From: Alloalcanivorax gelatiniphagus
GTDB taxonomy: Bacteria; Pseudomonadota; Gammaproteobacteria; Pseudomonadales; Alcanivoracaceae
Length of the DNA: 64,000 nt
NCBI RefSeq assembly: GCF_005938655.1
Contig: NZ_VCQT01000044.1
Location: forward strand, 1 to 64,000
Reading direction: 5' to 3'
The translations under genes and the position numbers were made by a program. This document shows, piece by piece, positions 1 to 64,000 of the stretch. The notes beneath the pieces were generated by a model, which worked only from the letters and a program-made list of their open reading frames with translations, was not told where the DNA came from and searched no databases. Each line of letters begins with the position of its first letter. Position 1 is the stretch's first letter.

Positions 1-66
1 CCACACAGATCCGCGTCCCGGATAGAGACCCCTCGCATCGATTTCCCGCCAAAGTGCGATGAACCT

Positions 67-96
67 AAAAAAAGCCACCCGGAGGTGGCCTTCTTT
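67..96 (-). terminator. Rho-independent terminator of the FKBP gene
   Basis: On the minus strand a 6-bp GC stem (GCCACC/GGTGGC, plus-strand 74-79 and 84-89) with a 4-base loop is followed by seven T residues. It lies 22 bases beyond the stop of the minus-strand FKBP gene, where an intrinsic terminator is expected. An A/T-rich run on the other flank means it may also work in the opposite direction. Confidence 0.8.
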
Positions 97-118
97 GTGG
101 GCGTGACGAACCGAGTGC

Positions 119-877
119 TTACTCGCTGTCGGCGTCAGCGCCCTTGGCGGCTTTGTCGTCGCCCTTGTTCTTCACGTCCAGCAGCTGAACTTCGAAGATC
201 AGCACCTGGTTGGGGCCGATATCGCCACCGGCGCCTTGCTCGCCGTAACCCAGTTCCGGCGGCAGGTACAGCTTCCATTTGTCGCCGACTTTCATCATCG
301 GCAGGGCTTCCTGCCAGCCCGGGATGATGTGCTTGAGGCCGAATACCGCCGGCTTGTCACGCTCGATGGAGCTGTCGAACACGGTGCCGTCCACCAGCGA
401 GCCCTTGTAGTGCACTTCCACCGTATCGTCCAGGGTCGGGGATTCGGCGCCTTCCTCACCGGATTCCAGCACTTCGTACTGGAGGCCGCTGTCGGTGGTT
501 TTCACGCCGTCTTTCTTGGCGTTTTCCTCGAGGAACTTCTTGGACTCCTCCAGGTTGGTCTGGGCCAGTTCTTCCTGTTTCTTCTGACGCGCTTCCATCA
601 TGCGGGTCTGATAGTCACGGATCAGCTGGTCCATGTCCTCGCCTTCGGCGAGACGGGATTCCGGATTGTCACCGAAGCCGTCACGAAGACCGGCGATCAT
701 GGCATCCAGATCCAGGTTGTTCATGGCGCTCATCTGTTCGGCGCTGCGGAAGCCAAGGGCATAGGACGCTTTCTGGTCGGCGCTCTCCAGTTTGACATCG
801 TTGCTCTTGTCTTCGTTGTCTCCGCCACAGGCCGCCAGCAGGATACTGCCGGCCAGCACGATTGCGATCTTCTTCAT
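119..877 (-). CDS. FKBP-type peptidyl-prolyl isomerase lipoprotein (Mip/FkpA-like)
   Basis: A 252-residue protein with a lipoprotein signal peptide: the N-terminus ends in the lipobox LLAAC, so Cys-17 would be lipidated. Residues about 30-125 form a charged helical FKBP_N dimerisation region. Residues about 130-235 form the FKBP_C catalytic domain (VEVHYKGSLVDGTVFDSS, GWQEALPMMKVG, LGYG), followed by a hydrophilic Lys/Asp tail. The family catalyses prolyl cis-trans isomerisation and helps fold exported proteins; a periplasmic membrane-anchored location is inferred from the lipobox. GGAGG lies 5 bases before the ATG. It is a single gene with its own terminator. FkpA, FklB and Mip cannot be told apart from the sequence alone. 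Confidence 0.9.
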   Translation of the reverse strand: MKKIAIVLAGSILLAACGGDNEDKSNDVKLESADQKASYALGFRSAEQMSAMNNLDLDAMIAGLRDGFGDNPESRLAEGEDMDQLIRDYQTRMMEARQKKQEELAQTNLEESKKFLEENAKKDGVKTTDSGLQYEVLESGEEGAESPTLDDTVEVHYKGSLVDGTVFDSSIERDKPAVFGLKHIIPGWQEALPMMKVGDKWKLYLPPELGYGEQGAGGDIGPNQVLIFEVQLLDVKNKGDDKAAKGADADSE

Positions 878-1174
878 TCTGCCTCCATTGGCTTACGTTT
901 ATTTTCCCTGCGCCGGTAATCCAGGTCGACGCTACTGGTTAACGCATGACCGCGTTTTCCCCCGATTGGTTCCCTCTTCGTCGATTGCGGGCGGACGAAG
1001 AGGGTTCATTGTGCCTTTCCGCGAGCCACTGTCAAAACCAGGATTGACGAAATCGCCCCCGATGCCGGGCCTTGACGTTTCCGGTATCGGTGGCGATGCC
1101 GGCCAGGGGCCCAACGTCTGTACTAATTATGAGCAGCCAAACCGGTTATAGTGCCTTCGGAGGGGAAGCAGACT

Positions 1175-1924
1175 ATGTCCGATAACATCAATGGCGACCC
1201 CACCCTGGCGCCGTCATCGGCGCGCCGGGTGGCACGCCAGGACGCACGGCGGCTGGTAATTCTGATCGCCAACAGCAAAGGGGGCTGTGGCAAGACCACA
1301 CTGGCCACCAACCTGGCCGCCTATTTCAGCCTCAGCAGCCAGGACGTGACATTACTGGACCTGGACCCGCAGCAATCCGCCACCCAGTGGGTGCGGCTGC
1401 GCCAGGACCCCAGGGTGGAGGCCCTGGGCTGGCCGGCGGACGAGCCGGTGTCGCTGGGCCGCCTGCAGGATCAGCTGCAGCGGGCCCGGGACGTGGTGGT
1501 GATCGATTCACCGGCGGGCATGGACCGGCACACCCTGGACCATCTGCTGCGCGTGGCCCAGGTAGTGCTGATTCCGGTGCTGCCCAGCCCCATCGACATC
1601 CGCGCCACCACCCGCTTCGTGCAGAACGTGATGCTGGCGCCCAGCTACCAACGGCGCCCTCGCCGGCTGGCGGTGATCGCCAACCGGGCGCGCACCCGCA
1701 CCCGCATGTACGAGGCGCTGCGCCAGTTTCTCGCCAGCCTCAAGATCCCCTACCTGGTGACCCTGCGCGATACCCAGCACTACGTGCAATCCATGGCCGA
1801 CGGCGGCAGCATGCTCGACCCCTCCGGCCAGCGGCACCTGGACGACCAGCGCCACTGGCGCCTGATCGGCGAGTGGCTGGAAGTACAGCGCTACCTTATT
1901 CGCTCGCTGCCCGGCTTTCGCTAA
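1175..1924 (+). CDS. ParA family ATPase (orphan)
   Basis: A 249-residue ParA/MinD-type P-loop ATPase. The deviant Walker A motif KGGCGKTT is at residues 35-42, with LDLDPQQSA (Walker A') and VVVIDSPAGMD (Walker B) following. The ATG at 1175 is chosen because GGAGGGG (1159-1165) sits 9 bases upstream; an in-frame GTG at 1151 would place that motif inside the gene. There is no parB, parS or chemotaxis gene nearby, so plasmid or chromosome partition is not supported. ParA-like orphans often position cell-pole or cytoskeletal complexes, but no cargo is visible here. Its end overlaps the convergent DUF2390 gene by 29 bases. Confidence 0.85.
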   Translation: MSDNINGDPTLAPSSARRVARQDARRLVILIANSKGGCGKTTLATNLAAYFSLSSQDVTLLDLDPQQSATQWVRLRQDPRVEALGWPADEPVSLGRLQDQLQRARDVVVIDSPAGMDRHTLDHLLRVAQVVLIPVLPSPIDIRATTRFVQNVMLAPSYQRRPRRLAVIANRARTRTRMYEALRQFLASLKIPYLVTLRDTQHYVQSMADGGSMLDPSGQRHLDDQRHWRLIGEWLEVQRYLIRSLPGFR

Positions 1925-2375
1925 TCGCCGCCAACTGCTCCAGCAGGGTCTGCAGGCCCTCGCATTGCCCCATCTCCGGCACCACCAGCAACAGCCAGCC
2001 CAGCGCCGACTCGCTGCCCTCGCCGGGCACGGTACGGGCCATCCCGGCCAGCTGCTCAAGCAGCAGCCGCTCGCCCTCCAGTTCCGCTTCCTGAATCTGC
2101 CGTTTCAGCTCGCCGGCACCGGCGTCCTCGGCGGCCCGCCGGCGCACCGCCCGCAGCGGCCGCAGGTAGCGCTCCTCGAAGCCTTCGGCGTGGGCGCTCA
2201 GACGCCGGCCCAGGGCCGGGTCCGGCCGGCGGCCGGCGGCGGCCAGCCACAGGGCCACCAGCAGGGTCGCCACCGGCACACCATGGTCGTCCTGCAGCCG
2301 CAGGCAGACCCGTTCCACCCGCTTGTCCCGCCACAGGCGCAGCGCGAATCGCCACAGGGTGGTGTCGTTGTCCAT
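1896..2375 (-). CDS. TIGR02444/DUF2390 family protein
   Basis: A 159-residue Arg/Leu/Ala-rich, mostly helical protein with no signal peptide. It has LWRFALRLWRD near the N-terminus and VPVATLLVALWLAA at residues about 32-46. This matches the small gammaproteobacterial family TIGR02444 (DUF2390), usually encoded beside a YheS-type ABC-F gene, as here where the two genes diverge with about 70 bases between them. No biochemical function is known to me. The match is by pattern recognition, not a search. Confidence 0.65.
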   Translation of the reverse strand: MDNDTTLWRFALRLWRDKRVERVCLRLQDDHGVPVATLLVALWLAAAGRRPDPALGRRLSAHAEGFEERYLRPLRAVRRRAAEDAGAGELKRQIQEAELEGERLLLEQLAGMARTVPGEGSESALGWLLLVVPEMGQCEGLQTLLEQLAAISESRAASE

Positions 2376-2445
2376 ACTGGTCCCCTTCTGTTAACCCGGC
2401 GCTTGGCCTACACTGCGCCGGTCTTGTCCGTCGTAAAACCCGATT

Positions 2446-4347
2446 ATGCTCTCCCTGGAACACATCAATCTGCGCCGTGGCTCCGACCTGTTGCTGGAGG
2501 ACGCCGGCTTTGTGCTGCACAAAGGCGCCCGGGTGGGCCTGGTCGGCAAGAACGGCAGCGGCAAAAGCTCCCTGTTCCGGCTGATTCTCGGTGAGCTGGA
2601 AGCGGACGGCGGCCAACTGCAACGGCCCGCCGACTGGCGCCTGGCCATGATGGCCCAGGAAGTGCCGGCACTGGAACAGCCGGCGCTGGACTATGTGCTC
2701 GACGGCCACCGCCCCCTGCGCCACGCCGAAGCCGCCCTGGCCACGGCCCAGGCGGACGGCGACGACACCGGCATCGCCGCCGCCCATGCCGAGCTGGATG
2801 CCCTGCGCGCCTGGGAACAACCGGCCCGCGCCGCCACCCTGCTGGCCGGGCTGGGCTTTTCCGAGGCCCAGCAGCGGCAACCGGTGAGCGCCTTCTCCGG
2901 CGGCTGGCGCATGCGCCTGAATCTGGCCCAGGTGCTGCTCAGCGACGCCGACCTGATGCTGCTGGACGAGCCCACCAACCACCTGGATCTGGACGCCATT
3001 CTGTGGCTGCAGCAGTGGCTGATCCAGCACCCCGGCGCCCTGATGCTGATCTCCCACGACCGCGCCTTTCTGGACGCCACCGTGAACGAGATACTGCACA
3101 TCGAGCACCGCCGCCTGAAGCGCTACACCGGCACCTATTCCGACTTCGAGCGGCAGCGGGCCGAGCAGCTTTCCCTGCAGCAGAAGATGCATGAGAAACA
3201 ACAGCTGCAGATCGCCCACCTGCAGAAGTTCATCGACCGCTTCAAGGCCAAGGCCACCAAGGCCAAGCAGGCGCAGAGCCGGGTCAAGGCCCTGGAAAAG
3301 CTGGAACGTATCGGCCCCGCCCATGTGGATTCCGAGTTCAGCTTCCACTTTCTCACGCCCGAGCGGCTGCCCAACCCGATGATCGACCTGGACGGGGTCA
3401 CCTGCGGCTACCCGGGCGCGCCGATTCTGGCCGACGTGACCCTGAGCCTGCGGCCGGAGTCGCGCATTGGCCTGCTGGGCCCCAACGGCGCCGGCAAATC
3501 CACCCTGATCCGCACCCTGGTCGGCGAGCTGGCCGCCCTGAACGGCCACCTGAAACGGGACCCGGACCTGGCGGTGGGCTATTTCCACCAGCAGCAGGTG
3601 GACCGGCTGGCCGCCGACGACACGCCCTATCAGCTGATCCACCGCGCTCATCCCAAATGGACCGAGCAGAAGGTGCGCAATGAGCTGGGCTCCTTCGGTT
3701 TCCATGGCGACGCGGTGTTCGATCCGGTGGGCCGCTTTTCCGGTGGCGAGAAAGCGCGGCTGGCGCTGGCCCTGATCGTTCACCAGAAGCCGGCCCTGCT
3801 GCTGCTCGACGAACCGGCCAACCACCTGGACCTGGAGATGCGCGAGGCGCTGACCCTGGCCCTGCAGGAATTCGAGGGCGCCGTGGTGCTGGTGTCCCAC
3901 GACCGTCATCTGCTGGAAACCACCGTGGACGAATTCCAGCTGGTGGCGGAGGGCACCGTGCGTGCCTTCGACGGCGACCTGGATGACTACGCCCGCTGGC
4001 TGCAGCAGTCCCGCCGGGACGCCAACGCGGCGGCCCGCACGGAGCCCGCCGGCGGCCGCGACGACGCCCGCCAGCGCCGCCAGGACGCGGCCAAGCGCCG
4101 CGAGCAGTTGCGCCCGCTGAAGAAGGAAGTGGAAAAGCTGGAGAAGGCCCTGGACCGGGAAAGCGCGGCCCTCACCGAAGTGGAAACCGCCCTGGGCGAC
4201 GAAACCCTCTACACCGACGCCGGCCGCAAGGACGAGCTGCAAAGCCTGCTGGCCCGCCAGGGGGAACTGAAGAGCCAGCACGAAGAGTTGGAGATGGCGC
4301 TGTTGGACGCCATGGAGAGGCTGGAGGCGGCGGAGGCTGAAGTCTGA
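2446..4347 (+). CDS. yheS: ABC-F family ATPase, YheS-like
   Basis: A 633-residue soluble tandem ABC protein without transmembrane segments. The first domain has GKNGSGKSS, the signature FSGGWRMR and Walker B LMLLDEPTNHLDL. A charged linker of about 80 residues follows. The second domain has GPNGAGKST, FSGGEKAR and LLLLDEPANHLDL. The tail (about residues 520-630) is a predicted coiled coil rich in Lys and Glu. ABC-F proteins bind the ribosomal E site and rescue or tune translation; length and order fit YheS rather than Uup or EttA. Its stop is followed after 17 bases by a REP hairpin pair. Confidence 0.88.
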   Translation: MLSLEHINLRRGSDLLLEDAGFVLHKGARVGLVGKNGSGKSSLFRLILGELEADGGQLQRPADWRLAMMAQEVPALEQPALDYVLDGHRPLRHAEAALATAQADGDDTGIAAAHAELDALRAWEQPARAATLLAGLGFSEAQQRQPVSAFSGGWRMRLNLAQVLLSDADLMLLDEPTNHLDLDAILWLQQWLIQHPGALMLISHDRAFLDATVNEILHIEHRRLKRYTGTYSDFERQRAEQLSLQQKMHEKQQLQIAHLQKFIDRFKAKATKAKQAQSRVKALEKLERIGPAHVDSEFSFHFLTPERLPNPMIDLDGVTCGYPGAPILADVTLSLRPESRIGLLGPNGAGKSTLIRTLVGELAALNGHLKRDPDLAVGYFHQQQVDRLAADDTPYQLIHRAHPKWTEQKVRNELGSFGFHGDAVFDPVGRFSGGEKARLALALIVHQKPALLLLDEPANHLDLEMREALTLALQEFEGAVVLVSHDRHLLETTVDEFQLVAEGTVRAFDGDLDDYARWLQQSRRDANAAARTEPAGGRDDARQRRQDAAKRREQLRPLKKEVEKLEKALDRESAALTEVETALGDETLYTDAGRKDELQSLLARQGELKSQHEELEMALLDAMERLEAAEAEV

Positions 4348-4364
4348 TTCCCAGGATCGCGGGG

Positions 4365-4428
4365 GATCGCGACTGAAGTCGCTCCTACAGCGGGGAGCCT
4401 CGTTGTAGGAGCGACTTCAGTCGCGATC
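4365..4428. repeat. REP-like inverted pair
   Basis: Two copies of the window's REP hairpin face each other (4365-4389 and 4404-4428; core GGAGCGACTTCAGTCGC) with a 14-base gap. This is the head-to-head pairing typical of Pseudomonas-type REP doublets. The pair lies between the convergent ends of the ABC-F and DUF502 genes and may protect or terminate both transcripts. The right copy contains the DUF502 stop codon. Confidence 0.85.
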
Positions 4429-5061
4429 AGCCCCCACCTCCGCCGCCTCCCCATGCTTCAACAACGCCGCACTGCCAGCACCACAGGCCACCACGGTCTT
4501 CATCATCTGCTCCACGCCGATATCCGGGCGCCGCTCCACCAGGTTCTCGTCCACGTGGTAAATGAAACCCGAAGTGGGGTTGGGCCCGGTGGGCACGAAC
4601 ACCGACAGCACCCCGTCCTCGTGCCGGGAGGTGATCAAGCCCAGCACCGTCACCGACACCTGCCGCCCGTACAACCACACCCGCGCCACCTCGCCGCGCA
4701 TCAGGCTGTCCTGGCTGCCGCCGAACAGCTGGGTGATCACTTCCTTGACGGTGCGATACCCCGGCACCCGGGCCATGCCCCGCTCTTCCAGCCGCTGCCA
4801 GATCCAGCCGCCCAGCTTGGTGGCCACCAGGGTGCCGACCAGGAAGCAGAACACCACCAGCACCGCCACCACCACCCAGTCGGCGGCGAACTTGGGCAGC
4901 CCGAAGGCACGCACCACCAGCCCGGTGAACGGTGCGATCAGGCTGGTCACCGCGTCGTAAATCCACTTGAAGAAGAACGCGATAATGGAAATGGGCAGCA
5001 GGATCAGCAGCCCGCCCAACAGGGATTTTCGAATAAAAAACCAAACTCGGTTATTGCTCAT
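4417..5061 (-). CDS. DUF502 family inner-membrane protein
   Basis: A 214-residue membrane protein with two hydrophobic segments, about residues 10-33 (LLGGLLILLPISIIAFFF) and 48-70 (VVVAVLVVFCFLVGTLVAT). A cytosolic or periplasmic domain follows, containing the family motifs VPGYRTVKEVITQ and FVPTGPNPTSGF. This is the DUF502 architecture; the role is unknown. The start is the ATG whose AUGA overlaps the greB stop, implying translational coupling; a longer in-frame start would run into greB. The last residues (ADRD) and the stop are encoded by a REP element, so the native C-terminus has probably been replaced. Confidence 0.85.
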   Translation of the reverse strand: MSNNRVWFFIRKSLLGGLLILLPISIIAFFFKWIYDAVTSLIAPFTGLVVRAFGLPKFAADWVVVAVLVVFCFLVGTLVATKLGGWIWQRLEERGMARVPGYRTVKEVITQLFGGSQDSLMRGEVARVWLYGRQVSVTVLGLITSRHEDGVLSVFVPTGPNPTSGFIYHVDENLVERRPDIGVEQMMKTVVACGAGSAALLKHGEAAEVGADRD

Positions 5062-5561
5062 GGGCGTCCATACCAGATGCGATTGATGTACAGACAGCGC
5101 TCGCCGGCGGGGGTTCGTACCCACGCCTCGTCGTCCACCCGTTTGCCCAGCAGGGCCCGGGCCAGGGGCGCGTCGATGCTGATCAGCCCGGCGCTGCCCT
5201 CGGCTTCGTCCGGCCCCACCAGCCGGTAGGTTTCCAGCTTGCCGTCATCATCCTCCAACTCCACCCAGGCGCCGAAGAACACCTTCTCCGGATTCTCCGG
5301 CGGCCGGTCCACCACCGTCATGCCATCCAGCCGCTTACTGAGAAAACGGATGCGGCGGTCGATCTCGCGAAGCTGCTTCTTGCCGTAAATATACTCCGCG
5401 TTCTCGGACCGGTCGCCCTGGGCGGCGGCCTCCTGCACCGATTTGGTAATCGGCGGCCGCTCTTCCTTCCAAAGGCGCTGCAGCTCCTCATTGAGGCGCC
5501 GGTAGCCCTCCGGGGTAATGTACTTGGAAGCGGGTTTGCCTTTCGGTCGCCAACGACCCAT
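5058..5561 (-). CDS. greB: Transcription elongation factor GreB
   Basis: A 167-residue GreA/GreB protein. An N-terminal helical hairpin (about residues 10-80) carries the acidic tip EAAAQGDRSENAEYIYGKK. The YIYGKK form, with a basic patch and RRIRFLSKRL, is the GreB type rather than GreA. A C-terminal FKBP-like domain (about 85-160) includes FFGAWVELEDDDG. It binds the RNA polymerase secondary channel and stimulates transcript cleavage in stalled complexes. It begins 4 bases after the small HTH-like gene and overlaps DUF502 by 4 bases, so the three are probably one operon. Confidence 0.92.
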   Translation of the reverse strand: MGRWRPKGKPASKYITPEGYRRLNEELQRLWKEERPPITKSVQEAAAQGDRSENAEYIYGKKQLREIDRRIRFLSKRLDGMTVVDRPPENPEKVFFGAWVELEDDDGKLETYRLVGPDEAEGSAGLISIDAPLARALLGKRVDDEAWVRTPAGERCLYINRIWYGRP

Positions 5562-5564
5562 GCG

Positions 5565-5813
5565 CTATTCTCCGGTTCGTTCCTCCGGGCCCCGGGTGGC
5601 CGAGCTCCGGGTGGCCGAGCTCCGGGTGGATAGTACCCGCGCGGACACGCCGGTAAGCCGGCTGTATTCGCTCAAGGTGAAGCGCAATCCGCCGCGCAGC
5701 AGTGATACGACCCGATGGATGGGCAGCTCCGGATGATCGTGGATATGACTCAGCACTTCACGACGCCGCTCCACCTGCTCCGCCGGACTCAGCTCGGCGT
5801 AACGCCTATCCAT
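5565..5813 (-). CDS. Small HTH-like protein, C-terminus replaced by a tandem repeat
   Basis: An 82-residue hydrophilic protein. Residues about 35-60 (GGLRFTLSEYSRLTGVSARV) resemble an XRE-type helix-turn-helix as in small antitoxin-like repressors. The recognition helix is followed at once by the low-complexity tail SSATRSSATRG, made by a 15-bp tandem repeat, instead of the usual end of an HTH domain. It may be a decayed regulator. It sits just upstream of greB on the same strand, so it could be an operon leader gene. Function is not established. Confidence 0.5.
   Translation of the reverse strand: MDRRYAELSPAEQVERRREVLSHIHDHPELPIHRVVSLLRGGLRFTLSEYSRLTGVSARVLSTRSSATRSSATRGPEERTGE
5596..5629. 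repeat. 15-bp tandem repeat
   Basis: GTGGCCGAGCTCCGG occurs twice in perfect tandem (5596-5610, 5611-5625) plus four bases of a third unit. The unit is a multiple of three and is translated as SSATR repeats in the small HTH-like protein. It probably arose by slippage or unequal exchange. Confidence 0.85.
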
Positions 5814-5919
5814 GCAAACGGTCCAATTGCCCGGCCAGGTTGTTCGTCCCCGGTCGCAGTCTCTCCACCAGGTCCGAGTCCATGCCCAGGGAGGGCAGGA
5901 TCATACATTTATTGTCCAT
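5806..5919 (-). CDS. Possible 37-residue ORF upstream of the HTH-like gene
   Basis: A short minus-strand ORF starting at the ATG of 5919-5917 and overlapping the start of the HTH-like gene by 8 bases. GGAGG is 12 bases upstream, and a TATAAT hexamer (5942-5937) lies immediately before that. A competing ATG in another frame, closer to GGAGG, gives only an 8-residue peptide. This may be a decayed first gene of a two-gene toxin-antitoxin-like pair or simply leader sequence. No family was recognised. Confidence 0.22.
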   Translation of the reverse strand: MDNKCMILPSLGMDSDLVERLRPGTNNLAGQLDRLHG

Positions 5920-5958
5920 TTGCGCATGATACCTCCATTATAGTCGCCTTGAACGTAG

Positions 5959-7086
<1,128 letters not shown>

Positions 7087-7271
7087 CCCTCCGCTTTTCC
7101 CGTTCTCATCCTTCCCTGCTATTCGCCCCGGGCCCGGCCGGCCCGGGTGCGGTCGGCGGATTTTGCTGACCCACATCAAGGCAACTTTATTGACCCACCT
7201 GTAAAATCCCCCCAACCCCGACCCCTCGGGGCATCACCGACCATGGACAGCCGCTCGCAAGGAGCCCGCCG

Positions 7272-9572
7272 ATGCCCTCCGCTCTCGAACGCCAACCCCT
7301 CGGCATTCTGGTACTGATCGCCAGCCAGGATAGCCGCGCCGATACCGCCGCCGGCCACGCCATCGCCGCCCTGATCCAGGATCTGGAACGCCGCGACATG
7401 ACCGTGGTCACCGCCCTCACCAGCGAGGACGCGGTGGCCATGCTCTCGGCGGAACCGGCCATTCAATGCGTACTCACCAGTTGGAGCCTGCCCGGCGCCC
7501 TTACCCAACATGGCGCCCTGGAGGTATTGTCGAGCCTGCGCGAACGCAGCGCCGAGGTGCCCGCCTTCCTGCTCGCCAGCCGGGAAACGGCCAAGACCAT
7601 TCCCATGCGCGCCATGGAAATGGCCAGCGATTATATCTGGCTGCTGGAAGACACCCCGTCCTTTATCGGCGGCCGCATCCTGGCGGCCATCGAACGCTAT
7701 CGACAGAACGTGCTGCCGCCCATGTTCGGCGCCCTGGTACGCTTCTCCCGGGTCCACGAGTACTCCTGGCACACCCCGGGCCACCACGGCGGCACCGCCT
7801 TTCTGAAAGCGCCGGTGGGGCGCGCCTTCTTCGAGTTCTACGGCGAAAACATGCTGCGCTCGGACCTTTCCATCTCGGTGGGCGAGATGGGCTCCCTGCT
7901 CGATCACAGCGGCCCCATCGGCGCCGGCGAACGCTATGCCGCCCGGGTGTTCGGCGCCGACCGGACCTACTACGTGACCAACGGCTCCTCCACCTCCAAC
8001 CGGGTGATTCTGATGGCGTCGGCGACCCGCGATCAGGTGGTGCTGTGCGACCGCAACTGCCACAAATCCGTGGAACACGCGATGACCCTGTCCGGCGCGG
8101 TGCCCTCCTATCTGGTGCCGAGCCGCAACCATTACGGGCTGATCGGCCCGATCCCGCCGCAACGGCTCACCGCCGAGGCGATCCGCCAATCCATCGCCGC
8201 CAGCCCGTTGTGTCAGGGGCTGGCGGACAGCAATCCGGTGCACGCGGTGATCACCAACTCCACCTACGACGGCCTCTGCTACAAGGTGTCCCGGGTGGAA
8301 GAGCTGCTCGGCGAAAGCGTGGACCGTCTGCATTTCGACGAAGCCTGGTACGGCTATGCCCGCTTCAACCCGATCTACCGGGAACGCTTTGCCATGCACG
8401 GCGAGCCCGGCGAGGATCGCCACGACAAACCCACCCTGTTCGCCACCCAGTCCACCCACAAGCTGCTGGCGGCCCTGTCCCAGGCTTCCATGATCCATGT
8501 CCGCGACGGGCGGCGGCCGATTGAACACAGCCTGTTCAACGAAGCCTTCATGATGCACGCGTCCACCTCGCCGCTGTACAGCATCATCGCCTCCAACGAC
8601 GTCAGCGCCGGCATGATGGACGGCCCCGGCGGCGAACGGCTCACCGGTGACGCGATCCGCGAAGCGGTGGCGTTCCGCCAGGTGATGGCGCGCCTGAACA
8701 CGGAGTACGACGAGAAAGGCGAGTGGTTCTTCGGCGTCTGGCAGCCGGAAACCGCCACCGACCCGATGAGCAAGGAGCGCTACCCGTTCCATGAAGCGCC
8801 GCTGGAGCTGCTCGCCGGCAGCCCGGAATGCTGGACCCTGAAGCCCGGCGAACGCTGGCACGGCTTCAAGGATCTGGAGGCGGATTACTGCATGCTCGAC
8901 CCGGTGAAGGTGTCCATTACCACCCCGGGCATGGGCTTCGACGGCAAGCTGAAAACCTCCGGCATTCCCGCCGCGGTGGTCAGCGCCTATCTGGATGAGC
9001 GCGGTATCGTGGTGGAGAAAACCACCGACTTCACCATCCTGTTCCTGTTTTCCATCGGCATCACCAAGGGCAAGTGGGGCACGCTGATCAACGCCCTGAT
9101 GGCCTTCAAACGGGACTTCGACGCCGACACGCCGCTGCATCGTTGCATGCCCGGGTTCGCTGCCCGCCATGGTCTGAATCCGGATCAGGGGCTGCGCAGC
9201 CTGGCCTGGTCCATGTTCGACGCCATGGCCGCGCTGCGCACCACCGCGCTGATGAGCGAGAGCTTTTCGGTGCTGCCCACCCCGGATCTGTCACCGGTAC
9301 AGGCCTACGAAAAACTGGTGCAGGGCCAGGTGGAGCAATTGCCGCTTTCCGCCCTGGCCGGCCGCACCCTGGCCACCGGCGTGGTGCCCTATCCACCGGG
9401 GATTCCCCTGCTGATGCCCGGCGAGAACGCCGGCCCGGCGGACGGCCCGGTGCTCGGCTACCTGAACGCGCTGCAAGAGTTCGACCGCCGCTTCCCCGGC
9501 TTTGAGCACGACAACCATGGCGTCGAGGTGATCGACGGCACCTACCACCTTTATTGCCTCAAAAACCACTGA
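7272..9572 (+). CDS. PLP-dependent Orn/Lys/Arg decarboxylase
   Basis: A 766-residue fold-type I decarboxylase of the AdiA/CadA/SpeC superfamily. Residues about 1-130 form the receiver-like wing domain, 140-580 the PLP domain and 590-760 the C-terminal domain. The PLP lysine is Lys-397 in TQSTHKLLAALSQ, with HFDEAWYGYARF upstream as the cofactor-contacting segment. AGGAG lies 7 bases before the ATG. It is followed after 14 bases by an AdiC-like antiporter, which suggests an amino-acid/amine exchange system used in acid resistance or polyamine production. Arginine to agmatine is favoured from the antiporter; lysine (LdcA-like) is a real alternative. Confidence 0.88.
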   Translation: MPSALERQPLGILVLIASQDSRADTAAGHAIAALIQDLERRDMTVVTALTSEDAVAMLSAEPAIQCVLTSWSLPGALTQHGALEVLSSLRERSAEVPAFLLASRETAKTIPMRAMEMASDYIWLLEDTPSFIGGRILAAIERYRQNVLPPMFGALVRFSRVHEYSWHTPGHHGGTAFLKAPVGRAFFEFYGENMLRSDLSISVGEMGSLLDHSGPIGAGERYAARVFGADRTYYVTNGSSTSNRVILMASATRDQVVLCDRNCHKSVEHAMTLSGAVPSYLVPSRNHYGLIGPIPPQRLTAEAIRQSIAASPLCQGLADSNPVHAVITNSTYDGLCYKVSRVEELLGESVDRLHFDEAWYGYARFNPIYRERFAMHGEPGEDRHDKPTLFATQSTHKLLAALSQASMIHVRDGRRPIEHSLFNEAFMMHASTSPLYSIIASNDVSAGMMDGPGGERLTGDAIREAVAFRQVMARLNTEYDEKGEWFFGVWQPETATDPMSKERYPFHEAPLELLAGSPECWTLKPGERWHGFKDLEADYCMLDPVKVSITTPGMGFDGKLKTSGIPAAVVSAYLDERGIVVEKTTDFTILFLFSIGITKGKWGTLINALMAFKRDFDADTPLHRCMPGFAARHGLNPDQGLRSLAWSMFDAMAALRTTALMSESFSVLPTPDLSPVQAYEKLVQGQVEQLPLSALAGRTLATGVVPYPPGIPLLMPGENAGPADGPVLGYLNALQEFDRRFPGFEHDNHGVEVIDGTYHLYCLKNH

Positions 9573-9586
9573 GCGGGGGAGCGGCC

Positions 9587-11095
9587 ATGAGCGTAGCCGA
9601 AGACAACAAGATCGGTTTGCTGCCGGTCACCCTGATGGTGGCCGGCAATATGATGGGCTCCGGCATCTTCATGCTGCCCGCCAACCTGGCCAGCGTCGGC
9701 AGCATCGCCGTGGTGGGCTGGCTGATCACCCTGAGCGGCGCCGTGGCCCTGGCGCTGGTGTTCTCCAAACTGGCGATTCTGGACCCCGCCGCGGGCGGGC
9801 CCTATGCCTATGCCCGCAAGGCGTTCGGCAACTACATGGGGTACCAGACCAACCTGATCTACTGGCTGGCCAACGTGGTCGGCAACGTGGCCCTGGCCAC
9901 CGCCGGCCTGGGTTATCTGTCCGGTTTTTTCCCTGCCCTGCATAATCCGCTGATCTTCGCCATCGCGCAGATCGCGGTGATCTGGCTGTTCACCTACTTC
10001 AATATTCTCGGCCCGAAAATGGTCGGCCGGGTGCAGTCGATGACCACCATGCTGGCGTTGTTCCCGATTCTGGCCACGGCGCTGCTGGGCTGGTTCTGGT
10101 TCGACGGCCACACCTTCACTTCCGGCTGGAACGTCTCCGGAAAAAGCTCCGGCAGCGCCATCATGTCAACGCTCACCTTTACGCTGTGGGCCTTTATTGG
10201 CGTGGAAAGCGCCTCGGTGTCAGCGGCGGTGGTGAAGAATCCGCGCCGCAACATTCCCATCGCCACGGTGGGCGGCGTCATTTTGGCGTCGGTGGCCTAT
10301 ATCCTCAGTTCCTCGGTGATCATGGGCATGATCCCCAACCATGAGCTGGTCAGCTCCTCGGCACCGTTCGCCGATGCGGCGCGCATCGCCTTCGGTGACA
10401 CCGCCGCCAACATCGTGGCGGTGTGCGCCGCGCTGGGCTGCCTGGGCTCGCTGGCCGGCTGGACACTGCTGGTCGGGCAATCGGCGAAAGCGGCCGCCGA
10501 CGACGGGCTGTTCGGCAATCTGTTCGCGCGCACCAACGCCAAGGGCGTGCCCTCCGCCGGGCTGGTGCTGGTGGCCGCGCTGATGAGCGTGCAGGTGCTG
10601 GCCACCATGTCCCCCACCGCCAGCGAGCAATTCGGCAAGATCGCCTCGGTGGCGGTGATCATGACCCTGCTGCCCTACATCTACTCGGCCATCGCCCTGA
10701 AAGTACTCGGCTACAAGAAAATGCCCCACCGGCAGTACACCGTGTACACCATCATCATTCTGTTCGCGGCGGCCTACAGCCTGCTGGCGTTGATCGGTTC
10801 CGATGGTGAACAGACCCGCTGGTCGCTGATTTTCGTGATCTCCACCATGGTGTTCTACGCCCTGGCACTGAACCGCCAGCACGACATCGAGGAGGCACGC
10901 AAAACCCCCGGCGGCGTTTCACCTCACTGGGTCCGTTATCTCACCCTCACCGTCACGCTGGTGGCGCTGGCGCTGATGTTCTGGCTGTCCGTGGGCCGCC
11001 ACGACAACCTGCAAATCAGGGGTCGGGAAGCGGTGATCGAGTCACAGCAACCCGCCATCGATAGCCCGCCGCAGGAAACCAGCCATGAACAATAG
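9587..11095 (+). CDS. Amino acid/polyamine antiporter, AdiC/CadB-like
   Basis: A 502-residue APC-superfamily transporter with about 12 hydrophobic segments. The substrate-site motif in TM1 is NMMGSGIFMLPANLASVG, and PYAYARKAFGNYMGYQTN follows in TM3. Both are closer to AdiC (arginine:agmatine) than to CadB or PotE by eye. The ATG at 9587 follows a GGGGGAG Shine-Dalgarno. It probably exchanges external amino acid for the amine made by the preceding decarboxylase. A hydrophilic C-terminal tail of about 30 residues is encoded just before, and overlapping by 11 bases, the porin start. Confidence 0.85.
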   Translation: MSVAEDNKIGLLPVTLMVAGNMMGSGIFMLPANLASVGSIAVVGWLITLSGAVALALVFSKLAILDPAAGGPYAYARKAFGNYMGYQTNLIYWLANVVGNVALATAGLGYLSGFFPALHNPLIFAIAQIAVIWLFTYFNILGPKMVGRVQSMTTMLALFPILATALLGWFWFDGHTFTSGWNVSGKSSGSAIMSTLTFTLWAFIGVESASVSAAVVKNPRRNIPIATVGGVILASVAYILSSSVIMGMIPNHELVSSSAPFADAARIAFGDTAANIVAVCAALGCLGSLAGWTLLVGQSAKAAADDGLFGNLFARTNAKGVPSAGLVLVAALMSVQVLATMSPTASEQFGKIASVAVIMTLLPYIYSAIALKVLGYKKMPHRQYTVYTIIILFAAAYSLLALIGSDGEQTRWSLIFVISTMVFYALALNRQHDIEEARKTPGGVSPHWVRYLTLTVTLVALALMFWLSVGRHDNLQIRGREAVIESQQPAIDSPPQETSHEQ

Positions 11096-12341
11096 CCTTC
11101 GCCTGGGCGTGCTGATCGCCTTCGCCGGGTTCGCCGCCGCGCCGCTGGCCCGGGCCGACGACAGCGATCTGAACCAACGCCTGGAGCGCCTGGAACAGCA
11201 GGTCCAGGCGCTCAAGCAACAAATCAATGATCGTGAACTGGAGAGCAGTCTGAGCCCGGCGGGCCGGCCCGACACCATCTCCCGGCTCGGGTCCGGGTCC
11301 GCCGCCTGGCCGCCCACCTCCGGCGGCAATGACGGCGTGGAAGTCAAAGCCCACGGCTTTATCAAACTCGACGGCATTTACGACTTCCACGGCGTCGGCA
11401 ACCGGGACCAATTCGTCACCGCCAGCATTCCCACCCGGGGCGGTGGCGGCGACGACCACTTCGGTTTCCATGCCAAACAAAGCCGCATCGGCGTGGAAAT
11501 CCTCGACCACGACAGCGACTCCCGGGGCGCCCTGGAAGTGGACTGGTTCGGCAGCAGCGACGGCTATGAGCTGCAGCTGCGCCACGCCTATTTTCAGGTA
11601 AGCCGGCTCTACGCCGGCTACGGCTTCAGCAACTTCATGGACATCGATGCCTTCCCGGACACCCTGGACAACGAGGGCCCCGGCGCCAGCGCCTACCGGC
11701 TGCAGGCCGGCGTGCTGTACCGCCAGCCCCTGGGCGAGCACAACGCCCTGCTGTTCTCCCTGGAAGACCCGGACACGGAACTCTACGGCGGCAACGGCGA
11801 AAACAGTGCCCCGGACCTGGTGGTGGCCTACAAGAACGAGAACGACCGGGGCCACCTGAAGCTGTCCCTGGTGGGCCGCCGCCTGAGCGACGGTTCGGAC
11901 AGCCGGCTGGTGGCCGCCGCCGGCCTCACCGGCACCGTGGCACTGGCCGGCCAGACGCTGTCCTTCGGCGGCTATACCGGCGAAGGCTTCGCCCATTACC
12001 TGAGCGACGTCAGCGACAGCGGTTACGACGCGGTGGTGGATGGCGACGGCGATGTGGAGCCGCTGCGCGCCAGCGGCGGCTACCTGGGCGTCACCCATCC
12101 CTGGTCGGACCGGCTGCGCTCCACCTGGGTGGCGGGCAGCCTGCGCCTGGAACGCAACGCCCTGCTGGCCGGCGATGAATTCCGCGCCAGCCGTTATGGC
12201 TCCGCCAATCTGGTGTGGGACTACAACGACCGCCTGACCACCGGCATTGAGGTGCTGCGCGGGCGTAACCAGGATCAGCAAGGTGAAACCGGCTATGCCA
12301 CCCGGGTGCAGGCCAGTCTCACCTATGTGTTCCTGAAATAG
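11085..12341 (+). CDS. DcaP-like outer membrane porin
   Basis: A 418-residue exported protein with a signal peptide to about residue 24 (ends PLARA). A coiled-coil region with heptads LNQRLERLEQQVQALKQQ follows, then a beta-rich barrel starting HGFIKLDGIYDFH and ending in SLTYVFLK. This is the DcaP trimeric-porin architecture, known for uptake of dicarboxylates and other small negatively charged compounds. Its ATG lies inside the end of the antiporter gene, so translation is probably coupled. Placement in a decarboxylase-antiporter operon suggests it passes the amino acid or amine across the outer membrane; that substrate is inferred. Confidence 0.75.
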   Translation: MNNSLRLGVLIAFAGFAAAPLARADDSDLNQRLERLEQQVQALKQQINDRELESSLSPAGRPDTISRLGSGSAAWPPTSGGNDGVEVKAHGFIKLDGIYDFHGVGNRDQFVTASIPTRGGGGDDHFGFHAKQSRIGVEILDHDSDSRGALEVDWFGSSDGYELQLRHAYFQVSRLYAGYGFSNFMDIDAFPDTLDNEGPGASAYRLQAGVLYRQPLGEHNALLFSLEDPDTELYGGNGENSAPDLVVAYKNENDRGHLKLSLVGRRLSDGSDSRLVAAAGLTGTVALAGQTLSFGGYTGEGFAHYLSDVSDSGYDAVVDGDGDVEPLRASGGYLGVTHPWSDRLRSTWVAGSLRLERNALLAGDEFRASRYGSANLVWDYNDRLTTGIEVLRGRNQDQQGETGYATRVQASLTYVFLK

Positions 12342-12364
12342 TGTTTTCTTGAAATAAACGCGGC

Positions 12365-14500
12365 CTAGAAGCGGTAACGCAGGTCGCCGAGGATCACCCG
12401 GCGCTCGCCATAGCCGCAATCGTAGATCACGTTGCCATTCTGGCCCCGGCACCAGGACACGTATTCCTTGTCGGCCAGGTTCTTGCCGGTGATGGAGAAA
12501 TCCCAAGGACCGGTGGAGTAGCCGATCATGGCGTCGTACAAGGTCACGGAGGGCACCTTCGGGTCCGCCCCTTTGCCGTAGTCATTGCCCACCGTGGAGC
12601 CCAGGTAGCGCACGCCGGCGCCGAACCGCAGCCCGTTTTCCATTTCGTACTTACCCCAACCGGAGGCCACTTCCTCGGCCACATAGGGCAGCCGCTCGCC
12701 GGTGCTGTCCTTCTTGGCGTCAAGCTTGGTGTAATTGGCGAGCAGGCTCAGGTTGCCGAATTGCTTCTTCACGCCGATTTCCCAGCCGTCCACGGTGGCG
12801 CCGGTCTGGTCCAGTTGCTGGGCGTCCTGACCGGGGATAATGCGGTTGGTCTCCTCGATATCGAACCAGGCGGCGGTGACCGACAGCGCCAATGGCTCGG
12901 ACAGGTATTTGATGCCCGCCTCGCGCTGTTCGCCGGTGGTCGGGTCCAGGGTGCGGCCATTGGACACGCCCAGGTTGGGCTTGAAGGACTCGGAGTAGCT
13001 GATGTAAGGGGAAAGGCCGAAATCAAAGTTGTACATCAGGCCGAGCCGGCCGGTGGTGGCGTGATCGTCCTTATCCGTGTCCACGCCATTGACCCCCAGG
13101 GTGGTGCTGGTGGTGTCGTCGTAACGCACCGCCCCGGACACCGCCACACGGCCGATTTCCACATGGTCGATCAGGTAGACGCCGGTCTGCTTGAGCTCAT
13201 TATCGTCCTTGTCTTCCGGGTCCAGGACCCCGTAGTTGACGTTGCCGTAGACCGGGTCATAGACATTGATCGGGGTGCCGGCGCCCCGGAAGGTATTGTC
13301 CTGTTTCCAGAGCGCATCCTGACGGTCCACGCCGATGGCCAGGTGATGGCGGGTGGGGCCCATCAGCAGGTTACCCTTAAGACGCAGGTCGAAGTTCTTC
13401 ACCTCGGTGCCCTTGTCATCCATGTAGATCACCCGGTTGATGGTGCCGTCCGCCGCCGGGGCCTCGCCGGTCGCCGCCCAGTGTTCGCGGGTCTCGGCCT
13501 CACTCTTCGAATAGCGGCCGGTAAACACCAGGCCCCATTGCTGGTCCAGGCGGTGATCCACGAACAGCGTCACCTCATTGCGGCGGCGATCATAACGGTC
13601 CCAGTCCGGTTCGCCGACGAACGTCTCCGAGCCAATATCACCCAGCGGGCCGGGCAGCAGCGTGCCCTGGGCCGGCAGGAATTGCGCGGAAATGGCCCCG
13701 GTATCCTCCTGGCTGTTCATCAACAGGCTGATGGTGGTGTCGTCGGTGGGCAGCCAGGTGATCGAGGGCGCGAACAGAAAACCGTCGTCGTCCACATGAT
13801 CCACCTGGGTCCCGCTGTCGCGCTTCAAGGCCACCAGCCGGTACAGCAGCTTGCCGTCCTCGGACAGCGGCCCGGTGATGTCCGCCGCCACCTGCTTGCG
13901 GTCATAGGAGCCCACCTGGGCCCACAGCTCGCCCTGGCGGGTGGGCTTGGGCAGCTTGGACACCCCATTGATGATGCCGCCCAGCTCCGCCTGGCCATAC
14001 AGCACCGATGACGGCCCCTTCAGAACCTCGATGCTTTCCAGCGCGTAGATATTGGGGCGAACGGAATTGTAGGAACCGTACAGGTAGCGCAGCCCGTCCA
14101 CATAGAACGAAGGGTCCAGCCCGCGCACCTTGGCGGAATCGACCCGGGTGTCGAAGCCGAAACCACCACTGTAAACACCCGGGGAATAGAGCAGCGCGTC
14201 CTGGATGTTCTTGGCGCCGGTATCCCGCATCAGGGACTCGCCCACCACCTCGATGGCGAACGGCTGACGGGCCACAGGCACGTCCAGTTTGCCGGTGGCG
14301 GCCGGCTTGTCCGCCTGGATGTAAGCGGGCTCTTGCGCCGGTGCCTGGTCGGAAACTTCCACCGGCGCCAGCCTGGAGGTCTTCTGGGTAGAGGTGGCCT
14401 CCTGGGCGATCAGCTCCGGCGTCCAACCGAGGGCCGCGAGAACAATCAGAGGCAGGCGGGCGGAACCACGGCGGTGACCGTCGCTGGGGAAAAAGGGCAT
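12365..14500 (-). CDS. TonB-dependent siderophore receptor
   Basis: A 711-residue outer membrane receptor. It has a signal peptide (about 1-33, ending ELIAQ), a TonB-box-like segment (LAPVEVSDQ), a plug domain (about 55-165; QPFAIEVVGESLMRDTGAKN, IEVLKGPSSVLYGQAELGGI) and a 22-strand barrel ending in the terminal Phe of ILGDLRYRF. The plug form is that of ferric-siderophore (FhuA/FpvA-type) receptors. The ATG at 14500 begins a proper signal peptide, whereas the upstream in-frame ATG would span the promoter. A Fur-like operator lies in front, so iron repression is expected. No siderophore synthesis genes are nearby, so a xenosiderophore is likely. Confidence 0.9.
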   Translation of the reverse strand: MPFFPSDGHRRGSARLPLIVLAALGWTPELIAQEATSTQKTSRLAPVEVSDQAPAQEPAYIQADKPAATGKLDVPVARQPFAIEVVGESLMRDTGAKNIQDALLYSPGVYSGGFGFDTRVDSAKVRGLDPSFYVDGLRYLYGSYNSVRPNIYALESIEVLKGPSSVLYGQAELGGIINGVSKLPKPTRQGELWAQVGSYDRKQVAADITGPLSEDGKLLYRLVALKRDSGTQVDHVDDDGFLFAPSITWLPTDDTTISLLMNSQEDTGAISAQFLPAQGTLLPGPLGDIGSETFVGEPDWDRYDRRRNEVTLFVDHRLDQQWGLVFTGRYSKSEAETREHWAATGEAPAADGTINRVIYMDDKGTEVKNFDLRLKGNLLMGPTRHHLAIGVDRQDALWKQDNTFRGAGTPINVYDPVYGNVNYGVLDPEDKDDNELKQTGVYLIDHVEIGRVAVSGAVRYDDTTSTTLGVNGVDTDKDDHATTGRLGLMYNFDFGLSPYISYSESFKPNLGVSNGRTLDPTTGEQREAGIKYLSEPLALSVTAAWFDIEETNRIIPGQDAQQLDQTGATVDGWEIGVKKQFGNLSLLANYTKLDAKKDSTGERLPYVAEEVASGWGKYEMENGLRFGAGVRYLGSTVGNDYGKGADPKVPSVTLYDAMIGYSTGPWDFSITGKNLADKEYVSWCRGQNGNVIYDCGYGERRVILGDLRYRF

Positions 14501-14527
14501 GGGATGACTCCGGACATTACAGCAAAT

Positions 14528-14546
14528 ACGAATGGTTCGCATTATA
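14528..14546 (-). promoter_or_regulatory. Fur-like box overlapping the siderophore-receptor promoter
   Basis: On the minus strand TATAATGCGAACCATTCGT resembles the 19-bp Fur consensus at 13 or so positions, and its first six bases are a perfect -10 hexamer (TATAAT). A weaker -35 (GTTTCA) lies 17 bases further upstream. Fur binding here would block RNA polymerase directly, which fits an iron-repressed receptor gene. Confidence 0.6.
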
Positions 14547-14616
14547 CGTATCGTCCTCGAGCATGAAACCCCTCCCCGGCGGCTTTCCACTGCGGTAATC
14601 TGAATCCGGCGGCACC

Positions 14617-14645
14617 CTGTCATTGCTCTGTCACAGTAATGTCAT
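14617..14645 (+). promoter_or_regulatory. Pho box (PhoB operator) of ppk1
   Basis: Three direct heptamers recur at exact 11-bp spacing: CTGTCAT (14617), CTGTCAC (14628) and ATGTCAT (14639). This is the textbook arrangement of tandem PhoB half-sites and lies about 40 bases upstream of ppk1. It predicts phosphate-starvation induction of polyphosphate kinase. Confidence 0.85.
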
Positions 14646-14684
14646 GGAATAGGGGCTCTTTCGCGTCCGGGCCGGGAGCACGCC

Positions 14685-16772
14685 ATGAATGACATCGCCA
14701 ACCACCATCACGCCATCGACTTGGACAACCACGACTACTACATCAACCGCGAGCTAAGCCTGCTGCAGTTCAACCTGCGGGTGCTGGAACAGGCCATGGA
14801 CGAGCACCATCCGTTGATGGAGCGGCTCAATTTCCTGCTGATTTTCTCGTCCAACATGGACGAGTTCTTCGAGATCCGGGTGGCCGGGCTCAAGAACCGG
14901 CTGGAAACCGGCACCGGGCAGCCCGGCCCGGACGGCATGCTGGCCCAGGAGATTCTCGACCAGATCGCCCGCATCACCCATGAAGCGGTGCAGCGCCAGT
15001 ACCACATCCTGCAGGACATCCTGCTGCCGGCCCTGGCCGAGGAAGGGGTGCACTTCCTGCGCCGCGAGCACTGGACCCGGCGCCAGGCGGAGTGGGTGAA
15101 GAAGTATTTCCGGGAGCAGGTCTATCCGGTGCTGACGCCGATCGCGCTGGACCCGGCCCACCCCTTCCCGCGCCTGGTGAACAAGAGCCTGAATTTCATC
15201 GTGCCGCTGGACGGCAAGGACGCCTTCGGCCGCTCCACCGGCCTGGCCATCGTGCCGGCGCCGCGCTCCCTGCCGCGCCTGATCCGGCTGCCGGAGCACA
15301 TCTGCGAGAACGGCAACGACAACTTCATCTTCCTGTCGTCCATGATCCACGCCCATGTGAGCGATCTGTTCCCGGGCATGAGCGCCACTGGCTGCTATCA
15401 GTTCCGGGTCACCCGCAACGCGGATCTGGAAGTGGACGAGGACGCCGAGGATCTGGCCAGCGCGCTCAAGGGCGAGCTGCTGTCACGGCGCTACGGCGAC
15501 GAGGTACGGTTGGAAGTGGCGGACAACTGCCCGCGCCATCTGGTGGACTACCTGCTCGAACAGTTCGAGCTCACCCCCCAGGACGCCTACGAGGTGAACG
15601 GCCCGGTGAACCTGGCGCGCATGTTCACCAGCGTCAACCGGCCCCGGCTGCACTATGCGCCCTTCACGCCGCGCATTCCGGCGGCCGTGAAGAAACACGA
15701 CAGCGTGTTCGACGCCATCGACCAGGGCGACATTCTGCTGCACCACCCGTTCGAGAGTTTCGCGCCGGTGGTCAATCTGCTCGCCGAGGCGGCCCGCGAC
15801 CCCAAGGTGCTGGCCATCAAGCAAACCCTGTACCGCACCGGCATCAATTCCGAGATTCTCGATCATCTGGAAACCGCCGCCCGCAACGGCAAGGAAGTGA
15901 CCGCGGTGGTGGAGCTGCGCGCCCGTTTCGATGAAGAATCCAATATCGAAGGCGCGCGCCGCCTGCAGGAAGCCGGCGCCATGGTGGTGTACGGCGTGGT
16001 GGGCTACAAAACCCACGCCAAGATGCTGCTGGTGGTGCGCCGGGACGGCGACGGCATCAAACGGTACGCCCACCTGGGCACCGGCAATTACCACACCAAG
16101 ACCACCCGGATTTATACAGACTACGGCCTGATGACGGCGGAGAAGAGCCTGTGCCAGGACGTGCACAAAATCTTCCAGGAGCTGACCGGCATGGGCAAGG
16201 CGGCCCGGCTCAAGCATCTGAAGCACTCGCCGTTCACCCTGCACCCGAGCCTGATCCACTGGATCGATTTCGAAACCGAGCAGGCCCAGGCCGGCAAGCC
16301 GGCGCGCATTATCGCCAAGTTCAATTCGCTCACCGAGGAGCGCATCATGCAGGCCCTCTACCGGGCCAGCCAGGCGGGCGTGCAGATCGACCTGATAGTG
16401 CGCGGCATCTGCTGCCTGCGCCCGGGTATCCCGGGCCTGTCGGAGAACATCCGGGTGCGCTCCATCATCGGCCGTTTCCTGGAACACACCCGCATCTACC
16501 ATTTCCATCACGCCGGCGAGGACCTGCTGTACTGCTCCAGCGCCGACTGGATGGACCGCAATCTGTTCAACCGGGTGGAGACCTGCTTCCCGGTGAACGA
16601 CCCGCTGCTCAAGCAGCGCATCCTCCGCGAGGGGCTGGATTATTATCTGCGCGATAACGCCCAGGCCTGGCGGTTGAACCCGGACGGCACCTACACGCGG
16701 CTGCAGCCGGCGGAGGACGAGACGCCGTTCCTGGCCCAGCAGGTCCTGCTGGAAGAATTGACCGGCGGCTGA
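14685..16772 (+). CDS. ppk1: Polyphosphate kinase 1
   Basis: A 695-residue PPK1, which reversibly makes long-chain polyphosphate from ATP. It has an N-terminal helical domain ([20 protein letters not shown]), a middle domain and two phospholipase-D-like C-terminal domains. The autophosphorylated His lies in [19 protein letters not shown], and the second conserved catalytic His in [14 protein letters not shown]. Length matches the family (about 690-740). Its start lies behind the tandem Pho box. It converges with ppx, the exopolyphosphatase, so opposing enzymes are adjacent but separately transcribed. Confidence 0.96.
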
Positions 16773-16796
16773 CCCGGCCGCTCCTGCAAAGGTCGC

Positions 16797-18287
16797 CTAC
16801 CGGAGCGTGAGAGCGTAATCCGCGGCCTGGAAGTACTCCTGTTCCTGCTCCAGATCCGCCAGGGTCAGCGGATGCTCCGCCAGCCAGCCTTCCGGGAATG
16901 AGAGGGTCAGGGCCTGGCCGTCCACCGCCAGGCCGAGGGCCGGCACCGGCCCGTCGTTGCGGGCATGGTGCAGCCGGCAGGCCAACCGCAGAATCAGGCA
17001 CAGCCGCAACCAGCGCGGCTGCTCGTCCTCGGGGCAATCGTTCAGTGCCGACAGCGGCAGCTTGCGGCGATGGCCGCGCACCAGCAGCGCCACCCCCTGC
17101 TGCTCCTGGCGGGAGAAGCCGGGCAGGTCGGAATTCGACACCAGATAGGCGCCGTGCTTATGGAACTGGCTGTGCGACACCGCCAACCCCACTTCGTGGA
17201 GCAGCGCCCCCCAGCGCAGGGTGTCCAGGGCCGCGTCGTCCTCCAGTTGCCAGACCGGCGCCACCTGTTCATAGAGGCTCCGGGCGGTGGCCCACACCCG
17301 CTCCGCCTGGGCCCGCTCCACATGGTGGCGGTTCATCAATGCCTGGATGCTGCGCTCGCGCACGTCCTCATGGCTGAAGCGGCCGAGCAGATCGTAGAGC
17401 AGCCCTTCGCGCAGGGCACCGTTGGAGAACTGCATCCGCTCCAGGCCCAGCTGCTCGAAGATGCCCAGCAGGATCGCCAGGCCGGAGGCGAAGATCGGTT
17501 TGCGGTCGTCGCGCAGGCCCTTCAGGTCCAGAGCGTCCACGCTGCCGGCCTTGATCGCCTTGCGGCGCGCCTTGTCGAGCCCCTCCAGGGACACGCCCTC
17601 GCCGCTCCAGCCGTTCTCCTCGCACACCTGGGCGATGGCCTTGACGGTGCCCGACGCGCCCACCGCCTGGGCCCAGCCCAGCCGCCGGTAGTTGGCGTCG
17701 ATGGAGAGCACTTCCTGGCGGGCGGCGGTGACCGCCTTGCGAAACGCCGCCTCGGTGATGCGCCCCTCCGGGAAGAAGCGCTGCCCGTAACTGACGCAGC
17801 CCATGTGCAGGGACTCGGTCTCCACCGCCTCGAACCGTTCGCCGATGATCAGCTCGGTGGAGCCGCCGCCGATGTCCACCACCAGCCGGTTGCCGGCGTC
17901 ATCGGCCAGGCTGTGGGCCACCCCCAGGTAGATCAGGCGGGCCTCCTCGCGGCCGGCCACCACCTCGATATCGTGGCCCAGCAGGGCCTCGGCCCGGGCG
18001 ATGAATTGCATGGCGTTGCGGGCCATGCGCAGTGTGTTAGTACCCACTACACGCACATTGCCACGGGGGATGCCGGTGATCCGCTCGGCAAAACGGCCGA
18101 GGCAATCCAGGGCCCGCTGCTGGGCGGCATCGTCCAGCCGGTTGTGCCGGTCCAGGCCAAACCCCAACTGCACTTTTTCCGAGAGGCTCTCCAGCACGCG
18201 CACTTCCCCCTGCGCCTGGCGGGCCACCACCATATGAAAGCTGTTCGACCCCAGATCAATGGCGGCCAGATGTTCCGGTTGTCGCAA
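16797..18287 (-). CDS. ppx: Exopolyphosphatase / guanosine pentaphosphatase
   Basis: A 496-residue Ppx/GppA protein of the ASKHA fold. The phosphate-binding motif LAAIDLGSNSFHMVVA is at the N-terminus, with DIGGGSTELIIG and GASGTVKAIAQV further on. A C-terminal HD-like helical domain follows from about residue 310. It releases terminal phosphate from polyphosphate and may hydrolyse pppGpp. A TTG start at 18287-18285 is preferred because GAGGAGG lies 6 bases upstream; an in-frame ATG 60 bases earlier has no good ribosome site and adds non-conserved residues. Its 3' end is 24 bases from that of ppk1, and its promoter region is shared divergently with trxA. Confidence 0.93.
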   Translation of the reverse strand: MRQPEHLAAIDLGSNSFHMVVARQAQGEVRVLESLSEKVQLGFGLDRHNRLDDAAQQRALDCLGRFAERITGIPRGNVRVVGTNTLRMARNAMQFIARAEALLGHDIEVVAGREEARLIYLGVAHSLADDAGNRLVVDIGGGSTELIIGERFEAVETESLHMGCVSYGQRFFPEGRITEAAFRKAVTAARQEVLSIDANYRRLGWAQAVGASGTVKAIAQVCEENGWSGEGVSLEGLDKARRKAIKAGSVDALDLKGLRDDRKPIFASGLAILLGIFEQLGLERMQFSNGALREGLLYDLLGRFSHEDVRERSIQALMNRHHVERAQAERVWATARSLYEQVAPVWQLEDDAALDTLRWGALLHEVGLAVSHSQFHKHGAYLVSNSDLPGFSRQEQQGVALLVRGHRRKLPLSALNDCPEDEQPRWLRLCLILRLACRLHHARNDGPVPALGLAVDGQALTLSFPEGWLAEHPLTLADLEQEQEYFQAADYALTLR

Positions 18288-18458
18288 AACCGTCCTCCTC
18301 GGCGGTCCCGGCCGGAGGGCCTGATAGGCGGCCCCTGTCGACCCCATTGCCCGGCGCGCTTGAAATCCGCGCTCCAGACCCTGATATTAATCACCCTCTA
18401 CGACGCCTCGGCAACGAGGCGTCGCCCTGACATCCCGCGAGCCTAGCAGGAGAATTCA

Positions 18459-18785
18459 ATGAGCGGCGAGATTATCAACGTGACCGATGCGGATTTCGAG
18501 GAGAAAGTCCTGAAAGCCGACGGTCCGGTTCTGGTGGACTATTGGGCGCCCTGGTGCGGCCCCTGCAAGATGGTAGCGCCGATTCTGGAGGATCTCTCCG
18601 GTGAATACGCGGACAAGCTGACCATCGCCAAGCTGAACATCGACGACAACCCGGAAACGCCGAGAAAATACGGCGTGCGTGGCATCCCCACCCTGACCGT
18701 GTTCAAGAACGGCGATGTGGAAGCCACCAAAGTGGGCGCGTTGTCCAAGTCCCAGCTCACCGCCTTCCTGGACAGCACGCTCTGA
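18459..18785 (+). CDS. trxA: Thioredoxin 1
   Basis: A 108-residue thioredoxin with the redox motif [10 protein letters not shown], the buried Asp in [10 protein letters not shown] and the cis-Pro loop RGIPTLTVF. It is the general cytosolic disulfide reductant. AGGAGA lies 7 bases before the ATG. The ppx-trxA-rho order is that of Pseudomonas. A second thioredoxin (trxC) is encoded at 32931. Confidence 0.97.
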
Positions 18786-19260
18786 TCCAGCCCGGAGCAG
18801 GATCACTGCCAGCCCGCGCACACCGTGAACCCGGTCGTGCGCATGGGCTGGACAGCCCCGCGACCCGGTGGTACATTCCCGAATCAGCGTATTCGCTCCC
18901 TCTGGCAGGGATTCCTGATCCGTCCGTGTTTCCGTCTCGTTTTCCTTCAGGTTTGCAAAGCCTGAACGGTTGAGGCAATGTTCGATCAGGGGTAACCCTC
19001 GCAGCCGGCATCCGGGAAATCCGGTCCCCGCCGCGCGAAGGTTCGCAAGGGTCACATCTTTAATCGTTCCCGTTCGTTGCGTCAGGCCATACTCAAGCCG
19101 GCTCTCTCATGCCGCCTAAATGGCCGGCCGGCCCGGGCGATTTCAGCCAAAATAAGGGCACGGCGCCGGACAGAGCGCCCGACCCCGAAAACCGGACCAT
19201 CGAGACACCTTCCCATGGTGTATTCCGTCAATTCATCTCTGGACACCCTGTAAAACTCCA
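18786..19260. other. Long rho leader region without a clear gene
   Basis: This 475-base interval between trxA and rho has no supported protein gene on either strand. It includes a 12-codon ORF (19215-19253) that stops 7 bases before the rho start and has no Shine-Dalgarno. In enterobacteria the rho leader is a site of Rho-dependent autoregulation; the length here fits a similar role, but I see no diagnostic structure. Confidence 0.4.
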
Positions 19261-20520
19261 ATGAATCTTACCGAACTGAAACAGAAGCCGATCGGCGAAC
19301 TGCTGGATATTGCCAAGGAACTCGGCCTGGAGAACCTGGCGCGAACCCGCAAACAGGACGTCATTTTCTCCATCCTCAAAAAGGCGGCCAAGAACGGCTC
19401 CGACATCTACGGTGACGGGGTTCTGGAGATCCTGCAGGACGGGTTCGGCTTTCTCCGCTCCGCGGAAGGCTCCTACCTGGCCGGCCCGGACGATATCTAC
19501 GTCTCGCCCAGCCAGATCCGGCGCTTCAACTTGCGTACCGGTGACACCATTTCCGGCAAGATCCGGCCTCCCAAGGATGGCGAACGCTACTTCGCCATGC
19601 TCAAGGTCAACGAGATCAACACCGACAAACCGGAAAACGCCAAAAACAAAATTCTGTTTGAAAACCTGACGCCGCTGTTCCCCACGGAACGCTTCGTCAT
19701 GGAGATCGGCAACGGCTCCACCGAGGACATCACCTCCCGGGTGATCGATCTGGTGGCACCCATCGGCAAAGGCCAACGGGGCCTGATCGTCGCCCCGCCG
19801 AAAGCCGGTAAAACCATGCTCCTCCAGAACATCGCCCACTCCATCGCCCGCAACAACCCCGAAGCCCACCTGATCGTCCTCCTGATCGACGAACGCCCCG
19901 AAGAAGTGACCGAGATGTCACGCACGGTGCGCGGTGAAGTGGTGGCTTCCACCTTCGACGAACCCCCGGCCCGCCACGTGCAAGTGGCCGAAATGGTGAT
20001 CGAGAAGGCCAAGCGGCTGGTGGAACACAAACAAGACGTGGTGATCCTGCTCGACTCCATCACCCGTCTGGCACGCGCCTACAACACCGTACAGCCCAGC
20101 TCCGGCAAGGTGCTCACCGGTGGTGTCGACGCCCACGCCCTGGAAAAACCCAAGCGCTTCTTCGGCGCCGCCCGGAACATCGAGGAAGGCGGCAGCCTGA
20201 CCATCCTCGCCACCGCCCTGGTGGAAACCGGCTCCAAAATGGACGAAGTGATCTACGAAGAGTTCAAGGGCACCGGCAACATGGAACTGCACCTGGACCG
20301 CAAGGTCTCCGAGAAGCGCGTGTTCCCGGCCATGAACATCAAACGCTCCGGCACCCGCCGCGAAGAACGGCTGGTCAGCGAAGACGAGCTGCAGAAAATG
20401 TGGATCCTCCGCAAGGTACTCCACCCCATGGACGAAATCGGCGCGGTGGAATTCCTCATCGACCGCATGAAGCAAACCAAGACCAACGCCGAATTCTTCG
20501 ACTCCATGAAGCGCAAGTAA
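19261..20520 (+). CDS. rho: Transcription termination factor Rho
   Basis: A 419-residue hexameric RNA helicase. An N-terminal helix bundle ([20 protein letters not shown]) is followed by an RNA-binding cold-shock-like domain with GFGFLRS and [18 protein letters not shown]. The ATPase core has Walker [12 protein letters not shown], Walker [16 protein letters not shown] and the Q/R-loop region [27 protein letters not shown]. Length equals the Pseudomonas protein. The last 38 codons recur as a diverged fragment at 27103-27216, which marks this 3' end as the boundary of the accessory block. Confidence 0.97.
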
Positions 20521-20525
20521 CACCA

Positions 20526-20553
20526 GGGGCCGCACACGCGGCCCCTTTTCTTT
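20526..20553 (+). terminator. Intrinsic terminator of rho
   Basis: A perfect 8-bp stem GGGGCCGC/GCGGCCCC with an ACAC loop is followed by TTTTCTTT, five bases after the rho stop. Confidence 0.88.
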
Positions 20554-20583
20554 GCCCCCCCCCCACAACACCGGATTCACCCC

Positions 20584-20607
20584 GTAGGAGCGACTTCAGT
20601 CGCGATC
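20584..20607. repeat. Single REP-like hairpin
   Basis: One copy of the GGAGCGACTTCAGTCGC-type REP between rho and the integrase relic. Similarity of the relic to integron integrases ends almost exactly at this copy, so the REP may have inserted into, or recombined at, the dead gene. Confidence 0.8.
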
Positions 20608-20609
20608 CC

Positions 20610-20790
20610 CGAAGGCCCCAACGCCTCTTCATGCCTGAACACCACCGCTACCCTCTGGCACCTCCGCGAATGGCTAAAATCCAGCCCCTCCAGCAACTGA
20701 CCTAGAAACCCCCGATAGAGAAACACCAGAGCCTTCAATCCGGTCTTCTGGGCATCCGGACTGCAACTCCTGTGAACCGCAAGACCGGCG
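20610..20790 (-). pseudogene. Decayed integron-integrase (IntI) fragment
   Basis: Read on the minus strand, one frame gives LAVHRSCSPDAQKTG, then KALVFLYRGFLGQLLEGL, DFSHSRRCQRVAVVF and RHEEAL. This follows the order of the N-terminal (SAM-like) domain of IntI-type tyrosine recombinases, where SASTQNQAL-ALxFLY, then RARRPQRxPVVxSxEE, is expected. Start, C-terminal catalytic domain and the IntI-specific patch are gone; a REP cuts the 3' side. The orientation, reading away from plus-strand cassettes, is the standard intI geometry. Recognition is by eye; a XerC-like origin is the alternative. Confidence 0.6.
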
Positions 20791-21067
20791 CCCTGCCCCC
20801 GTCACCCCCATTCCTTAAAAGGCGACCTCAACGACAACCGGCGCTTAGCGCCGCGCCCTTGCAGCTAATGGGTAGCCCATGCATTAAAAGATATGCGATA
20901 TTCTAGTGGCCCACACATCAGACATGCGAGATATAAGACAAAGAAATAAAAGTCACTTGTCGCAAAGGTCGCCGACCGGAAAGTCAGTGGGGAATGCAAG
21001 GCGTTGGTACCCGGGGCCTTACGCGCCGCCTGATCGGAACGGCGCACGGATATACGCCTGGGGATAT
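20791..21067. other. Presumed old attI / first-cassette boundary region
   Basis: There is no supported gene here. A palindrome GGCGCTTAGCGCC lies at about 20840-20852, and AGGCGTTGGTACC at about 21000-21012 resembles the right core end of an attC or attI junction (G-TTRRRY, imperfect). The 54 codons open upstream of the FRG gene in this interval have a composition unlike protein, so they are treated as non-coding. Confidence 0.3.
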
Positions 21068-21889
21068 ATGACAAACGTCGGTGATAAACTGTTAGGAATA
21101 TCTTCGATGGAATACTGTGATACCAAAATTTTTGGTTCTGTACCCCTGCCTAATTCAATTTCCGAAATCCTTGATTTGGCGAGGGAGCATTCTGCTGACA
21201 GGAGAAACGTCCACTTGTGGAGAGGTCAAAGTAATATCGTTTGGCCCATTCATAGCTCAGGATACAGAAGACTAATTAGAAAAAATCAAACTGTAAATGA
21301 ATCTAGGATGCAGTCCTATGAGGAGTATTTACTGACGCATGCAACTCATCAGGGCTATCGGTTTGAATCGGGGCGGGAGTTATCAGATTTCGAACTCTTG
21401 GCGAAACTTCAACATCATGGCGCTGCAACAAGGCTAATAGACTGTTCAAGGAACATTATGGCGGCTCTCTGGTTCGCCTGCGCTTCAGAACCAGATGAAA
21501 AAGGCCTTCTTTTTGGTGTTCACTCTGACCATCTAGGCGGAGGCGAGAACAAACCCGAGACGCGCCAATACAAAGATATTTTTAAAGGGCTCGAGCAGTT
21601 CAGGCACCCACAGACTTGGCAACCTCCGGTTGTATCCAAAAGAATTGCCGCGCAAGGTGCACAGTTCTTATACAGTACGGTGGTTGATTGCAAGATGGGC
21701 AGTCTTGCCATTGAGGAAGAGAAAGAAACACATATAGCGATTGGCATCTCTCCGGCTTTCAAAAGCATTGCTCTTGAGGAGCTGTCTGGATTATTTGATA
21801 TCCGTTACCTGACTTTATTCCCCGATATTGACGGGTTTGGCCACGCGAACAGCCAAGAATTTGATCAGCATGAGAGTGAAAGATGGTAA
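21068..21889 (+). CDS. FRG-domain protein (integron cassette)
   Basis: A 273-residue AT-rich gene product with the FRG-domain landmarks: VHLWRGQSNIVWPIHSSGYR at the N-terminal third and LQHHGAATRLIDCSRNIMAALWFA in the middle. FRG is named for the conserved F/Y-R-G triad (here W-R-G) and occurs in bacterial conflict proteins; its activity is not settled. The ATG at 21068 follows GGGGA by 4 bases. Longer in-frame starts reach into the cassette boundary. The stop is followed by one base and then an attC-like site, so this is a one-gene cassette, probably first from the old integrase. Confidence 0.75.
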   Translation: MTNVGDKLLGISSMEYCDTKIFGSVPLPNSISEILDLAREHSADRRNVHLWRGQSNIVWPIHSSGYRRLIRKNQTVNESRMQSYEEYLLTHATHQGYRFESGRELSDFELLAKLQHHGAATRLIDCSRNIMAALWFACASEPDEKGLLFGVHSDHLGGGENKPETRQYKDIFKGLEQFRHPQTWQPPVVSKRIAAQGAQFLYSTVVDCKMGSLAIEEEKETHIAIGISPAFKSIALEELSGLFDIRYLTLFPDIDGFGHANSQEFDQHESERW

Positions 21890-21890
21890 T

Positions 21891-21962
21891 TCCTAACAAT
21901 TAGCTGTTGTCGGGCGTACCTAAGCCTGCGCTTCGGTACGCAGCTAAGCCACGAGGTTAAAA
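21891..21962 (+). repeat. attC-like recombination site of the FRG cassette
   Basis: It begins with TCCTAAC and ends with GTTAAAA (core RYYYAAC ... GTTRRRY with small deviations). Inside, TTAGCT pairs with AGCTAA and GCGTACC pairs with GGTACGC, giving a long imperfect hairpin with unpaired bases. Left flank TAACAA and 72-bp length are typical of attC sites, oriented with the plus-strand gene. Confidence 0.7.
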
Positions 21963-21975
21963 ATCAAGGAAAACC

Positions 21976-22929
21976 ATGGGCAGACCTGCAATCCCAGCCG
22001 AGGTTAAGAGAGCCGTTTTAGTCGAAGCCGGCCACCGTTGTGCTATTCCTCGATGCGGCGAAACAGAGCTTGATGTGCACCACATAGTTCCCTGGGAAAC
22101 GTGCCAAAAACATGAGTATTCAAACCTGATTGCGCTTTGTCCCATCTGCCACCGCAGAGCCCATAAAGGTGAGATTGATCGTAAGGCCTTGCTTCAATAT
22201 AAATCTGCACTCAGTGCAGGTAGTGGGCCAGGAATGCAAACTAATTCTGAGGCCCCTATTGTTGAGATTAGGAGGCGAATATTTGAAAAGACCACGGAGG
22301 TGCCTGGTTACACATTCCAGTTTGACTTTCCGGACTTTGAAGGCATAGCACAACGTATTGTTTCAAAAAATATAGAGGCTTGGGGATATGAGCTTTTGGC
22401 GAAATTTAGGCATTATCAGGAAACGTTCCTGCCTGTTAAGGAGGAAAACGACCCAGAAATCGATAGCTTTTTAAAGGCCCCCAGCAGCCTAAGTGGCAGT
22501 TACCAAATCATTCGTAATGATGATGTGGTTATTAGTCTTGAATACACACTAGATAGATTTTTGACTGGCTCGGCACATGGTGGGCGTAGCACCCGCGTCC
22601 AGAACTTCTTGATCAGCCCGTTTCAACCTATAACCCCCAAGGACCTTCTAGCTGACAACTCTTCGCTAGATGACCTTTCAGAATTGGTTCGAAGCAGACT
22701 ATTATCAAATCGACAGTATAGTGAAGAGTGGGTTATCAGAGGTACGGAGCCAGAAGAGAGAAATTTTTCTAAATTTATTTTGGAAAAAGACGGCATTCAA
22801 TTTTTTTTCGATGAGTATAAAATTGACTGTTATGCCTCAGGAAGGCAAAGGCTTTGGATTGGTTTTGACCAGTTTTCAGATATTGGTAATCTGGATTTGT
22901 TGTCGAAGCTAGCGAGCAATGACTTTTAA
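21976..22929 (+). CDS. HNH endonuclease fused to a DUF4163/DUF3298-like domain (integron cassette)
   Basis: A 317-residue protein. Residues about 18-65 form an HNH nuclease: CAIPRC and CPIC zinc-knuckle cysteines around LDVHHIVPWE (catalytic His pair) and NLIALCPICHRRAH. After a linker (about 66-110), residues 115-310 resemble DUF4163/DUF3298 of RsiV-like proteins: VVISLEYTLDRFLTGSAHGG, ITPKDLL, LSELVRSRLL, FILEKDGIQFFFDEYKI and ASGRQRLWI in family order. There is no signal peptide, although DUF3298 proteins are usually exported. The pairing of a nuclease with this sensor-like domain is unusual and hints at a cytosolic sensor-effector. It is AT-rich and flanked by attC-like sites. Confidence 0.72.
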   Translation: MGRPAIPAEVKRAVLVEAGHRCAIPRCGETELDVHHIVPWETCQKHEYSNLIALCPICHRRAHKGEIDRKALLQYKSALSAGSGPGMQTNSEAPIVEIRRRIFEKTTEVPGYTFQFDFPDFEGIAQRIVSKNIEAWGYELLAKFRHYQETFLPVKEENDPEIDSFLKAPSSLSGSYQIIRNDDVVISLEYTLDRFLTGSAHGGRSTRVQNFLISPFQPITPKDLLADNSSLDDLSELVRSRLLSNRQYSEEWVIRGTEPEERNFSKFILEKDGIQFFFDEYKIDCYASGRQRLWIGFDQFSDIGNLDLLSKLASNDF

Positions 22930-22999
22930 AAACGGGCTGCAGCGGACCGTTTCCCGACGCGGGGGCCTCCAAATCGGCCACTGAGCCCGGGCGCTAGGC
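22930..22999 (+). repeat. Degenerate attC-like site after the HNH cassette
   Basis: Left arm GGGCTGCAGCGGACCG and right arm CGGCCACTGAGCCC pair along nearly their whole length, leaving one G and one A extrahelical, as in folded attC sites. The right end GGGCGCTAGGC is one base from the usual GGGCGTTAGGC. The left core is poorly kept (AAAAAC). Confidence 0.58.
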
Positions 23000-23020
23000 A
23001 ATAAAGGGAAAGGTTCTGAT

Positions 23021-23689
23021 ATGGTGGATTTCTTTGGGAATGGCCTATGCATTCATTGCCATTTGGCAAAAAATGAGCTTGTGGATCTTGCTAGCTTCAA
23101 TCAGCTGTCAGAGGCTTCATGGAAAGAGAAAGATGATACTTTACAGGAAGAACTGTCCGAACTGTTAGAAAAATATCCGGAAAAAAGTCATGACGACATT
23201 ATTGATAGTTATTCATGGGAACTTCACCTCAATCAGCAAAAATACCCCACCTTACATAGAGAATCATTGGTTATAACGGTTTTTAACTTTCTTGAGCATC
23301 AGCTAAACTCTTTGTGCCACATATTTTATGAGAGCATTAGCAGCAACCTTAAATTGAAAGACATTCATGGGCAGGGAGTAGAAAGGGCATTATTATTCTT
23401 AACAAAGGTAGTAAATATTGATTTAGCATCCTTTGGTGCGGAGCTTCCAGCCATAAAAGGTGTAAACCTCGTGAGAAATATCATTGTCCATAATGGTGGA
23501 GTACTTCCTAGTGACGCTCACGCAAAAGTTAATAAGTTTGTTTCCGAGGCAGAGCACATATCTGGCAGTGCAGGAAGAGGCGTAAACATTCATGCTGAAT
23601 TTATAGCATATTTTATTGACATACTGGCAGCATTTTTCGATAAGCTGGACAAAGAAGTCCAGAAGCACATTCAGGCATACCATGCCTAA
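23021..23689 (+). CDS. HEPN-like protein (integron cassette)
   Basis: A 222-residue all-helical AT-rich protein with no signal peptide. The segment NLVRNIIVHNGG (about residues 148-159) holds an R-N-x3-H motif, the Rx4-6H signature of HEPN ribonucleases, in the expected late position of a helical domain. The preceding region (ESLVITVFNFLEHQLNSLCH) is also HEPN-like. HEPN proteins act as toxins or abortive-infection RNases; no partner antitoxin is encoded next to it. The stop codon lies inside the core GCCTAAC of an attC-like site. A distant family match is possible; the assignment rests on the motif. Confidence 0.6.
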   Translation: MVDFFGNGLCIHCHLAKNELVDLASFNQLSEASWKEKDDTLQEELSELLEKYPEKSHDDIIDSYSWELHLNQQKYPTLHRESLVITVFNFLEHQLNSLCHIFYESISSNLKLKDIHGQGVERALLFLTKVVNIDLASFGAELPAIKGVNLVRNIIVHNGGVLPSDAHAKVNKFVSEAEHISGSAGRGVNIHAEFIAYFIDILAAFFDKLDKEVQKHIQAYHA

Positions 23690-23770
23690 CATGACAAATG
23701 CACTCGGACATCAAAAAACGACGCTCCTTCATCGCTCTGCTTTTTGTCGCCAGTGATTTGCGGCTTTATG
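23684..23770 (+). repeat. attC-like site between convergent cassettes
   Basis: It opens with a perfect core GCCTAAC that contains the HEPN stop. CAAATGCACT pairs with AGTGATTTG leaving one G unpaired, and an inner AAAAA/TTTTT stem follows. The right core is not recognisable. Because GCCTAAC reads GTTAGGC on the other strand, this site could have served either neighbour; the plus- and minus-oriented parts of the array meet here. Confidence 0.5.
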
Positions 23771-24188
23771 AGGTGATTGCACCATAGTGGAACTCGTATG
23801 GACCATCTGTACGGAACCCCATCCCCTGATAAAAATCGGCTGCGCCAGAACCCTTGTGGGCCACTAACCAAGCGCCACCGTTTTTCAGGCTTTGGATCAA
23901 CGCGCGGGCTACACCCTGCTTCCTGCATGCTTCGGAAACGAATAGCTCCTGGATACAGGTGAGGCGGCCGGAATGCCAAGGGTACGAAAACGAAAATAAC
24001 GCTCCTGTTACCTCGCCGTTCTCCTCAGCAATAAAGCAGTTCGCTGGATCAATCTCGAAAAAACGCTGTAAGTAGGCGTGTGCGTTGGCCAACTCCCAAG
24101 TTTCATTATACGGCGGGGCGGCATACGCCTCGCAAAATATCACTGCCACTTGTTCAATATCTTCTATTGCGCAATTTCGTATCTGCAT
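23766..24188 (-). CDS. GNAT N-acetyltransferase (integron cassette)
   Basis: A 140-residue GNAT protein. It starts MQIRNCAIEDIEQVAVIFCEAY and has the acetyl-CoA loop in ELFVSEACRKQGVARALIQ (R-x-x-G-x-A). The family's C-terminal part ends AADFYQGMGFRTDGPYEF. Acetyltransferases, including AAC(6')-type aminoglycoside enzymes, are common integron cargo; the substrate here is not predictable. It lies between two attC-like sites and reads opposite to the three cassettes on its left. Confidence 0.82.
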   Translation of the reverse strand: MQIRNCAIEDIEQVAVIFCEAYAAPPYNETWELANAHAYLQRFFEIDPANCFIAEENGEVTGALFSFSYPWHSGRLTCIQELFVSEACRKQGVARALIQSLKNGGAWLVAHKGSGAADFYQGMGFRTDGPYEFHYGAITS

Positions 24189-24208
24189 ACTTCTCCACCC
24201 TATAAACC

Positions 24209-24264
24209 CAATAACGCCTCAATCAGCTGCCGCTTTAGCGGTCTGCTGCATTGACTTGTTAGCC
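24209..24264 (-). repeat. attC site overlapping the DUF4062 gene end
   Basis: On the minus strand it runs from GGCTAACAA to AGGCGTTATTG. TCAAT pairs with ATTGA, CAG with CTG, and CCGCT with AGCGG around a 2-base loop. TAACAA at the left and AGGCGTTA at the right are hallmark attC ends. The site encodes the last 13 residues (NKSMQQTAKAAAD) of the DUF4062 protein. Confidence 0.75.
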
Positions 24265-25466
24265 ACCTTTCTAGCTTTCCGCCAGTGTTTTATTGATTGC
24301 ATCCCTTTCTTGTTATTCATTTTTTTGTATTCTTCAAAGACCTCATCTGAAACTATTTTTGCATCTGCCATATTCCCCAATTCAGCATGACATTTTGCAA
24401 CTTTCCATTTTAAATCAGCTTTTCGGGAATTATCGTAATTTGGGCAAATAGATAAAGCCGATTTATAATGTTCAATAGCTACATCAGGCTTTCTCTGACT
24501 TGCAGTCAAATCTCCAATCCAAATATGAACTGAAGCTTCGCCTTTTTTATCTCCAGCTCTCTCTTTAAGTTGCAGTGCATTTTGAAGTGCTGATAATGCC
24601 TCACCATTTCGACCTTGTGCCCTATAAATTCCACCAATTCTTGCTATTGCAGTTGATGCCCATGAAGTATCTCCAGAGCCATCAGCGAGATCATGCATTT
24701 GCTGATAAAGTGTTTTTGCATCTTCATACCTTTCGGCTTTGGTTAAGAAAAGCCCATACCTATCAAAAGAGTGCATATCTCGTTTTATTATTACGTCATT
24801 CGCCAACTCCTTCTCTGCGTCAGTGTCTCCACTCCTGCTTTTTAATTCTTCTATGAATGATATATCTGATTGGTCTATGCTTTGGATTTCTGTGTCATTA
24901 GCTAACTCTTTATCTTCTACAGAAGTGTCGCCGCTATGTTCTCGTGTCCACTTTGCCACGTGTCGCCTTAGCTTCTCACCAAATGCTTCTGGAGTATCAA
25001 AAGTTTCAAACAAAAGATTTCTTTCCTTTTCGAGAGACCTCTTAAAATCTAGAACAGCCGATAATTGAGGGCCCGGATCACTCATTCTTCTATGGTCTAC
25101 GGCTTTAAAAAACACCACTATATCTCGCATCGGAAGCTCTTCAGATTTCAGACAGTCGAGCGCCACCATATACTCTTCATGAGTTCCCGAGGTATAGCCT
25201 TCTTTAGCTCCAGTCGGGCTTCCCCAACGATCCCACAGAACCAAAACAAAGAGATCACAAGATTTTAAATCTTCATTTATTTTTGACTGGGGTCTACCCA
25301 TACCTCCCAAGGTGATTTCCCAGCCAATTGTTTGAAAATGACATCCTCTATCAATTGCATCAGCTTCGTTATGAGATGAGAGAAGTTCTCTAAAGACTTT
25401 TCGTTCTGATTCAAGTCCGCCCGGGCTAGCTATAAAAACTCTATAGTTTGTAATTTGTGATGCCAC
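24219..25466 (-). CDS. DUF4062-TPR protein (integron cassette)
   Basis: A 415-residue AT-rich protein. Residues about 6-100 match DUF4062: NYRVFIASPGGLESERKVF, then CDLFVLVLWDRWGSPTG and TSGTHEEYMVALD. Residues about 230-390 hold TPR-like repeats (GLFLTKAERYEDAKTLYQQM, GEALSALQNALQLKERAGD, DVAIEHYKSALSICPNYD). DUF4062 often precedes protein-interaction or NTPase modules in conflict-associated proteins. A GTG start at 25466 is preferred because AGAGGAGG lies 5 bases upstream and just inside the cassette junction; an in-frame ATG 72 bases earlier would lie across the junction. The C-terminus is encoded by attC. Confidence 0.75.
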   Translation of the reverse strand: MASQITNYRVFIASPGGLESERKVFRELLSSHNEADAIDRGCHFQTIGWEITLGGMGRPQSKINEDLKSCDLFVLVLWDRWGSPTGAKEGYTSGTHEEYMVALDCLKSEELPMRDIVVFFKAVDHRRMSDPGPQLSAVLDFKRSLEKERNLLFETFDTPEAFGEKLRRHVAKWTREHSGDTSVEDKELANDTEIQSIDQSDISFIEELKSRSGDTDAEKELANDVIIKRDMHSFDRYGLFLTKAERYEDAKTLYQQMHDLADGSGDTSWASTAIARIGGIYRAQGRNGEALSALQNALQLKERAGDKKGEASVHIWIGDLTASQRKPDVAIEHYKSALSICPNYDNSRKADLKWKVAKCHAELGNMADAKIVSDEVFEEYKKMNNKKGMQSIKHWRKARKVANKSMQQTAKAAAD

Positions 25467-25483
25467 TCTTTCCTCCTCTGACT

Positions 25484-25816
25484 GGCTAACAGGTATTAGG
25501 ACGCCGTCTCGAATATCCAATGAACGCGCCGGCGTCATATCCCGGCTTGCGTTTTTTGATATAAAACCTAATAAACCAGATGTTTCATATAGTTACAAAC
25601 CTTTCACTAGTTGGCCGCCCCCGTTCGCGTGACCACTTTGTTTGCCGGTACCGATCATACTGTCCATTTGGGCAGAAGCAGGGGCGAGCGGGCGGCACTG
25701 CACTTCTGTCACGATCTTTGGTGGGGCTTATCGCGACTGAAGTCGCTCCTACAATTAGCTGGTAGAGCCTGTGCACCATGGCATCGTGCCCGCCGGGCGG
25801 GCTGTTTGCGGCCGGT
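25484..25816. repeat. Cassette-junction / ubiD-upstream repeat, copy 1
   Basis: About 330 bp resembling 30035-30395. On the minus strand it holds an AT-rich promoter-like stretch, then an inverted repeat around GACGCC/GGCGTC and ends at GTTAGCC, exactly where the DUF4062 cassette begins, so it acts like attI or a last attC. Toward its right end are a degraded and an intact REP (25730-25753) and the shared GGCATCGTGC. Whether it is true attI is not proven, because no integrase reads away from it. Confidence 0.65.
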
Positions 25817-25834
25817 CTTTCCACAGGACCCCGT

Positions 25835-25874
25835 AACGCAAAACGCCCCGGTGATGACCGGGGCGTTTTGCGTT
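25835..25874. terminator. Strong hairpin, likely terminator of the mscS-like gene
   Basis: A perfect 17-bp stem AACGCAAAACGCCCCGG with a 6-base loop and A/T-rich outer bases lies about 45 bases beyond the stop of the minus-strand mscS-like gene. A diverged copy occurs at 27245-27289. Confidence 0.75.
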
Positions 25875-25919
25875 TGAGGCCGGGCTCAACCGCCCCGGCC
25901 TGCGATTGTTATGATCCGC

Positions 25920-26822
<903 letters not shown>

Positions 26823-27102
26823 TTGGAAAATCCTAATTGCCAGCACATAGTCTGGCTCCGCGGCGGTGTTGGAGGAGTGGAGCGCAGGGAACGGCGCCCG
26901 ACAACAGCCCCAGGTTAGCTGATGAACCTGGCCATGGCACGACTGTCCGCCCCTTCCCCGGCCTCAAGGGCAACCTTCACACTGGCCCGGTTCTTTTCCG
27001 GTTGATTCTGACTCGCCTTCAACTTGCCCGCCAAGCCGGCCGTTATACTGCCCCGCACCTTGCAGCCGGCAGGGTGGGCCCGAGTTAGCAGCTGACGAAG
27101 GT
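26823..27102. other. Intergenic mosaic upstream of mscS
   Basis: There is no gene here. It holds half of an attC-like site on the minus strand: GCTAAC, then GCTGTTGTCGGGCG (plus 26895-26908), a 14-base string identical to the attC at 21903-21916. It also holds a copy of the ubiD promoter region (TTATACTGCCCCGCACCTTG at about 27046). It therefore joins pieces of the cassette array and of the ubiD upstream region. Confidence 0.5.
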
Positions 27103-27216
27103 CTGCGCAAGGAGCTCCACCCCATGGACGAGATCGGTGCGGTGGAATTCCCTATCGACCGCGTGAAGCAGACCAAGACCAACGCCGAATTCTTCGATTC
27201 CATGGAGCGCAAGTAA
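27103..27216 (+). pseudogene. Duplicate 3' end of rho
   Basis: A 38-codon fragment ending in a stop that aligns without gaps to the last 38 codons of rho, with 11 differences in 114 bases. The protein differs at V to E, L to P, M to V and K to E. It has no start and no upstream rho sequence. Such a fragment is expected where a block has inserted at, or recombined into, the rho 3' end. Ten percent divergence suggests transfer from a related strain rather than a recent local duplication. Confidence 0.88.
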
Positions 27217-27244
27217 CACCGGCGGTCTTTTCACAAAACCGCGC

Positions 27245-27289
27245 AACGCAAGCCCCCCCCCCGGCTCACCGCCGGGGCGTCTTGCGTTT
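27245..27289. terminator. Imperfect terminator-like hairpin
   Basis: AACGCAAG pairs with CTTGCGTT and an inner CCCCGGC/GCCGGGG stem follows, ending near GTTTA. It is a diverged relative of the hairpin at 25835 and lies between the rho fragment and the TrmH-like gene end. Confidence 0.5.
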
Positions 27290-27322
27290 AAGGCCAGCGC
27301 CAGAACGTACCGCAACTACCTG

Positions 27323-27940
27323 TCAGGCATCATCCACGGGAACCCGCTTGTTCCTTTTCCGATACTTCCTCTGATACTCACGGCGCTGCTTGGTCACCTC
27401 ATAAAGGACGATGCCGGATGTGGTGGCAAGATTAAAGCTCTCGATCATCCCAAACATGGGGATGCTGATGCACAATATACTGTTCGCAATAGCGGTATCA
27501 CTGATACCCCGAGACTCATTGCCAAACCAAACGGCCAGCTTGTACCACTCCGTAAAGTCGATCTCATCGAGAACGCCATTGTTTCGTCCCTTGACGTGTG
27601 GAGACGTAACGATCGAGACAAAGCGATTTTTCTCCAGGTGCGCAATGCAGTCCTCGGTGCTGCCAAAGCGCTTGACGAAACTCCATTTGATAGCCGAAAC
27701 GGATGTCTGGTTGAGCGCTTTCGTTCTTCGCATTTCTTGCCAATCGTCCGGAAGGGCTGACCTGGGATCGATCACGTACACCTTCTCCACACCCAGGGCA
27801 TTCACGTTGCGAATTACCGTTCCGATATTTCTGATATCGCTCGGGTCTTCAATAACGGCAATCAAGTTTTTGCAGCGGTCGCCCTTGATTTCATCCGCGC
27901 GCTTCCGCACCGAACTCTTTCGTTTTTTCTCTTCCGTCAT
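27323..27940 (-). CDS. TrmH/SpoU-like RNA 2'-O-methyltransferase (likely cassette)
   Basis: A 205-residue SPOUT methyltransferase with all three trefoil-knot motifs: motif 1 PSDIRNIGTVIRNVNALG, motif 2 LAVWFGNESRGIS, motif 3 CISIPMFGMIESFNLATTSG. The family transfers methyl from SAM to ribose 2'-OH of tRNA or rRNA; TrmH (Gm18) is the closest pattern, but an extended basic C-terminal tail (QRREYQRKYRKRNKR) is distinctive. Its ATG follows GAGGAA. The perfect core GTTAGGC lies 26 bases upstream, so it is probably an integron cassette, an uncommon cargo. Its own downstream site is reduced to GCCTGAC at the stop. Confidence 0.82.
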   Translation of the reverse strand: MTEEKKRKSSVRKRADEIKGDRCKNLIAVIEDPSDIRNIGTVIRNVNALGVEKVYVIDPRSALPDDWQEMRRTKALNQTSVSAIKWSFVKRFGSTEDCIAHLEKNRFVSIVTSPHVKGRNNGVLDEIDFTEWYKLAVWFGNESRGISDTAIANSILCISIPMFGMIESFNLATTSGIVLYEVTKQRREYQRKYRKRNKRVPVDDA

Positions 27941-27965
27941 TTCCTCGCTACCGCTCTCACGTAAT

Positions 27966-28043
27966 GCCTAACGCCAGGATCGTCTGCTGATTGGGATTTC
28001 CGTGGCAGTCTTTAGCGAGCCCCGCTGCGACTTTTTTAAGCAC
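27966..28043 (-). repeat. attC-like site between the lipoprotein and TrmH cassettes
   Basis: On the minus strand it ends in a perfect GGCGTTAGGC next to the TrmH-like gene. The left end GCTTAAA overlaps the lipoprotein stop. GTCGCAG near the left pairs imperfectly with CAGCAGAC near the right. Confidence 0.6.
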
Positions 28044-28428
28044 TATCTGGCCTCAATTCCATAGGGCCCCCTCCTTCAGAGCACGACCTAAGCTCAAGAA
28101 CACGCCTTCTGGTGATAACCAAATGAAACTCGGCCGACCAGAAACCATCACAAATATACCTTTTCCTGAGGGAGGACCAATTTTCCAACAGTCCTTTTAG
28201 TGATTTTTCATAGCTCACTTTTGAGCCGTCGCCAAAAGTTATCGTGGCGCCCTCATAATGAAGCCCGCGAATTTTCCGTGTCGCATTCCGCTCTACCGAA
28301 TGGGAAGCTCCGCCCACTTCGACAACAACAGCACCCTCCGTGGCATTGTAAATATAAAACGGCTCATCTACAGAGCAGGAAACCATGCTGATAAGAAAAA
28401 CCGAGGCAGCCAGTATACGTACTCTCAT
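28036..28428 (-). CDS. Small lipoprotein (integron cassette)
   Basis: A 130-residue protein with a lipoprotein signal peptide ending SMVSC, lipid anchor at about Cys-18. The mature part is short and beta-rich with a Ser/Lys core. No family was recognised. The second of two adjacent ATGs is chosen because AAGG is closer to proper spacing; the start could be one codon earlier. attC-like sites flank it on both sides, and the stop overlaps one of them. Confidence 0.6.
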   Translation of the reverse strand: MRVRILAASVFLISMVSCSVDEPFYIYNATEGAVVVEVGGASHSVERNATRKIRGLHYEGATITFGDGSKVSYEKSLKGLLENWSSLRKRYICDGFWSAEFHLVITRRRVLELRSCSEGGGPMELRPDSA

Positions 28429-28438
28429 CATCCTTGAT

Positions 28439-28530
28439 CCCTAACGCCCACAGCCCTCGCGGTCGGTGCGTAGCGTCGGCCGCCCCGCAGAGCCTCAAGC
28501 CCTCCGGCATCGAGCCGGTGGCGGTTATCT
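28439..28530 (-). repeat. attC-like site of the membrane-protein cassette
   Basis: On the minus strand it runs from AGATAAC to GGGCGTTAGGG. CGCCAC-CGGCTCG at the left pairs imperfectly with CGAGGGCTGTGGGCG at the right. Length is 92 bp. The right core is one base from consensus. Confidence 0.55.
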
Positions 28531-28539
28531 ACTGCTTGG

Positions 28540-28826
28540 CTATATGCCACTATTCATCACCACGTAGACAATCAATGCCATTGCCAGGTTTAGAACTGCC
28601 GAAACTTGTAGGTAATGAAAATGCCGCTTCGACCCGCCAAACCAGCTCACCACGGCAAACAAAATGAGTGATACGGGCAGCATAGAAACTACAGCGACCA
28701 GCACCAACCCACCGACCTCCCGGCTTAACTCGAGCACCCCAAAAAGGTCCGAGGCCAAAAAGATTGCGAAAACGGATACGGTTGCAATGAAAAAGCATCG
28801 CTAATTTTTTCGATGTAAGACTTCAT
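28540..28826 (-). pseudogene. Frameshifted small membrane protein cassette
   Basis: The ATG at 28826 begins MKSYIEKISDAF. Then a run of five A on the plus strand (28790-28794) breaks the frame; one extra base there would continue directly as FIATVSVFAIFLASDLFGVL and on to a second frame ending VVMNSGI. The joined product would be about 95 residues with three hydrophobic segments. The downstream part alone could start at TTG 28758 but lacks a ribosome site. No family was recognised. A sequencing error in the homopolymer is possible. Confidence 0.55.
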
Positions 28827-28835
28827 CAGCATTTA

Positions 28836-28899
28836 CATATAGCGCCAAACCAATCGAACCATTTGAGCGCAGCGAAATTGGGCCACTGCAGCTTCTTGT
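28836..28899 (-). repeat. attC-like site
   Basis: On the minus strand an inner hairpin CCAATTT ... AAATGG with loop CGCTGCGCTC is typical of attC apices. One A is unpaired. The right end GGCGCTATAT is a degenerate core. It lies between the two frameshifted membrane-protein genes. Confidence 0.5.
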
Positions 28900-28936
28900 T
28901 CCATTTTCAGGAAGCCCTGTATTACTTTTACGCCGC

Positions 28937-29166
28937 TCATTTGATAAACCTCAAGGCCAGACCCGCGGCAGAAATAACAATGCCCGCGACGAGAGCGAAA
29001 AGCCAATAGGCCCCGCAACCTTCTGAGCCGACAATTCTGTAGTATTCACTGCCACCAGACTGTTCGCCAAACCAACTCACCGGCAAAAGGTCGGCATTCC
29101 TGAAACCTTGGCAATCACCGTGTACGCAACAATCAGCAACCCAAATATAATTATCAGCTTGGACAT
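28937..29166 (-). pseudogene. Second frameshifted small membrane protein cassette
   Basis: An ATG at 29166 with an excellent GAGGTGA ribosome site opens MSKLIIIFGLLIVAYTVIAK, a clean transmembrane start, but the frame stops after 29 codons. The next frame continues without stops from DLLPVSWFGEQSGG to a second hydrophobic segment AYWLFALVAGIVISAAG and ends LALRFIK. A single-base change near the CTTTTGCC run would join them into about 76 residues. No family was recognised. Sequencing error cannot be excluded. Confidence 0.5.
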
Positions 29167-29352
29167 TACTCACCTCACACATGACGCGGAAGCAGACAGG
29201 CGCTAGCTTGGTCGCCAAGGTGCTGCGTGATACCTACTCGCTTTCGGCCAGAAACTGCTTCGGCGCGAAAAAAGCACCGCCGCTTAGGATGTGTGGTTCC
29301 AGACATCGCGCGTTTAATCGCTTTACGTAGCATTCAAGCCTTTGAATCGACA
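29167..29352. other. Cassette-like interval without a clear gene
   Basis: A 186-base stretch between an attC site and the next cassette gene. A 53-codon minus-strand frame exists but has no ribosome site and looks like translated site DNA. It may be a geneless or decayed cassette. A GGCGCTAGC-like string at about 29190 may be a further worn attC end. Confidence 0.35.
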
Positions 29353-29409
29353 AAATAACCTCTGAATTAAGCCGCGCGAAGCGGCGCCGGCTTGAATGAA
29401 TTGTTAGCG
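29353..29409 (-). repeat. attC site of the outer lipoprotein cassette
   Basis: On the minus strand, CGCTAACAATTCATTCAAGC, then a GCGCCGCTTCGCGC apex, then GGCTTAATTCAGAGGTTATTT. It closely resembles the classic 60-base element of aadA-type cassettes, with the same TAACAA left flank and GCTTAATTCA right arm. It contains the stop codon of the lipoprotein gene. This is the clearest attC in the window. Confidence 0.85.
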
Positions 29410-30012
29410 CTCTACCGACTTGGTGATAATGTAGTGAATCTCGTAACCGCGGCCAGTTGGCCAGTCATCTCGCTTTACCTCGTGTTTGAACTCTCCGGAG
29501 ACTTCGCTAGTCGAGCGGCCCGCTGAAAGTGCTGAAAGGACGCCAGGTGGGAGGTCGCCACCAGCAGCTTTGAATGAAAGAGCTTTTGACGCTGCGATAA
29601 GCTTTTCCGTCGCAAGAGACGCGTTTTCTGGCTGGTTGTAGTTCAACACCAGCTTTACCGTGTCCGCCACATTCGCGCTGCCTGTGACGTAGTACGCAAG
29701 GTTGTTGGCTAGCCGCATATCCGATTGACCAATATCCTTGTACGGCGAGGAGCAATGGTACTCATCGTCAAAGTCGTGCCTGTACCCACGCGTTACAAGT
29801 GTCGGATCTAGGAAGGAGCAGGCCTCACTGGGAAGCCAGCCAATGCTCACTACAGGTCGTTCCTGCTGTGGTGCAGCGGCAACGTCTGCTGCATTTGCTG
29901 ACGCGGTCGCTTCCGCAGCAACTGACTCGCTTGATGATTGGCTAGAGCCGCCATCCGAGCAGCCAGCGACGAATAACGTGGCTAAGATTATTGGAACGAT
30001 TAGATTTCTCAT
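29404..30012 (-). CDS. Lipoprotein (first cassette next to junction copy 2)
   Basis: A 202-residue lipoprotein: the signal peptide ends LFVAGC (anchor Cys-18), followed by a Ser/Ala-rich linker (about 20-50). A mature domain with CSFLDPTLVTRGYRHDF, EYHCSSPYKDIG and a late DWPTGRGYEIHYIITKS follows; two Cys may form a disulfide. No family was recognised. AGGGGA lies 10 bases before the ATG. The gene starts just inside the GTTAGCG junction at 30035-30041 and its stop is inside an attC, so it is the junction-proximal cassette, the position with the strongest expression in an active integron. Confidence 0.7.
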   Translation of the reverse strand: MRNLIVPIILATLFVAGCSDGGSSQSSSESVAAEATASANAADVAAAPQQERPVVSIGWLPSEACSFLDPTLVTRGYRHDFDDEYHCSSPYKDIGQSDMRLANNLAYYVTGSANVADTVKLVLNYNQPENASLATEKLIAASKALSFKAAGGDLPPGVLSALSAGRSTSEVSGEFKHEVKRDDWPTGRGYEIHYIITKSVER

Positions 30013-30034
30013 GGCGCGACATTCCCCTATTGAG

Positions 30035-30395
30035 CGCTAACGGGTATTAGGACGCCGTCTCGAATACCCAATGAACGCGCCGGCGTCCTATCCCGGCTTC
30101 CGTGCTTTGATATAAAACCGAATAAATCAGATATTTCATAAAGTTACAAACCTTTCACAGCGGCGCTCCCGGTCCCGTGAGCCTTTGGTTTGTCGGCATC
30201 GACTATGCTGTCCATGTGGGCAGCGGCTGGGACGACCGGGTGGTACTCCGTTGCTGTCGCGGTCTCCGGCGGCGGTTATCGCGACTGCGGTTATCGCGAC
30301 TGACGTCGCTCCTACATGCGAGCCTGCGGGAGGTTGGGGGGCATGGCATCGTGCGGGGCGGGTGGGCTGTTATACTGCCTCGCACCTTGTAGCCG
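30035..30395. repeat. Cassette-junction / ubiD-upstream repeat, copy 2
   Basis: The counterpart of 25484-25816. On the minus strand GGGATAGGACGCC pairs with GGCGTCCTAATACCC and ends at GTTAGCG, the cassette junction. To its right are degenerate and intact REP copies (30293-30316) and then the ubiD promoter (TTATACT at about 30369). This copy adjoins ubiD, so it is probably the original location. Confidence 0.65.
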
Positions 30396-30410
30396 GCGAG
30401 ATTCCGTTTC

Positions 30411-31877
30411 ATGAAATACCGCGATTTGCGCGACTTTATCCAGCAACTGGAGAAACAGGGCGAGTTGAAGCGCGTCACCGCCGAGGTGGACCCGCATCTG
30501 GAGATCACCGAGATTTGCGACCGGACGCTGAAGGCGGGCGGGCCGGCGTTGTTGTTCGAGAATCCGAAGGGCCATTCGATTCCGGTGTTGGGCAATCTGT
30601 TCGGCACGGAGCGGCGGGTGGCGTTGGGGATGGGGCGCGATTCGGTGGCGGAGTTGCGGGAGCTGGGGGAGCTGTTGGCGTTTCTGAAGGAGCCGGAGCC
30701 GCCGAAGGGTTTCCGGGATGCCTGGGAGAAGCTGCCGGTGTTCCGCAAGGTGCTGAGCATGAGCCCCAAGGTGAGCGGTTCCGGGCCCTGCCAGGAGCAG
30801 GTGATCGAGGGCGACGATGTGGATCTGACCCGTTTGCCGATCCAGACCTGCTGGCCCGGCGACGCCGGGCCGTTGGTGACCTGGCCGTTGGTGATCACCC
30901 GGGGGCCGCATAAGGAGCGCCAGAATCTGGGCATTTACCGGCAGCAGTTGATCGGGCGTAACAAGCTGATCATGCGCTGGCTGAGCCATCGGGGCGGCGC
31001 GCTGGATTTCCAGGAGTGGCAACAGCAGCACCCGGGTGAGCCCTTCCCGGTGGCGGTGGCGCTGGGCGCCGATCCGGCCACCATTCTTGGCGCGGTGACA
31101 CCGGTGCCCGATACCCTTAGCGAGTACGCTTTCGCCGGTCTGCTGCGCGGCGGCAAGACCGAGCTGGTGAAGTGTCTGGGTTCGGATCTGCAGGTGCCGG
31201 CCAGCGCCGAGTTCGTGCTGGAGGGCCATATTCATCCCGGCGAGATGGCCGACGAGGGGCCGTTCGGTGACCACACCGGCTACTACAACGAGGTGGAGCG
31301 CTTCCCGGTGTTCACCGTGGAGCGCATTACCCACCGCCGCGATCCGATTTACCACAGCACCTACACCGGCCGGCCGCCGGATGAGCCGGCGGTGCTGGGC
31401 GTGGCCATGAACGAGATCTTCGTGCCGATCCTGAAGAAGCAGTTTCCGGAGATCGTGGATTTCTATCTGCCGCCGGAGGGCTGCTCCTACCGGATGGCGG
31501 TGGTGACCATGAAGAAGCAGTACCCGGGCCACGCCAAGCGCGTGATGATGGGGGTGTGGTCGTTCCTGCGGCAGTTTATGTACACCAAGTTCGTGATTGT
31601 CTGCGACGACGATGTGAACGGCCGCGATTGGAAGGACGTGATGTGGGCGATCACCACTCGCATGGACCCGGCCCGGGACACGGTGCTGGTGGAGAACACG
31701 CCCATCGATTACCTGGATTTCGCTTCGCCGGTGGCCGGACTGGGTTCGAAAATGGGGCTCGACGCCACCTCGAAATGGCCCGGCGAAACCAGTCGTGAGT
31801 GGGGCCGTCCGATTACCATGGACGACGACACCAAGCGCCGGGTGGATGCTCTTTGGGATCAGCTCGGCATCGACTGA
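30411..31877 (+). CDS. ubiD: 4-hydroxy-3-polyprenylbenzoate decarboxylase
   Basis: A 488-residue UbiD-family enzyme, which uses prenylated FMN to decarboxylate the ubiquinone precursor. It starts [19 protein letters not shown]. It carries the prFMN/metal-site segments [18 protein letters not shown] and [24 protein letters not shown], and ends near [21 protein letters not shown]. Length equals E. coli UbiD. The partner prenyltransferase UbiX is not in the window. In Pseudomonas ubiD lies close to rho, so the block in between is an insertion relative to that order. Confidence 0.95.
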
Positions 31878-31878
31878 T

Positions 31879-31937
31879 GGGTTGATCGCGGCTGGAGCCG
31901 CTCCTACAACAAGGCTGGCTTTGGCCGCGATCAACCC
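31879..31937. repeat. REP-like element forming a long hairpin
   Basis: GGGTTGATCGCGGC (31879-31892) pairs perfectly with GCCGCGATCAACCC (31924-31937); a REP core of the GCGGCT...AGCCGC type lies inside. It follows the ubiD stop and probably works as its transcript end. Confidence 0.75.
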
Positions 31938-31958
31938 GAGCCGACAAGGAGCGCCCCC

Positions 31959-32864
31959 ATGAGCTGGAACCCTTCGAACATTCCCGACCAGAGCGGCCGG
32001 GTGGCCGTGATCACCGGTGCCAACAGCGGCATCGGCCTGCGCGCCGCCCATCATCTTGCCGCCCGTGGGGCGCGCATCATCATGGCCTGCCGCAATCTGG
32101 AGAAGGCGGAGGCCGCCCGCCGCGACCTGCCCGGCCAGACCGAGGTGGTGCATCTGGACTTGGCCAGCCAGGCCAGCGTGCGCCAGGCCGCCGAGGACAT
32201 CGCCGGGCGCTGCGAGCAAATCGATCTGCTGGTCAATAACGCCGGCATCATGTGGCTGCAGGAAGGCCGCACCGAGGACGGTTTCGAACGCCAGTTCGGC
32301 ATCAACCATCTGGGGCATTTCGCCTTTACCGGCCATCTGCTGCCGCACCTGCGTGAGGTGCCCGGGTCCCGCATCGTCACCGTCAGCAGCATCGCCCACC
32401 GGGGCGGGCGCATTCACTTCGACAACATCCATCTGGACGGCGAGTACGGCCGCCAGAAAGCCTATGCCCAGGCCAAGCTGGCCAATCTGATGTTCGCCAT
32501 CGAGCTGGAGCGGCGGCTGCGTGATGCCGGCGCCGAGACCCGCTCGCTGGCCTGCCATCCGGGCGTCGCCAGCACCAACCTGGCGGGCCCGGGCATCGCC
32601 GAGGAAAGCCCGCTGGGCATCGGCCGGTTGGCCCGCTGGGCCTGGCCGCTGTTCACCCAGAGCGCGGAGAAGGGCAGCTGGCCCACGCTCTACGCCGCCA
32701 CCAGCCCGGACGCCCGGGGCGGCAACTACTACGGCCCGGCGCGCTTGATGGAAGCGTTCGGGCCGCCCACCGAGGCGCGGCCACGGCGCTACGCCCAGGA
32801 CGGCGCCCTGGGGGCGCGGCTGTGGGAACTGTCCGAGAGCCTGACCGGGGTGCGCTTTCCCTGA
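31959..32864 (+). CDS. Short-chain dehydrogenase/reductase (retinol-dehydrogenase-like)
   Basis: A 301-residue classical SDR with the cofactor motif TGANSGIG (about residues 19-26). It has LDLASQASV, LVNNAGIM, the Ser in VTVSSIAH, and the active-site YAQAKLAN. A basic residue after the second strand (CRNLEKA) suggests NADP. The C-terminal extension with two segments rich in Trp/Pro resembles the oxidoreductases grouped with WW-domain or retinol dehydrogenases. The substrate is unknown. It has its own start region after the REP. Confidence 0.85.
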   Translation: MSWNPSNIPDQSGRVAVITGANSGIGLRAAHHLAARGARIIMACRNLEKAEAARRDLPGQTEVVHLDLASQASVRQAAEDIAGRCEQIDLLVNNAGIMWLQEGRTEDGFERQFGINHLGHFAFTGHLLPHLREVPGSRIVTVSSIAHRGGRIHFDNIHLDGEYGRQKAYAQAKLANLMFAIELERRLRDAGAETRSLACHPGVASTNLAGPGIAEESPLGIGRLARWAWPLFTQSAEKGSWPTLYAATSPDARGGNYYGPARLMEAFGPPTEARPRRYAQDGALGARLWELSESLTGVRFP

Positions 32865-32930
32865 GCCCTGGCTTGAACGGCGGGGCGGCGCCATCATATT
32901 GAGTACCGTCCCACTTGCCGGAGCCGCGCC

Positions 32931-33371
32931 ATGAACGATGACACCCTGACCCTGGGCTGCGCCCACTGCGGAGCGATCAACCGCATTCCCGCCGCCCGCC
33001 GCGCCCATGGCCCCCGTTGTGGCAAGTGCAAACGGCCGCTGTTCGAGGGCGCCCCGATTACCCTCACCACGGCCAATTTCAGCGCCGTGGTGGAGCGCTC
33101 CCAGATGCCCGTGGTGGTGGACTTCTGGGCCAGCTGGTGCGGGCCGTGCAAGATGATGGCGCCGGTGTTCGCCCAGGCCGCCGCTCGCATGGAGCCGGAT
33201 CTGCGCTTCGCCAAGCTGGACACCGAGGCGGAGCCGGCCCTGGCCGGGCGCTTCGGCATCCGCAGCATCCCCACCTTGATGGTGTTCCGCGAGGGCCGGG
33301 AACTGGCCCGCCAGGCCGGCGCCCTGCCGCAGGCGCAGCTGGAGCAGTGGCTGGCCGCTTATCGGTTGTAA
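32931..33371 (+). CDS. trxC: Thioredoxin 2 with N-terminal zinc finger
   Basis: A 146-residue protein. Residues 9-38 hold two CxxC pairs (CAHCG, CGKCK) that bind zinc and are characteristic of TrxC. The thioredoxin domain follows with WASWCGPCKM and SIPTLMVF. TrxC is commonly an oxidative-stress-induced reductase; zinc release tunes its activity. It complements trxA at 18459. Confidence 0.93.
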   Translation: MNDDTLTLGCAHCGAINRIPAARRAHGPRCGKCKRPLFEGAPITLTTANFSAVVERSQMPVVVDFWASWCGPCKMMAPVFAQAAARMEPDLRFAKLDTEAEPALAGRFGIRSIPTLMVFREGRELARQAGALPQAQLEQWLAAYRL

Positions 33372-33480
33372 CGTCCACCGGCAGCCTCCACCCCCAGGGC
33401 CGGCGCCGCCGGCCCTTCAGTCAATTGCCACCGGCTGCCCGGTTAGTACCATGGTTCCATAAGAACAAACAGGAACCACC

Positions 33481-34848
33481 ATGGCTTTTAATCTTTCCCT
33501 GGACCGCCGCGGCTTTCTCAAGGCGCTGGCGGCCACCGCCGGGGCCGGCGCCCTGCCCGCCCTGGCCCGGGCCACCGACGACGGGTCCGGCGGGCAGTGG
33601 CAAAACTGGTCCGGCAACCAGAGCGCCCGCCCCCGCAATCTGGCCTACCCGGCCACCGAGGATGCCCTGCAAAAACTGCTGGCCGCCACCACCGGCACGG
33701 TGCGCGCCTTCGGCGGCAGCCACTCGTTCAGCGGCGTGGTGCCCACCGACGATACCCTGGTGTCCCTGGAAGCGATGGCCGGCCTGCGCGGCCGCGATGG
33801 CGACGTGCTGCATTTCGGCGCCGGCACCCGCATCGCCCAGGCCGGCGACCAGGCCTGGGGCGAGGGCCACAGCCTGGTCAACGAGCCGGACATCAACCTG
33901 CAGTCCCTGGCCGGGGCCATCGCCACCAGCACCCACGGCACCGGCCTGGAACTGCCCAGCCTGTCCGCCCAGGTGGCCGGGCTCACCCTGCTGGACATGG
34001 CCGGCCGGCGCCACCGCCTGACGGCGGCGGACGGCGAGCTGTTCGACGCCGCCCGCTGCTCGGTGGGCGCCCTGGGCCTGGTCACCGAGGTGTCCCTGCG
34101 CACCGCCCCGGCCTACCGGCTGGAGGAACACACCTGGACCCTGCCCCTGGACGAAGCCATGGATTTCGTGGAGCGGGAAAAGAACAACTTCCGCAATATC
34201 GAATTCTTCGCCTTCCCCCTGGGCGGCACCGCCATCGTCAAGACCATGACGCCCACCGAGCGGCAGGACGACAATCTGGCCCAGGACGACAGCAACGACC
34301 TTCTGGAAATGGTCTCCGAACTGGCCATGCGCGCCGGCTGGCTCACCTCCACGCTACAGAAACTGGTGACCTTCTTCGTCGAGGAAAGCCGCCGCTGGGG
34401 CCCGGCCCACAAGATCTACGCCAACCGCCGCACGGTGCGCTTCAACGAGATGGAATACACGGTGCCGGCGGAACAGGGCGTGACCTGCCTGCGCCAACTG
34501 TGCGAGGCGATCCGGGAGCACGACATCAATGCGTTCTTCCCCATCGAATTCCGCTACGTGGCCGCCGACGACACGATGCTGTCCATGTTCAGCCAGCGCC
34601 CCGGCGCCACCATCTCCGTGCATCAGTATTACAAGCAGGACTACCGGCCTTTATTCGAGGTCGCCGAGCCGGTGCTGCGGCGATGCCAGGGCCGGCCCCA
34701 CTGGGGCAAGCTGCACGGCCTGGGCGCGGCGCAACTGCGCGAGCTGTACCCGCGCTTCGACGACTTCCTGGCGATCCGCCGGGAACTGGACCCGCAGGGC
34801 CGCCTGCTCAATGATCACCTCAAGCGTTTGTTCATCGATAACGGATAA
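33481..34848 (+). CDS. Tat-exported FAD-linked oxidase (aldonolactone oxidase-like)
   Basis: A 455-residue VAO-type flavoprotein. The N-terminus has a twin-arginine signal (LDRRGFLKALAAT, cleavage near LARA). The FAD domain (about 45-220) has RAFGGSHSFSGVVPTDDTLV, GAGTRIAQAGDQ and ATSTHGTG. The C-terminal half matches the ALO domain of gulono- and arabinono-lactone oxidases (PIEFRYVAADDTMLSMFS, HWGKLHG). No HWxK variation or covalent His can be assigned by eye. Folded flavoprotein export by Tat to the periplasm is predicted. It is followed after 5 bases by a PLP protein, so the two form an operon and perhaps a pathway; the substrate is unknown. Confidence 0.85.
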   Translation: MAFNLSLDRRGFLKALAATAGAGALPALARATDDGSGGQWQNWSGNQSARPRNLAYPATEDALQKLLAATTGTVRAFGGSHSFSGVVPTDDTLVSLEAMAGLRGRDGDVLHFGAGTRIAQAGDQAWGEGHSLVNEPDINLQSLAGAIATSTHGTGLELPSLSAQVAGLTLLDMAGRRHRLTAADGELFDAARCSVGALGLVTEVSLRTAPAYRLEEHTWTLPLDEAMDFVEREKNNFRNIEFFAFPLGGTAIVKTMTPTERQDDNLAQDDSNDLLEMVSELAMRAGWLTSTLQKLVTFFVEESRRWGPAHKIYANRRTVRFNEMEYTVPAEQGVTCLRQLCEAIREHDINAFFPIEFRYVAADDTMLSMFSQRPGATISVHQYYKQDYRPLFEVAEPVLRRCQGRPHWGKLHGLGAAQLRELYPRFDDFLAIRRELDPQGRLLNDHLKRLFIDNG

Positions 34849-34853
34849 CAACC

Positions 34854-36134
34854 ATGAAACGACGCACTTTTCTGATCGCCCTGGGCGGCGGCCTGGCGCT
34901 GGCCTGGTGGCTCAAACCCGGTGACCGGGGCGCGCCCCACCCGCCCTATTTTCAGGCGCTCAACGACCTGTTCCGCCAGCACGGGCCGGGCCGGCCGGTG
35001 CTGTTGATCGACCGCCAGCGGCTGGCCGCCAACTGCCAGCGGCTCACCGCCCTGCTGCCGCCCGGGCGCGACTACCGCATCGTCGCCAAGTCCCTGCCCA
35101 GCGTGCCGCTGATCCGCGAGGTGATGGCCCAGACCGGCACCCGCCGGGTGATGGTTTTCCATCAACCGTTCATTACCGCCCTGGCCACGGCGGAACCGGG
35201 CTGCGATCTGCTGCTCGGCAAGCCCATGCCGGTGAACGCCGCCGAGCGTTTCTATGAGGAACTGCCGGCGCAGGCCGCCTTCGATCCGGACCAGCAACTG
35301 CAATGGCTGATCGACAGCGAGGCGCGGCTGCGGGAATACCTGGCCCTGGCGGAGAAGCGACAGCGCCGCCTGCTGATCAATATCGAACTGGATGTGGGCC
35401 TGCACCGTGGCGGCCTGGCCACGCCGGAGCAGCTCGACCCGCTGCTGGCGCTGATCGAGGCACACCCGGAGCGGCTCGGCTTCAGCGGTTTCATGGGCTA
35501 CGACGCCCATGTGGGCAAGCTGCCCGCGGTGGTGGAAAGCCGCCAGGATTCGCTGCGCAAAAGCCAGGCGGTGTATCAGAGTTTTATCGACCGCCTTTAT
35601 CAGTTACAGCCGAAATACCGGGAACAACGGCTCACCTTCAATGGCGCCGGCAGTCCCACCGTGGCTTTGCACGGCGACGAAACGCCGCTCAACGAACTGG
35701 CCGTCGGTTCGGCGCTGGTAAAGCCCACGGATTTTGATCTGGACACCCTGGCGGAGTTTGAGCCGGCCGCCTTTATCGCCGCGCCGGTGCTCAAGGCCAT
35801 GGACGGGCTGCAGCTGCCCGGCCCGCTGCCGTTGGGGGACGCCTGGGCGCTCTGGGACCCGAACCGGGCGCGCACCTATTTTATCTACGGCGGTTATTGG
35901 AAGGCACAACCGGTGTCGCCGCCGGGCATCGAGGCCAACGGCCTGTACGGCGCCAGCACCAACCAGATGATGTACAACGGCGCGGACAGCACCGCCCTGG
36001 AAGTGAACGACCAGATTTTCTTCCGCCCCACGCAAAGCGAATTCGTGCTGCTGCAGTTCGGCGACCTGGCCGCCGTCTCCGACGGCAGCCTCCAGGACTG
36101 GTGGCCGCCGCTGCCCCAGGGTGAGGGGGCCTGA
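34854..36134 (+). CDS. DSD1-family PLP protein (alanine racemase-like fold)
   Basis: A 426-residue fold-type III PLP protein. The N-terminus MKRRTFLIALGGGLALAWWL is a signal or membrane anchor. The PLP lysine is in YRIVAKSLPSVPL, and the barrel continues with NIELDVGLHRGG and GFMGYDAHVG. A C-terminal domain (about 290-415) resembles the D-serine dehydratase / D-threonine aldolase type. It probably acts on a hydroxy amino acid in the periplasm, next to the Tat-exported oxidase. The stop TGA belongs to a REP element, so the final residues may not be ancestral. Confidence 0.75.
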   Translation: MKRRTFLIALGGGLALAWWLKPGDRGAPHPPYFQALNDLFRQHGPGRPVLLIDRQRLAANCQRLTALLPPGRDYRIVAKSLPSVPLIREVMAQTGTRRVMVFHQPFITALATAEPGCDLLLGKPMPVNAAERFYEELPAQAAFDPDQQLQWLIDSEARLREYLALAEKRQRRLLINIELDVGLHRGGLATPEQLDPLLALIEAHPERLGFSGFMGYDAHVGKLPAVVESRQDSLRKSQAVYQSFIDRLYQLQPKYREQRLTFNGAGSPTVALHGDETPLNELAVGSALVKPTDFDLDTLAEFEPAAFIAAPVLKAMDGLQLPGPLPLGDAWALWDPNRARTYFIYGGYWKAQPVSPPGIEANGLYGASTNQMMYNGADSTALEVNDQIFFRPTQSEFVLLQFGDLAAVSDGSLQDWWPPLPQGEGA

Positions 36135-36190
36135 TCGCGGCTGAAGCCGCTCCTACTCGTGCCGATTCCGTAGGAGCGGCTTCAGCCGCG
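36133..36190. repeat. REP-like inverted pair
   Basis: Two facing copies of the GCGGCTTCAGCCGC-type REP (36133-36155 and 36169-36190). The first provides the stop codon of the upstream PLP gene. Confidence 0.85.
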
Positions 36191-36275
36191 AAAGCTTTTG
36201 ATCCTCCTTTACAAAACCAGCCCCGATTCCAATGCCATACTCGTGATTCGTTTTGAGCGAACAAGGAGGATTGCC

Positions 36276-36629
36276 ATGAAAAAGCTGATTATCGCCACCG
36301 CCCTCGCGGGTGCCTTCACCGTGGCCCATGCCGGCGACGCCATCAAAGCCGACAGCGCCGCCATCAAGCAGGGCATCGAGGAAGGCCAGATGGTCCACGT
36401 GACCGGTGAGGTGACCCAGGTGCTGGAAGACGAGCACTACATGCTCAAGGACAGCGCCGGCACCATCGAGATCGAACTGGACAACGATCTCAGCGGCGAC
36501 CGCCAACTGCCGGTGGGCACCCGTCTGGACGTAGTCGGTGAAGTGGAGCACGACGACGGCCGCACCCTGGTGGAAGTGGAAAAAGTGAATTCCATGCAGG
36601 GCGCGGACATGGACGGCGACAACCGCTGA
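36276..36629 (+). CDS. YgiW/YdeI-like periplasmic OB-fold protein
   Basis: A 117-residue exported protein with signal peptide MKKLIIATALAGAFTVAHA. A single OB-fold follows (VHVTGEVTQVLEDEHYMLKD to LVEVEKVNSM), very acidic. It belongs to the bacterial OB-fold family of YgiW/YdeI, linked to stress tolerance in enterobacteria; its ligand is unknown. The ATG at 36276 is fixed by AAGGAGGA five bases upstream; upstream in-frame starts lie in non-coding sequence. A GC-rich hairpin at about 36644-36665 follows, without a T tract. Confidence 0.85.
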   Translation: MKKLIIATALAGAFTVAHAGDAIKADSAAIKQGIEEGQMVHVTGEVTQVLEDEHYMLKDSAGTIEIELDNDLSGDRQLPVGTRLDVVGEVEHDDGRTLVEVEKVNSMQGADMDGDNR

Positions 36630-36709
36630 TCCATGGCCGAGAATGGCCGGGGCGCCCGCCCCGGCCTGTTCCCTAACGTTTTCCGCATCTTCCATGGCTA
36701 TCCAGGCCG

Positions 36710-38029
36710 CTACTGCCCGCGGGTCTGGGCGGCACTCCAGTCCACGTGACGGGTGAGCACCATCACCGCCGCCAGGGTGACGAACAACAGCGACGACCCC
36801 ATCAGCAGCGCATAGTCCTCGGCATTCAGGATGGCGTAAATCAACGCCAGCACCAGCGCCTGGGCGCCGGCGAACCCCCACCCCGCCTTGGCCGAGCGCA
36901 ACACCGCGCTCAGATAGACACCGATCACACCGACACAGGCCAATCCGCCGATGCCATAGGCCCAGGCGAAATCCACATGCTCGCCCAACGCCACCAGCAG
37001 CAGATAGAACATGGCCAGCGCCAGCCCCACCAGCAGGTATTGCATGGGATGCACCGCCATGCGCCGCATCACTTCGAACAAAAAGAAAGCGGCAAAGGTA
37101 AGGCCGACGATCAGATAGCTGTATTTAAGCGCCCGCTCGCTGGACAGCAAGCCGGTGACCGGCTGCACCAGGTCCACCCGCAGGGCTTTCTGATAGTCCT
37201 GGCACAGGGCGTTGTCGCCGGCGCAGGAGATGGCGCTGGCCGCCGCCAGGCTGTTGGTGTACCAGCGGCCCATGAAGCCGTCGTCGCCGACTTGCCGTTC
37301 CGCCGGCAACAGCAGGCCGGTGAAGCCCGGGTGCGGCCAGTCACCGCGCAGCGTCATGCTGGTTTCCTTGGCCAGGGGCAGGGCCGCCAGCGAGCGGCTG
37401 CCGTTAAGGTTGAGTTCCACGGACACGGTGAAGGGGCCCGGCAGATTGTCCGGCAGCTTCGCCACCAGCACATTGCCACCCAGGGATTCGGGAATCTCGC
37501 CGGGTTCCAGCAGCGTCAGGGTCTGGTCGCCGATGCTCAGGCGCGGCCGCTCCGCCAGGCCGCGCAGGTCCTCCACCCGCAACACCAGCAACGCCGCGCG
37601 CTGATCACGGAAAGCCGACGACTGGGGCTCGCCCCAGCCCGCCGGGAAAGCCGCCTCCACGTTGAGCTGGCTGCGGTACACCGGGGTGCCGTAGATACCG
37701 CGATACAGAGTTTCGGTCCGCAGCTCCCCATCAATGGTCAAGGTATCCGGGACCCGGGCGATGCGCTCGTAGCGGGTTTCTATTCGTGAACGGGACTCGC
37801 CGGTTTCCTTGTCGGTGTACACCACCTCGTGGCGGCGCACCTGGGGCACCAGAATCACCGGCCCGGACAGGGTCTGTTCGCCGCCGTACTGGTTGCTGAT
37901 TTGCGCGCTCACCACCATCGCCCGTTGTTGGCGTTCGTTGATCTTCGCCTGGATCATCAACAACGGCACCACCAGCACCAGCATCAGGCCGATGATGATA
38001 AGGATTTTTTTCAATGGGCTCTGGGCCAT
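36710..38029 (-). CDS. creD: CreD inner-membrane protein
   Basis: A 439-residue membrane protein of the CreD family. It has one N-terminal TM (about 8-25, ILIIIGLMLVLVVPLLMI), a large periplasmic domain of about 270 residues (IYGTPVYRSQL, DLRGLAERPRL) and five or six C-terminal TMs (LKYSYLIVGLTFAAFFLFEV, MQYLLVGLALAMFYLLL). In E. coli creD is the most strongly CreBC-controlled gene and affects envelope and colicin/beta-lactam response. It lies downstream of creC here, separated by REP elements, so it may have its own promoter. Confidence 0.92.
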   Translation of the reverse strand: MAQSPLKKILIIIGLMLVLVVPLLMIQAKINERQQRAMVVSAQISNQYGGEQTLSGPVILVPQVRRHEVVYTDKETGESRSRIETRYERIARVPDTLTIDGELRTETLYRGIYGTPVYRSQLNVEAAFPAGWGEPQSSAFRDQRAALLVLRVEDLRGLAERPRLSIGDQTLTLLEPGEIPESLGGNVLVAKLPDNLPGPFTVSVELNLNGSRSLAALPLAKETSMTLRGDWPHPGFTGLLLPAERQVGDDGFMGRWYTNSLAAASAISCAGDNALCQDYQKALRVDLVQPVTGLLSSERALKYSYLIVGLTFAAFFLFEVMRRMAVHPMQYLLVGLALAMFYLLLVALGEHVDFAWAYGIGGLACVGVIGVYLSAVLRSAKAGWGFAGAQALVLALIYAILNAEDYALLMGSSLLFVTLAAVMVLTRHVDWSAAQTRGQ

Positions 38030-38111
38030 GGTCGTCTCCCTTGATTCGGAGCGCCCAGCTTGCCCGGCGGGCGTGGGGGGAATGTGGGGATTTCGTGTGC
38101 GCGATCGTTAT

Positions 38112-38194
38112 TGTAGGAGCGGCTTCAGCCGCGATGCCGATGGCACGGCCCTTGATCGCGGCTAAAGCGGAATGCCGCCCAGCCGCTCCCACAA
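38112..38194. repeat. REP-like pair with one extended copy
   Basis: A standard copy (38112-38135) and a facing copy (38154-38194) in which about 14 extra bases (GGAATGCCGCCCAG) enlarge the stem-loop. The same enlarged form occurs at 44277-44315. It lies between creC and creD. Confidence 0.75.
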
Positions 38195-38205
38195 CAGGCC
38201 GGCAA

Positions 38206-39621
38206 TCAGCTGAGGCAAAGCGTGACGCGGACGCCGTGGTCCAGGTTTTCGACGCGCAGCCAGCCGCCGTGTAGTTCGGCGACTTCGCGGACCATGGCCA
38301 GGCCCAGGCCGGAGCTTTTTTCTTCGCCGGGCGCGGGGAGGGAATAAAATCGTTCGGTGACGCGCTCCAAAGCATAGTCGGGAATGCGCGGGCCCTGGTT
38401 GGTCACGTGGACGCCACCGCTGTCGCCGTCACGCCAGCCGGCCACCACCAGGGTGGAGCCGGGTTCGGCGAAGCGCAGCCCGTTGTCGAGCAGGTTGAAC
38501 AGGGCCAGCCGGGTGGTGTCCGGGTCCACGTGCAGCACCGCTTCGCCTTCCGGCGACACCTTCAGCTCCTTGTCATCGAGCAGCACCTGACGGCTGCGGC
38601 GCCATTCGTCCAGCAGCGGCGCCAGGGGCTGGTCACGGCGGGACGGCAGGCTTTCCAGTTTCTCCAGCCGGGCCAGTGCCAGCATGCGGTCCAGCAGGTC
38701 GCTGAGCCGCTGACTTTCGTGCACCACATTTTCGGTGAGCCGGTGCAGGGCCGGGTCGCTGACTTCCTCGGCGAGGATTTCCCCAGCGCCGCGAATCGCC
38801 GCCAGCGGGCTCTTCATCTCATGGGTGAGCATGGCGGTGTGGTTTTCCAGACGGGACCGTTCCTCCAGCTTGCGGCGCATGGCGGTGACCGCCCGCGCCA
38901 GGTCGTGGATTTCGTCGCGCACCCGGAAGCGCGGCGGCGCCGGCCGGCCCCCTTCCGCCACCGCCAGGGCATAGGCGCGCAGGCGCCCGACCCGGCGGCT
39001 GATCCACCAGGCCAGACCCACGCCCAGCAGCAGGCAAACGCTGAGCGCCATCCAGCCGTAGCGGATCAGCCGCGCCTCCGCCTGGGCCACGAACGGCTGA
39101 ATCGAGGCACTGGGCTTGCCCAGGGTGACCACGCCGATCAGGGTGCCGTCGTGACGCACCGGCGCCGCCACGTACAGCACCGAGGAGGTGGGATCGTTGG
39201 GGTCGGAGCGGCTGGTGCGGGCGCCGTACTTCCCCTGCAGGGTCAGCAGCACATCGTTCCATTGCGAGAAATCCTCGCCTTCGTTGACGCCCTGGGAATC
39301 GAACCGCACCACGCCCCGGGCATCGGTGACGTACACATGGGTGTCGGTGCGGTTCTTGTTCAGCCCCCAGATGGTGGCGGCGGGGGCGCGGTCGGCGTAG
39401 CGCTGCAAAGCGGCGCGCAAGTCCGGGGTGATGGTGAGCCGCTGTTCGCGCACGTCCGAGGCAATGATTTCCGCCAGCAAGTTGGCGGCGTCCACCAGGG
39501 TTTCCTCCGCGGACTGGCGCACCAGCGGCTTGGCCTCGCCCAGCACCAGGTCCATGGTGAACCAGCTCACCAGCCCCATCACCAGGAAGAAAATCAGCAG
39601 CAGTTGGCGGCTCAGTTTCAT
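38206..39621 (-). CDS. creC: Sensor histidine kinase CreC
   Basis: A 471-residue kinase. Two TMs (about 7-27 and 180-200) enclose a Cache/DUF-like periplasmic sensor with VYVTDARGVVRFDSQG. It has a HAMP segment, an HisKA box (HTAMLTHEMKSPLAAIRG, His in the HE motif) and an ATPase domain (NLLDNGLRFAEPG; GLGLAMVREVAELHGG). It phosphorylates CreB; known inputs include carbon/energy state and beta-lactam stress. It overlaps creB by 4 bases (AUGA). Confidence 0.92.
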   Translation of the reverse strand: MKLSRQLLLIFFLVMGLVSWFTMDLVLGEAKPLVRQSAEETLVDAANLLAEIIASDVREQRLTITPDLRAALQRYADRAPAATIWGLNKNRTDTHVYVTDARGVVRFDSQGVNEGEDFSQWNDVLLTLQGKYGARTSRSDPNDPTSSVLYVAAPVRHDGTLIGVVTLGKPSASIQPFVAQAEARLIRYGWMALSVCLLLGVGLAWWISRRVGRLRAYALAVAEGGRPAPPRFRVRDEIHDLARAVTAMRRKLEERSRLENHTAMLTHEMKSPLAAIRGAGEILAEEVSDPALHRLTENVVHESQRLSDLLDRMLALARLEKLESLPSRRDQPLAPLLDEWRRSRQVLLDDKELKVSPEGEAVLHVDPDTTRLALFNLLDNGLRFAEPGSTLVVAGWRDGDSGGVHVTNQGPRIPDYALERVTERFYSLPAPGEEKSSGLGLAMVREVAELHGGWLRVENLDHGVRVTLCLS

Positions 39622-40286
39622 GGCCGTTCCAGCACATAGCCCAGGCCACGCCGGGTCACGATCCAGCCGTCACCGCCCAGGGGCCGCAGCTTGGCGCGCA
39701 GGGTTTTGATGTGGGTGTCCACGGCGCGCTCGAAGCTGTCCTCCTCGCTGCCGCAGATATCCAGCAGCCGGGCACGGCTGAACACCTGGCCCGGGTGGCG
39801 CACCAGGGCTTCCAGAATCCGGTATTCGGAAAGCGTCAGGGCCAGGGGCTGCTCGCGGAACCAGGCCCGGGCGGCATCGCCGTCCACGCGCCAGTCCCGC
39901 ACCGGGGCCTGCGCCGGAGCGGCGCCCTGGCGCTTGAGAATGGCGCGCACCCGGGCCACCACCTCGCGGGGGCTGAACGGCTTGGTGACATAGTCGTCGC
40001 CACCCAGTTCCAGGCCCAGGATGCGGTCCAGTTCGTCCTCCCGGGCGGTGAGAAACAGCACCGGCACCTCGCTGTCCCGGCGCACCCGCTTGAGCACCTC
40101 GAAACCGTTGATGTCCGGCAGGCCCACGTCCAGCACCACCAGCGCCGGCGGGTCCTCGCCCAGCACCGCCAGCGCCTGCTCGCCGCGCTCCACGTGGGTG
40201 ACCCGGAAGTGCTCCCGTTGCAGCGCGAAGCTCAGCGGCTCCGCCACCCTCGGTTCGTCGTCCACGATCAGAATATGCGCGGTCAC
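39618..40286 (-). CDS. creB: Response regulator CreB
   Basis: A 222-residue OmpR-family regulator. The receiver has acidic residues in ILIVDDEP, the phospho-Asp in LVVLDVGLPD, and Lys in VTKPFSPRE. The winged-helix C-terminal domain ends RRGLGYVLERP. A GTG start (40286-40284) is chosen because GGGGA precedes it by 5 bases and the receiver begins there; ATG codons further upstream would add a non-conserved tail. It expects TTCAC-type direct repeats as target; none was seen before creD. Confidence 0.92.
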   Translation of the reverse strand: MTAHILIVDDEPRVAEPLSFALQREHFRVTHVERGEQALAVLGEDPPALVVLDVGLPDINGFEVLKRVRRDSEVPVLFLTAREDELDRILGLELGGDDYVTKPFSPREVVARVRAILKRQGAAPAQAPVRDWRVDGDAARAWFREQPLALTLSEYRILEALVRHPGQVFSRARLLDICGSEEDSFERAVDTHIKTLRAKLRPLGGDGWIVTRRGLGYVLERP

Positions 40287-40448
40287 GGTGGTCCCCGTTG
40301 CGAAAAACGCGGTCATCATAGCACCGGCAGCGGGCCTTTCGACCAACGTCGCGCCGCCCTTGCCGCCACCCCGGGGCCGTTGCACACTGACCGCCGGCCC
40401 CGCGACCTTGCACCCGCGACATTCCAATAACAGCAGCCCGGCGGAACC

Positions 40449-41942
40449 ATGCATTACGACGAACGGCTAGACGGCCCCCTGCCCGACGTGGACAAGACGG
40501 CCCTGCTTGACCGCCTGCGGCGGGATCTGCCCGATCTGCACCTGCTGCACCGGCGGGAAGACCTGACACCCTATGAATGCGACGGCCTGGCCGCCTACCG
40601 CACCGTGCCCATGCTGGTGGCCCTGCCGGACACCCTGGAGCAGGTCCAGGGGCTGATGCGCATCGCCAGCGACGAGGGCGTGCCGGTGGTGGCCCGGGGC
40701 GCGGGCACCGGTCTGTCCGGCGGCGCCATGCCGCTGGAGAAAGGCATCCTGCTGGTGATGGCGCGCTTCAATCGCATTGTCGAGATCGACCCGCAGGCCG
40801 GCACCGCCCGGGTGCAGCCCGGGGTGCGCAACCTGGCCATTTCCCAGGCCGCCGCCCCCTACGGCCTCTACTACGCGCCGGACCCTTCGTCGCAGATCGC
40901 CTGCTCCATTGGCGGCAACGTGGCGGAGAACGCCGGCGGCGTGCATTGCCTCAAATACGGCCTCACCGTGCACAACCTGCTGAAGCTGGACATCGTCACC
41001 GTGGACGGCGAATGCCTGACCCTGGGCAGCGATGCCCTGGACACGCCGGGCTTTGATTTGATGGCGCTGTTCACCGGCTCGGAGGGCATGCTCGGCATCG
41101 TCACCGAGATCACCGTGAAGCTGCTGCCGGCGCCGCCCTGCGCCAAGGTGCTGCTGGCCAGTTTCGACAACGTGGAGAAGGCCGGCCAGGCGGTGGCCGA
41201 CATCATCGCCGCCGGCGTCATCCCCGGCGGCCTGGAGATGATGGACAACCTGGCCCTGTGCGCCGCCGAGGATTTCGCCCACGCCGGCTACCCCCGGGAC
41301 GCCGCAGCCATTCTGCTGTGCGAACTGGACGGCGTGGAAAGCGATGTGGACGAGGACTGCCAGCGGGTGCGCGCGGTGATGGAAAACGCCGGCGCCACCG
41401 AGGTCCGCCAGGCTCGGGACGACGCTGAACGGCAACGCTTCTGGGCCGGCCGCAAGGCGGCCTTCCCGGCGGTGGGGCGCATCTCGCCGGACTACTACTG
41501 CATGGACGGCACCATCCCGAAACGGGAGCTGCCCAAGGTGCTGGCCGGCATCGAGGCGCTGTCCCGGGAATACCACCTGCGCGTGGCCAATGTCTTCCAT
41601 GCCGGCGACGGCAACATGCACCCGCTGATTCTGTTCGACGCCAACGACAGCGACCAACTGCACCGGGCCGAGGCCCTGGGCGGGCGCATCCTGGAGCTGT
41701 GCGTGGCGGTGGGCGGCAGCATCACCGGCGAGCACGGCGTGGGCCGGGAGAAGATCAACCAGATGTGCAGCCAGTTCGACGCCGACGAGATCACCTGCTT
41801 CCACGCGGTGAAGGCCGCCTTCGATCCACAGCGGCTGCTCAACCCGGGCAAGAACATTCCCACCCTGAACCGTTGCGCGGAATTCGGCACCATGCACATT
41901 CACCGGGGCGAACTGCCGTTCCCGGACCTGGAGCGTTTCTGA
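40449..41942 (+). CDS. glcD: Glycolate oxidase subunit GlcD
   Basis: A 497-residue FAD-binding dehydrogenase subunit. The FAD domain has PVVARGAGTGLSGGAMPLEK, YAPDPSSQIACSIGGNVAEN and LFTGSEGMLGIVTEITVKLL. The C-terminal domain has VFHAGDGNMHPLILFD and GSITGEHGVGREK. It oxidises glycolate to glyoxylate with GlcE and GlcF, passing electrons to the quinone pool. Its stop overlaps the glcE start (TGATG). The divergent neighbour is creB. No GlcC regulator or malate synthase is in the window. Confidence 0.95.
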   Translation: MHYDERLDGPLPDVDKTALLDRLRRDLPDLHLLHRREDLTPYECDGLAAYRTVPMLVALPDTLEQVQGLMRIASDEGVPVVARGAGTGLSGGAMPLEKGILLVMARFNRIVEIDPQAGTARVQPGVRNLAISQAAAPYGLYYAPDPSSQIACSIGGNVAENAGGVHCLKYGLTVHNLLKLDIVTVDGECLTLGSDALDTPGFDLMALFTGSEGMLGIVTEITVKLLPAPPCAKVLLASFDNVEKAGQAVADIIAAGVIPGGLEMMDNLALCAAEDFAHAGYPRDAAAILLCELDGVESDVDEDCQRVRAVMENAGATEVRQARDDAERQRFWAGRKAAFPAVGRISPDYYCMDGTIPKRELPKVLAGIEALSREYHLRVANVFHAGDGNMHPLILFDANDSDQLHRAEALGGRILELCVAVGGSITGEHGVGREKINQMCSQFDADEITCFHAVKAAFDPQRLLNPGKNIPTLNRCAEFGTMHIHRGELPFPDLERF

Positions 41943-42997
41943 TGGGCGATCAGTCCGAGGCTCTGCTGGAGCGGGTGCGCGCCGCCCGCGCCGAACGCCG
42001 GCCGCTGTGCCCCCGGGGCACCGGCGGCAAGTTCCATCTGGGCCGGCCGGTGGACGGCGAGATTCTGGATACCCTGGAGCACAGCGGCGTGGTGCACTAC
42101 GACCCCAGTGAGCTGGTGGTCACCGCCCGCGCCGGCACGCTGGTCAGCGAGTTGATCGCCACCCTGGCGGAGCAGGACCAGATGCTGCCGTTCGAGCCGC
42201 CCCTGTTCGGCGGCGACGCCAGCGTCGGCGGCATGGTGGCCAGCGGCCTGGCGGGGCCGCGCCGGCCCTGGGCCGGTTCGGTGCGGGACTTCGTGCTCGG
42301 CACCCGGGTGATTACCGGCGAGGGCCAACACCTGCGCTTCGGCGGCGAGGTAATGAAAAACGTGGCCGGCTACGACCTGTCCCGGCTGATGGCCGGCAGC
42401 TTTGGCTGCCTGGGCCTGATCACGGAAGTCTCGTTCAAGGTGCTGCCCCGCCCCCGCGCCAGCCGCTCCCTGCAACTGCGCCTGACCGGCGAACAGGCCC
42501 GGGAACGGGTGCTGGACTGGCGCCGGCGCGGCCTGCCCCTGAGCGCCGCCTGCCACGGCGGCGGCCTGCTGAGAATACGGCTGGAAGGCAACCAGGGCTC
42601 GGTGCACGCGGCGGTTGCGGAGATCGGCGGCGAGCCCCTGGAGGACAACCACTACTGGGACAAACTGCGCGACCACCGGCTGCCGTTCTTCGATGGTGCC
42701 AAACCCCTGTGGCGGCTGTCCCTGCCACCGGCGGCGCCGGTGCTGGAGCTGCCCGGCACCCAGCTCAGTGATTGGGGCGGCGCCCAGCGCTGGCTGAAAA
42801 GCGACGCCGACACCGCCACCCTGCGGCAGCTGGCCGCCAGCGCCGGTGGCTCCGCCACCCGCTTCGGCGGCGAGGAAGCGGAGGACGCGCCCTTCCACCC
42901 GCTGCCGGCGGCCCTGCTGCGCTATCACCAGACGCTGAAAGCCCGCCTGGACCCGGAGCGGATTTTCAATCCGGGCCGGTTGTACGCGGACCTGTAA
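41942..42997 (+). CDS. glcE: Glycolate oxidase subunit GlcE
   Basis: A 351-residue FAD-binding subunit. It has RPLCPRGTGGKFHLGR, LPFEPPLFGGDASVGGMVAS, FGGEVMKNVAGYDLSRLMAG and the terminal ARLDPERIFNPGRLY. It is shorter than GlcD and lacks its full C-terminal domain, as is usual for GlcE. The ATG overlaps the glcD stop by one base, and glcF follows after 13 bases. Confidence 0.94.
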   Translation: MGDQSEALLERVRAARAERRPLCPRGTGGKFHLGRPVDGEILDTLEHSGVVHYDPSELVVTARAGTLVSELIATLAEQDQMLPFEPPLFGGDASVGGMVASGLAGPRRPWAGSVRDFVLGTRVITGEGQHLRFGGEVMKNVAGYDLSRLMAGSFGCLGLITEVSFKVLPRPRASRSLQLRLTGEQARERVLDWRRRGLPLSAACHGGGLLRIRLEGNQGSVHAAVAEIGGEPLEDNHYWDKLRDHRLPFFDGAKPLWRLSLPPAAPVLELPGTQLSDWGGAQRWLKSDADTATLRQLAASAGGSATRFGGEEAEDAPFHPLPAALLRYHQTLKARLDPERIFNPGRLYADL

Positions 42998-43010
42998 CCG
43001 GAGGCCGGCC

Positions 43011-44246
43011 ATGCAAACCCGACTCAGCGACACCGCCCGCCAACTGCCCCGCGCCGAGGAAGCGGAATCGATCCTGCGCAGCTGCGTGCATTGCGGCTTC
43101 TGCAACGCCACCTGCCCCACCTACCAGCTCACCGGCGACGAGCTGGACGGCCCGCGCGGGCGCATCTATTTGATGAAGGAAATGCTGGAGGGCAACGAGC
43201 CCGGCGACGGCACCCAGCAGCACCTGGACGCCTGCCTGAGCTGCCGGGCCTGCGAGACCACCTGCCCTTCCGGCGTGGACTACCACTCCCTGCTGGACAT
43301 CGCCCGGCCGGAACTGGAGCGCCAGGTGCCCCGTTCCACGCGGGACCGGCTGCTGCGTCGGGGCCTGCGCGCCCTGATGCCGCACCCGCGACTGTTCGCC
43401 GCCCTGATGGGATTGGGGCGGCTGGTCCGGCCGCTGGCGCCAACGGCACTGAAAGAGAAGATCCCCGCCCGGGTGCCGCCGGCGGGCCACTGGCCCGGCG
43501 GCGGCCACCCACGCCGGGTGGCGCTGCTGGCCGGCTGCGTGCAACCGGCCCTGTCACCCAACACCAACGCCGCCACCGCCCGGGTGCTGGACCGTCTCGG
43601 CATCGGCGCGGAAGTATGGTCCGGCGCCGGCTGCTGCGGCGCGGTGGACTATCATCTGGACGGCCAGGCCACCGGCCTGGACCGGGCCAGACGCAATATC
43701 GACACCTGGATCGCCGCCCTGGACGACGGCGTGGAAGCGATCATCCCCACCGCCAGCGGCTGCGGCGCCTTTATCAAGGAATACGGCAAGGTGCTCGCCG
43801 ACGACCCGGCCTACGCCGACAAGGCACGCCGGGTCAGCGCGCACAGCCGCGATCTGGGCGAGTTTCTCGCCGAAGAGAATCTGGACACGCTGGCAGTGCA
43901 CACCGAAAGCCGGCTCGCCTTCCAATGCCCTTGTACCTTGCAACACGGCCAGCGCCTGGCCGGCGTCACCGAAGGCGTGCTCACCCGCCTGGGCTTCGAC
44001 CTCACCCCGGTACCCGACGGCCACCTGTGCTGCGGCTCCGCCGGGACCTACTCCATCACCCAACCGGCCATGGCCCGGCAACTGCGCGACAACAAGCTCG
44101 ACGCCCTGGAAAGCGGCCAACCGGACGCCATCGCCACCGCCAATATTGGCTGCCAGATGCATCTGGGCGCGGCTGGGCGGGGGCCGGTACGGCATTGGAT
44201 CGAGGTTGTGGATCAGGGGTTATCCGCGACGCTTGATCGCGACTGA
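43011..44246 (+). CDS. glcF: Glycolate oxidase iron-sulfur subunit GlcF
   Basis: A 411-residue protein with two [4Fe-4S] ferredoxin motifs (CVHCGFCNATCPTY and CLSCRACETTCPSG). Two CCG domains follow (WSGAGCCGAVDYHL and GHLCCGSAGTYSI with flanking Cys). It carries electrons from the flavin subunits to the membrane. Its last four residues (LDRD) and stop are supplied by a REP element. The last 50 or so codons are repeated just downstream as a gene fragment. Confidence 0.95.
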   Translation: MQTRLSDTARQLPRAEEAESILRSCVHCGFCNATCPTYQLTGDELDGPRGRIYLMKEMLEGNEPGDGTQQHLDACLSCRACETTCPSGVDYHSLLDIARPELERQVPRSTRDRLLRRGLRALMPHPRLFAALMGLGRLVRPLAPTALKEKIPARVPPAGHWPGGGHPRRVALLAGCVQPALSPNTNAATARVLDRLGIGAEVWSGAGCCGAVDYHLDGQATGLDRARRNIDTWIAALDDGVEAIIPTASGCGAFIKEYGKVLADDPAYADKARRVSAHSRDLGEFLAEENLDTLAVHTESRLAFQCPCTLQHGQRLAGVTEGVLTRLGFDLTPVPDGHLCCGSAGTYSITQPAMARQLRDNKLDALESGQPDAIATANIGCQMHLGAAGRGPVRHWIEVVDQGLSATLDRD

Positions 44247-44315
44247 AGTCGCTCCTACAGGGTGGTCGGATATCTCTGTAGGAGCGACTGGGCGGCACTC
44301 CGCTTCAGTCGCGAT
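44235..44315. repeat. REP-like pair with one extended copy
   Basis: A standard copy 44235-44259, containing the glcF stop, faces an extended copy 44277-44315, in which TGGGCGGCACTCCG is inserted in the loop side of the core. Confidence 0.82.
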
Positions 44316-44341
44316 GAACTCGCCCCAACCGCGCTATTGCG

Positions 44342-44501
44342 GAACAACAAACCCGACGCCCTGGAAAGCGGCCAACCGGACGCCATCGCCACCGCCAATA
44401 TCGGCTGTCAGATGCATCTGGGCGCGGCTGGGCGGGGGCCGGTACGGCATTGGGTCGAGGTTGTGGATCGGGGGTTGTCCGAGAGGCTTGATCGCGACTG
44501 A
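44342..44501 (+). pseudogene. Tandem-duplicated glcF 3' fragment
   Basis: About 155 bases repeat the end of glcF (44090-44246) at roughly 92 percent identity by eye. The repeat continues the same frame (LESGQPDAIATANIGCQMHL to VEVVDRGLSERLDRD) to the same REP-borne stop. There is no start codon context or ribosome site. The repeat unit of about 252 bp includes the REP pair, as expected of a tandem duplication or exchange between REP copies. Confidence 0.85.
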
Positions 44502-44573
44502 AGTCGCTCCTACACCGGCTCCGAACGCACCGTATGTCCAATGGAGGCGGTAGGAGCGACTTTAGTCGCGATC
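44490..44573. repeat. REP-like inverted pair
   Basis: Facing copies at 44490-44514 and 44550-44573. The second has one change (CTTTAGTC). The pair separates the glcF fragment from the convergent amidase gene end. Confidence 0.82.
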
Positions 44574-44578
44574 AGGTT

Positions 44579-46063
44579 TTAAACCTCCGGCATACGATCA
44601 AACCAAGGCTTGGCCTTCTCCAACTGCCCAGCCAGGGCCAGCAGCTTGCCCTCGTCGCCGTGGGTGCCGACGAAATGCACGCCCATGGGCAGGCCGCTGT
44701 CGCACCAGTGCAGCGGCACCGACATGGCCGGTACGCCGGTGAAGTTGGCGAGCTGGGTGAAGGGCACGTACTTCATGTTTTCCCGGGCCATCTGCTCCAC
44801 CAGGCCGGATTTCATCACCAGCTTGCCGGCGCGCAGTTTGAGAATCACCTTGAGGGCGTTTTGCTGCCAGGCCGGCGTGGCGGAGGCACCGATGGCCGCC
44901 GGCTGCATGGCCAGGGTGGGGGTGAGCCAGAGGTCATAGCGGTCGTGGAAATCCGCCAGCTGCTGGGAATAAAGCTGGCCGCGCTGGTAAAAGCCCAGGT
45001 ACTCGTCGGCGCGGGTGGCGTGGCCGAAGGCGGCCATGGCCAGGGTGTCCATCTCGAAGCCTTCGTCACCGCAACCGGTGAGTTCCTTGACCCGTGCCAC
45101 CTCGCCGGCGCATTTGGTGAACCAGATGCCCAGCCAGTCCATGCTCATGGCCATCATATCCAGGGACGGCGCCGCCTCCTCCACATGGTGGCCCAGGCTT
45201 TCCAGCAGGCGGGCGGTGTCCTGCACCGCCTTGACCGCTTCCGGGTCCACCGGGGTGCCGATGGGCGAGGTCAGGGAGAAGCCGATTTTCAGCGGCCGCG
45301 GGTCACGCTCCAGTTCGCTGAGGTAGGACCGTTCCGGCGGCGCGATATGGAACAGGCTGCCGTGCTCGTCGCCGTGGGTGGCGTCCAGCAGGGCGGCGGA
45401 ATCGCGCACCGAGCGGCTCACCACGTGGTTCACGGAAATGCCGTGCAGGGCCTCCACCATCTCCGGGCCCCAGGGGGTGCGCCCGCGCCCGGGCTTGAGC
45501 CCGAACAGGCCGCAGCAGGCGGCGGGAATACGGATGCTGCCGCCACCGTCATTGGCACCGGCGAACGGCACCACGCCGGCGGCGGTGAGCGCCGCCGAGC
45601 CGCCGGAGGAACCGCCCGGCGTATGGTCCGTGTTCCAGGGGTTACGGGTGGCGCCAAAGGATTCCGGCTCGGTGACGCCCTTGGAGCCGAACTCCGGCGT
45701 GTTGGTGCGCCCGAACGGCACCAGCCCGGCGGCCTTCCAGCGGCGCACCAGCTCCGAATCCCGGGGCGCCCGGTTATCCATCGCCTTGAGCGCCTTGTTG
45801 CCGGAATAGGCCGGCGCCCCGCCGATCTCCTGGAACAGGTCCTTGACCAGCATGGGCACCCCGGCGAAGGGCCCCTCCAGGAACTCGCCGGCGCGCCGCC
45901 GGGCCTCGTCGTAAAGCGGAATGACCAGCCCGTTCAGCTTGGGGTTCACCGCTTCCGCCCGCTGGATCGCCACCTCCAGCAGCTCCCCGGCGGTGACCTC
46001 ACCCTTGGCCACCAACTCCGCCAACCCCAAACCATCGTGGCGCCGGTATTCTTCAAAGTTCAT
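44579..46063 (-). CDS. Amidase (amidase-signature family, NylA-like)
   Basis: A 494-residue amidase-signature hydrolase. The Ser-cisSer-Lys triad is Lys in VPMLVKDLF, Ser in TPGGSSGGSAALTAAG, and Ser in NDGGGSIRIPAACCG. The pattern is closest to 6-aminohexanoate-cyclic-dimer hydrolases and aryl-acylamidases rather than GatA. There are no gatB/C genes nearby and no signal peptide. The ATG at 46063 has AAGGA 8 bases upstream. It probably hydrolyses amides or nitrile-derived compounds in the cytosol; the substrate is not predictable. Confidence 0.87.
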   Translation of the reverse strand: MNFEEYRRHDGLGLAELVAKGEVTAGELLEVAIQRAEAVNPKLNGLVIPLYDEARRRAGEFLEGPFAGVPMLVKDLFQEIGGAPAYSGNKALKAMDNRAPRDSELVRRWKAAGLVPFGRTNTPEFGSKGVTEPESFGATRNPWNTDHTPGGSSGGSAALTAAGVVPFAGANDGGGSIRIPAACCGLFGLKPGRGRTPWGPEMVEALHGISVNHVVSRSVRDSAALLDATHGDEHGSLFHIAPPERSYLSELERDPRPLKIGFSLTSPIGTPVDPEAVKAVQDTARLLESLGHHVEEAAPSLDMMAMSMDWLGIWFTKCAGEVARVKELTGCGDEGFEMDTLAMAAFGHATRADEYLGFYQRGQLYSQQLADFHDRYDLWLTPTLAMQPAAIGASATPAWQQNALKVILKLRAGKLVMKSGLVEQMARENMKYVPFTQLANFTGVPAMSVPLHWCDSGLPMGVHFVGTHGDEGKLLALAGQLEKAKPWFDRMPEV

Positions 46064-46082
46064 GATGCTATCCTTGTTGTTC

Positions 46083-46141
46083 GTAGGAGCGGCTTCAGCC
46101 GCGATAACGGCGTTGATGATCGCGGCTGAAGCCGCTCCTAC
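46083..46141. repeat. REP-like inverted pair
   Basis: Facing copies of the GCGGCTTCAGCCGC type (46083-46105 and 46118-46141) in the divergent promoter region of the amidase and the dehydrogenase, an unusual place for a REP. Confidence 0.82.
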
Positions 46142-46184
46142 GGTGCCACAATCCCCCACAAAGCACATTAGCCCGGGAGGCCCC

Positions 46185-47195
46185 ATGAAAGCAGTTGGCT
46201 TCAACCAACCGCGCGCCATCGAGGACGTGCACGCCCTGGAAGACATCGAGCTGGAGCAGCCGCAACCCGGTCCCCGGGACCTGCTGGTGGCGGTGGAAGC
46301 GGTGTCGGTGAATCCGGTGGACACCAAGGTACGCCAGCGGCCGCTGGCGGACAAAGGCCATAAGGTGCTGGGCTTTGACGCCGCCGGCCGGGTCGAGGCG
46401 GTGGGTTCCGAGGTGCGCGGTTTTCTGCCCGGCGACCGGGTCTGGTACGCCGGCGCCATGCAGCGCCAGGGCTCCAACGCCCAATACCAGTGCGTGGACG
46501 AACGCATCGTCGCCAAGGCGCCGCAAAGCCTGGGCCTGCAGGAAGCGGCGGCGCTGCCGCTGACCACCCTGACCGCCTGGGAAGCGCTGGAGGACCAGCT
46601 CGGTCTGACCCCGCACAACGCCAACGGCAAGACCCTGCTGATCGTCGGCGGCGCCGGCGGCGTGGGTTCCATCGCCGCGCAACTGGCGGCCCGCCACTTC
46701 GGCATGACGGTGATCGCCACCGCCGGCCGGGAACGCTCCGCGGACTGGTGCCGGGCCATGGGCGCCCACCACACCATCGACTACCGCCAGGGCCTGGTGG
46801 CGCCGCTCAAGGAACTGGGCATCGAGCAGGTGGACGCCATTCTGCTGGCCCAGGAACCGGACGGTTACTGGAACCAGGTCTGCCAGTTGGTGGCGCCGCT
46901 GGGCGGCATCGTTTCCATCGTCGATGCCCGTGGCCCGCTGGACACCAACCCGCTGAAACCGAAAAGCGCCCGCTTCGCCTGGGAGTTCATGTTCACCCGC
47001 GCCCTGTTCGGCGTGGACATGGAGCGCCAGGGCGAGATTCTCGGCCAGGCGGCGAAACTGGTGGACGACGGCGTGCTGGAAACCACCCTGGCGGAAACCC
47101 TGGGGCCGATCAACGCCGCCAACCTGAAGGAAGCCCACCGTCGCATCGAAGGCGGCGGCACCATCGGCAAACTGGTGCTGGCCGGCTGGGACTGA
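46185..47195 (+). CDS. Medium-chain dehydrogenase, zinc-lacking quinone-oxidoreductase type
   Basis: A 336-residue MDR protein. The N-terminal GroES-like domain has VEAVSVNPVDTKVRQR and VLGFDAAGRVEAVGSEV. The NADP-binding domain has LLIVGGAGGVGSIAAQLAA. Zinc-ligand residues of true alcohol dehydrogenases are absent, which fits the zinc-binding alcohol dehydrogenase family 2 / quinone reductase-like group. The GGGAGG ribosome site fixes the ATG at 46185. The AraC regulator downstream on the other strand could control it, though they converge. Confidence 0.87.
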   Translation: MKAVGFNQPRAIEDVHALEDIELEQPQPGPRDLLVAVEAVSVNPVDTKVRQRPLADKGHKVLGFDAAGRVEAVGSEVRGFLPGDRVWYAGAMQRQGSNAQYQCVDERIVAKAPQSLGLQEAAALPLTTLTAWEALEDQLGLTPHNANGKTLLIVGGAGGVGSIAAQLAARHFGMTVIATAGRERSADWCRAMGAHHTIDYRQGLVAPLKELGIEQVDAILLAQEPDGYWNQVCQLVAPLGGIVSIVDARGPLDTNPLKPKSARFAWEFMFTRALFGVDMERQGEILGQAAKLVDDGVLETTLAETLGPINAANLKEAHRRIEGGGTIGKLVLAGWD

Positions 47196-47497
47196 TGATG
47201 CCGTTGCGGTGGGTATTGGCGTCAGCAGGGATGTGGGCGGTGATGGCCTGACGCTCAATGGTCTGGATTCAAGAGAGAGCAGTGTGCCCCTGCTCTTTCC
47301 GCCGCTTGCGGCGGGGCGCCACCATCAGCGGAAAGTGCAGGGGCCCTGCATGCTGGAGATACTGCCACCAGCCTTTCACAGTGCCAGCTCCCCCCCAAGG
47401 TCGCTATGCATTGTTCAAGGACGAGGAGCTTAGCAAGCCGCTATGGCACCGGCTTCCACTCAGCGCCACAACGTTGATGACAGATGCGGACTTGTGT
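47196..47497. other. Non-coding interval with a large inverted repeat
   Basis: There is no supported gene. It contains a 17-bp inverted repeat with one mismatch (GCCCCTGCTCTTTCCGC at 47286-47302 with 47328-47344) enclosing a small CCGC/GCGG hairpin. It could be a transcript end for the dehydrogenase or the remnant of a small mobile element. No T tract and no target duplication were found. Confidence 0.5.
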
Positions 47498-48481
47498 TCA
47501 GAGGGAGGCCCCGGCGGGTTGCCGGGTACTGGCCAGTTCACGGACTTCCCCCGGCGTCTGACCAAAGCGGCGCTTGAAGGCGCGGTAGAACCAGGACGGG
47601 TTGTTGAAGCCGGCCTCATAGATGATGTCCGCGACTTTCTTGTGGCCATGGGCGGGGCTTTTGAGACATTGGAAAACCCGCTCCAGGCGCAGCTCCAGTA
47701 CGTAGTCGGTGTAGCTCTGGCCTTCCTGCTCGAACATGGCGCGAATGTACCCGGGCGATACGCCGTGCCGTTTTGCCAGCCAGCCAAGGGAGGTGTCGCC
47801 GCGCCAGGCACTGATGCGCAGGTCCGCCTTGACCGCCCGCAGGCGCGCCTGCTTGAGGCCCCGGTGCCGCGCGGTGATTTCAATATCGCGGGGCGCGCCC
47901 ACCGAGAGCGCGGCGAGATCCAGCAGCCTGTTGGTATCGGCAAGCAGATCGCCATCTTCCGGCTCCGGCGCCTGGACCAGGTCGATGGCGCACCGGGTCA
48001 GATGAGCGAATGTCTCCTGGGCAAGCCGCGGTGATTTGCCGGGACGTTCGATATCGCCAACCAATGGCCCGAGCAGGGAGCGCGAGAAGCAGATATTGAG
48101 CATGTAGGTCCGGCTGCCCTGAAACTCGATGGTGCCCGGGCGATCATTGAAACCAAAGCAGCCGGCACCAGGGCTGCATTCCACTTCGCCAACGCCGCCC
48201 AGCTCGGAGCGCCAGGCGGCGCGTCCGGTTGGGTTCAGCAACAGGGCAACGTCATCGTTGCCGTCCTGAATATGCCGGGAACGGCGCTTAACGATAAGCG
48301 GCGACGTTTTTATCAGTGCGATGGAAATGCCGGGTAGCAGGCGGATGCGAGTGTCGATGTCAGGGGCTTTGCCATGGGGCAGCGAGACATCAATATTGGC
48401 CATGGCCGCATAGATATCCTGGGAGGCCTCAAGGCGCTCCGCCGGCGGATAATCCGTGGTGGAAAACGTGATATGTGCCAT
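47498..48481 (-). CDS. AraC-family transcriptional regulator
   Basis: A 327-residue regulator. The N-terminal half is a cupin-like ligand domain of the AraC_binding_2 type (DIDTRIRLLPGISIALIKT, PGAGCFGFND). The C-terminal about 100 residues hold two HTHs: TSLGWLAKRHGVSPGYIRAM and KKVADIIYEAGFNNPSWFYR with the tail FKRRFGQTPGEVRE. Such proteins activate catabolic or efflux genes in response to an aromatic or similar ligand. The target is not evident; the nearest genes are convergent or distant. Confidence 0.88.
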   Translation of the reverse strand: MAHITFSTTDYPPAERLEASQDIYAAMANIDVSLPHGKAPDIDTRIRLLPGISIALIKTSPLIVKRRSRHIQDGNDDVALLLNPTGRAAWRSELGGVGEVECSPGAGCFGFNDRPGTIEFQGSRTYMLNICFSRSLLGPLVGDIERPGKSPRLAQETFAHLTRCAIDLVQAPEPEDGDLLADTNRLLDLAALSVGAPRDIEITARHRGLKQARLRAVKADLRISAWRGDTSLGWLAKRHGVSPGYIRAMFEQEGQSYTDYVLELRLERVFQCLKSPAHGHKKVADIIYEAGFNNPSWFYRAFKRRFGQTPGEVRELASTRQPAGASL

Positions 48482-48623
48482 GGTTTCCGTGACGTCTCTT
48501 CCCCAATCCCCGGATAAGCCTCCTGCAGTTGTGACTTACTGTCAATTTACCCCCGAACACCGGCCGGGGCACCGTGGGGCCTCGGCCGGCGGCAGCCGAT
48601 CGCTAATGGCGGACGGCTCCGCG

Positions 48624-49661
48624 TCAGGGCTGCCCGCAGGCCGCCGGCGACTCCCCCAGCTGCAGATTGTGCAGGCACAGCACCGGCGCCAGGGCGAAGG
48701 TGCGCCGCCAGAGCATCGGCCACACCTGTTCATTGATCATCGGGCGGGGCAGACGGGTGCTGACCATCGGCGCCCAGCCGTCCGGTGCCCGCTGGGCAAT
48801 CACGAACTGGAACGGGTGGGCACCGGGCACCCCCAGGCGCACATCGGTGACCACCATCCGGTCGCCGTTGCGCCGGTAATCGAGAAAGCCATCGGTGAAC
48901 CAGATCAGCCGCTGGCCGTCCGCCAGCCCGGCGGCCGCCTGCTCCAGTTCCGGGCGGCGCGGAAAGCGCTCCACATGGAGCGGCCCGTCGCCATCGAACA
49001 CCCCGGTGACGATCTCCAGACGCGCCGACGGCGCCATCACCGTGGCCCGCCACAGGAAGGTGGAGAACGGCATCGGCTGCACCATCATGGGCGCGTCCTC
49101 GATGCCCTGATCCGCCAGGGTGCGGGCCACCCTGTGCGTCATCCATTGCTGCGCCGCCAGGCTCCACAGCAAGTAGGCGCTGGACAGCGAGAGACCCACC
49201 ACCAGGGCGGTGGTGGCCGGCGGCCGGATCAGGGCGATCACCACCGCCACCAGCAGCGGCAGGGTATAAAGCGGGTCGATAATAAAGATGCTGTTCAAGG
49301 CCACCGGCGGGCCCAGCGGCCACCACAGCTGGGTGCCGTAGGTGGTGAAGGCGTCCAATAACGGATGGGTGATCAGCACCAGGCCGGTGAATGCCAGGGC
49401 GCGTCCGAAACTCACCGAGGTTTTCCAACGGCTGAGCAGAAACGCCAGCAGCAAGGCCAGCGGCGTCAGCACCAGCAGCGAATGGCTAAAGCCGCGATGC
49501 TCGGAAAAGTTGGCCACCGCGTCACCGTAATCGATCAGCACGTCCAGATCCGGCAGGGTGGCCAGGGCCGCCCCGGCCAGCACCGCGCCACGGCCCCAGC
49601 GCCGCCCCAGTATCGCGCCCCCCAGGGCGCCACCCAGCGCCGCCTGCGTTAAAGAGTCCAT
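48624..49661 (-). CDS. Membrane-bound metal-dependent hydrolase, YdjM-like
   Basis: A 345-residue protein starting MDSLTQAALGGALGGAILG, then PDLDVLI and FSEHRGFSHSLLVL, which carry the conserved Asp and His of the YdjM/YfhO-like (DUF457) family. It has four or five TMs in the first 190 residues. The C-terminal third is soluble and outside the standard domain. In E. coli ydjM is LexA-regulated, but no SOS box was seen here. GGAG sits 6 bases upstream of the ATG at 49661; longer starts are not supported. Confidence 0.85.
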   Translation of the reverse strand: MDSLTQAALGGALGGAILGRRWGRGAVLAGAALATLPDLDVLIDYGDAVANFSEHRGFSHSLLVLTPLALLLAFLLSRWKTSVSFGRALAFTGLVLITHPLLDAFTTYGTQLWWPLGPPVALNSIFIIDPLYTLPLLVAVVIALIRPPATTALVVGLSLSSAYLLWSLAAQQWMTHRVARTLADQGIEDAPMMVQPMPFSTFLWRATVMAPSARLEIVTGVFDGDGPLHVERFPRRPELEQAAAGLADGQRLIWFTDGFLDYRRNGDRMVVTDVRLGVPGAHPFQFVIAQRAPDGWAPMVSTRLPRPMINEQVWPMLWRRTFALAPVLCLHNLQLGESPAACGQP

Positions 49662-49912
49662 GCCGTGCTCCAAAGGAAAACCGGGAATAATAGAGGTGGC
49701 GAATCGCGCCCATAGAAGGCATCCATACCTTCGCCGCCAAACAAGCCAAGCGCTTGAATAATATTGTAAAAATCCAGCCACCAGGAAAACTTGCGCGAAC
49801 ATTTCAAGGGTTCGGCGCTTGCGTCCGTGAGCGGAGCGTCAAAGAATGGTCGTCAATGCCGGCCATGCTGACAGCTTCATACCGTCTTCACCTTTTGCCC
49901 AGGAGATGCCGT
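49662..49912. other. Divergent promoter region of the YdjM-like gene and cfa
   Basis: There is no gene here. In-frame codons extend the cfa reading frame upstream but lack a ribosome site, and the cfa homology begins at 49913. AT-rich strings near 49757-49770 (AATAATATTGTAAAA) are promoter-like. Confidence 0.4.
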
Positions 49913-51073
49913 ATGCTCGACTCACGCAGCCAGGAAGACGCGCACCGTACCGGGTCGCGCGCCATCGACGACCTGATCGCCACGGTGCTTTCCAATGCCG
50001 ATGTGCAGATCAACGGCCGGCGACCCTGGGATCTTCAGATCCATCATCCCGAAACTCTTTCACGCATTGCCGCGCAGCGCTCCCTGGGGCTGGGCGAATC
50101 CTATATGGACGGCTGGTGGGACTGCCAGGCCCTGGACGAGTTCATCTTCCGTATCCTGCGCGCCGGCGGCGACGACCTGGGCAAAAGCCGATGGATGCTG
50201 GCCCTGCAACTGCTCGGCCATACCCTGCGCAATCGACAGAGCCGGCGCCGCGCCGGGCAGGTGGCGGAACAGCATTACGATCTGGGCAACGAGCTGTTCG
50301 CCAGAATGCTGGACCCGACCATGGCCTACAGCTGCGGCTACTGGAAAGACGCGGAGACCCTGCACCAGGCCCAGGAGGCCAAGCTGGATCTGATCTGCCG
50401 CAAGCTGGAACTGGAACCGGGCATGACCCTGCTGGACATCGGCTGCGGCTGGGGCAGCCTGCTGGAATTCGCCGCCCGGCATTACGGCGTGCGCGCCCAG
50501 GGGGTCACCGTGTCCTCGGAGCAGGCCCGGTTTGCCCGGCAACGGTGCCGGGATCTGCCGGTGGAAGTGCTGCTCAAGGATTACCGGGCGGTGAGCGGGC
50601 AATTCGACCGGGTGGTGTCGGTGGGCATGTTCGAGCACGTGGGCCGGCGCAATTACCGCACCTTCATGGAAACCAGCCGGCGCCTGCTCAAGGACCGGGG
50701 GCTGATGCTGCTGCACACCATTGGCAACAATGAGAGCAGCAACGGCCACGACGCCTGGATCAACAAGTACATCTTCCCCAATGGCGAGCTGCCCTCCATC
50801 AAGCAGATCGCCCGCCATGCGGAGCACCGCTTCGTGGTCGAGGACCTGCACAATTTCGGACCCGACTACGCGCGCACCCTGCAGGCCTGGGACGCCAACT
50901 TCCAGGCCCACTGGAGCGAGCTGCGCGACCAGTACGACGAGCGCTTTTACCGCATGTGGCATTACTACCTGAACCTGTGCGCCGGCACCTTCCGGGCGCG
51001 CAGCACCCAGCTTTGGCAGTGGGTGTTCTCCAAACCCGGATATCGCATACACACCTACCACGCGCCGCGCTGA
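49913..51073 (+). CDS. cfa: Cyclopropane-fatty-acyl-phospholipid synthase
   Basis: A 386-residue SAM-dependent enzyme that adds a methylene bridge to unsaturated fatty acids in membrane phospholipids. The N-terminal domain has LGLGESYMDGWWDCQALDEF. The Rossmann SAM site is LLDIGCGWGSLLEFAA, and VVSVGMFEHVGRRNY and HTIGNNES follow. Length is close to E. coli Cfa (382). The ATG at 49913 has AGGAG 7 bases upstream. It is typically induced in stationary phase and gives solvent and acid tolerance. Confidence 0.94.
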   Translation: MLDSRSQEDAHRTGSRAIDDLIATVLSNADVQINGRRPWDLQIHHPETLSRIAAQRSLGLGESYMDGWWDCQALDEFIFRILRAGGDDLGKSRWMLALQLLGHTLRNRQSRRRAGQVAEQHYDLGNELFARMLDPTMAYSCGYWKDAETLHQAQEAKLDLICRKLELEPGMTLLDIGCGWGSLLEFAARHYGVRAQGVTVSSEQARFARQRCRDLPVEVLLKDYRAVSGQFDRVVSVGMFEHVGRRNYRTFMETSRRLLKDRGLMLLHTIGNNESSNGHDAWINKYIFPNGELPSIKQIARHAEHRFVVEDLHNFGPDYARTLQAWDANFQAHWSELRDQYDERFYRMWHYYLNLCAGTFRARSTQLWQWVFSKPGYRIHTYHAPR

Positions 51074-51402
51074 TGGCGGCGCCTTCCCGCCTTCCATGAC
51101 AACGCCGTCACGGGCGCACGTCTTTGCACAAGCTTTTACATGCCGGCTCTCGCGCGCCGCTCCGGAATCGCTAATGCTGTAACCCGGTTGGCGGCGCGCT
51201 CGGGTAGCGACGCCGCCAGGAAAGGACCCGACCGCGGGCCAGGAAGGCTACCAACAACAACGTTACACAGAATCAGGCAAGAAAAGCCCAGCTTTGACCT
51301 ACCGCCGCGCGCGGCCACGCCCTTAGGGTAGCGCCGTATAGCGGTGATCGCCGGATCCGGCGGTCGGGATTCGGCAACGTGATTTCTGTGGAACGGACAA
51401 CG
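51074..51402. other. Non-coding interval
   Basis: About 330 bases between cfa and the LpxR-like gene. No protein gene, RNA gene or convincing terminator was recognised. It is rich in short GC palindromes. Confidence 0.4.
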
Positions 51403-52584
51403 ATGGACACTGACTCCGCCAACGCCGCCACACCACGGCGTGCTCCTCACAAGTACGGCCTGGGATTGACCGCCGCCCTGTTGTTCAGCGCCGGCGGCGC
51501 CCTGGCGCAAACCGCGCCGGCACTGCCCGGTGATTCCGCCACCTGGTCCGCCGACGGCGTGCAGCTGGCGCAGCTGGACCGCGACGAACGCACCCCGCGC
51601 CGGCCCCGGCGGACACCGCGCCAGGAGCCGGAGCGGGAGAGCTGGTCCTTCGCGTTCGACAACGACGCCCTGGTGCCCACCGGCCGCGACCAGGACTACA
51701 CCTACGGGCTCAGTTTCTCCTACACCGGCCGCGAGGCCCGTGACGCCTGGTATTCCATGAATCCGCTGCTGACCGGTCTGGACCGCCTGTTCGGGGTGGA
51801 CGGTCGGGCACCGGAGAACATCGACGGCCACAGCATCGAGTTCGGCCTGTTCGGCTTCACGCCGGAGGCCAAGGAAGAGTCCGCGCCGCTTTACAACGAC
51901 CGGCCCTACGCCAGCCTGATCTACCTGTCCCAGTCACGCACCCAGGTCGACCGGCAAAACAACGTGGCCTGGTACAGCAGCCTGACGGTGGGCGCCCTGG
52001 GGCTGGCCATTGTCGGCAACGGTCAGAACGCGGTGCACAAGGTGATCGGCAGCGAGCGGGCGGAAGGCTGGGATCACCAGGTCAGCGACGGCGGCGAACC
52101 CACCGCCCGCTACACGGTGGCGCGCCAGAAGTATTTCGAGGTAAGCGACAACCTGGAGCTGAAAAGCACCCTGCAGGCCTCCGCCGGCTATATCACCGAG
52201 GCGCGCTGGAGCCTGAGCTTTCGCGGCGGGCGCATCGCCGATCCCTGGTGGCGGTTCAATCCGGAACTGACCAGCTACGGCGACGGCGCCGCCCGTGACA
52301 ACGGCGGCGCGGCCCCCACCGAGAGCTATCTGTGGGGCGGCGCCGCCGTGGTGGCGCGGGGCTACAACGCCTTTCTGCAGGGGCAGTTCCGCGACAGCGA
52401 AGTCACCTACGACTCCGATGAACTGAATCATATGATTCTGGAAGCCTGGCTCGGCTATACCCACGCCTTCGATAACGGCTGGCGGCTCAGCTATGTGCTG
52501 CGCGGCCACACCTCCGAGGTGCGCGACGGCATCGCCGACCGCAACGTGCTGTGGGGCGGCGTGATCGTGGCGAAGACGTTTTAG
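51403..52584 (+). CDS. Lipid A deacylase, LpxR/DUF2219 family
   Basis: A 393-residue outer membrane barrel. A signal peptide (cleavage near GALAQ) is followed by a charged Arg/Pro-rich linker (about 45-80) and then the LpxR hallmark WSFAFDNDALVPTGRDQDYTYG, which carries the Asn-Asp active-site pair and the DxxYT segment. The His expected near the calcium site is in NIDGHSIEFG. LpxR removes the 3'-acyloxyacyl group of lipid A and softens host recognition; in a free-living bacterium the role may be envelope adaptation. ATG 51403 is preferred over an in-frame GTG at 51379; neither has a strong ribosome site. Confidence 0.82.
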   Translation: MDTDSANAATPRRAPHKYGLGLTAALLFSAGGALAQTAPALPGDSATWSADGVQLAQLDRDERTPRRPRRTPRQEPERESWSFAFDNDALVPTGRDQDYTYGLSFSYTGREARDAWYSMNPLLTGLDRLFGVDGRAPENIDGHSIEFGLFGFTPEAKEESAPLYNDRPYASLIYLSQSRTQVDRQNNVAWYSSLTVGALGLAIVGNGQNAVHKVIGSERAEGWDHQVSDGGEPTARYTVARQKYFEVSDNLELKSTLQASAGYITEARWSLSFRGGRIADPWWRFNPELTSYGDGAARDNGGAAPTESYLWGGAAVVARGYNAFLQGQFRDSEVTYDSDELNHMILEAWLGYTHAFDNGWRLSYVLRGHTSEVRDGIADRNVLWGGVIVAKTF

Positions 52585-52955
52585 CTCGGAACCTGCCCCG
52601 CGATGTGCTCGCCCACCAGGGCCGGCAGGGCGTCGGCGCTGCCGAAATAGTCGAGCAGCTGGATGCTCAGGTGCGGGTGGCGCTGGCGGGCTTCGCGCAC
52701 CTGCTCGGGAATGTCCACGGCGACGTGTTTGCCCTGGTTGAAGAACAGCGGGTAGACGTACACCGTCTCCACCGGCTGATGCTCCAGCTGCTGCAGCGCT
52801 TCCTGCAGCGAAGGCCGGGCCAGTTCCAGAAAACAGGGCAGCACCGCCACATAGTCCCGGGACGCCTGGGCCACGGTTTCCACCAACGCCTCGAATTCCC
52901 GGTTGGCGGCCTCGGCGCGGCTGCCATGGGCCATGATCAACAAAGCTTTCTTCAC
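52581..52955 (-). CDS. CbiX/SirB-like sirohydrochlorin chelatase
   Basis: A 124-residue single-domain chelatase-fold protein. It starts KKALLIMAHGSRAEAANREF with the metal-binding His in MAHGS; the second His region is NQGKHVAVDIPEQV. Short CbiX proteins insert cobalt or nickel (CbiX-S) or iron (SirB) into sirohydrochlorin. A GTG start at 52955 is supported by GGAGG 5 bases upstream. It overlaps the convergent LpxR-like gene end by 4 bases and lies 20 bases after the histone-deacetylase-family gene on the same strand. Confidence 0.8.
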   Translation of the reverse strand: MKKALLIMAHGSRAEAANREFEALVETVAQASRDYVAVLPCFLELARPSLQEALQQLEHQPVETVYVYPLFFNQGKHVAVDIPEQVREARQRHPHLSIQLLDYFGSADALPALVGEHIAGQVPS

Positions 52956-52975
52956 GAATACCTCCAATAGTGCGG

Positions 52976-53881
52976 CTAACGCCACAGGGCGTGGGCCGCT
53001 TCGATCACCAGCCCGTGGCGGCGGGCCAGGGCCGGCCGGTCGTCGTCATAACCACCGCCGATCACGGTGGCCACCGGCACGTCACGGTCGCGGCAAAGCG
53101 TCAGCACCCGGCGCTCCCGCTCCGCCAGGCCGGCAAGGCTCACGGACAGACGCCCGAGGGGATCGCCGGCGTACACATCGACGCCGGCATCGTACAGCAC
53201 CAGATCGGGGCGTACCCGTTCCAGCAGATCGCTGAGCGTGCCGGTCACCGTCTCCAGGTAGTCGTCGTCGCCGAGTCCCACCGGCAGGCCCACATCCAGG
53301 TCACTGTGCATTTTGCGGGTGGGGAAATTTTTCTCGCAATGGATCGAGCAGGTAAAGGCGCGCGGTTCATCGGCCAGCATGGCCGCGGTGCCATCGCCCT
53401 GATGCACATCGCAGTCAAAGATCAGCAGCCGCCGCACCCGGCCGCTCTCCAGCAGCACCCGGGCGGTGACCGCCAGATCATTGAGCACGCAGAAACCGGA
53501 GCCGAAGTCGTAATGGGCGTGGTGGGTGCCGCCGGCCAGGTGGCAGGCGATGCCATGGGCCAGCGCCAGCCGGGCGGTGACCAGGGTGCCCATGGGCGCA
53601 ATGCAGGTACGCCGCGCCAGCGCCTCGCTCCAGGGCAGCCCCAGCCGTTTGGCTTCCTTCTGTTCCAGGCGGTTGTGCAGAAACCGGTCCAGATAGTGCG
53701 GGCAGTGGGCCCGGGCCAGCAGAGCCGGTCGCGCCCGGCCCGGCCGGTGCAGGTTGGCGGGCGTGGCGATGCCGGCGCCGGTCAGATGCTCATGCAGCAG
53801 TCGGAACTTTTCCATCGGGAACCGGTGGCGCCCGGGGAACGGAAAACTGTAGGACGGATGGTAAACCAGCGGTATCGACAT
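52976..53881 (-). CDS. Histone deacetylase-superfamily hydrolase
   Basis: A 301-residue zinc hydrolase of the class II/IV HDAC-AcuC type. The zinc and catalytic residues are seen in GGTHHAHYDFGSGF (His pair), LIFDCDVHQGDGTA (Asp, His) and LYDAGVDVYAGD (Asp). In bacteria the family includes acetylpolyamine and acetoin-related deacetylases; the substrate here is undetermined. It is the last but one gene of a minus-strand run that starts at macA. Confidence 0.9.
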   Translation of the reverse strand: MSIPLVYHPSYSFPFPGRHRFPMEKFRLLHEHLTGAGIATPANLHRPGRARPALLARAHCPHYLDRFLHNRLEQKEAKRLGLPWSEALARRTCIAPMGTLVTARLALAHGIACHLAGGTHHAHYDFGSGFCVLNDLAVTARVLLESGRVRRLLIFDCDVHQGDGTAAMLADEPRAFTCSIHCEKNFPTRKMHSDLDVGLPVGLGDDDYLETVTGTLSDLLERVRPDLVLYDAGVDVYAGDPLGRLSVSLAGLAERERRVLTLCRDRDVPVATVIGGGYDDDRPALARRHGLVIEAAHALWR

Positions 53882-53908
53882 GGCGGCAGTATAACGGAGC
53901 CGGCCGGG

Positions 53909-55313
53909 TCAGGGCGTGTCCACCGCCGCCAGGCCCTGGCCCAGCACCCGGTACAGGGTGACCCGCGCCACCAGGGCGTTGTAACGCAACTCCAGCACAT
54001 TCTCCCGGGCGCCGTTAAGACTGCTTTGCGCGTCCAGCACCGAGGTCAGTTCGATGTCGCCCTCACGATAGCGGACCTCGGCGATGGAAAAGGCGCGCCG
54101 GGCCTGGGCCAGGGCCTCCCGGCGGTGCTCGCCCTGCCGGTCCAGGGCATTGATGTTGCCCAGGCTCTGGTCCACCTCGGACAGCGCGGTGAGCAGCACG
54201 CCCTGGTAGTTGGCCACCTGCTCCGCCCAGGCGGCCCGGGCCACGGTGTTCTCACCCCGGGTGCGGCCACCGTCGAACAGCAACTGGTTCAGCGACGCGG
54301 CCAGGCTGTAGGCGGCGTTGCCGGCGAACAGATCGCCCAGGGAGGCGCTGGCGTAGCCGCTGCTACCGGTGAGGCTCAGCGACGGCCACCAGGCACTCCT
54401 CGCCACCGCCACGCCGTGGTCGGCGGCCATCACCCCGGCCAGGGCGGCGCCCACGTCCGGGCGTTGCGCCAGCACCCGCGCCGGCAGGTCCGGCTGCACG
54501 GCGGGCAGGTTCAGGGCCGCCAACCCGCCGCCGGCCAGCGCGAAGCCCTGGGGCGACTCGCCCACCAGCACCGCCAGGGCGTAGCGGGTCTCCCGGGCCT
54601 GCTGGCGCAGCGCCGGCAGGGCCGCCCGCTGATTGGCCACCAGGGTGCGTTGCTGGGCCAGGTCCAGGGGGGAGACGGCGCCGTAGCGCACCTTGGCCTC
54701 CACCACTTCCAAAACCCGCTCGGACAAGGCCAGGCTGTCCTCCGCCAGGGCCAGCCGGTCCTCCAGGTAACGCCATTGCAGCCAGGTGCTGGCGACGCTG
54801 GCCAGGACCGTGAGCCGCACCGTGTCCCGGTCAAAACGGCTGGCCTCCAGGTTGGCCTCGGCGATGGCCCGGGTGTTGCGCAGGCGCCCCCACAGGTCCA
54901 GCTCGTAGCTGGCATTGGCGTTGAGCTGGTAGCGGTCGGCGCCGTCACCGCCGCCGAAGATACCGGAGGTGGAGGCGCCGCCGCCCAACGACAGGCTGGG
55001 GAACAGGGACGCGCCGGCCTGCTGCAGCCGGCCTTCCGCCTGCAACACCCGGGCGGCGGCGGCGCGCAGATCGGTGTTGTCGGCGAGCGCGCGGTCCACC
55101 AACCGGTTCAGTTCATCGTTGCCGAAATCCCGCCACCAGGCCGGGTTCGCCACCGCCGCCCGGCTATCGGCGATTTGATTCTCCCACCGGGCCGGCGCCA
55201 CCGGCTCCGGCGTTTCCAATCCGGAGCGCATGGCGCACCCGGACGCCAGCAGGAAGAACGCCACCATGACCAGCGCCCGCTTGCCGCTTGCGGCTTGAAA
55301 CTTGAGGCCGGGT

Positions 55314-55321
<8 letters not shown>
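53909..55321 (-). CDS. RND/ABC efflux outer membrane lipoprotein, NodT/OprM family
   Basis: A 470-residue TolC-like protein with lipobox LLASGC. It carries the paired OEP repeats: [48 protein letters not shown] and [17 protein letters not shown]. It forms the outer membrane duct for the MacAB pump encoded just upstream, overlapping macB by 8 bases. It probably exports macrolide-like compounds, lipopeptides or a siderophore. Confidence 0.93.
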
Positions 55322-57271
<1,950 letters not shown>

Positions 57272-57272
<1 letters not shown>

Positions 57273-58411
57273 CAGAACAGGCCCCGGCGGCGCGGCTCGT
57301 CCTCGGTGTGCGCCTGCACCTTGCCGATCACCACGGTGTCGCCTTCGGCGAGCCCGTCGGTGATCTGCACGCGCACCCGGTCAGTGACGCCGGTTTTCAC
57401 CGGCCGCTTCTCGAGACGGCCCTTGCCGGCGGGCGCCTCCACGTACTGACCGTCGGCGCCGCTCTTCACCGCCGACGCGGGCACGCTAAGCGCTCCCTCG
57501 GCGGACTCCACCACGAAAAACACCTGGGCGGTCATCCCCGACATCAAGGCGTTGTCCGGGTTGGCCACATCGAACTCGGCGGTGTAGAGCACCACGTTGT
57601 TGACCACTTCCGGGGTCGGCAGCACCTGGCGTAGCGAGCTGTCGTAACGCACGGCGCTGTTGCCCAGGGTGGAGAAGTACACCGGCATGCCGATCTCCAG
57701 CCGGTCCACGTCCGCCTCGGAGACCTCCGTGGACACGGTCATGGTGGAGAGATCGGCGACGCGCATCAGAATCGGCGCGGTCTGGTTGGCGTTGAGGGTT
57801 TGCCCTTCGCGGGCGTCCAGGGTCACCACGGTGCCGTCGCGGGGGGCGTAGATCTTGGCGTAGCCGAGGGTCGCCTGGTCGCCCTCAAGGCCGGACTGGG
57901 TCTGGTCGATCTGTGCCTGCAGCACTTTGATCTGGGCGCGGGTGGTGGCCAGGGTGGCCTTGGCGGTCTGCCAGGCGTCATCACTGGTGGCGTCGGCCTG
58001 GCGCAGCCGCTCCTGGCGGTCGAACTGCACCTGCGCCAGTTCCAGCTCGGCGCGCTGCTGCTCCAGTTGCGCGCGCAGGGCGTCCAGTTGCGCCAGGCCC
58101 GCCTGCACCTGCGACTCCTGCACCGAGGCATCGATTTCCGCCAGCAGCTGGCCCTTTTCGACTTTATCGCCGAGATCCACGTGCAGCTTTTCCAGCTGGC
58201 CGGACACCTGGGCGCCCACGTCCACGTAATCGTAGGGCTCCAGGGTGCCGAGGGCGGTCACCAGATCCTCGATGTCGGCGGGTTGGGCCCGGGCGGTCTG
58301 CCACTGCCCGTCCGTGGCGCCGTTACCCGACAGCCACCACCAGGACGCGGCCAGCGCGGCCAGGACCACCAGCGAAACGATTAGCAAACGACGTTTGATC
58401 CAGCGTGTCAT
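57272..58411 (-). CDS. macA: MacA-type periplasmic adaptor
   Basis: A 379-residue HlyD/MFP adaptor with an N-terminal anchor ([19 protein letters not shown]). It has a lipoyl-like segment ([20 protein letters not shown]), a long helical hairpin (about 95-175, heptad-rich Gln/Leu), then beta-barrel and membrane-proximal domains. This matches MacA rather than AcrA in its sequence around [18 protein letters not shown]. It is the first gene of the macAB-nodT operon. A 109-base gap separates it from the DUF3820 gene upstream. Confidence 0.93.
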
Positions 58412-58520
58412 GACCCTGCCCGAATACTCTGCCCAGAAAAGAATGCGTCGACCTCAAAGGTACCGGTAAAAGATGCAAAGAATATGCGTCAAACCGCCAA
58501 CCACCGTGCACGCCCGCCGC

Positions 58521-58736
58521 TCACTCGCGGAACGGCGTTACCAGATGCTTGAGATTTTCCACGCTGAGGATCATCGCCAGGGCCATGAGACGGCCCAGCT
58601 CGCCGCGGGGAAAGCCGCGGTCGGCGAACCACAGCAGGTAAGATTCAGGCAGGTCGATCAACGGCCTGCCCTGGTATTTACCGAAAGGCATGGTGCGCTC
58701 GCAGACAGCGATCAGGTCTTCGTTTTTAAAACTCAT
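58521..58736 (-). CDS. DUF3820 family protein
   Basis: A 71-residue protein with the conserved PFGKYQGRPLIDLPESYLLW and FADRGFPRGELGRLM. These match DUF3820 (putative quorum-sensing-regulated virulence factor). The fold is related to a small nucleic-acid-binding domain, but the role is unknown. It is complete at the family's usual length. Confidence 0.85.
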   Translation of the reverse strand: MSFKNEDLIAVCERTMPFGKYQGRPLIDLPESYLLWFADRGFPRGELGRLMALAMILSVENLKHLVTPFRE

Positions 58737-58769
58737 GACGATGCCGTTGGAGCGGAAATGCCGGGCAGA

Positions 58770-59423
58770 CTAACGCGCCGGGCCGCAGCCGTCACCACCG
58801 GGGCCCGGCCCGTCACGTTGCCCGGCCCTCTGTTCGGCATTGGCCTGGCGCAGAATGGACACCGCGCTATGGCAGAACAAACCGGCAATCGCCATCGCCA
58901 CCAGCACGTCCGGCCAGTGGCTGCCGCTGGCCAGCACCAGCAGGCCGGCGACGATCACCGATATATTGGCGAGCACATCATTGCGCGTGCACAGCCAGGC
59001 GGAGCGGATATTGGCGTCACCCTGGCGGTAGCGTACCAGCAGCATCAGGCTGGTGAGGTTGGCCACCAGCGCCAAGGCGCCGATGCCGGACATCATCACC
59101 CCGGGGGGCGCGGCCCCGGTTATCAGGCTTACCAAGCTGTCCGCCAGCACCAGCAACCCCAGCAGCAGCAGCGAGAAGCCCTTGATACGGGCGGCGCGAA
59201 ATCGCCAGGTCAGGGATTGCCCCAGCGCCCAAAGGGTGAGGCCGTAGGTAGCGGCGTCACCCAGGAAATCCAGCGCGTCGGCGCGCAGTGCCCGGGATCC
59301 TGAAAACAGGCCCACCGCCGCCTCGACGCCGAACATCACCAGGTTGATCGCCAGCACCGCGATCAGCGCGTTTCGGTAGGCGACGGGCGCCTGCTTATCC
59401 AGTTCCGGTTCGCAACATGCCAT
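58770..59423 (-). CDS. Short CDF-family cation transporter
   Basis: A 217-residue membrane protein with six hydrophobic segments. The CDF metal-site pattern is partly changed: RADALDFLGDAATYG in TM2 corresponds to the usual HxxxD and SDxx, and CTRNDVLAN stands in TM5. It lacks the C-terminal cytosolic metal-binding domain. The N-terminus MACCEPELDKQ has a Cys pair that may bind metal. It follows the CDF gene at 59448 by 24 bases and probably shares its promoter. Confidence 0.8.
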   Translation of the reverse strand: MACCEPELDKQAPVAYRNALIAVLAINLVMFGVEAAVGLFSGSRALRADALDFLGDAATYGLTLWALGQSLTWRFRAARIKGFSLLLLGLLVLADSLVSLITGAAPPGVMMSGIGALALVANLTSLMLLVRYRQGDANIRSAWLCTRNDVLANISVIVAGLLVLASGSHWPDVLVAMAIAGLFCHSAVSILRQANAEQRAGQRDGPGPGGDGCGPAR

Positions 59424-59447
59424 GCCAGTCTCCGTGCGGTTCGGTGG

Positions 59448-60380
59448 TCAATCGGTTTGGCCGTCGTTCGGCGCGTGCAGCACGCAGAAGTGGGCGTTAT
59501 CGCCCCGCTCCACCTGCAGGGTGCTGTGGGCAATGCTGAAACGGTGTTGCAGCCCGTCCGCCACCCGGTCCAGGTAGGCGTCGCCGGGGAAGCCGTCCGG
59601 CATCACCAGATGGACCGTCAACGCGCTCTCCGTGGTGCTCATGCCCCAGATGTGCAGGTCATGAATGCCGGTGACGCCCGGCTGGTCACGTAACCAGGCG
59701 TCCACCTCGGGAAGATCGATGTTCGCGGGCACCGCGTTCAGCACCAGCTTCAGGGATTCGCGCAGCAGGCCCCAAGTGCCGATCACGATGACCACGGTGA
59801 TCAGCAGACTGGTCACCGGGTCGAGCCAGTTCCAGCCGGTATAGAGTATCGCCAGACCGGCCAGCACCACGCCCACCGACACCGCCGCGTCGGCAACCAG
59901 ATGCAGGAAGGCACCACGGATATTCAGATCGCCCTTACTACCCTTAACGAACAACCAGGCCGACGCCGCGTTGACCAGCACACCGATGCCGGCCACCACC
60001 ATGACGGTCACCGACGCCACCTCCGGCGGATCGGCCAGCCGCCGGATGGCGTCCCAGCCAATCGCGCCGCAGGCGATCATCAGAAACATGGCATTGGCCA
60101 GCGCCGCCAGAATCGAGCTGCCGCGCAGCCCGAAGGTAAAGCGACTGTCCGGTGCCTTGCGCGCCAGCAGGGCGCCGCCCCAGGCCAGCACCAGACCCAG
60201 CACGTCGGACAGATTGTGGCCGGCGTCGGCCATCAACGCCGAGGATTGGGCGATGAACCCGTAGACGAATTCCACCATCGTGAATCCCAGGTTCAGGGTG
60301 ATGGCAATCACGAAGGCGCGGCCGAAATCCTTCGGCGCGCCGTGCGAGTGACCATGATCATGGTGGTGATGGGTGTGCAC
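59448..60380 (-). CDS. CDF-family heavy-metal exporter, CzcD-like
   Basis: A 310-residue CDF transporter. A His-rich N-terminus (VHTHHHHDHGHSHG) precedes six TMs with the metal sites ADAGHNLSDVLG (TM2) and HLVADAAVSVGVV (TM5). A cytosolic C-terminal domain follows (GIHDLHIWGMSTTESALTVH). It exports Zn, Co, Cd or Ni in exchange for protons. A GTG start at 60380 is supported by AAGGAG 7 bases upstream. An ATG 36 bases earlier would lie within the -10 region of the MerR-type promoter, so it is rejected. Confidence 0.9.
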   Translation of the reverse strand: MHTHHHHDHGHSHGAPKDFGRAFVIAITLNLGFTMVEFVYGFIAQSSALMADAGHNLSDVLGLVLAWGGALLARKAPDSRFTFGLRGSSILAALANAMFLMIACGAIGWDAIRRLADPPEVASVTVMVVAGIGVLVNAASAWLFVKGSKGDLNIRGAFLHLVADAAVSVGVVLAGLAILYTGWNWLDPVTSLLITVVIVIGTWGLLRESLKLVLNAVPANIDLPEVDAWLRDQPGVTGIHDLHIWGMSTTESALTVHLVMPDGFPGDAYLDRVADGLQHRFSIAHSTLQVERGDNAHFCVLHAPNDGQTD

Positions 60381-60409
60381 TGGGCGACTCCTTCGATCCG
60401 TTTCGGCAC

Positions 60410-60440
60410 ATTTCAATACCTGTAGCCACTACAGGGTCAA
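60410..60440 (-). promoter_or_regulatory. MerR-family metal-responsive promoter/operator
   Basis: On the minus strand TTGACC (-35) is followed by the dyad CCTGTAG-TGG-CTACAGG and, after a long 19-bp spacer, TGAAAT (-10). The over-long spacer with this dyad is the hallmark of CadR/PbrR/ZntR-type promoters. It drives the CzcD-like gene. No merR-type regulator gene is visible in the window. Confidence 0.82.
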
Positions 60441-60565
60441 GTCCGATCAGGAAGAGGACTTCGGACTGGTCCTCGACCGGCCCCGGCGACGCACAGGCAT
60501 GGCCAGTAATTCATCGTCAATATTGGTGGTATGCGTTCTGTCCTCCCTCTGAATTCGCCAAATCT

Positions 60566-60913
60566 TTACAGTAAATCAATACCAAAACGCTTCATGGTTA
60601 CCACCAGTACCAGGAAACACACCAGCGTTAACAGCGCACTGCAGGACAGGGCCGGCCAAAAGCCCCAGCGCGCCATCATGACGGGAAACAGCAGAAACAT
60701 GGGCAGCGTTGGCAGCACGTACCAGAAGGTGTACCACGCGTGGTCCACAATCCTGGCCGAGGGCGCGCCTTCCACATGCAACCAGATCAGCGTTAATACC
60801 GTGACCAACGGCAAGGCCGCAACCAAGGCCCCTAACCTTCCGCTGTGGCGGGCGATTTCCGAGACCACGACTACCAGCAAGGCGGTAATCAAATACTTAA
60901 CGAATAAAGGCAT
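60566..60913 (-). CDS. DUF3147 family membrane protein
   Basis: A 115-residue protein with four hydrophobic segments (LFVKYLITALLVVVVSEIA, LGALVAALPLVTVLTLIWL, TFWYVLPTLPMFLLFPV, ALLTLVCFLVLVVTM). This resembles DUF3147, small membrane proteins often beside heavy-metal RND genes. TAGGAG lies 5 bases before the ATG at 60913. It lies just downstream of czcA on the same strand, so it is probably in that operon. Confidence 0.75.
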   Translation of the reverse strand: MPLFVKYLITALLVVVVSEIARHSGRLGALVAALPLVTVLTLIWLHVEGAPSARIVDHAWYTFWYVLPTLPMFLLFPVMMARWGFWPALSCSALLTLVCFLVLVVTMKRFGIDLL

Positions 60914-60973
60914 AGCAACTCCTACCCATCTCATACTGACAGGGCGCCGCAAACAGTGGCGCCCTGTTTCGAG

Positions 60974-64000
<3,027 letters not shown>

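Follow-up and report, generated by a model that had tools for sequence, protein, structure and literature searches.

Organization of the rho-ubiD gap

The window (the whole stretch of Alloalcanivorax DNA analyzed here, 64,000 nucleotides) has no integrase; it carries three arrays, each headed by an attI, which run in two orientations. A fragment of an integron integrase gene (intI) lies beside rho, and two minus-strand arrays, each headed by another type of attI (native attI), face the integron to which the fragment belongs. The features are listed below; G numbers designate genomes used for comparison.

20584-20606, minus strand: REP-like palindrome where the integrase fragment is cut off, 100% complementary to 25730-25752
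20623-20786, minus strand: intI fossil, about residues 53 to 106 of 315 (TIGR02249; tblastn; 69% protein, 72% DNA)
20854-21090, plus strand: leader and attI of the fossil integron (motif at 21048-21090, shared with intI-linked attI)
21091-21955, plus strand: cassette 1, FRG-domain protein (Pfam FRG); attC 21891-21962; start GTTAGGA, R'' TCCTAAC
21956-22992, plus strand: cassette 2, HNH/DUF3298 protein (Pfam HNH); attC 22924-22999, both core boxes mutated
22993-23766, plus strand: cassette 3, 222-aa protein; decayed attC from 23684 (GCCTAAC), read from sequence
23766-24208, minus strand: GNAT cassette (Pfam Acetyltransf_7), truncated at the meeting point of the opposed arrays; GTTATTG start box at attC 24209-24264
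24209-25490, minus strand: DUF4062/TPR cassette; attC 24209-24264 (from its attC score); start GTTAGCC, R'' GGCTAAC
25491-25607, minus strand: native attI copy B (core 25491-25541); promoter-like boxes TTGTAA 25593-25598 and TTTATT 25570-25575
25813-25881: displaced copy of the post-rho terminator, 91-92% to the sequence directly after rho in G003, G011 and G012
25920-26846, minus strand: MscS-family gene, possibly a decayed cassette (Pfam MS_channel_2nd)
27038-27070: displaced ubiD leader copy, 91% to 30365-30397
27093-27295, plus strand: rho 3' tail with rho terminator, displaced; 114 bp match rho at 90% and 190 bp match G002 at 88%
27323-27972, minus strand: TrmH/SpoU methylase cassette (Pfam), start GTTAGGC, own attC missing
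28036-28445, minus strand: lipoprotein-like cassette, start GTTAGGG, 50% to a G012 array protein
29353-30041, minus strand: lipoprotein-like cassette; attC 29353-29409 (score 32.8, above all shuffles); start GTTAGCG, R'' CGCTAAC
30042-30158, minus strand: native attI copy C (core 30042-30092), adjoining ubiD; promoter-like boxes TTGTAA 30144-30149 and TTTATT 30121-30126

The fragment beside rho derives from an integron integrase

A preliminary description of this DNA had proposed an integron-integrase fossil adjoining rho, with three N-terminal IntI landmarks in order and no stop between them. The minus-strand frame 20577-20786 is indeed free of stops, reads ...GLAVHRSCSPDAQKTGLKALVFLYRGFLGQLLEGLDFSHSRRCQRVAVVFRHEEALG... 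and keeps the order ALVFLYR, RRCQRVAVVF, RHEEAL. When the fragment was analyzed with hmmscan, TIGR02249 (integrase_gron) was the sole NCBIfam match (E=3.8e-5, model positions 53-106 of 315), and Pfam Phage_int_SAM_4 matched under the Pfam gathering score (E=0.0016). Intact IntI proteins of relatives matched the fragment collinearly by tblastn (E to 2e-13, 59% over 54 aa). The closest protein match among 392 genomes of the order was the second intI of A. hongdengensis (69% identity, E=1.3e-18), to which the DNA also is homologous (72% over 162 bp, window 20623-20784). Because a profile match, collinear IntI homology and DNA homology to the closest intI were all obtained, the fragment is not a chance resemblance; these comparisons confirm that it is a true remnant of an integron integrase.

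The protein comparison with IntI and XerC/D that the description had proposed likewise gave the IntI N-terminal domain as the better match. A decay product of XerC/XerD or of another phage-type tyrosine recombinase, not of an IntI, would suit Pfam's match to a general SAM-like integrase domain, but this reading has next to no probability, given that TIGR02249 alone matches in NCBIfam, that IntI queries reach 2e-13 while the genome's own Xer recombinases, used as queries, gave no match at the locus, and that a matching attI lies in the correct place. A PDB search with the fragment returned only kinase matches over 17 to 21 residues, which are attributable to chance; a tblastn search of plasmids gave weak matches only, and an Rfam search gave nothing relevant.

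The fragment is without IntI residues 1-52 and all residues beyond about 106. The catalytic R, HxxR and Y are all absent, and it is thus not a working enzyme; no intI reaching the cut-off was found elsewhere in the window's genome. As the preliminary description had noted, the frame ends at a REP: the palindrome at 20584-20606 lies about 16 bp past the end of the IntI homology and has other copies in the window and in relatives. By itself, such a fossil is ordinary integron decay.

The fossil integron retains its attI and three cassettes

Alignment of the A. hongdengensis and G020 integrons yielded the motif GGATATACG...GATATA.G.CA...GTCG.TG.AT..ACT|GTTR, which in both directly precedes the first cassette, beside intI. 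The window copy (21048-21090) is followed by GTTAGGA. The motif was found in six places in 4 of 46 family genomes, and the reversed pattern in none. Judged by position (between intI and the first cassette, ending GTTRRRY), both the fossil and the native types qualify as attI. The preliminary description had also argued that the frame points away from plus-strand cassettes, the standard intI layout. This argument holds, since the cognate attI directly precedes a cassette starting with GTTAGGA, the complement of that cassette's R'' TCCTAAC.

attC sites were located with a two-ended profile with pairing, calibrated on 60 shuffles. This was chosen because a fixed-length covariance model penalized the variable loop; that model, which was set aside, found one strong site in the window. 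Strand and side of the attC sites played no part in training on the window. The attC of cassette 1 scored 26.6 (95% level of shuffles, 25.6) and that of cassette 2 scored 30.8, above 60 of 60 shuffles. The FRG protein of cassette 1 is a PADLOC candidate (PDC-S15, E=5e-30), and the 222-aa protein of cassette 3 has a weak PADLOC HEPN match (E=2e-5). With attI and attC present and no working intI in the genome, this is not a complete integron.

A copy of the fossil-type attI with a 240-bp leader and no intI also occurs in A. marinus (9182-9423, 85% over 242 bp), where it heads an array with three strong attC sites.

Two minus-strand arrays form a mosaic with the fossil integron

Copies B and C of the native attI each head a minus-strand cassette with perfectly matching start and R'' boxes. 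Copy B is 96% identical over 54 bp, and copy C 91%, to the intI-linked attI of G003, and C is 92% identical to B. The attC of the DUF4062/TPR cassette scored 38.3, above all shuffles, and was detected by the covariance model (E=4e-5); its protein matches PADLOC PDC-S60 (E=1e-16). The TrmH/SpoU cassette is 93-95% identical to rho-adjoining genes in G003 and G012, and the two lipoprotein-like ORFs are without family matches. The MscS-family gene, which has an attC-like site at 25831-25914 (score 27.1), was not found in the rho-ubiD gaps of relatives. The Pfam and PADLOC matches suggest defense functions for the cargo. Overall, three attC sites in the window scored above all 60 shuffles and two more above the 95% level. 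With at least two clustered attC sites and no working intI nearby, the window contains a CALIN, an attC cluster lacking integron-integrase (PMC8618304, PMC12444791).

Because a displaced rho terminator, ubiD leader and rho tail (87-90% identical to rho) stand between attI copies B and C, along with the MscS gene, the gap is a mosaic that combines three or more array segments. It may have come from tandem duplication or from recombination with a related strain; a recent duplication is disfavored because the copies are only 74-92% identical. The genome is a 50-contig draft with repeats at this locus, and an assembly error might be suspected. We consider this very unlikely, as repeat copies of 74-92% identity are too different for the usual misjoin and the contig spans 331.6 kb. 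REP-like palindromes (GTAGGAGCGACTTCAGTCGCGAT) at 4362-4434, 20584-20606, 25730-25752, 30291-30316 and 44218-44514 flank mosaic segments.

The gap was readable in 14 genomes, mostly drafts like the other genomes compared: 12 Alloalcanivorax (0.9-9.9 kb) and two outside the genus. All 12 Alloalcanivorax genomes carry a variable insert there, and its genes vary between species despite 90-99% identity of rho and ubiD. Recurrent genes are limited to the TrmH cassette and, weakly, one lipoprotein. Strong minus-strand attC sites occur in the gap of at least six genus genomes. The ubiD end of the gap carries a native attI, the core of which is nearly identical to the attI beside the family's true intI genes.

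Native attI is genus-wide and intI is mostly missing

The native attI and its leader were found in all 13 genus genomes, in one to eight places each (eight in the window's genome, on five contigs); the reversed-pattern control gave zero matches. The site lies beside intI in G003, A. hongdengensis, A. jadensis and G014. Its conservation is limited to a 50-bp core and two boxes (TTGTAA, 17 nt, TTTTAT-like), which look like a cassette promoter. Of 33 native copies examined from the 13 genomes, 27 are followed on their own strand by an attC within 4 kb, and 6 lack a strong attC within that distance. The attC sites around them number 51 downstream on the same strand, 0 on the opposite strand and 1 upstream, a count that is partly circular because the 26 sites of relatives used for training included some from the same loci. 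The lone upstream site belongs to the neighboring array of the window itself. The genus thus has cassette arrays at multiple attI sites of the chromosome, and a conserved promoter-like leader accompanies each site.

At E<=1e-30, two of the 13 genus genomes have intI: G011 (contig C2) has the only intact copy of the genus, and G003 keeps 135 residues. An IS3-like insertion directly upstream of the G011 gene (about 18107 on C2) parts it from its attI. Remnants of 135, 45, 18 and 15 residues lie beside native attI copies in four genomes. By flanking homology, the locus is the same in G003, G011, G012 and the window's genome; G005 has just about 380 bp in common with it. No remnants were found upstream of the remaining attI copies, the guaA-side and rho-ubiD copies included, in the species examined. 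In A. jadensis, three attI stand against a single intI over the cut-off.

Origin of the integrase-less arrays

Taken together, it is probable that a fossil integron of a minor type was joined to older attI-bearing arrays that are integrase-less and were filled in trans. The fossil is the remnant intI of a minor Alcanivoracaceae type. Its first 52 or so residues are lost, and so is the entire catalytic part, which was cut off at the REP beside rho; its attI and three partly decayed cassettes have stayed. This integron was joined onto an older cassette array occupying the rho-ubiD gap of the genus. The cassettes of the dispersed arrays probably came in through IntI made at one locus and acting in trans, and probably also through occasional visitors like the fossilized type. 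Subsequent decay of the integrase in most species would have left attI-bearing CALINs that the cell's own enzyme cannot shuffle.

A broader version, in which Alloalcanivorax has a distributed integron of promoter-plus-attI units scattered along the chromosome, each with an array of its own, and a single integrase, now mostly lost, filled them all in trans, is held tentatively, at slightly below an even chance. If true, each genome would have many first-cassette positions, not one.

The arrays without intI may instead be relics of separate integrons. Each attI locus would once have been a complete integron, with every intI lost independently and no need for trans action; the intI remnants beside the fossil attI and beside native attI in four genomes accord with this. 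We think it unlikely, because the other attI copies, including those at guaA and rho-ubiD, have no upstream remnant in the species examined and A. jadensis has three attI for a single intI over the cut-off.

CALINs are common, and several routes of origin have been proposed (PMC8618304). As in reported CALINs (PMC8618304, PMC12444791), attC cassettes without integrase occur at several chromosomal loci, as described for Xanthomonas; unlike them, the Alloalcanivorax arrays are each headed by a recognizable attI with a conserved promoter-like leader, with many per genome. The inactivated ilvD integron of Xanthomonas (PMC12444791) likewise adjoins a housekeeping gene and has lost intI in a lineage-specific way while its arrays remain, but its intI is at one locus, whereas the window joins two integron types in opposite orientation. 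An attI-bearing CALIN in a Shewanella prophage (PMC9892861) also has no integrase and shares its initial attI with an intI-linked array; it is a single prophage case, whereas the Alloalcanivorax arrangement is chromosomal and genus-wide, with 1 to 8 copies per genome. The second A. hongdengensis integron (G029:C20/C34) has the intI nearest to the fossil and the same attI type; its intI is seemingly whole, split over two contigs, whereas the window keeps about a sixth. No papers on chromosomal integrons of Alcanivorax were found among the open-licence literature.

The unusual part is the genus-wide many-attI arrangement, which is a variant of known CALINs. Because the orphan arrays keep attI and related species show graded loss of intI, routes of CALIN origin can be compared here and action in trans becomes testable. 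If one integrase fills many attI, Alloalcanivorax would depart from the usual picture, in which there is a single integron and only its first cassette is strongly expressed.

Other native attI loci in the genome

We also considered whether attI units might move in cassette form, which a GTT-like box at the start of the A. marinus unit would fit; the other copies gave no support, and the idea was rejected.

On contig C30, a native attI with cassettes lies directly downstream of guaA (1388, minus strand). On contig C4, the sequence preceding an attI (3698, plus strand) looks like the 3' tail of guaA out of place, just as the window has a rho tail out of place. Two related TetR-type genes on C4 (12413-13126 and upstream of 19621) each precede an attI copy, with terminator and leader the same in both cases, which would suit a duplication of gene and attI together.
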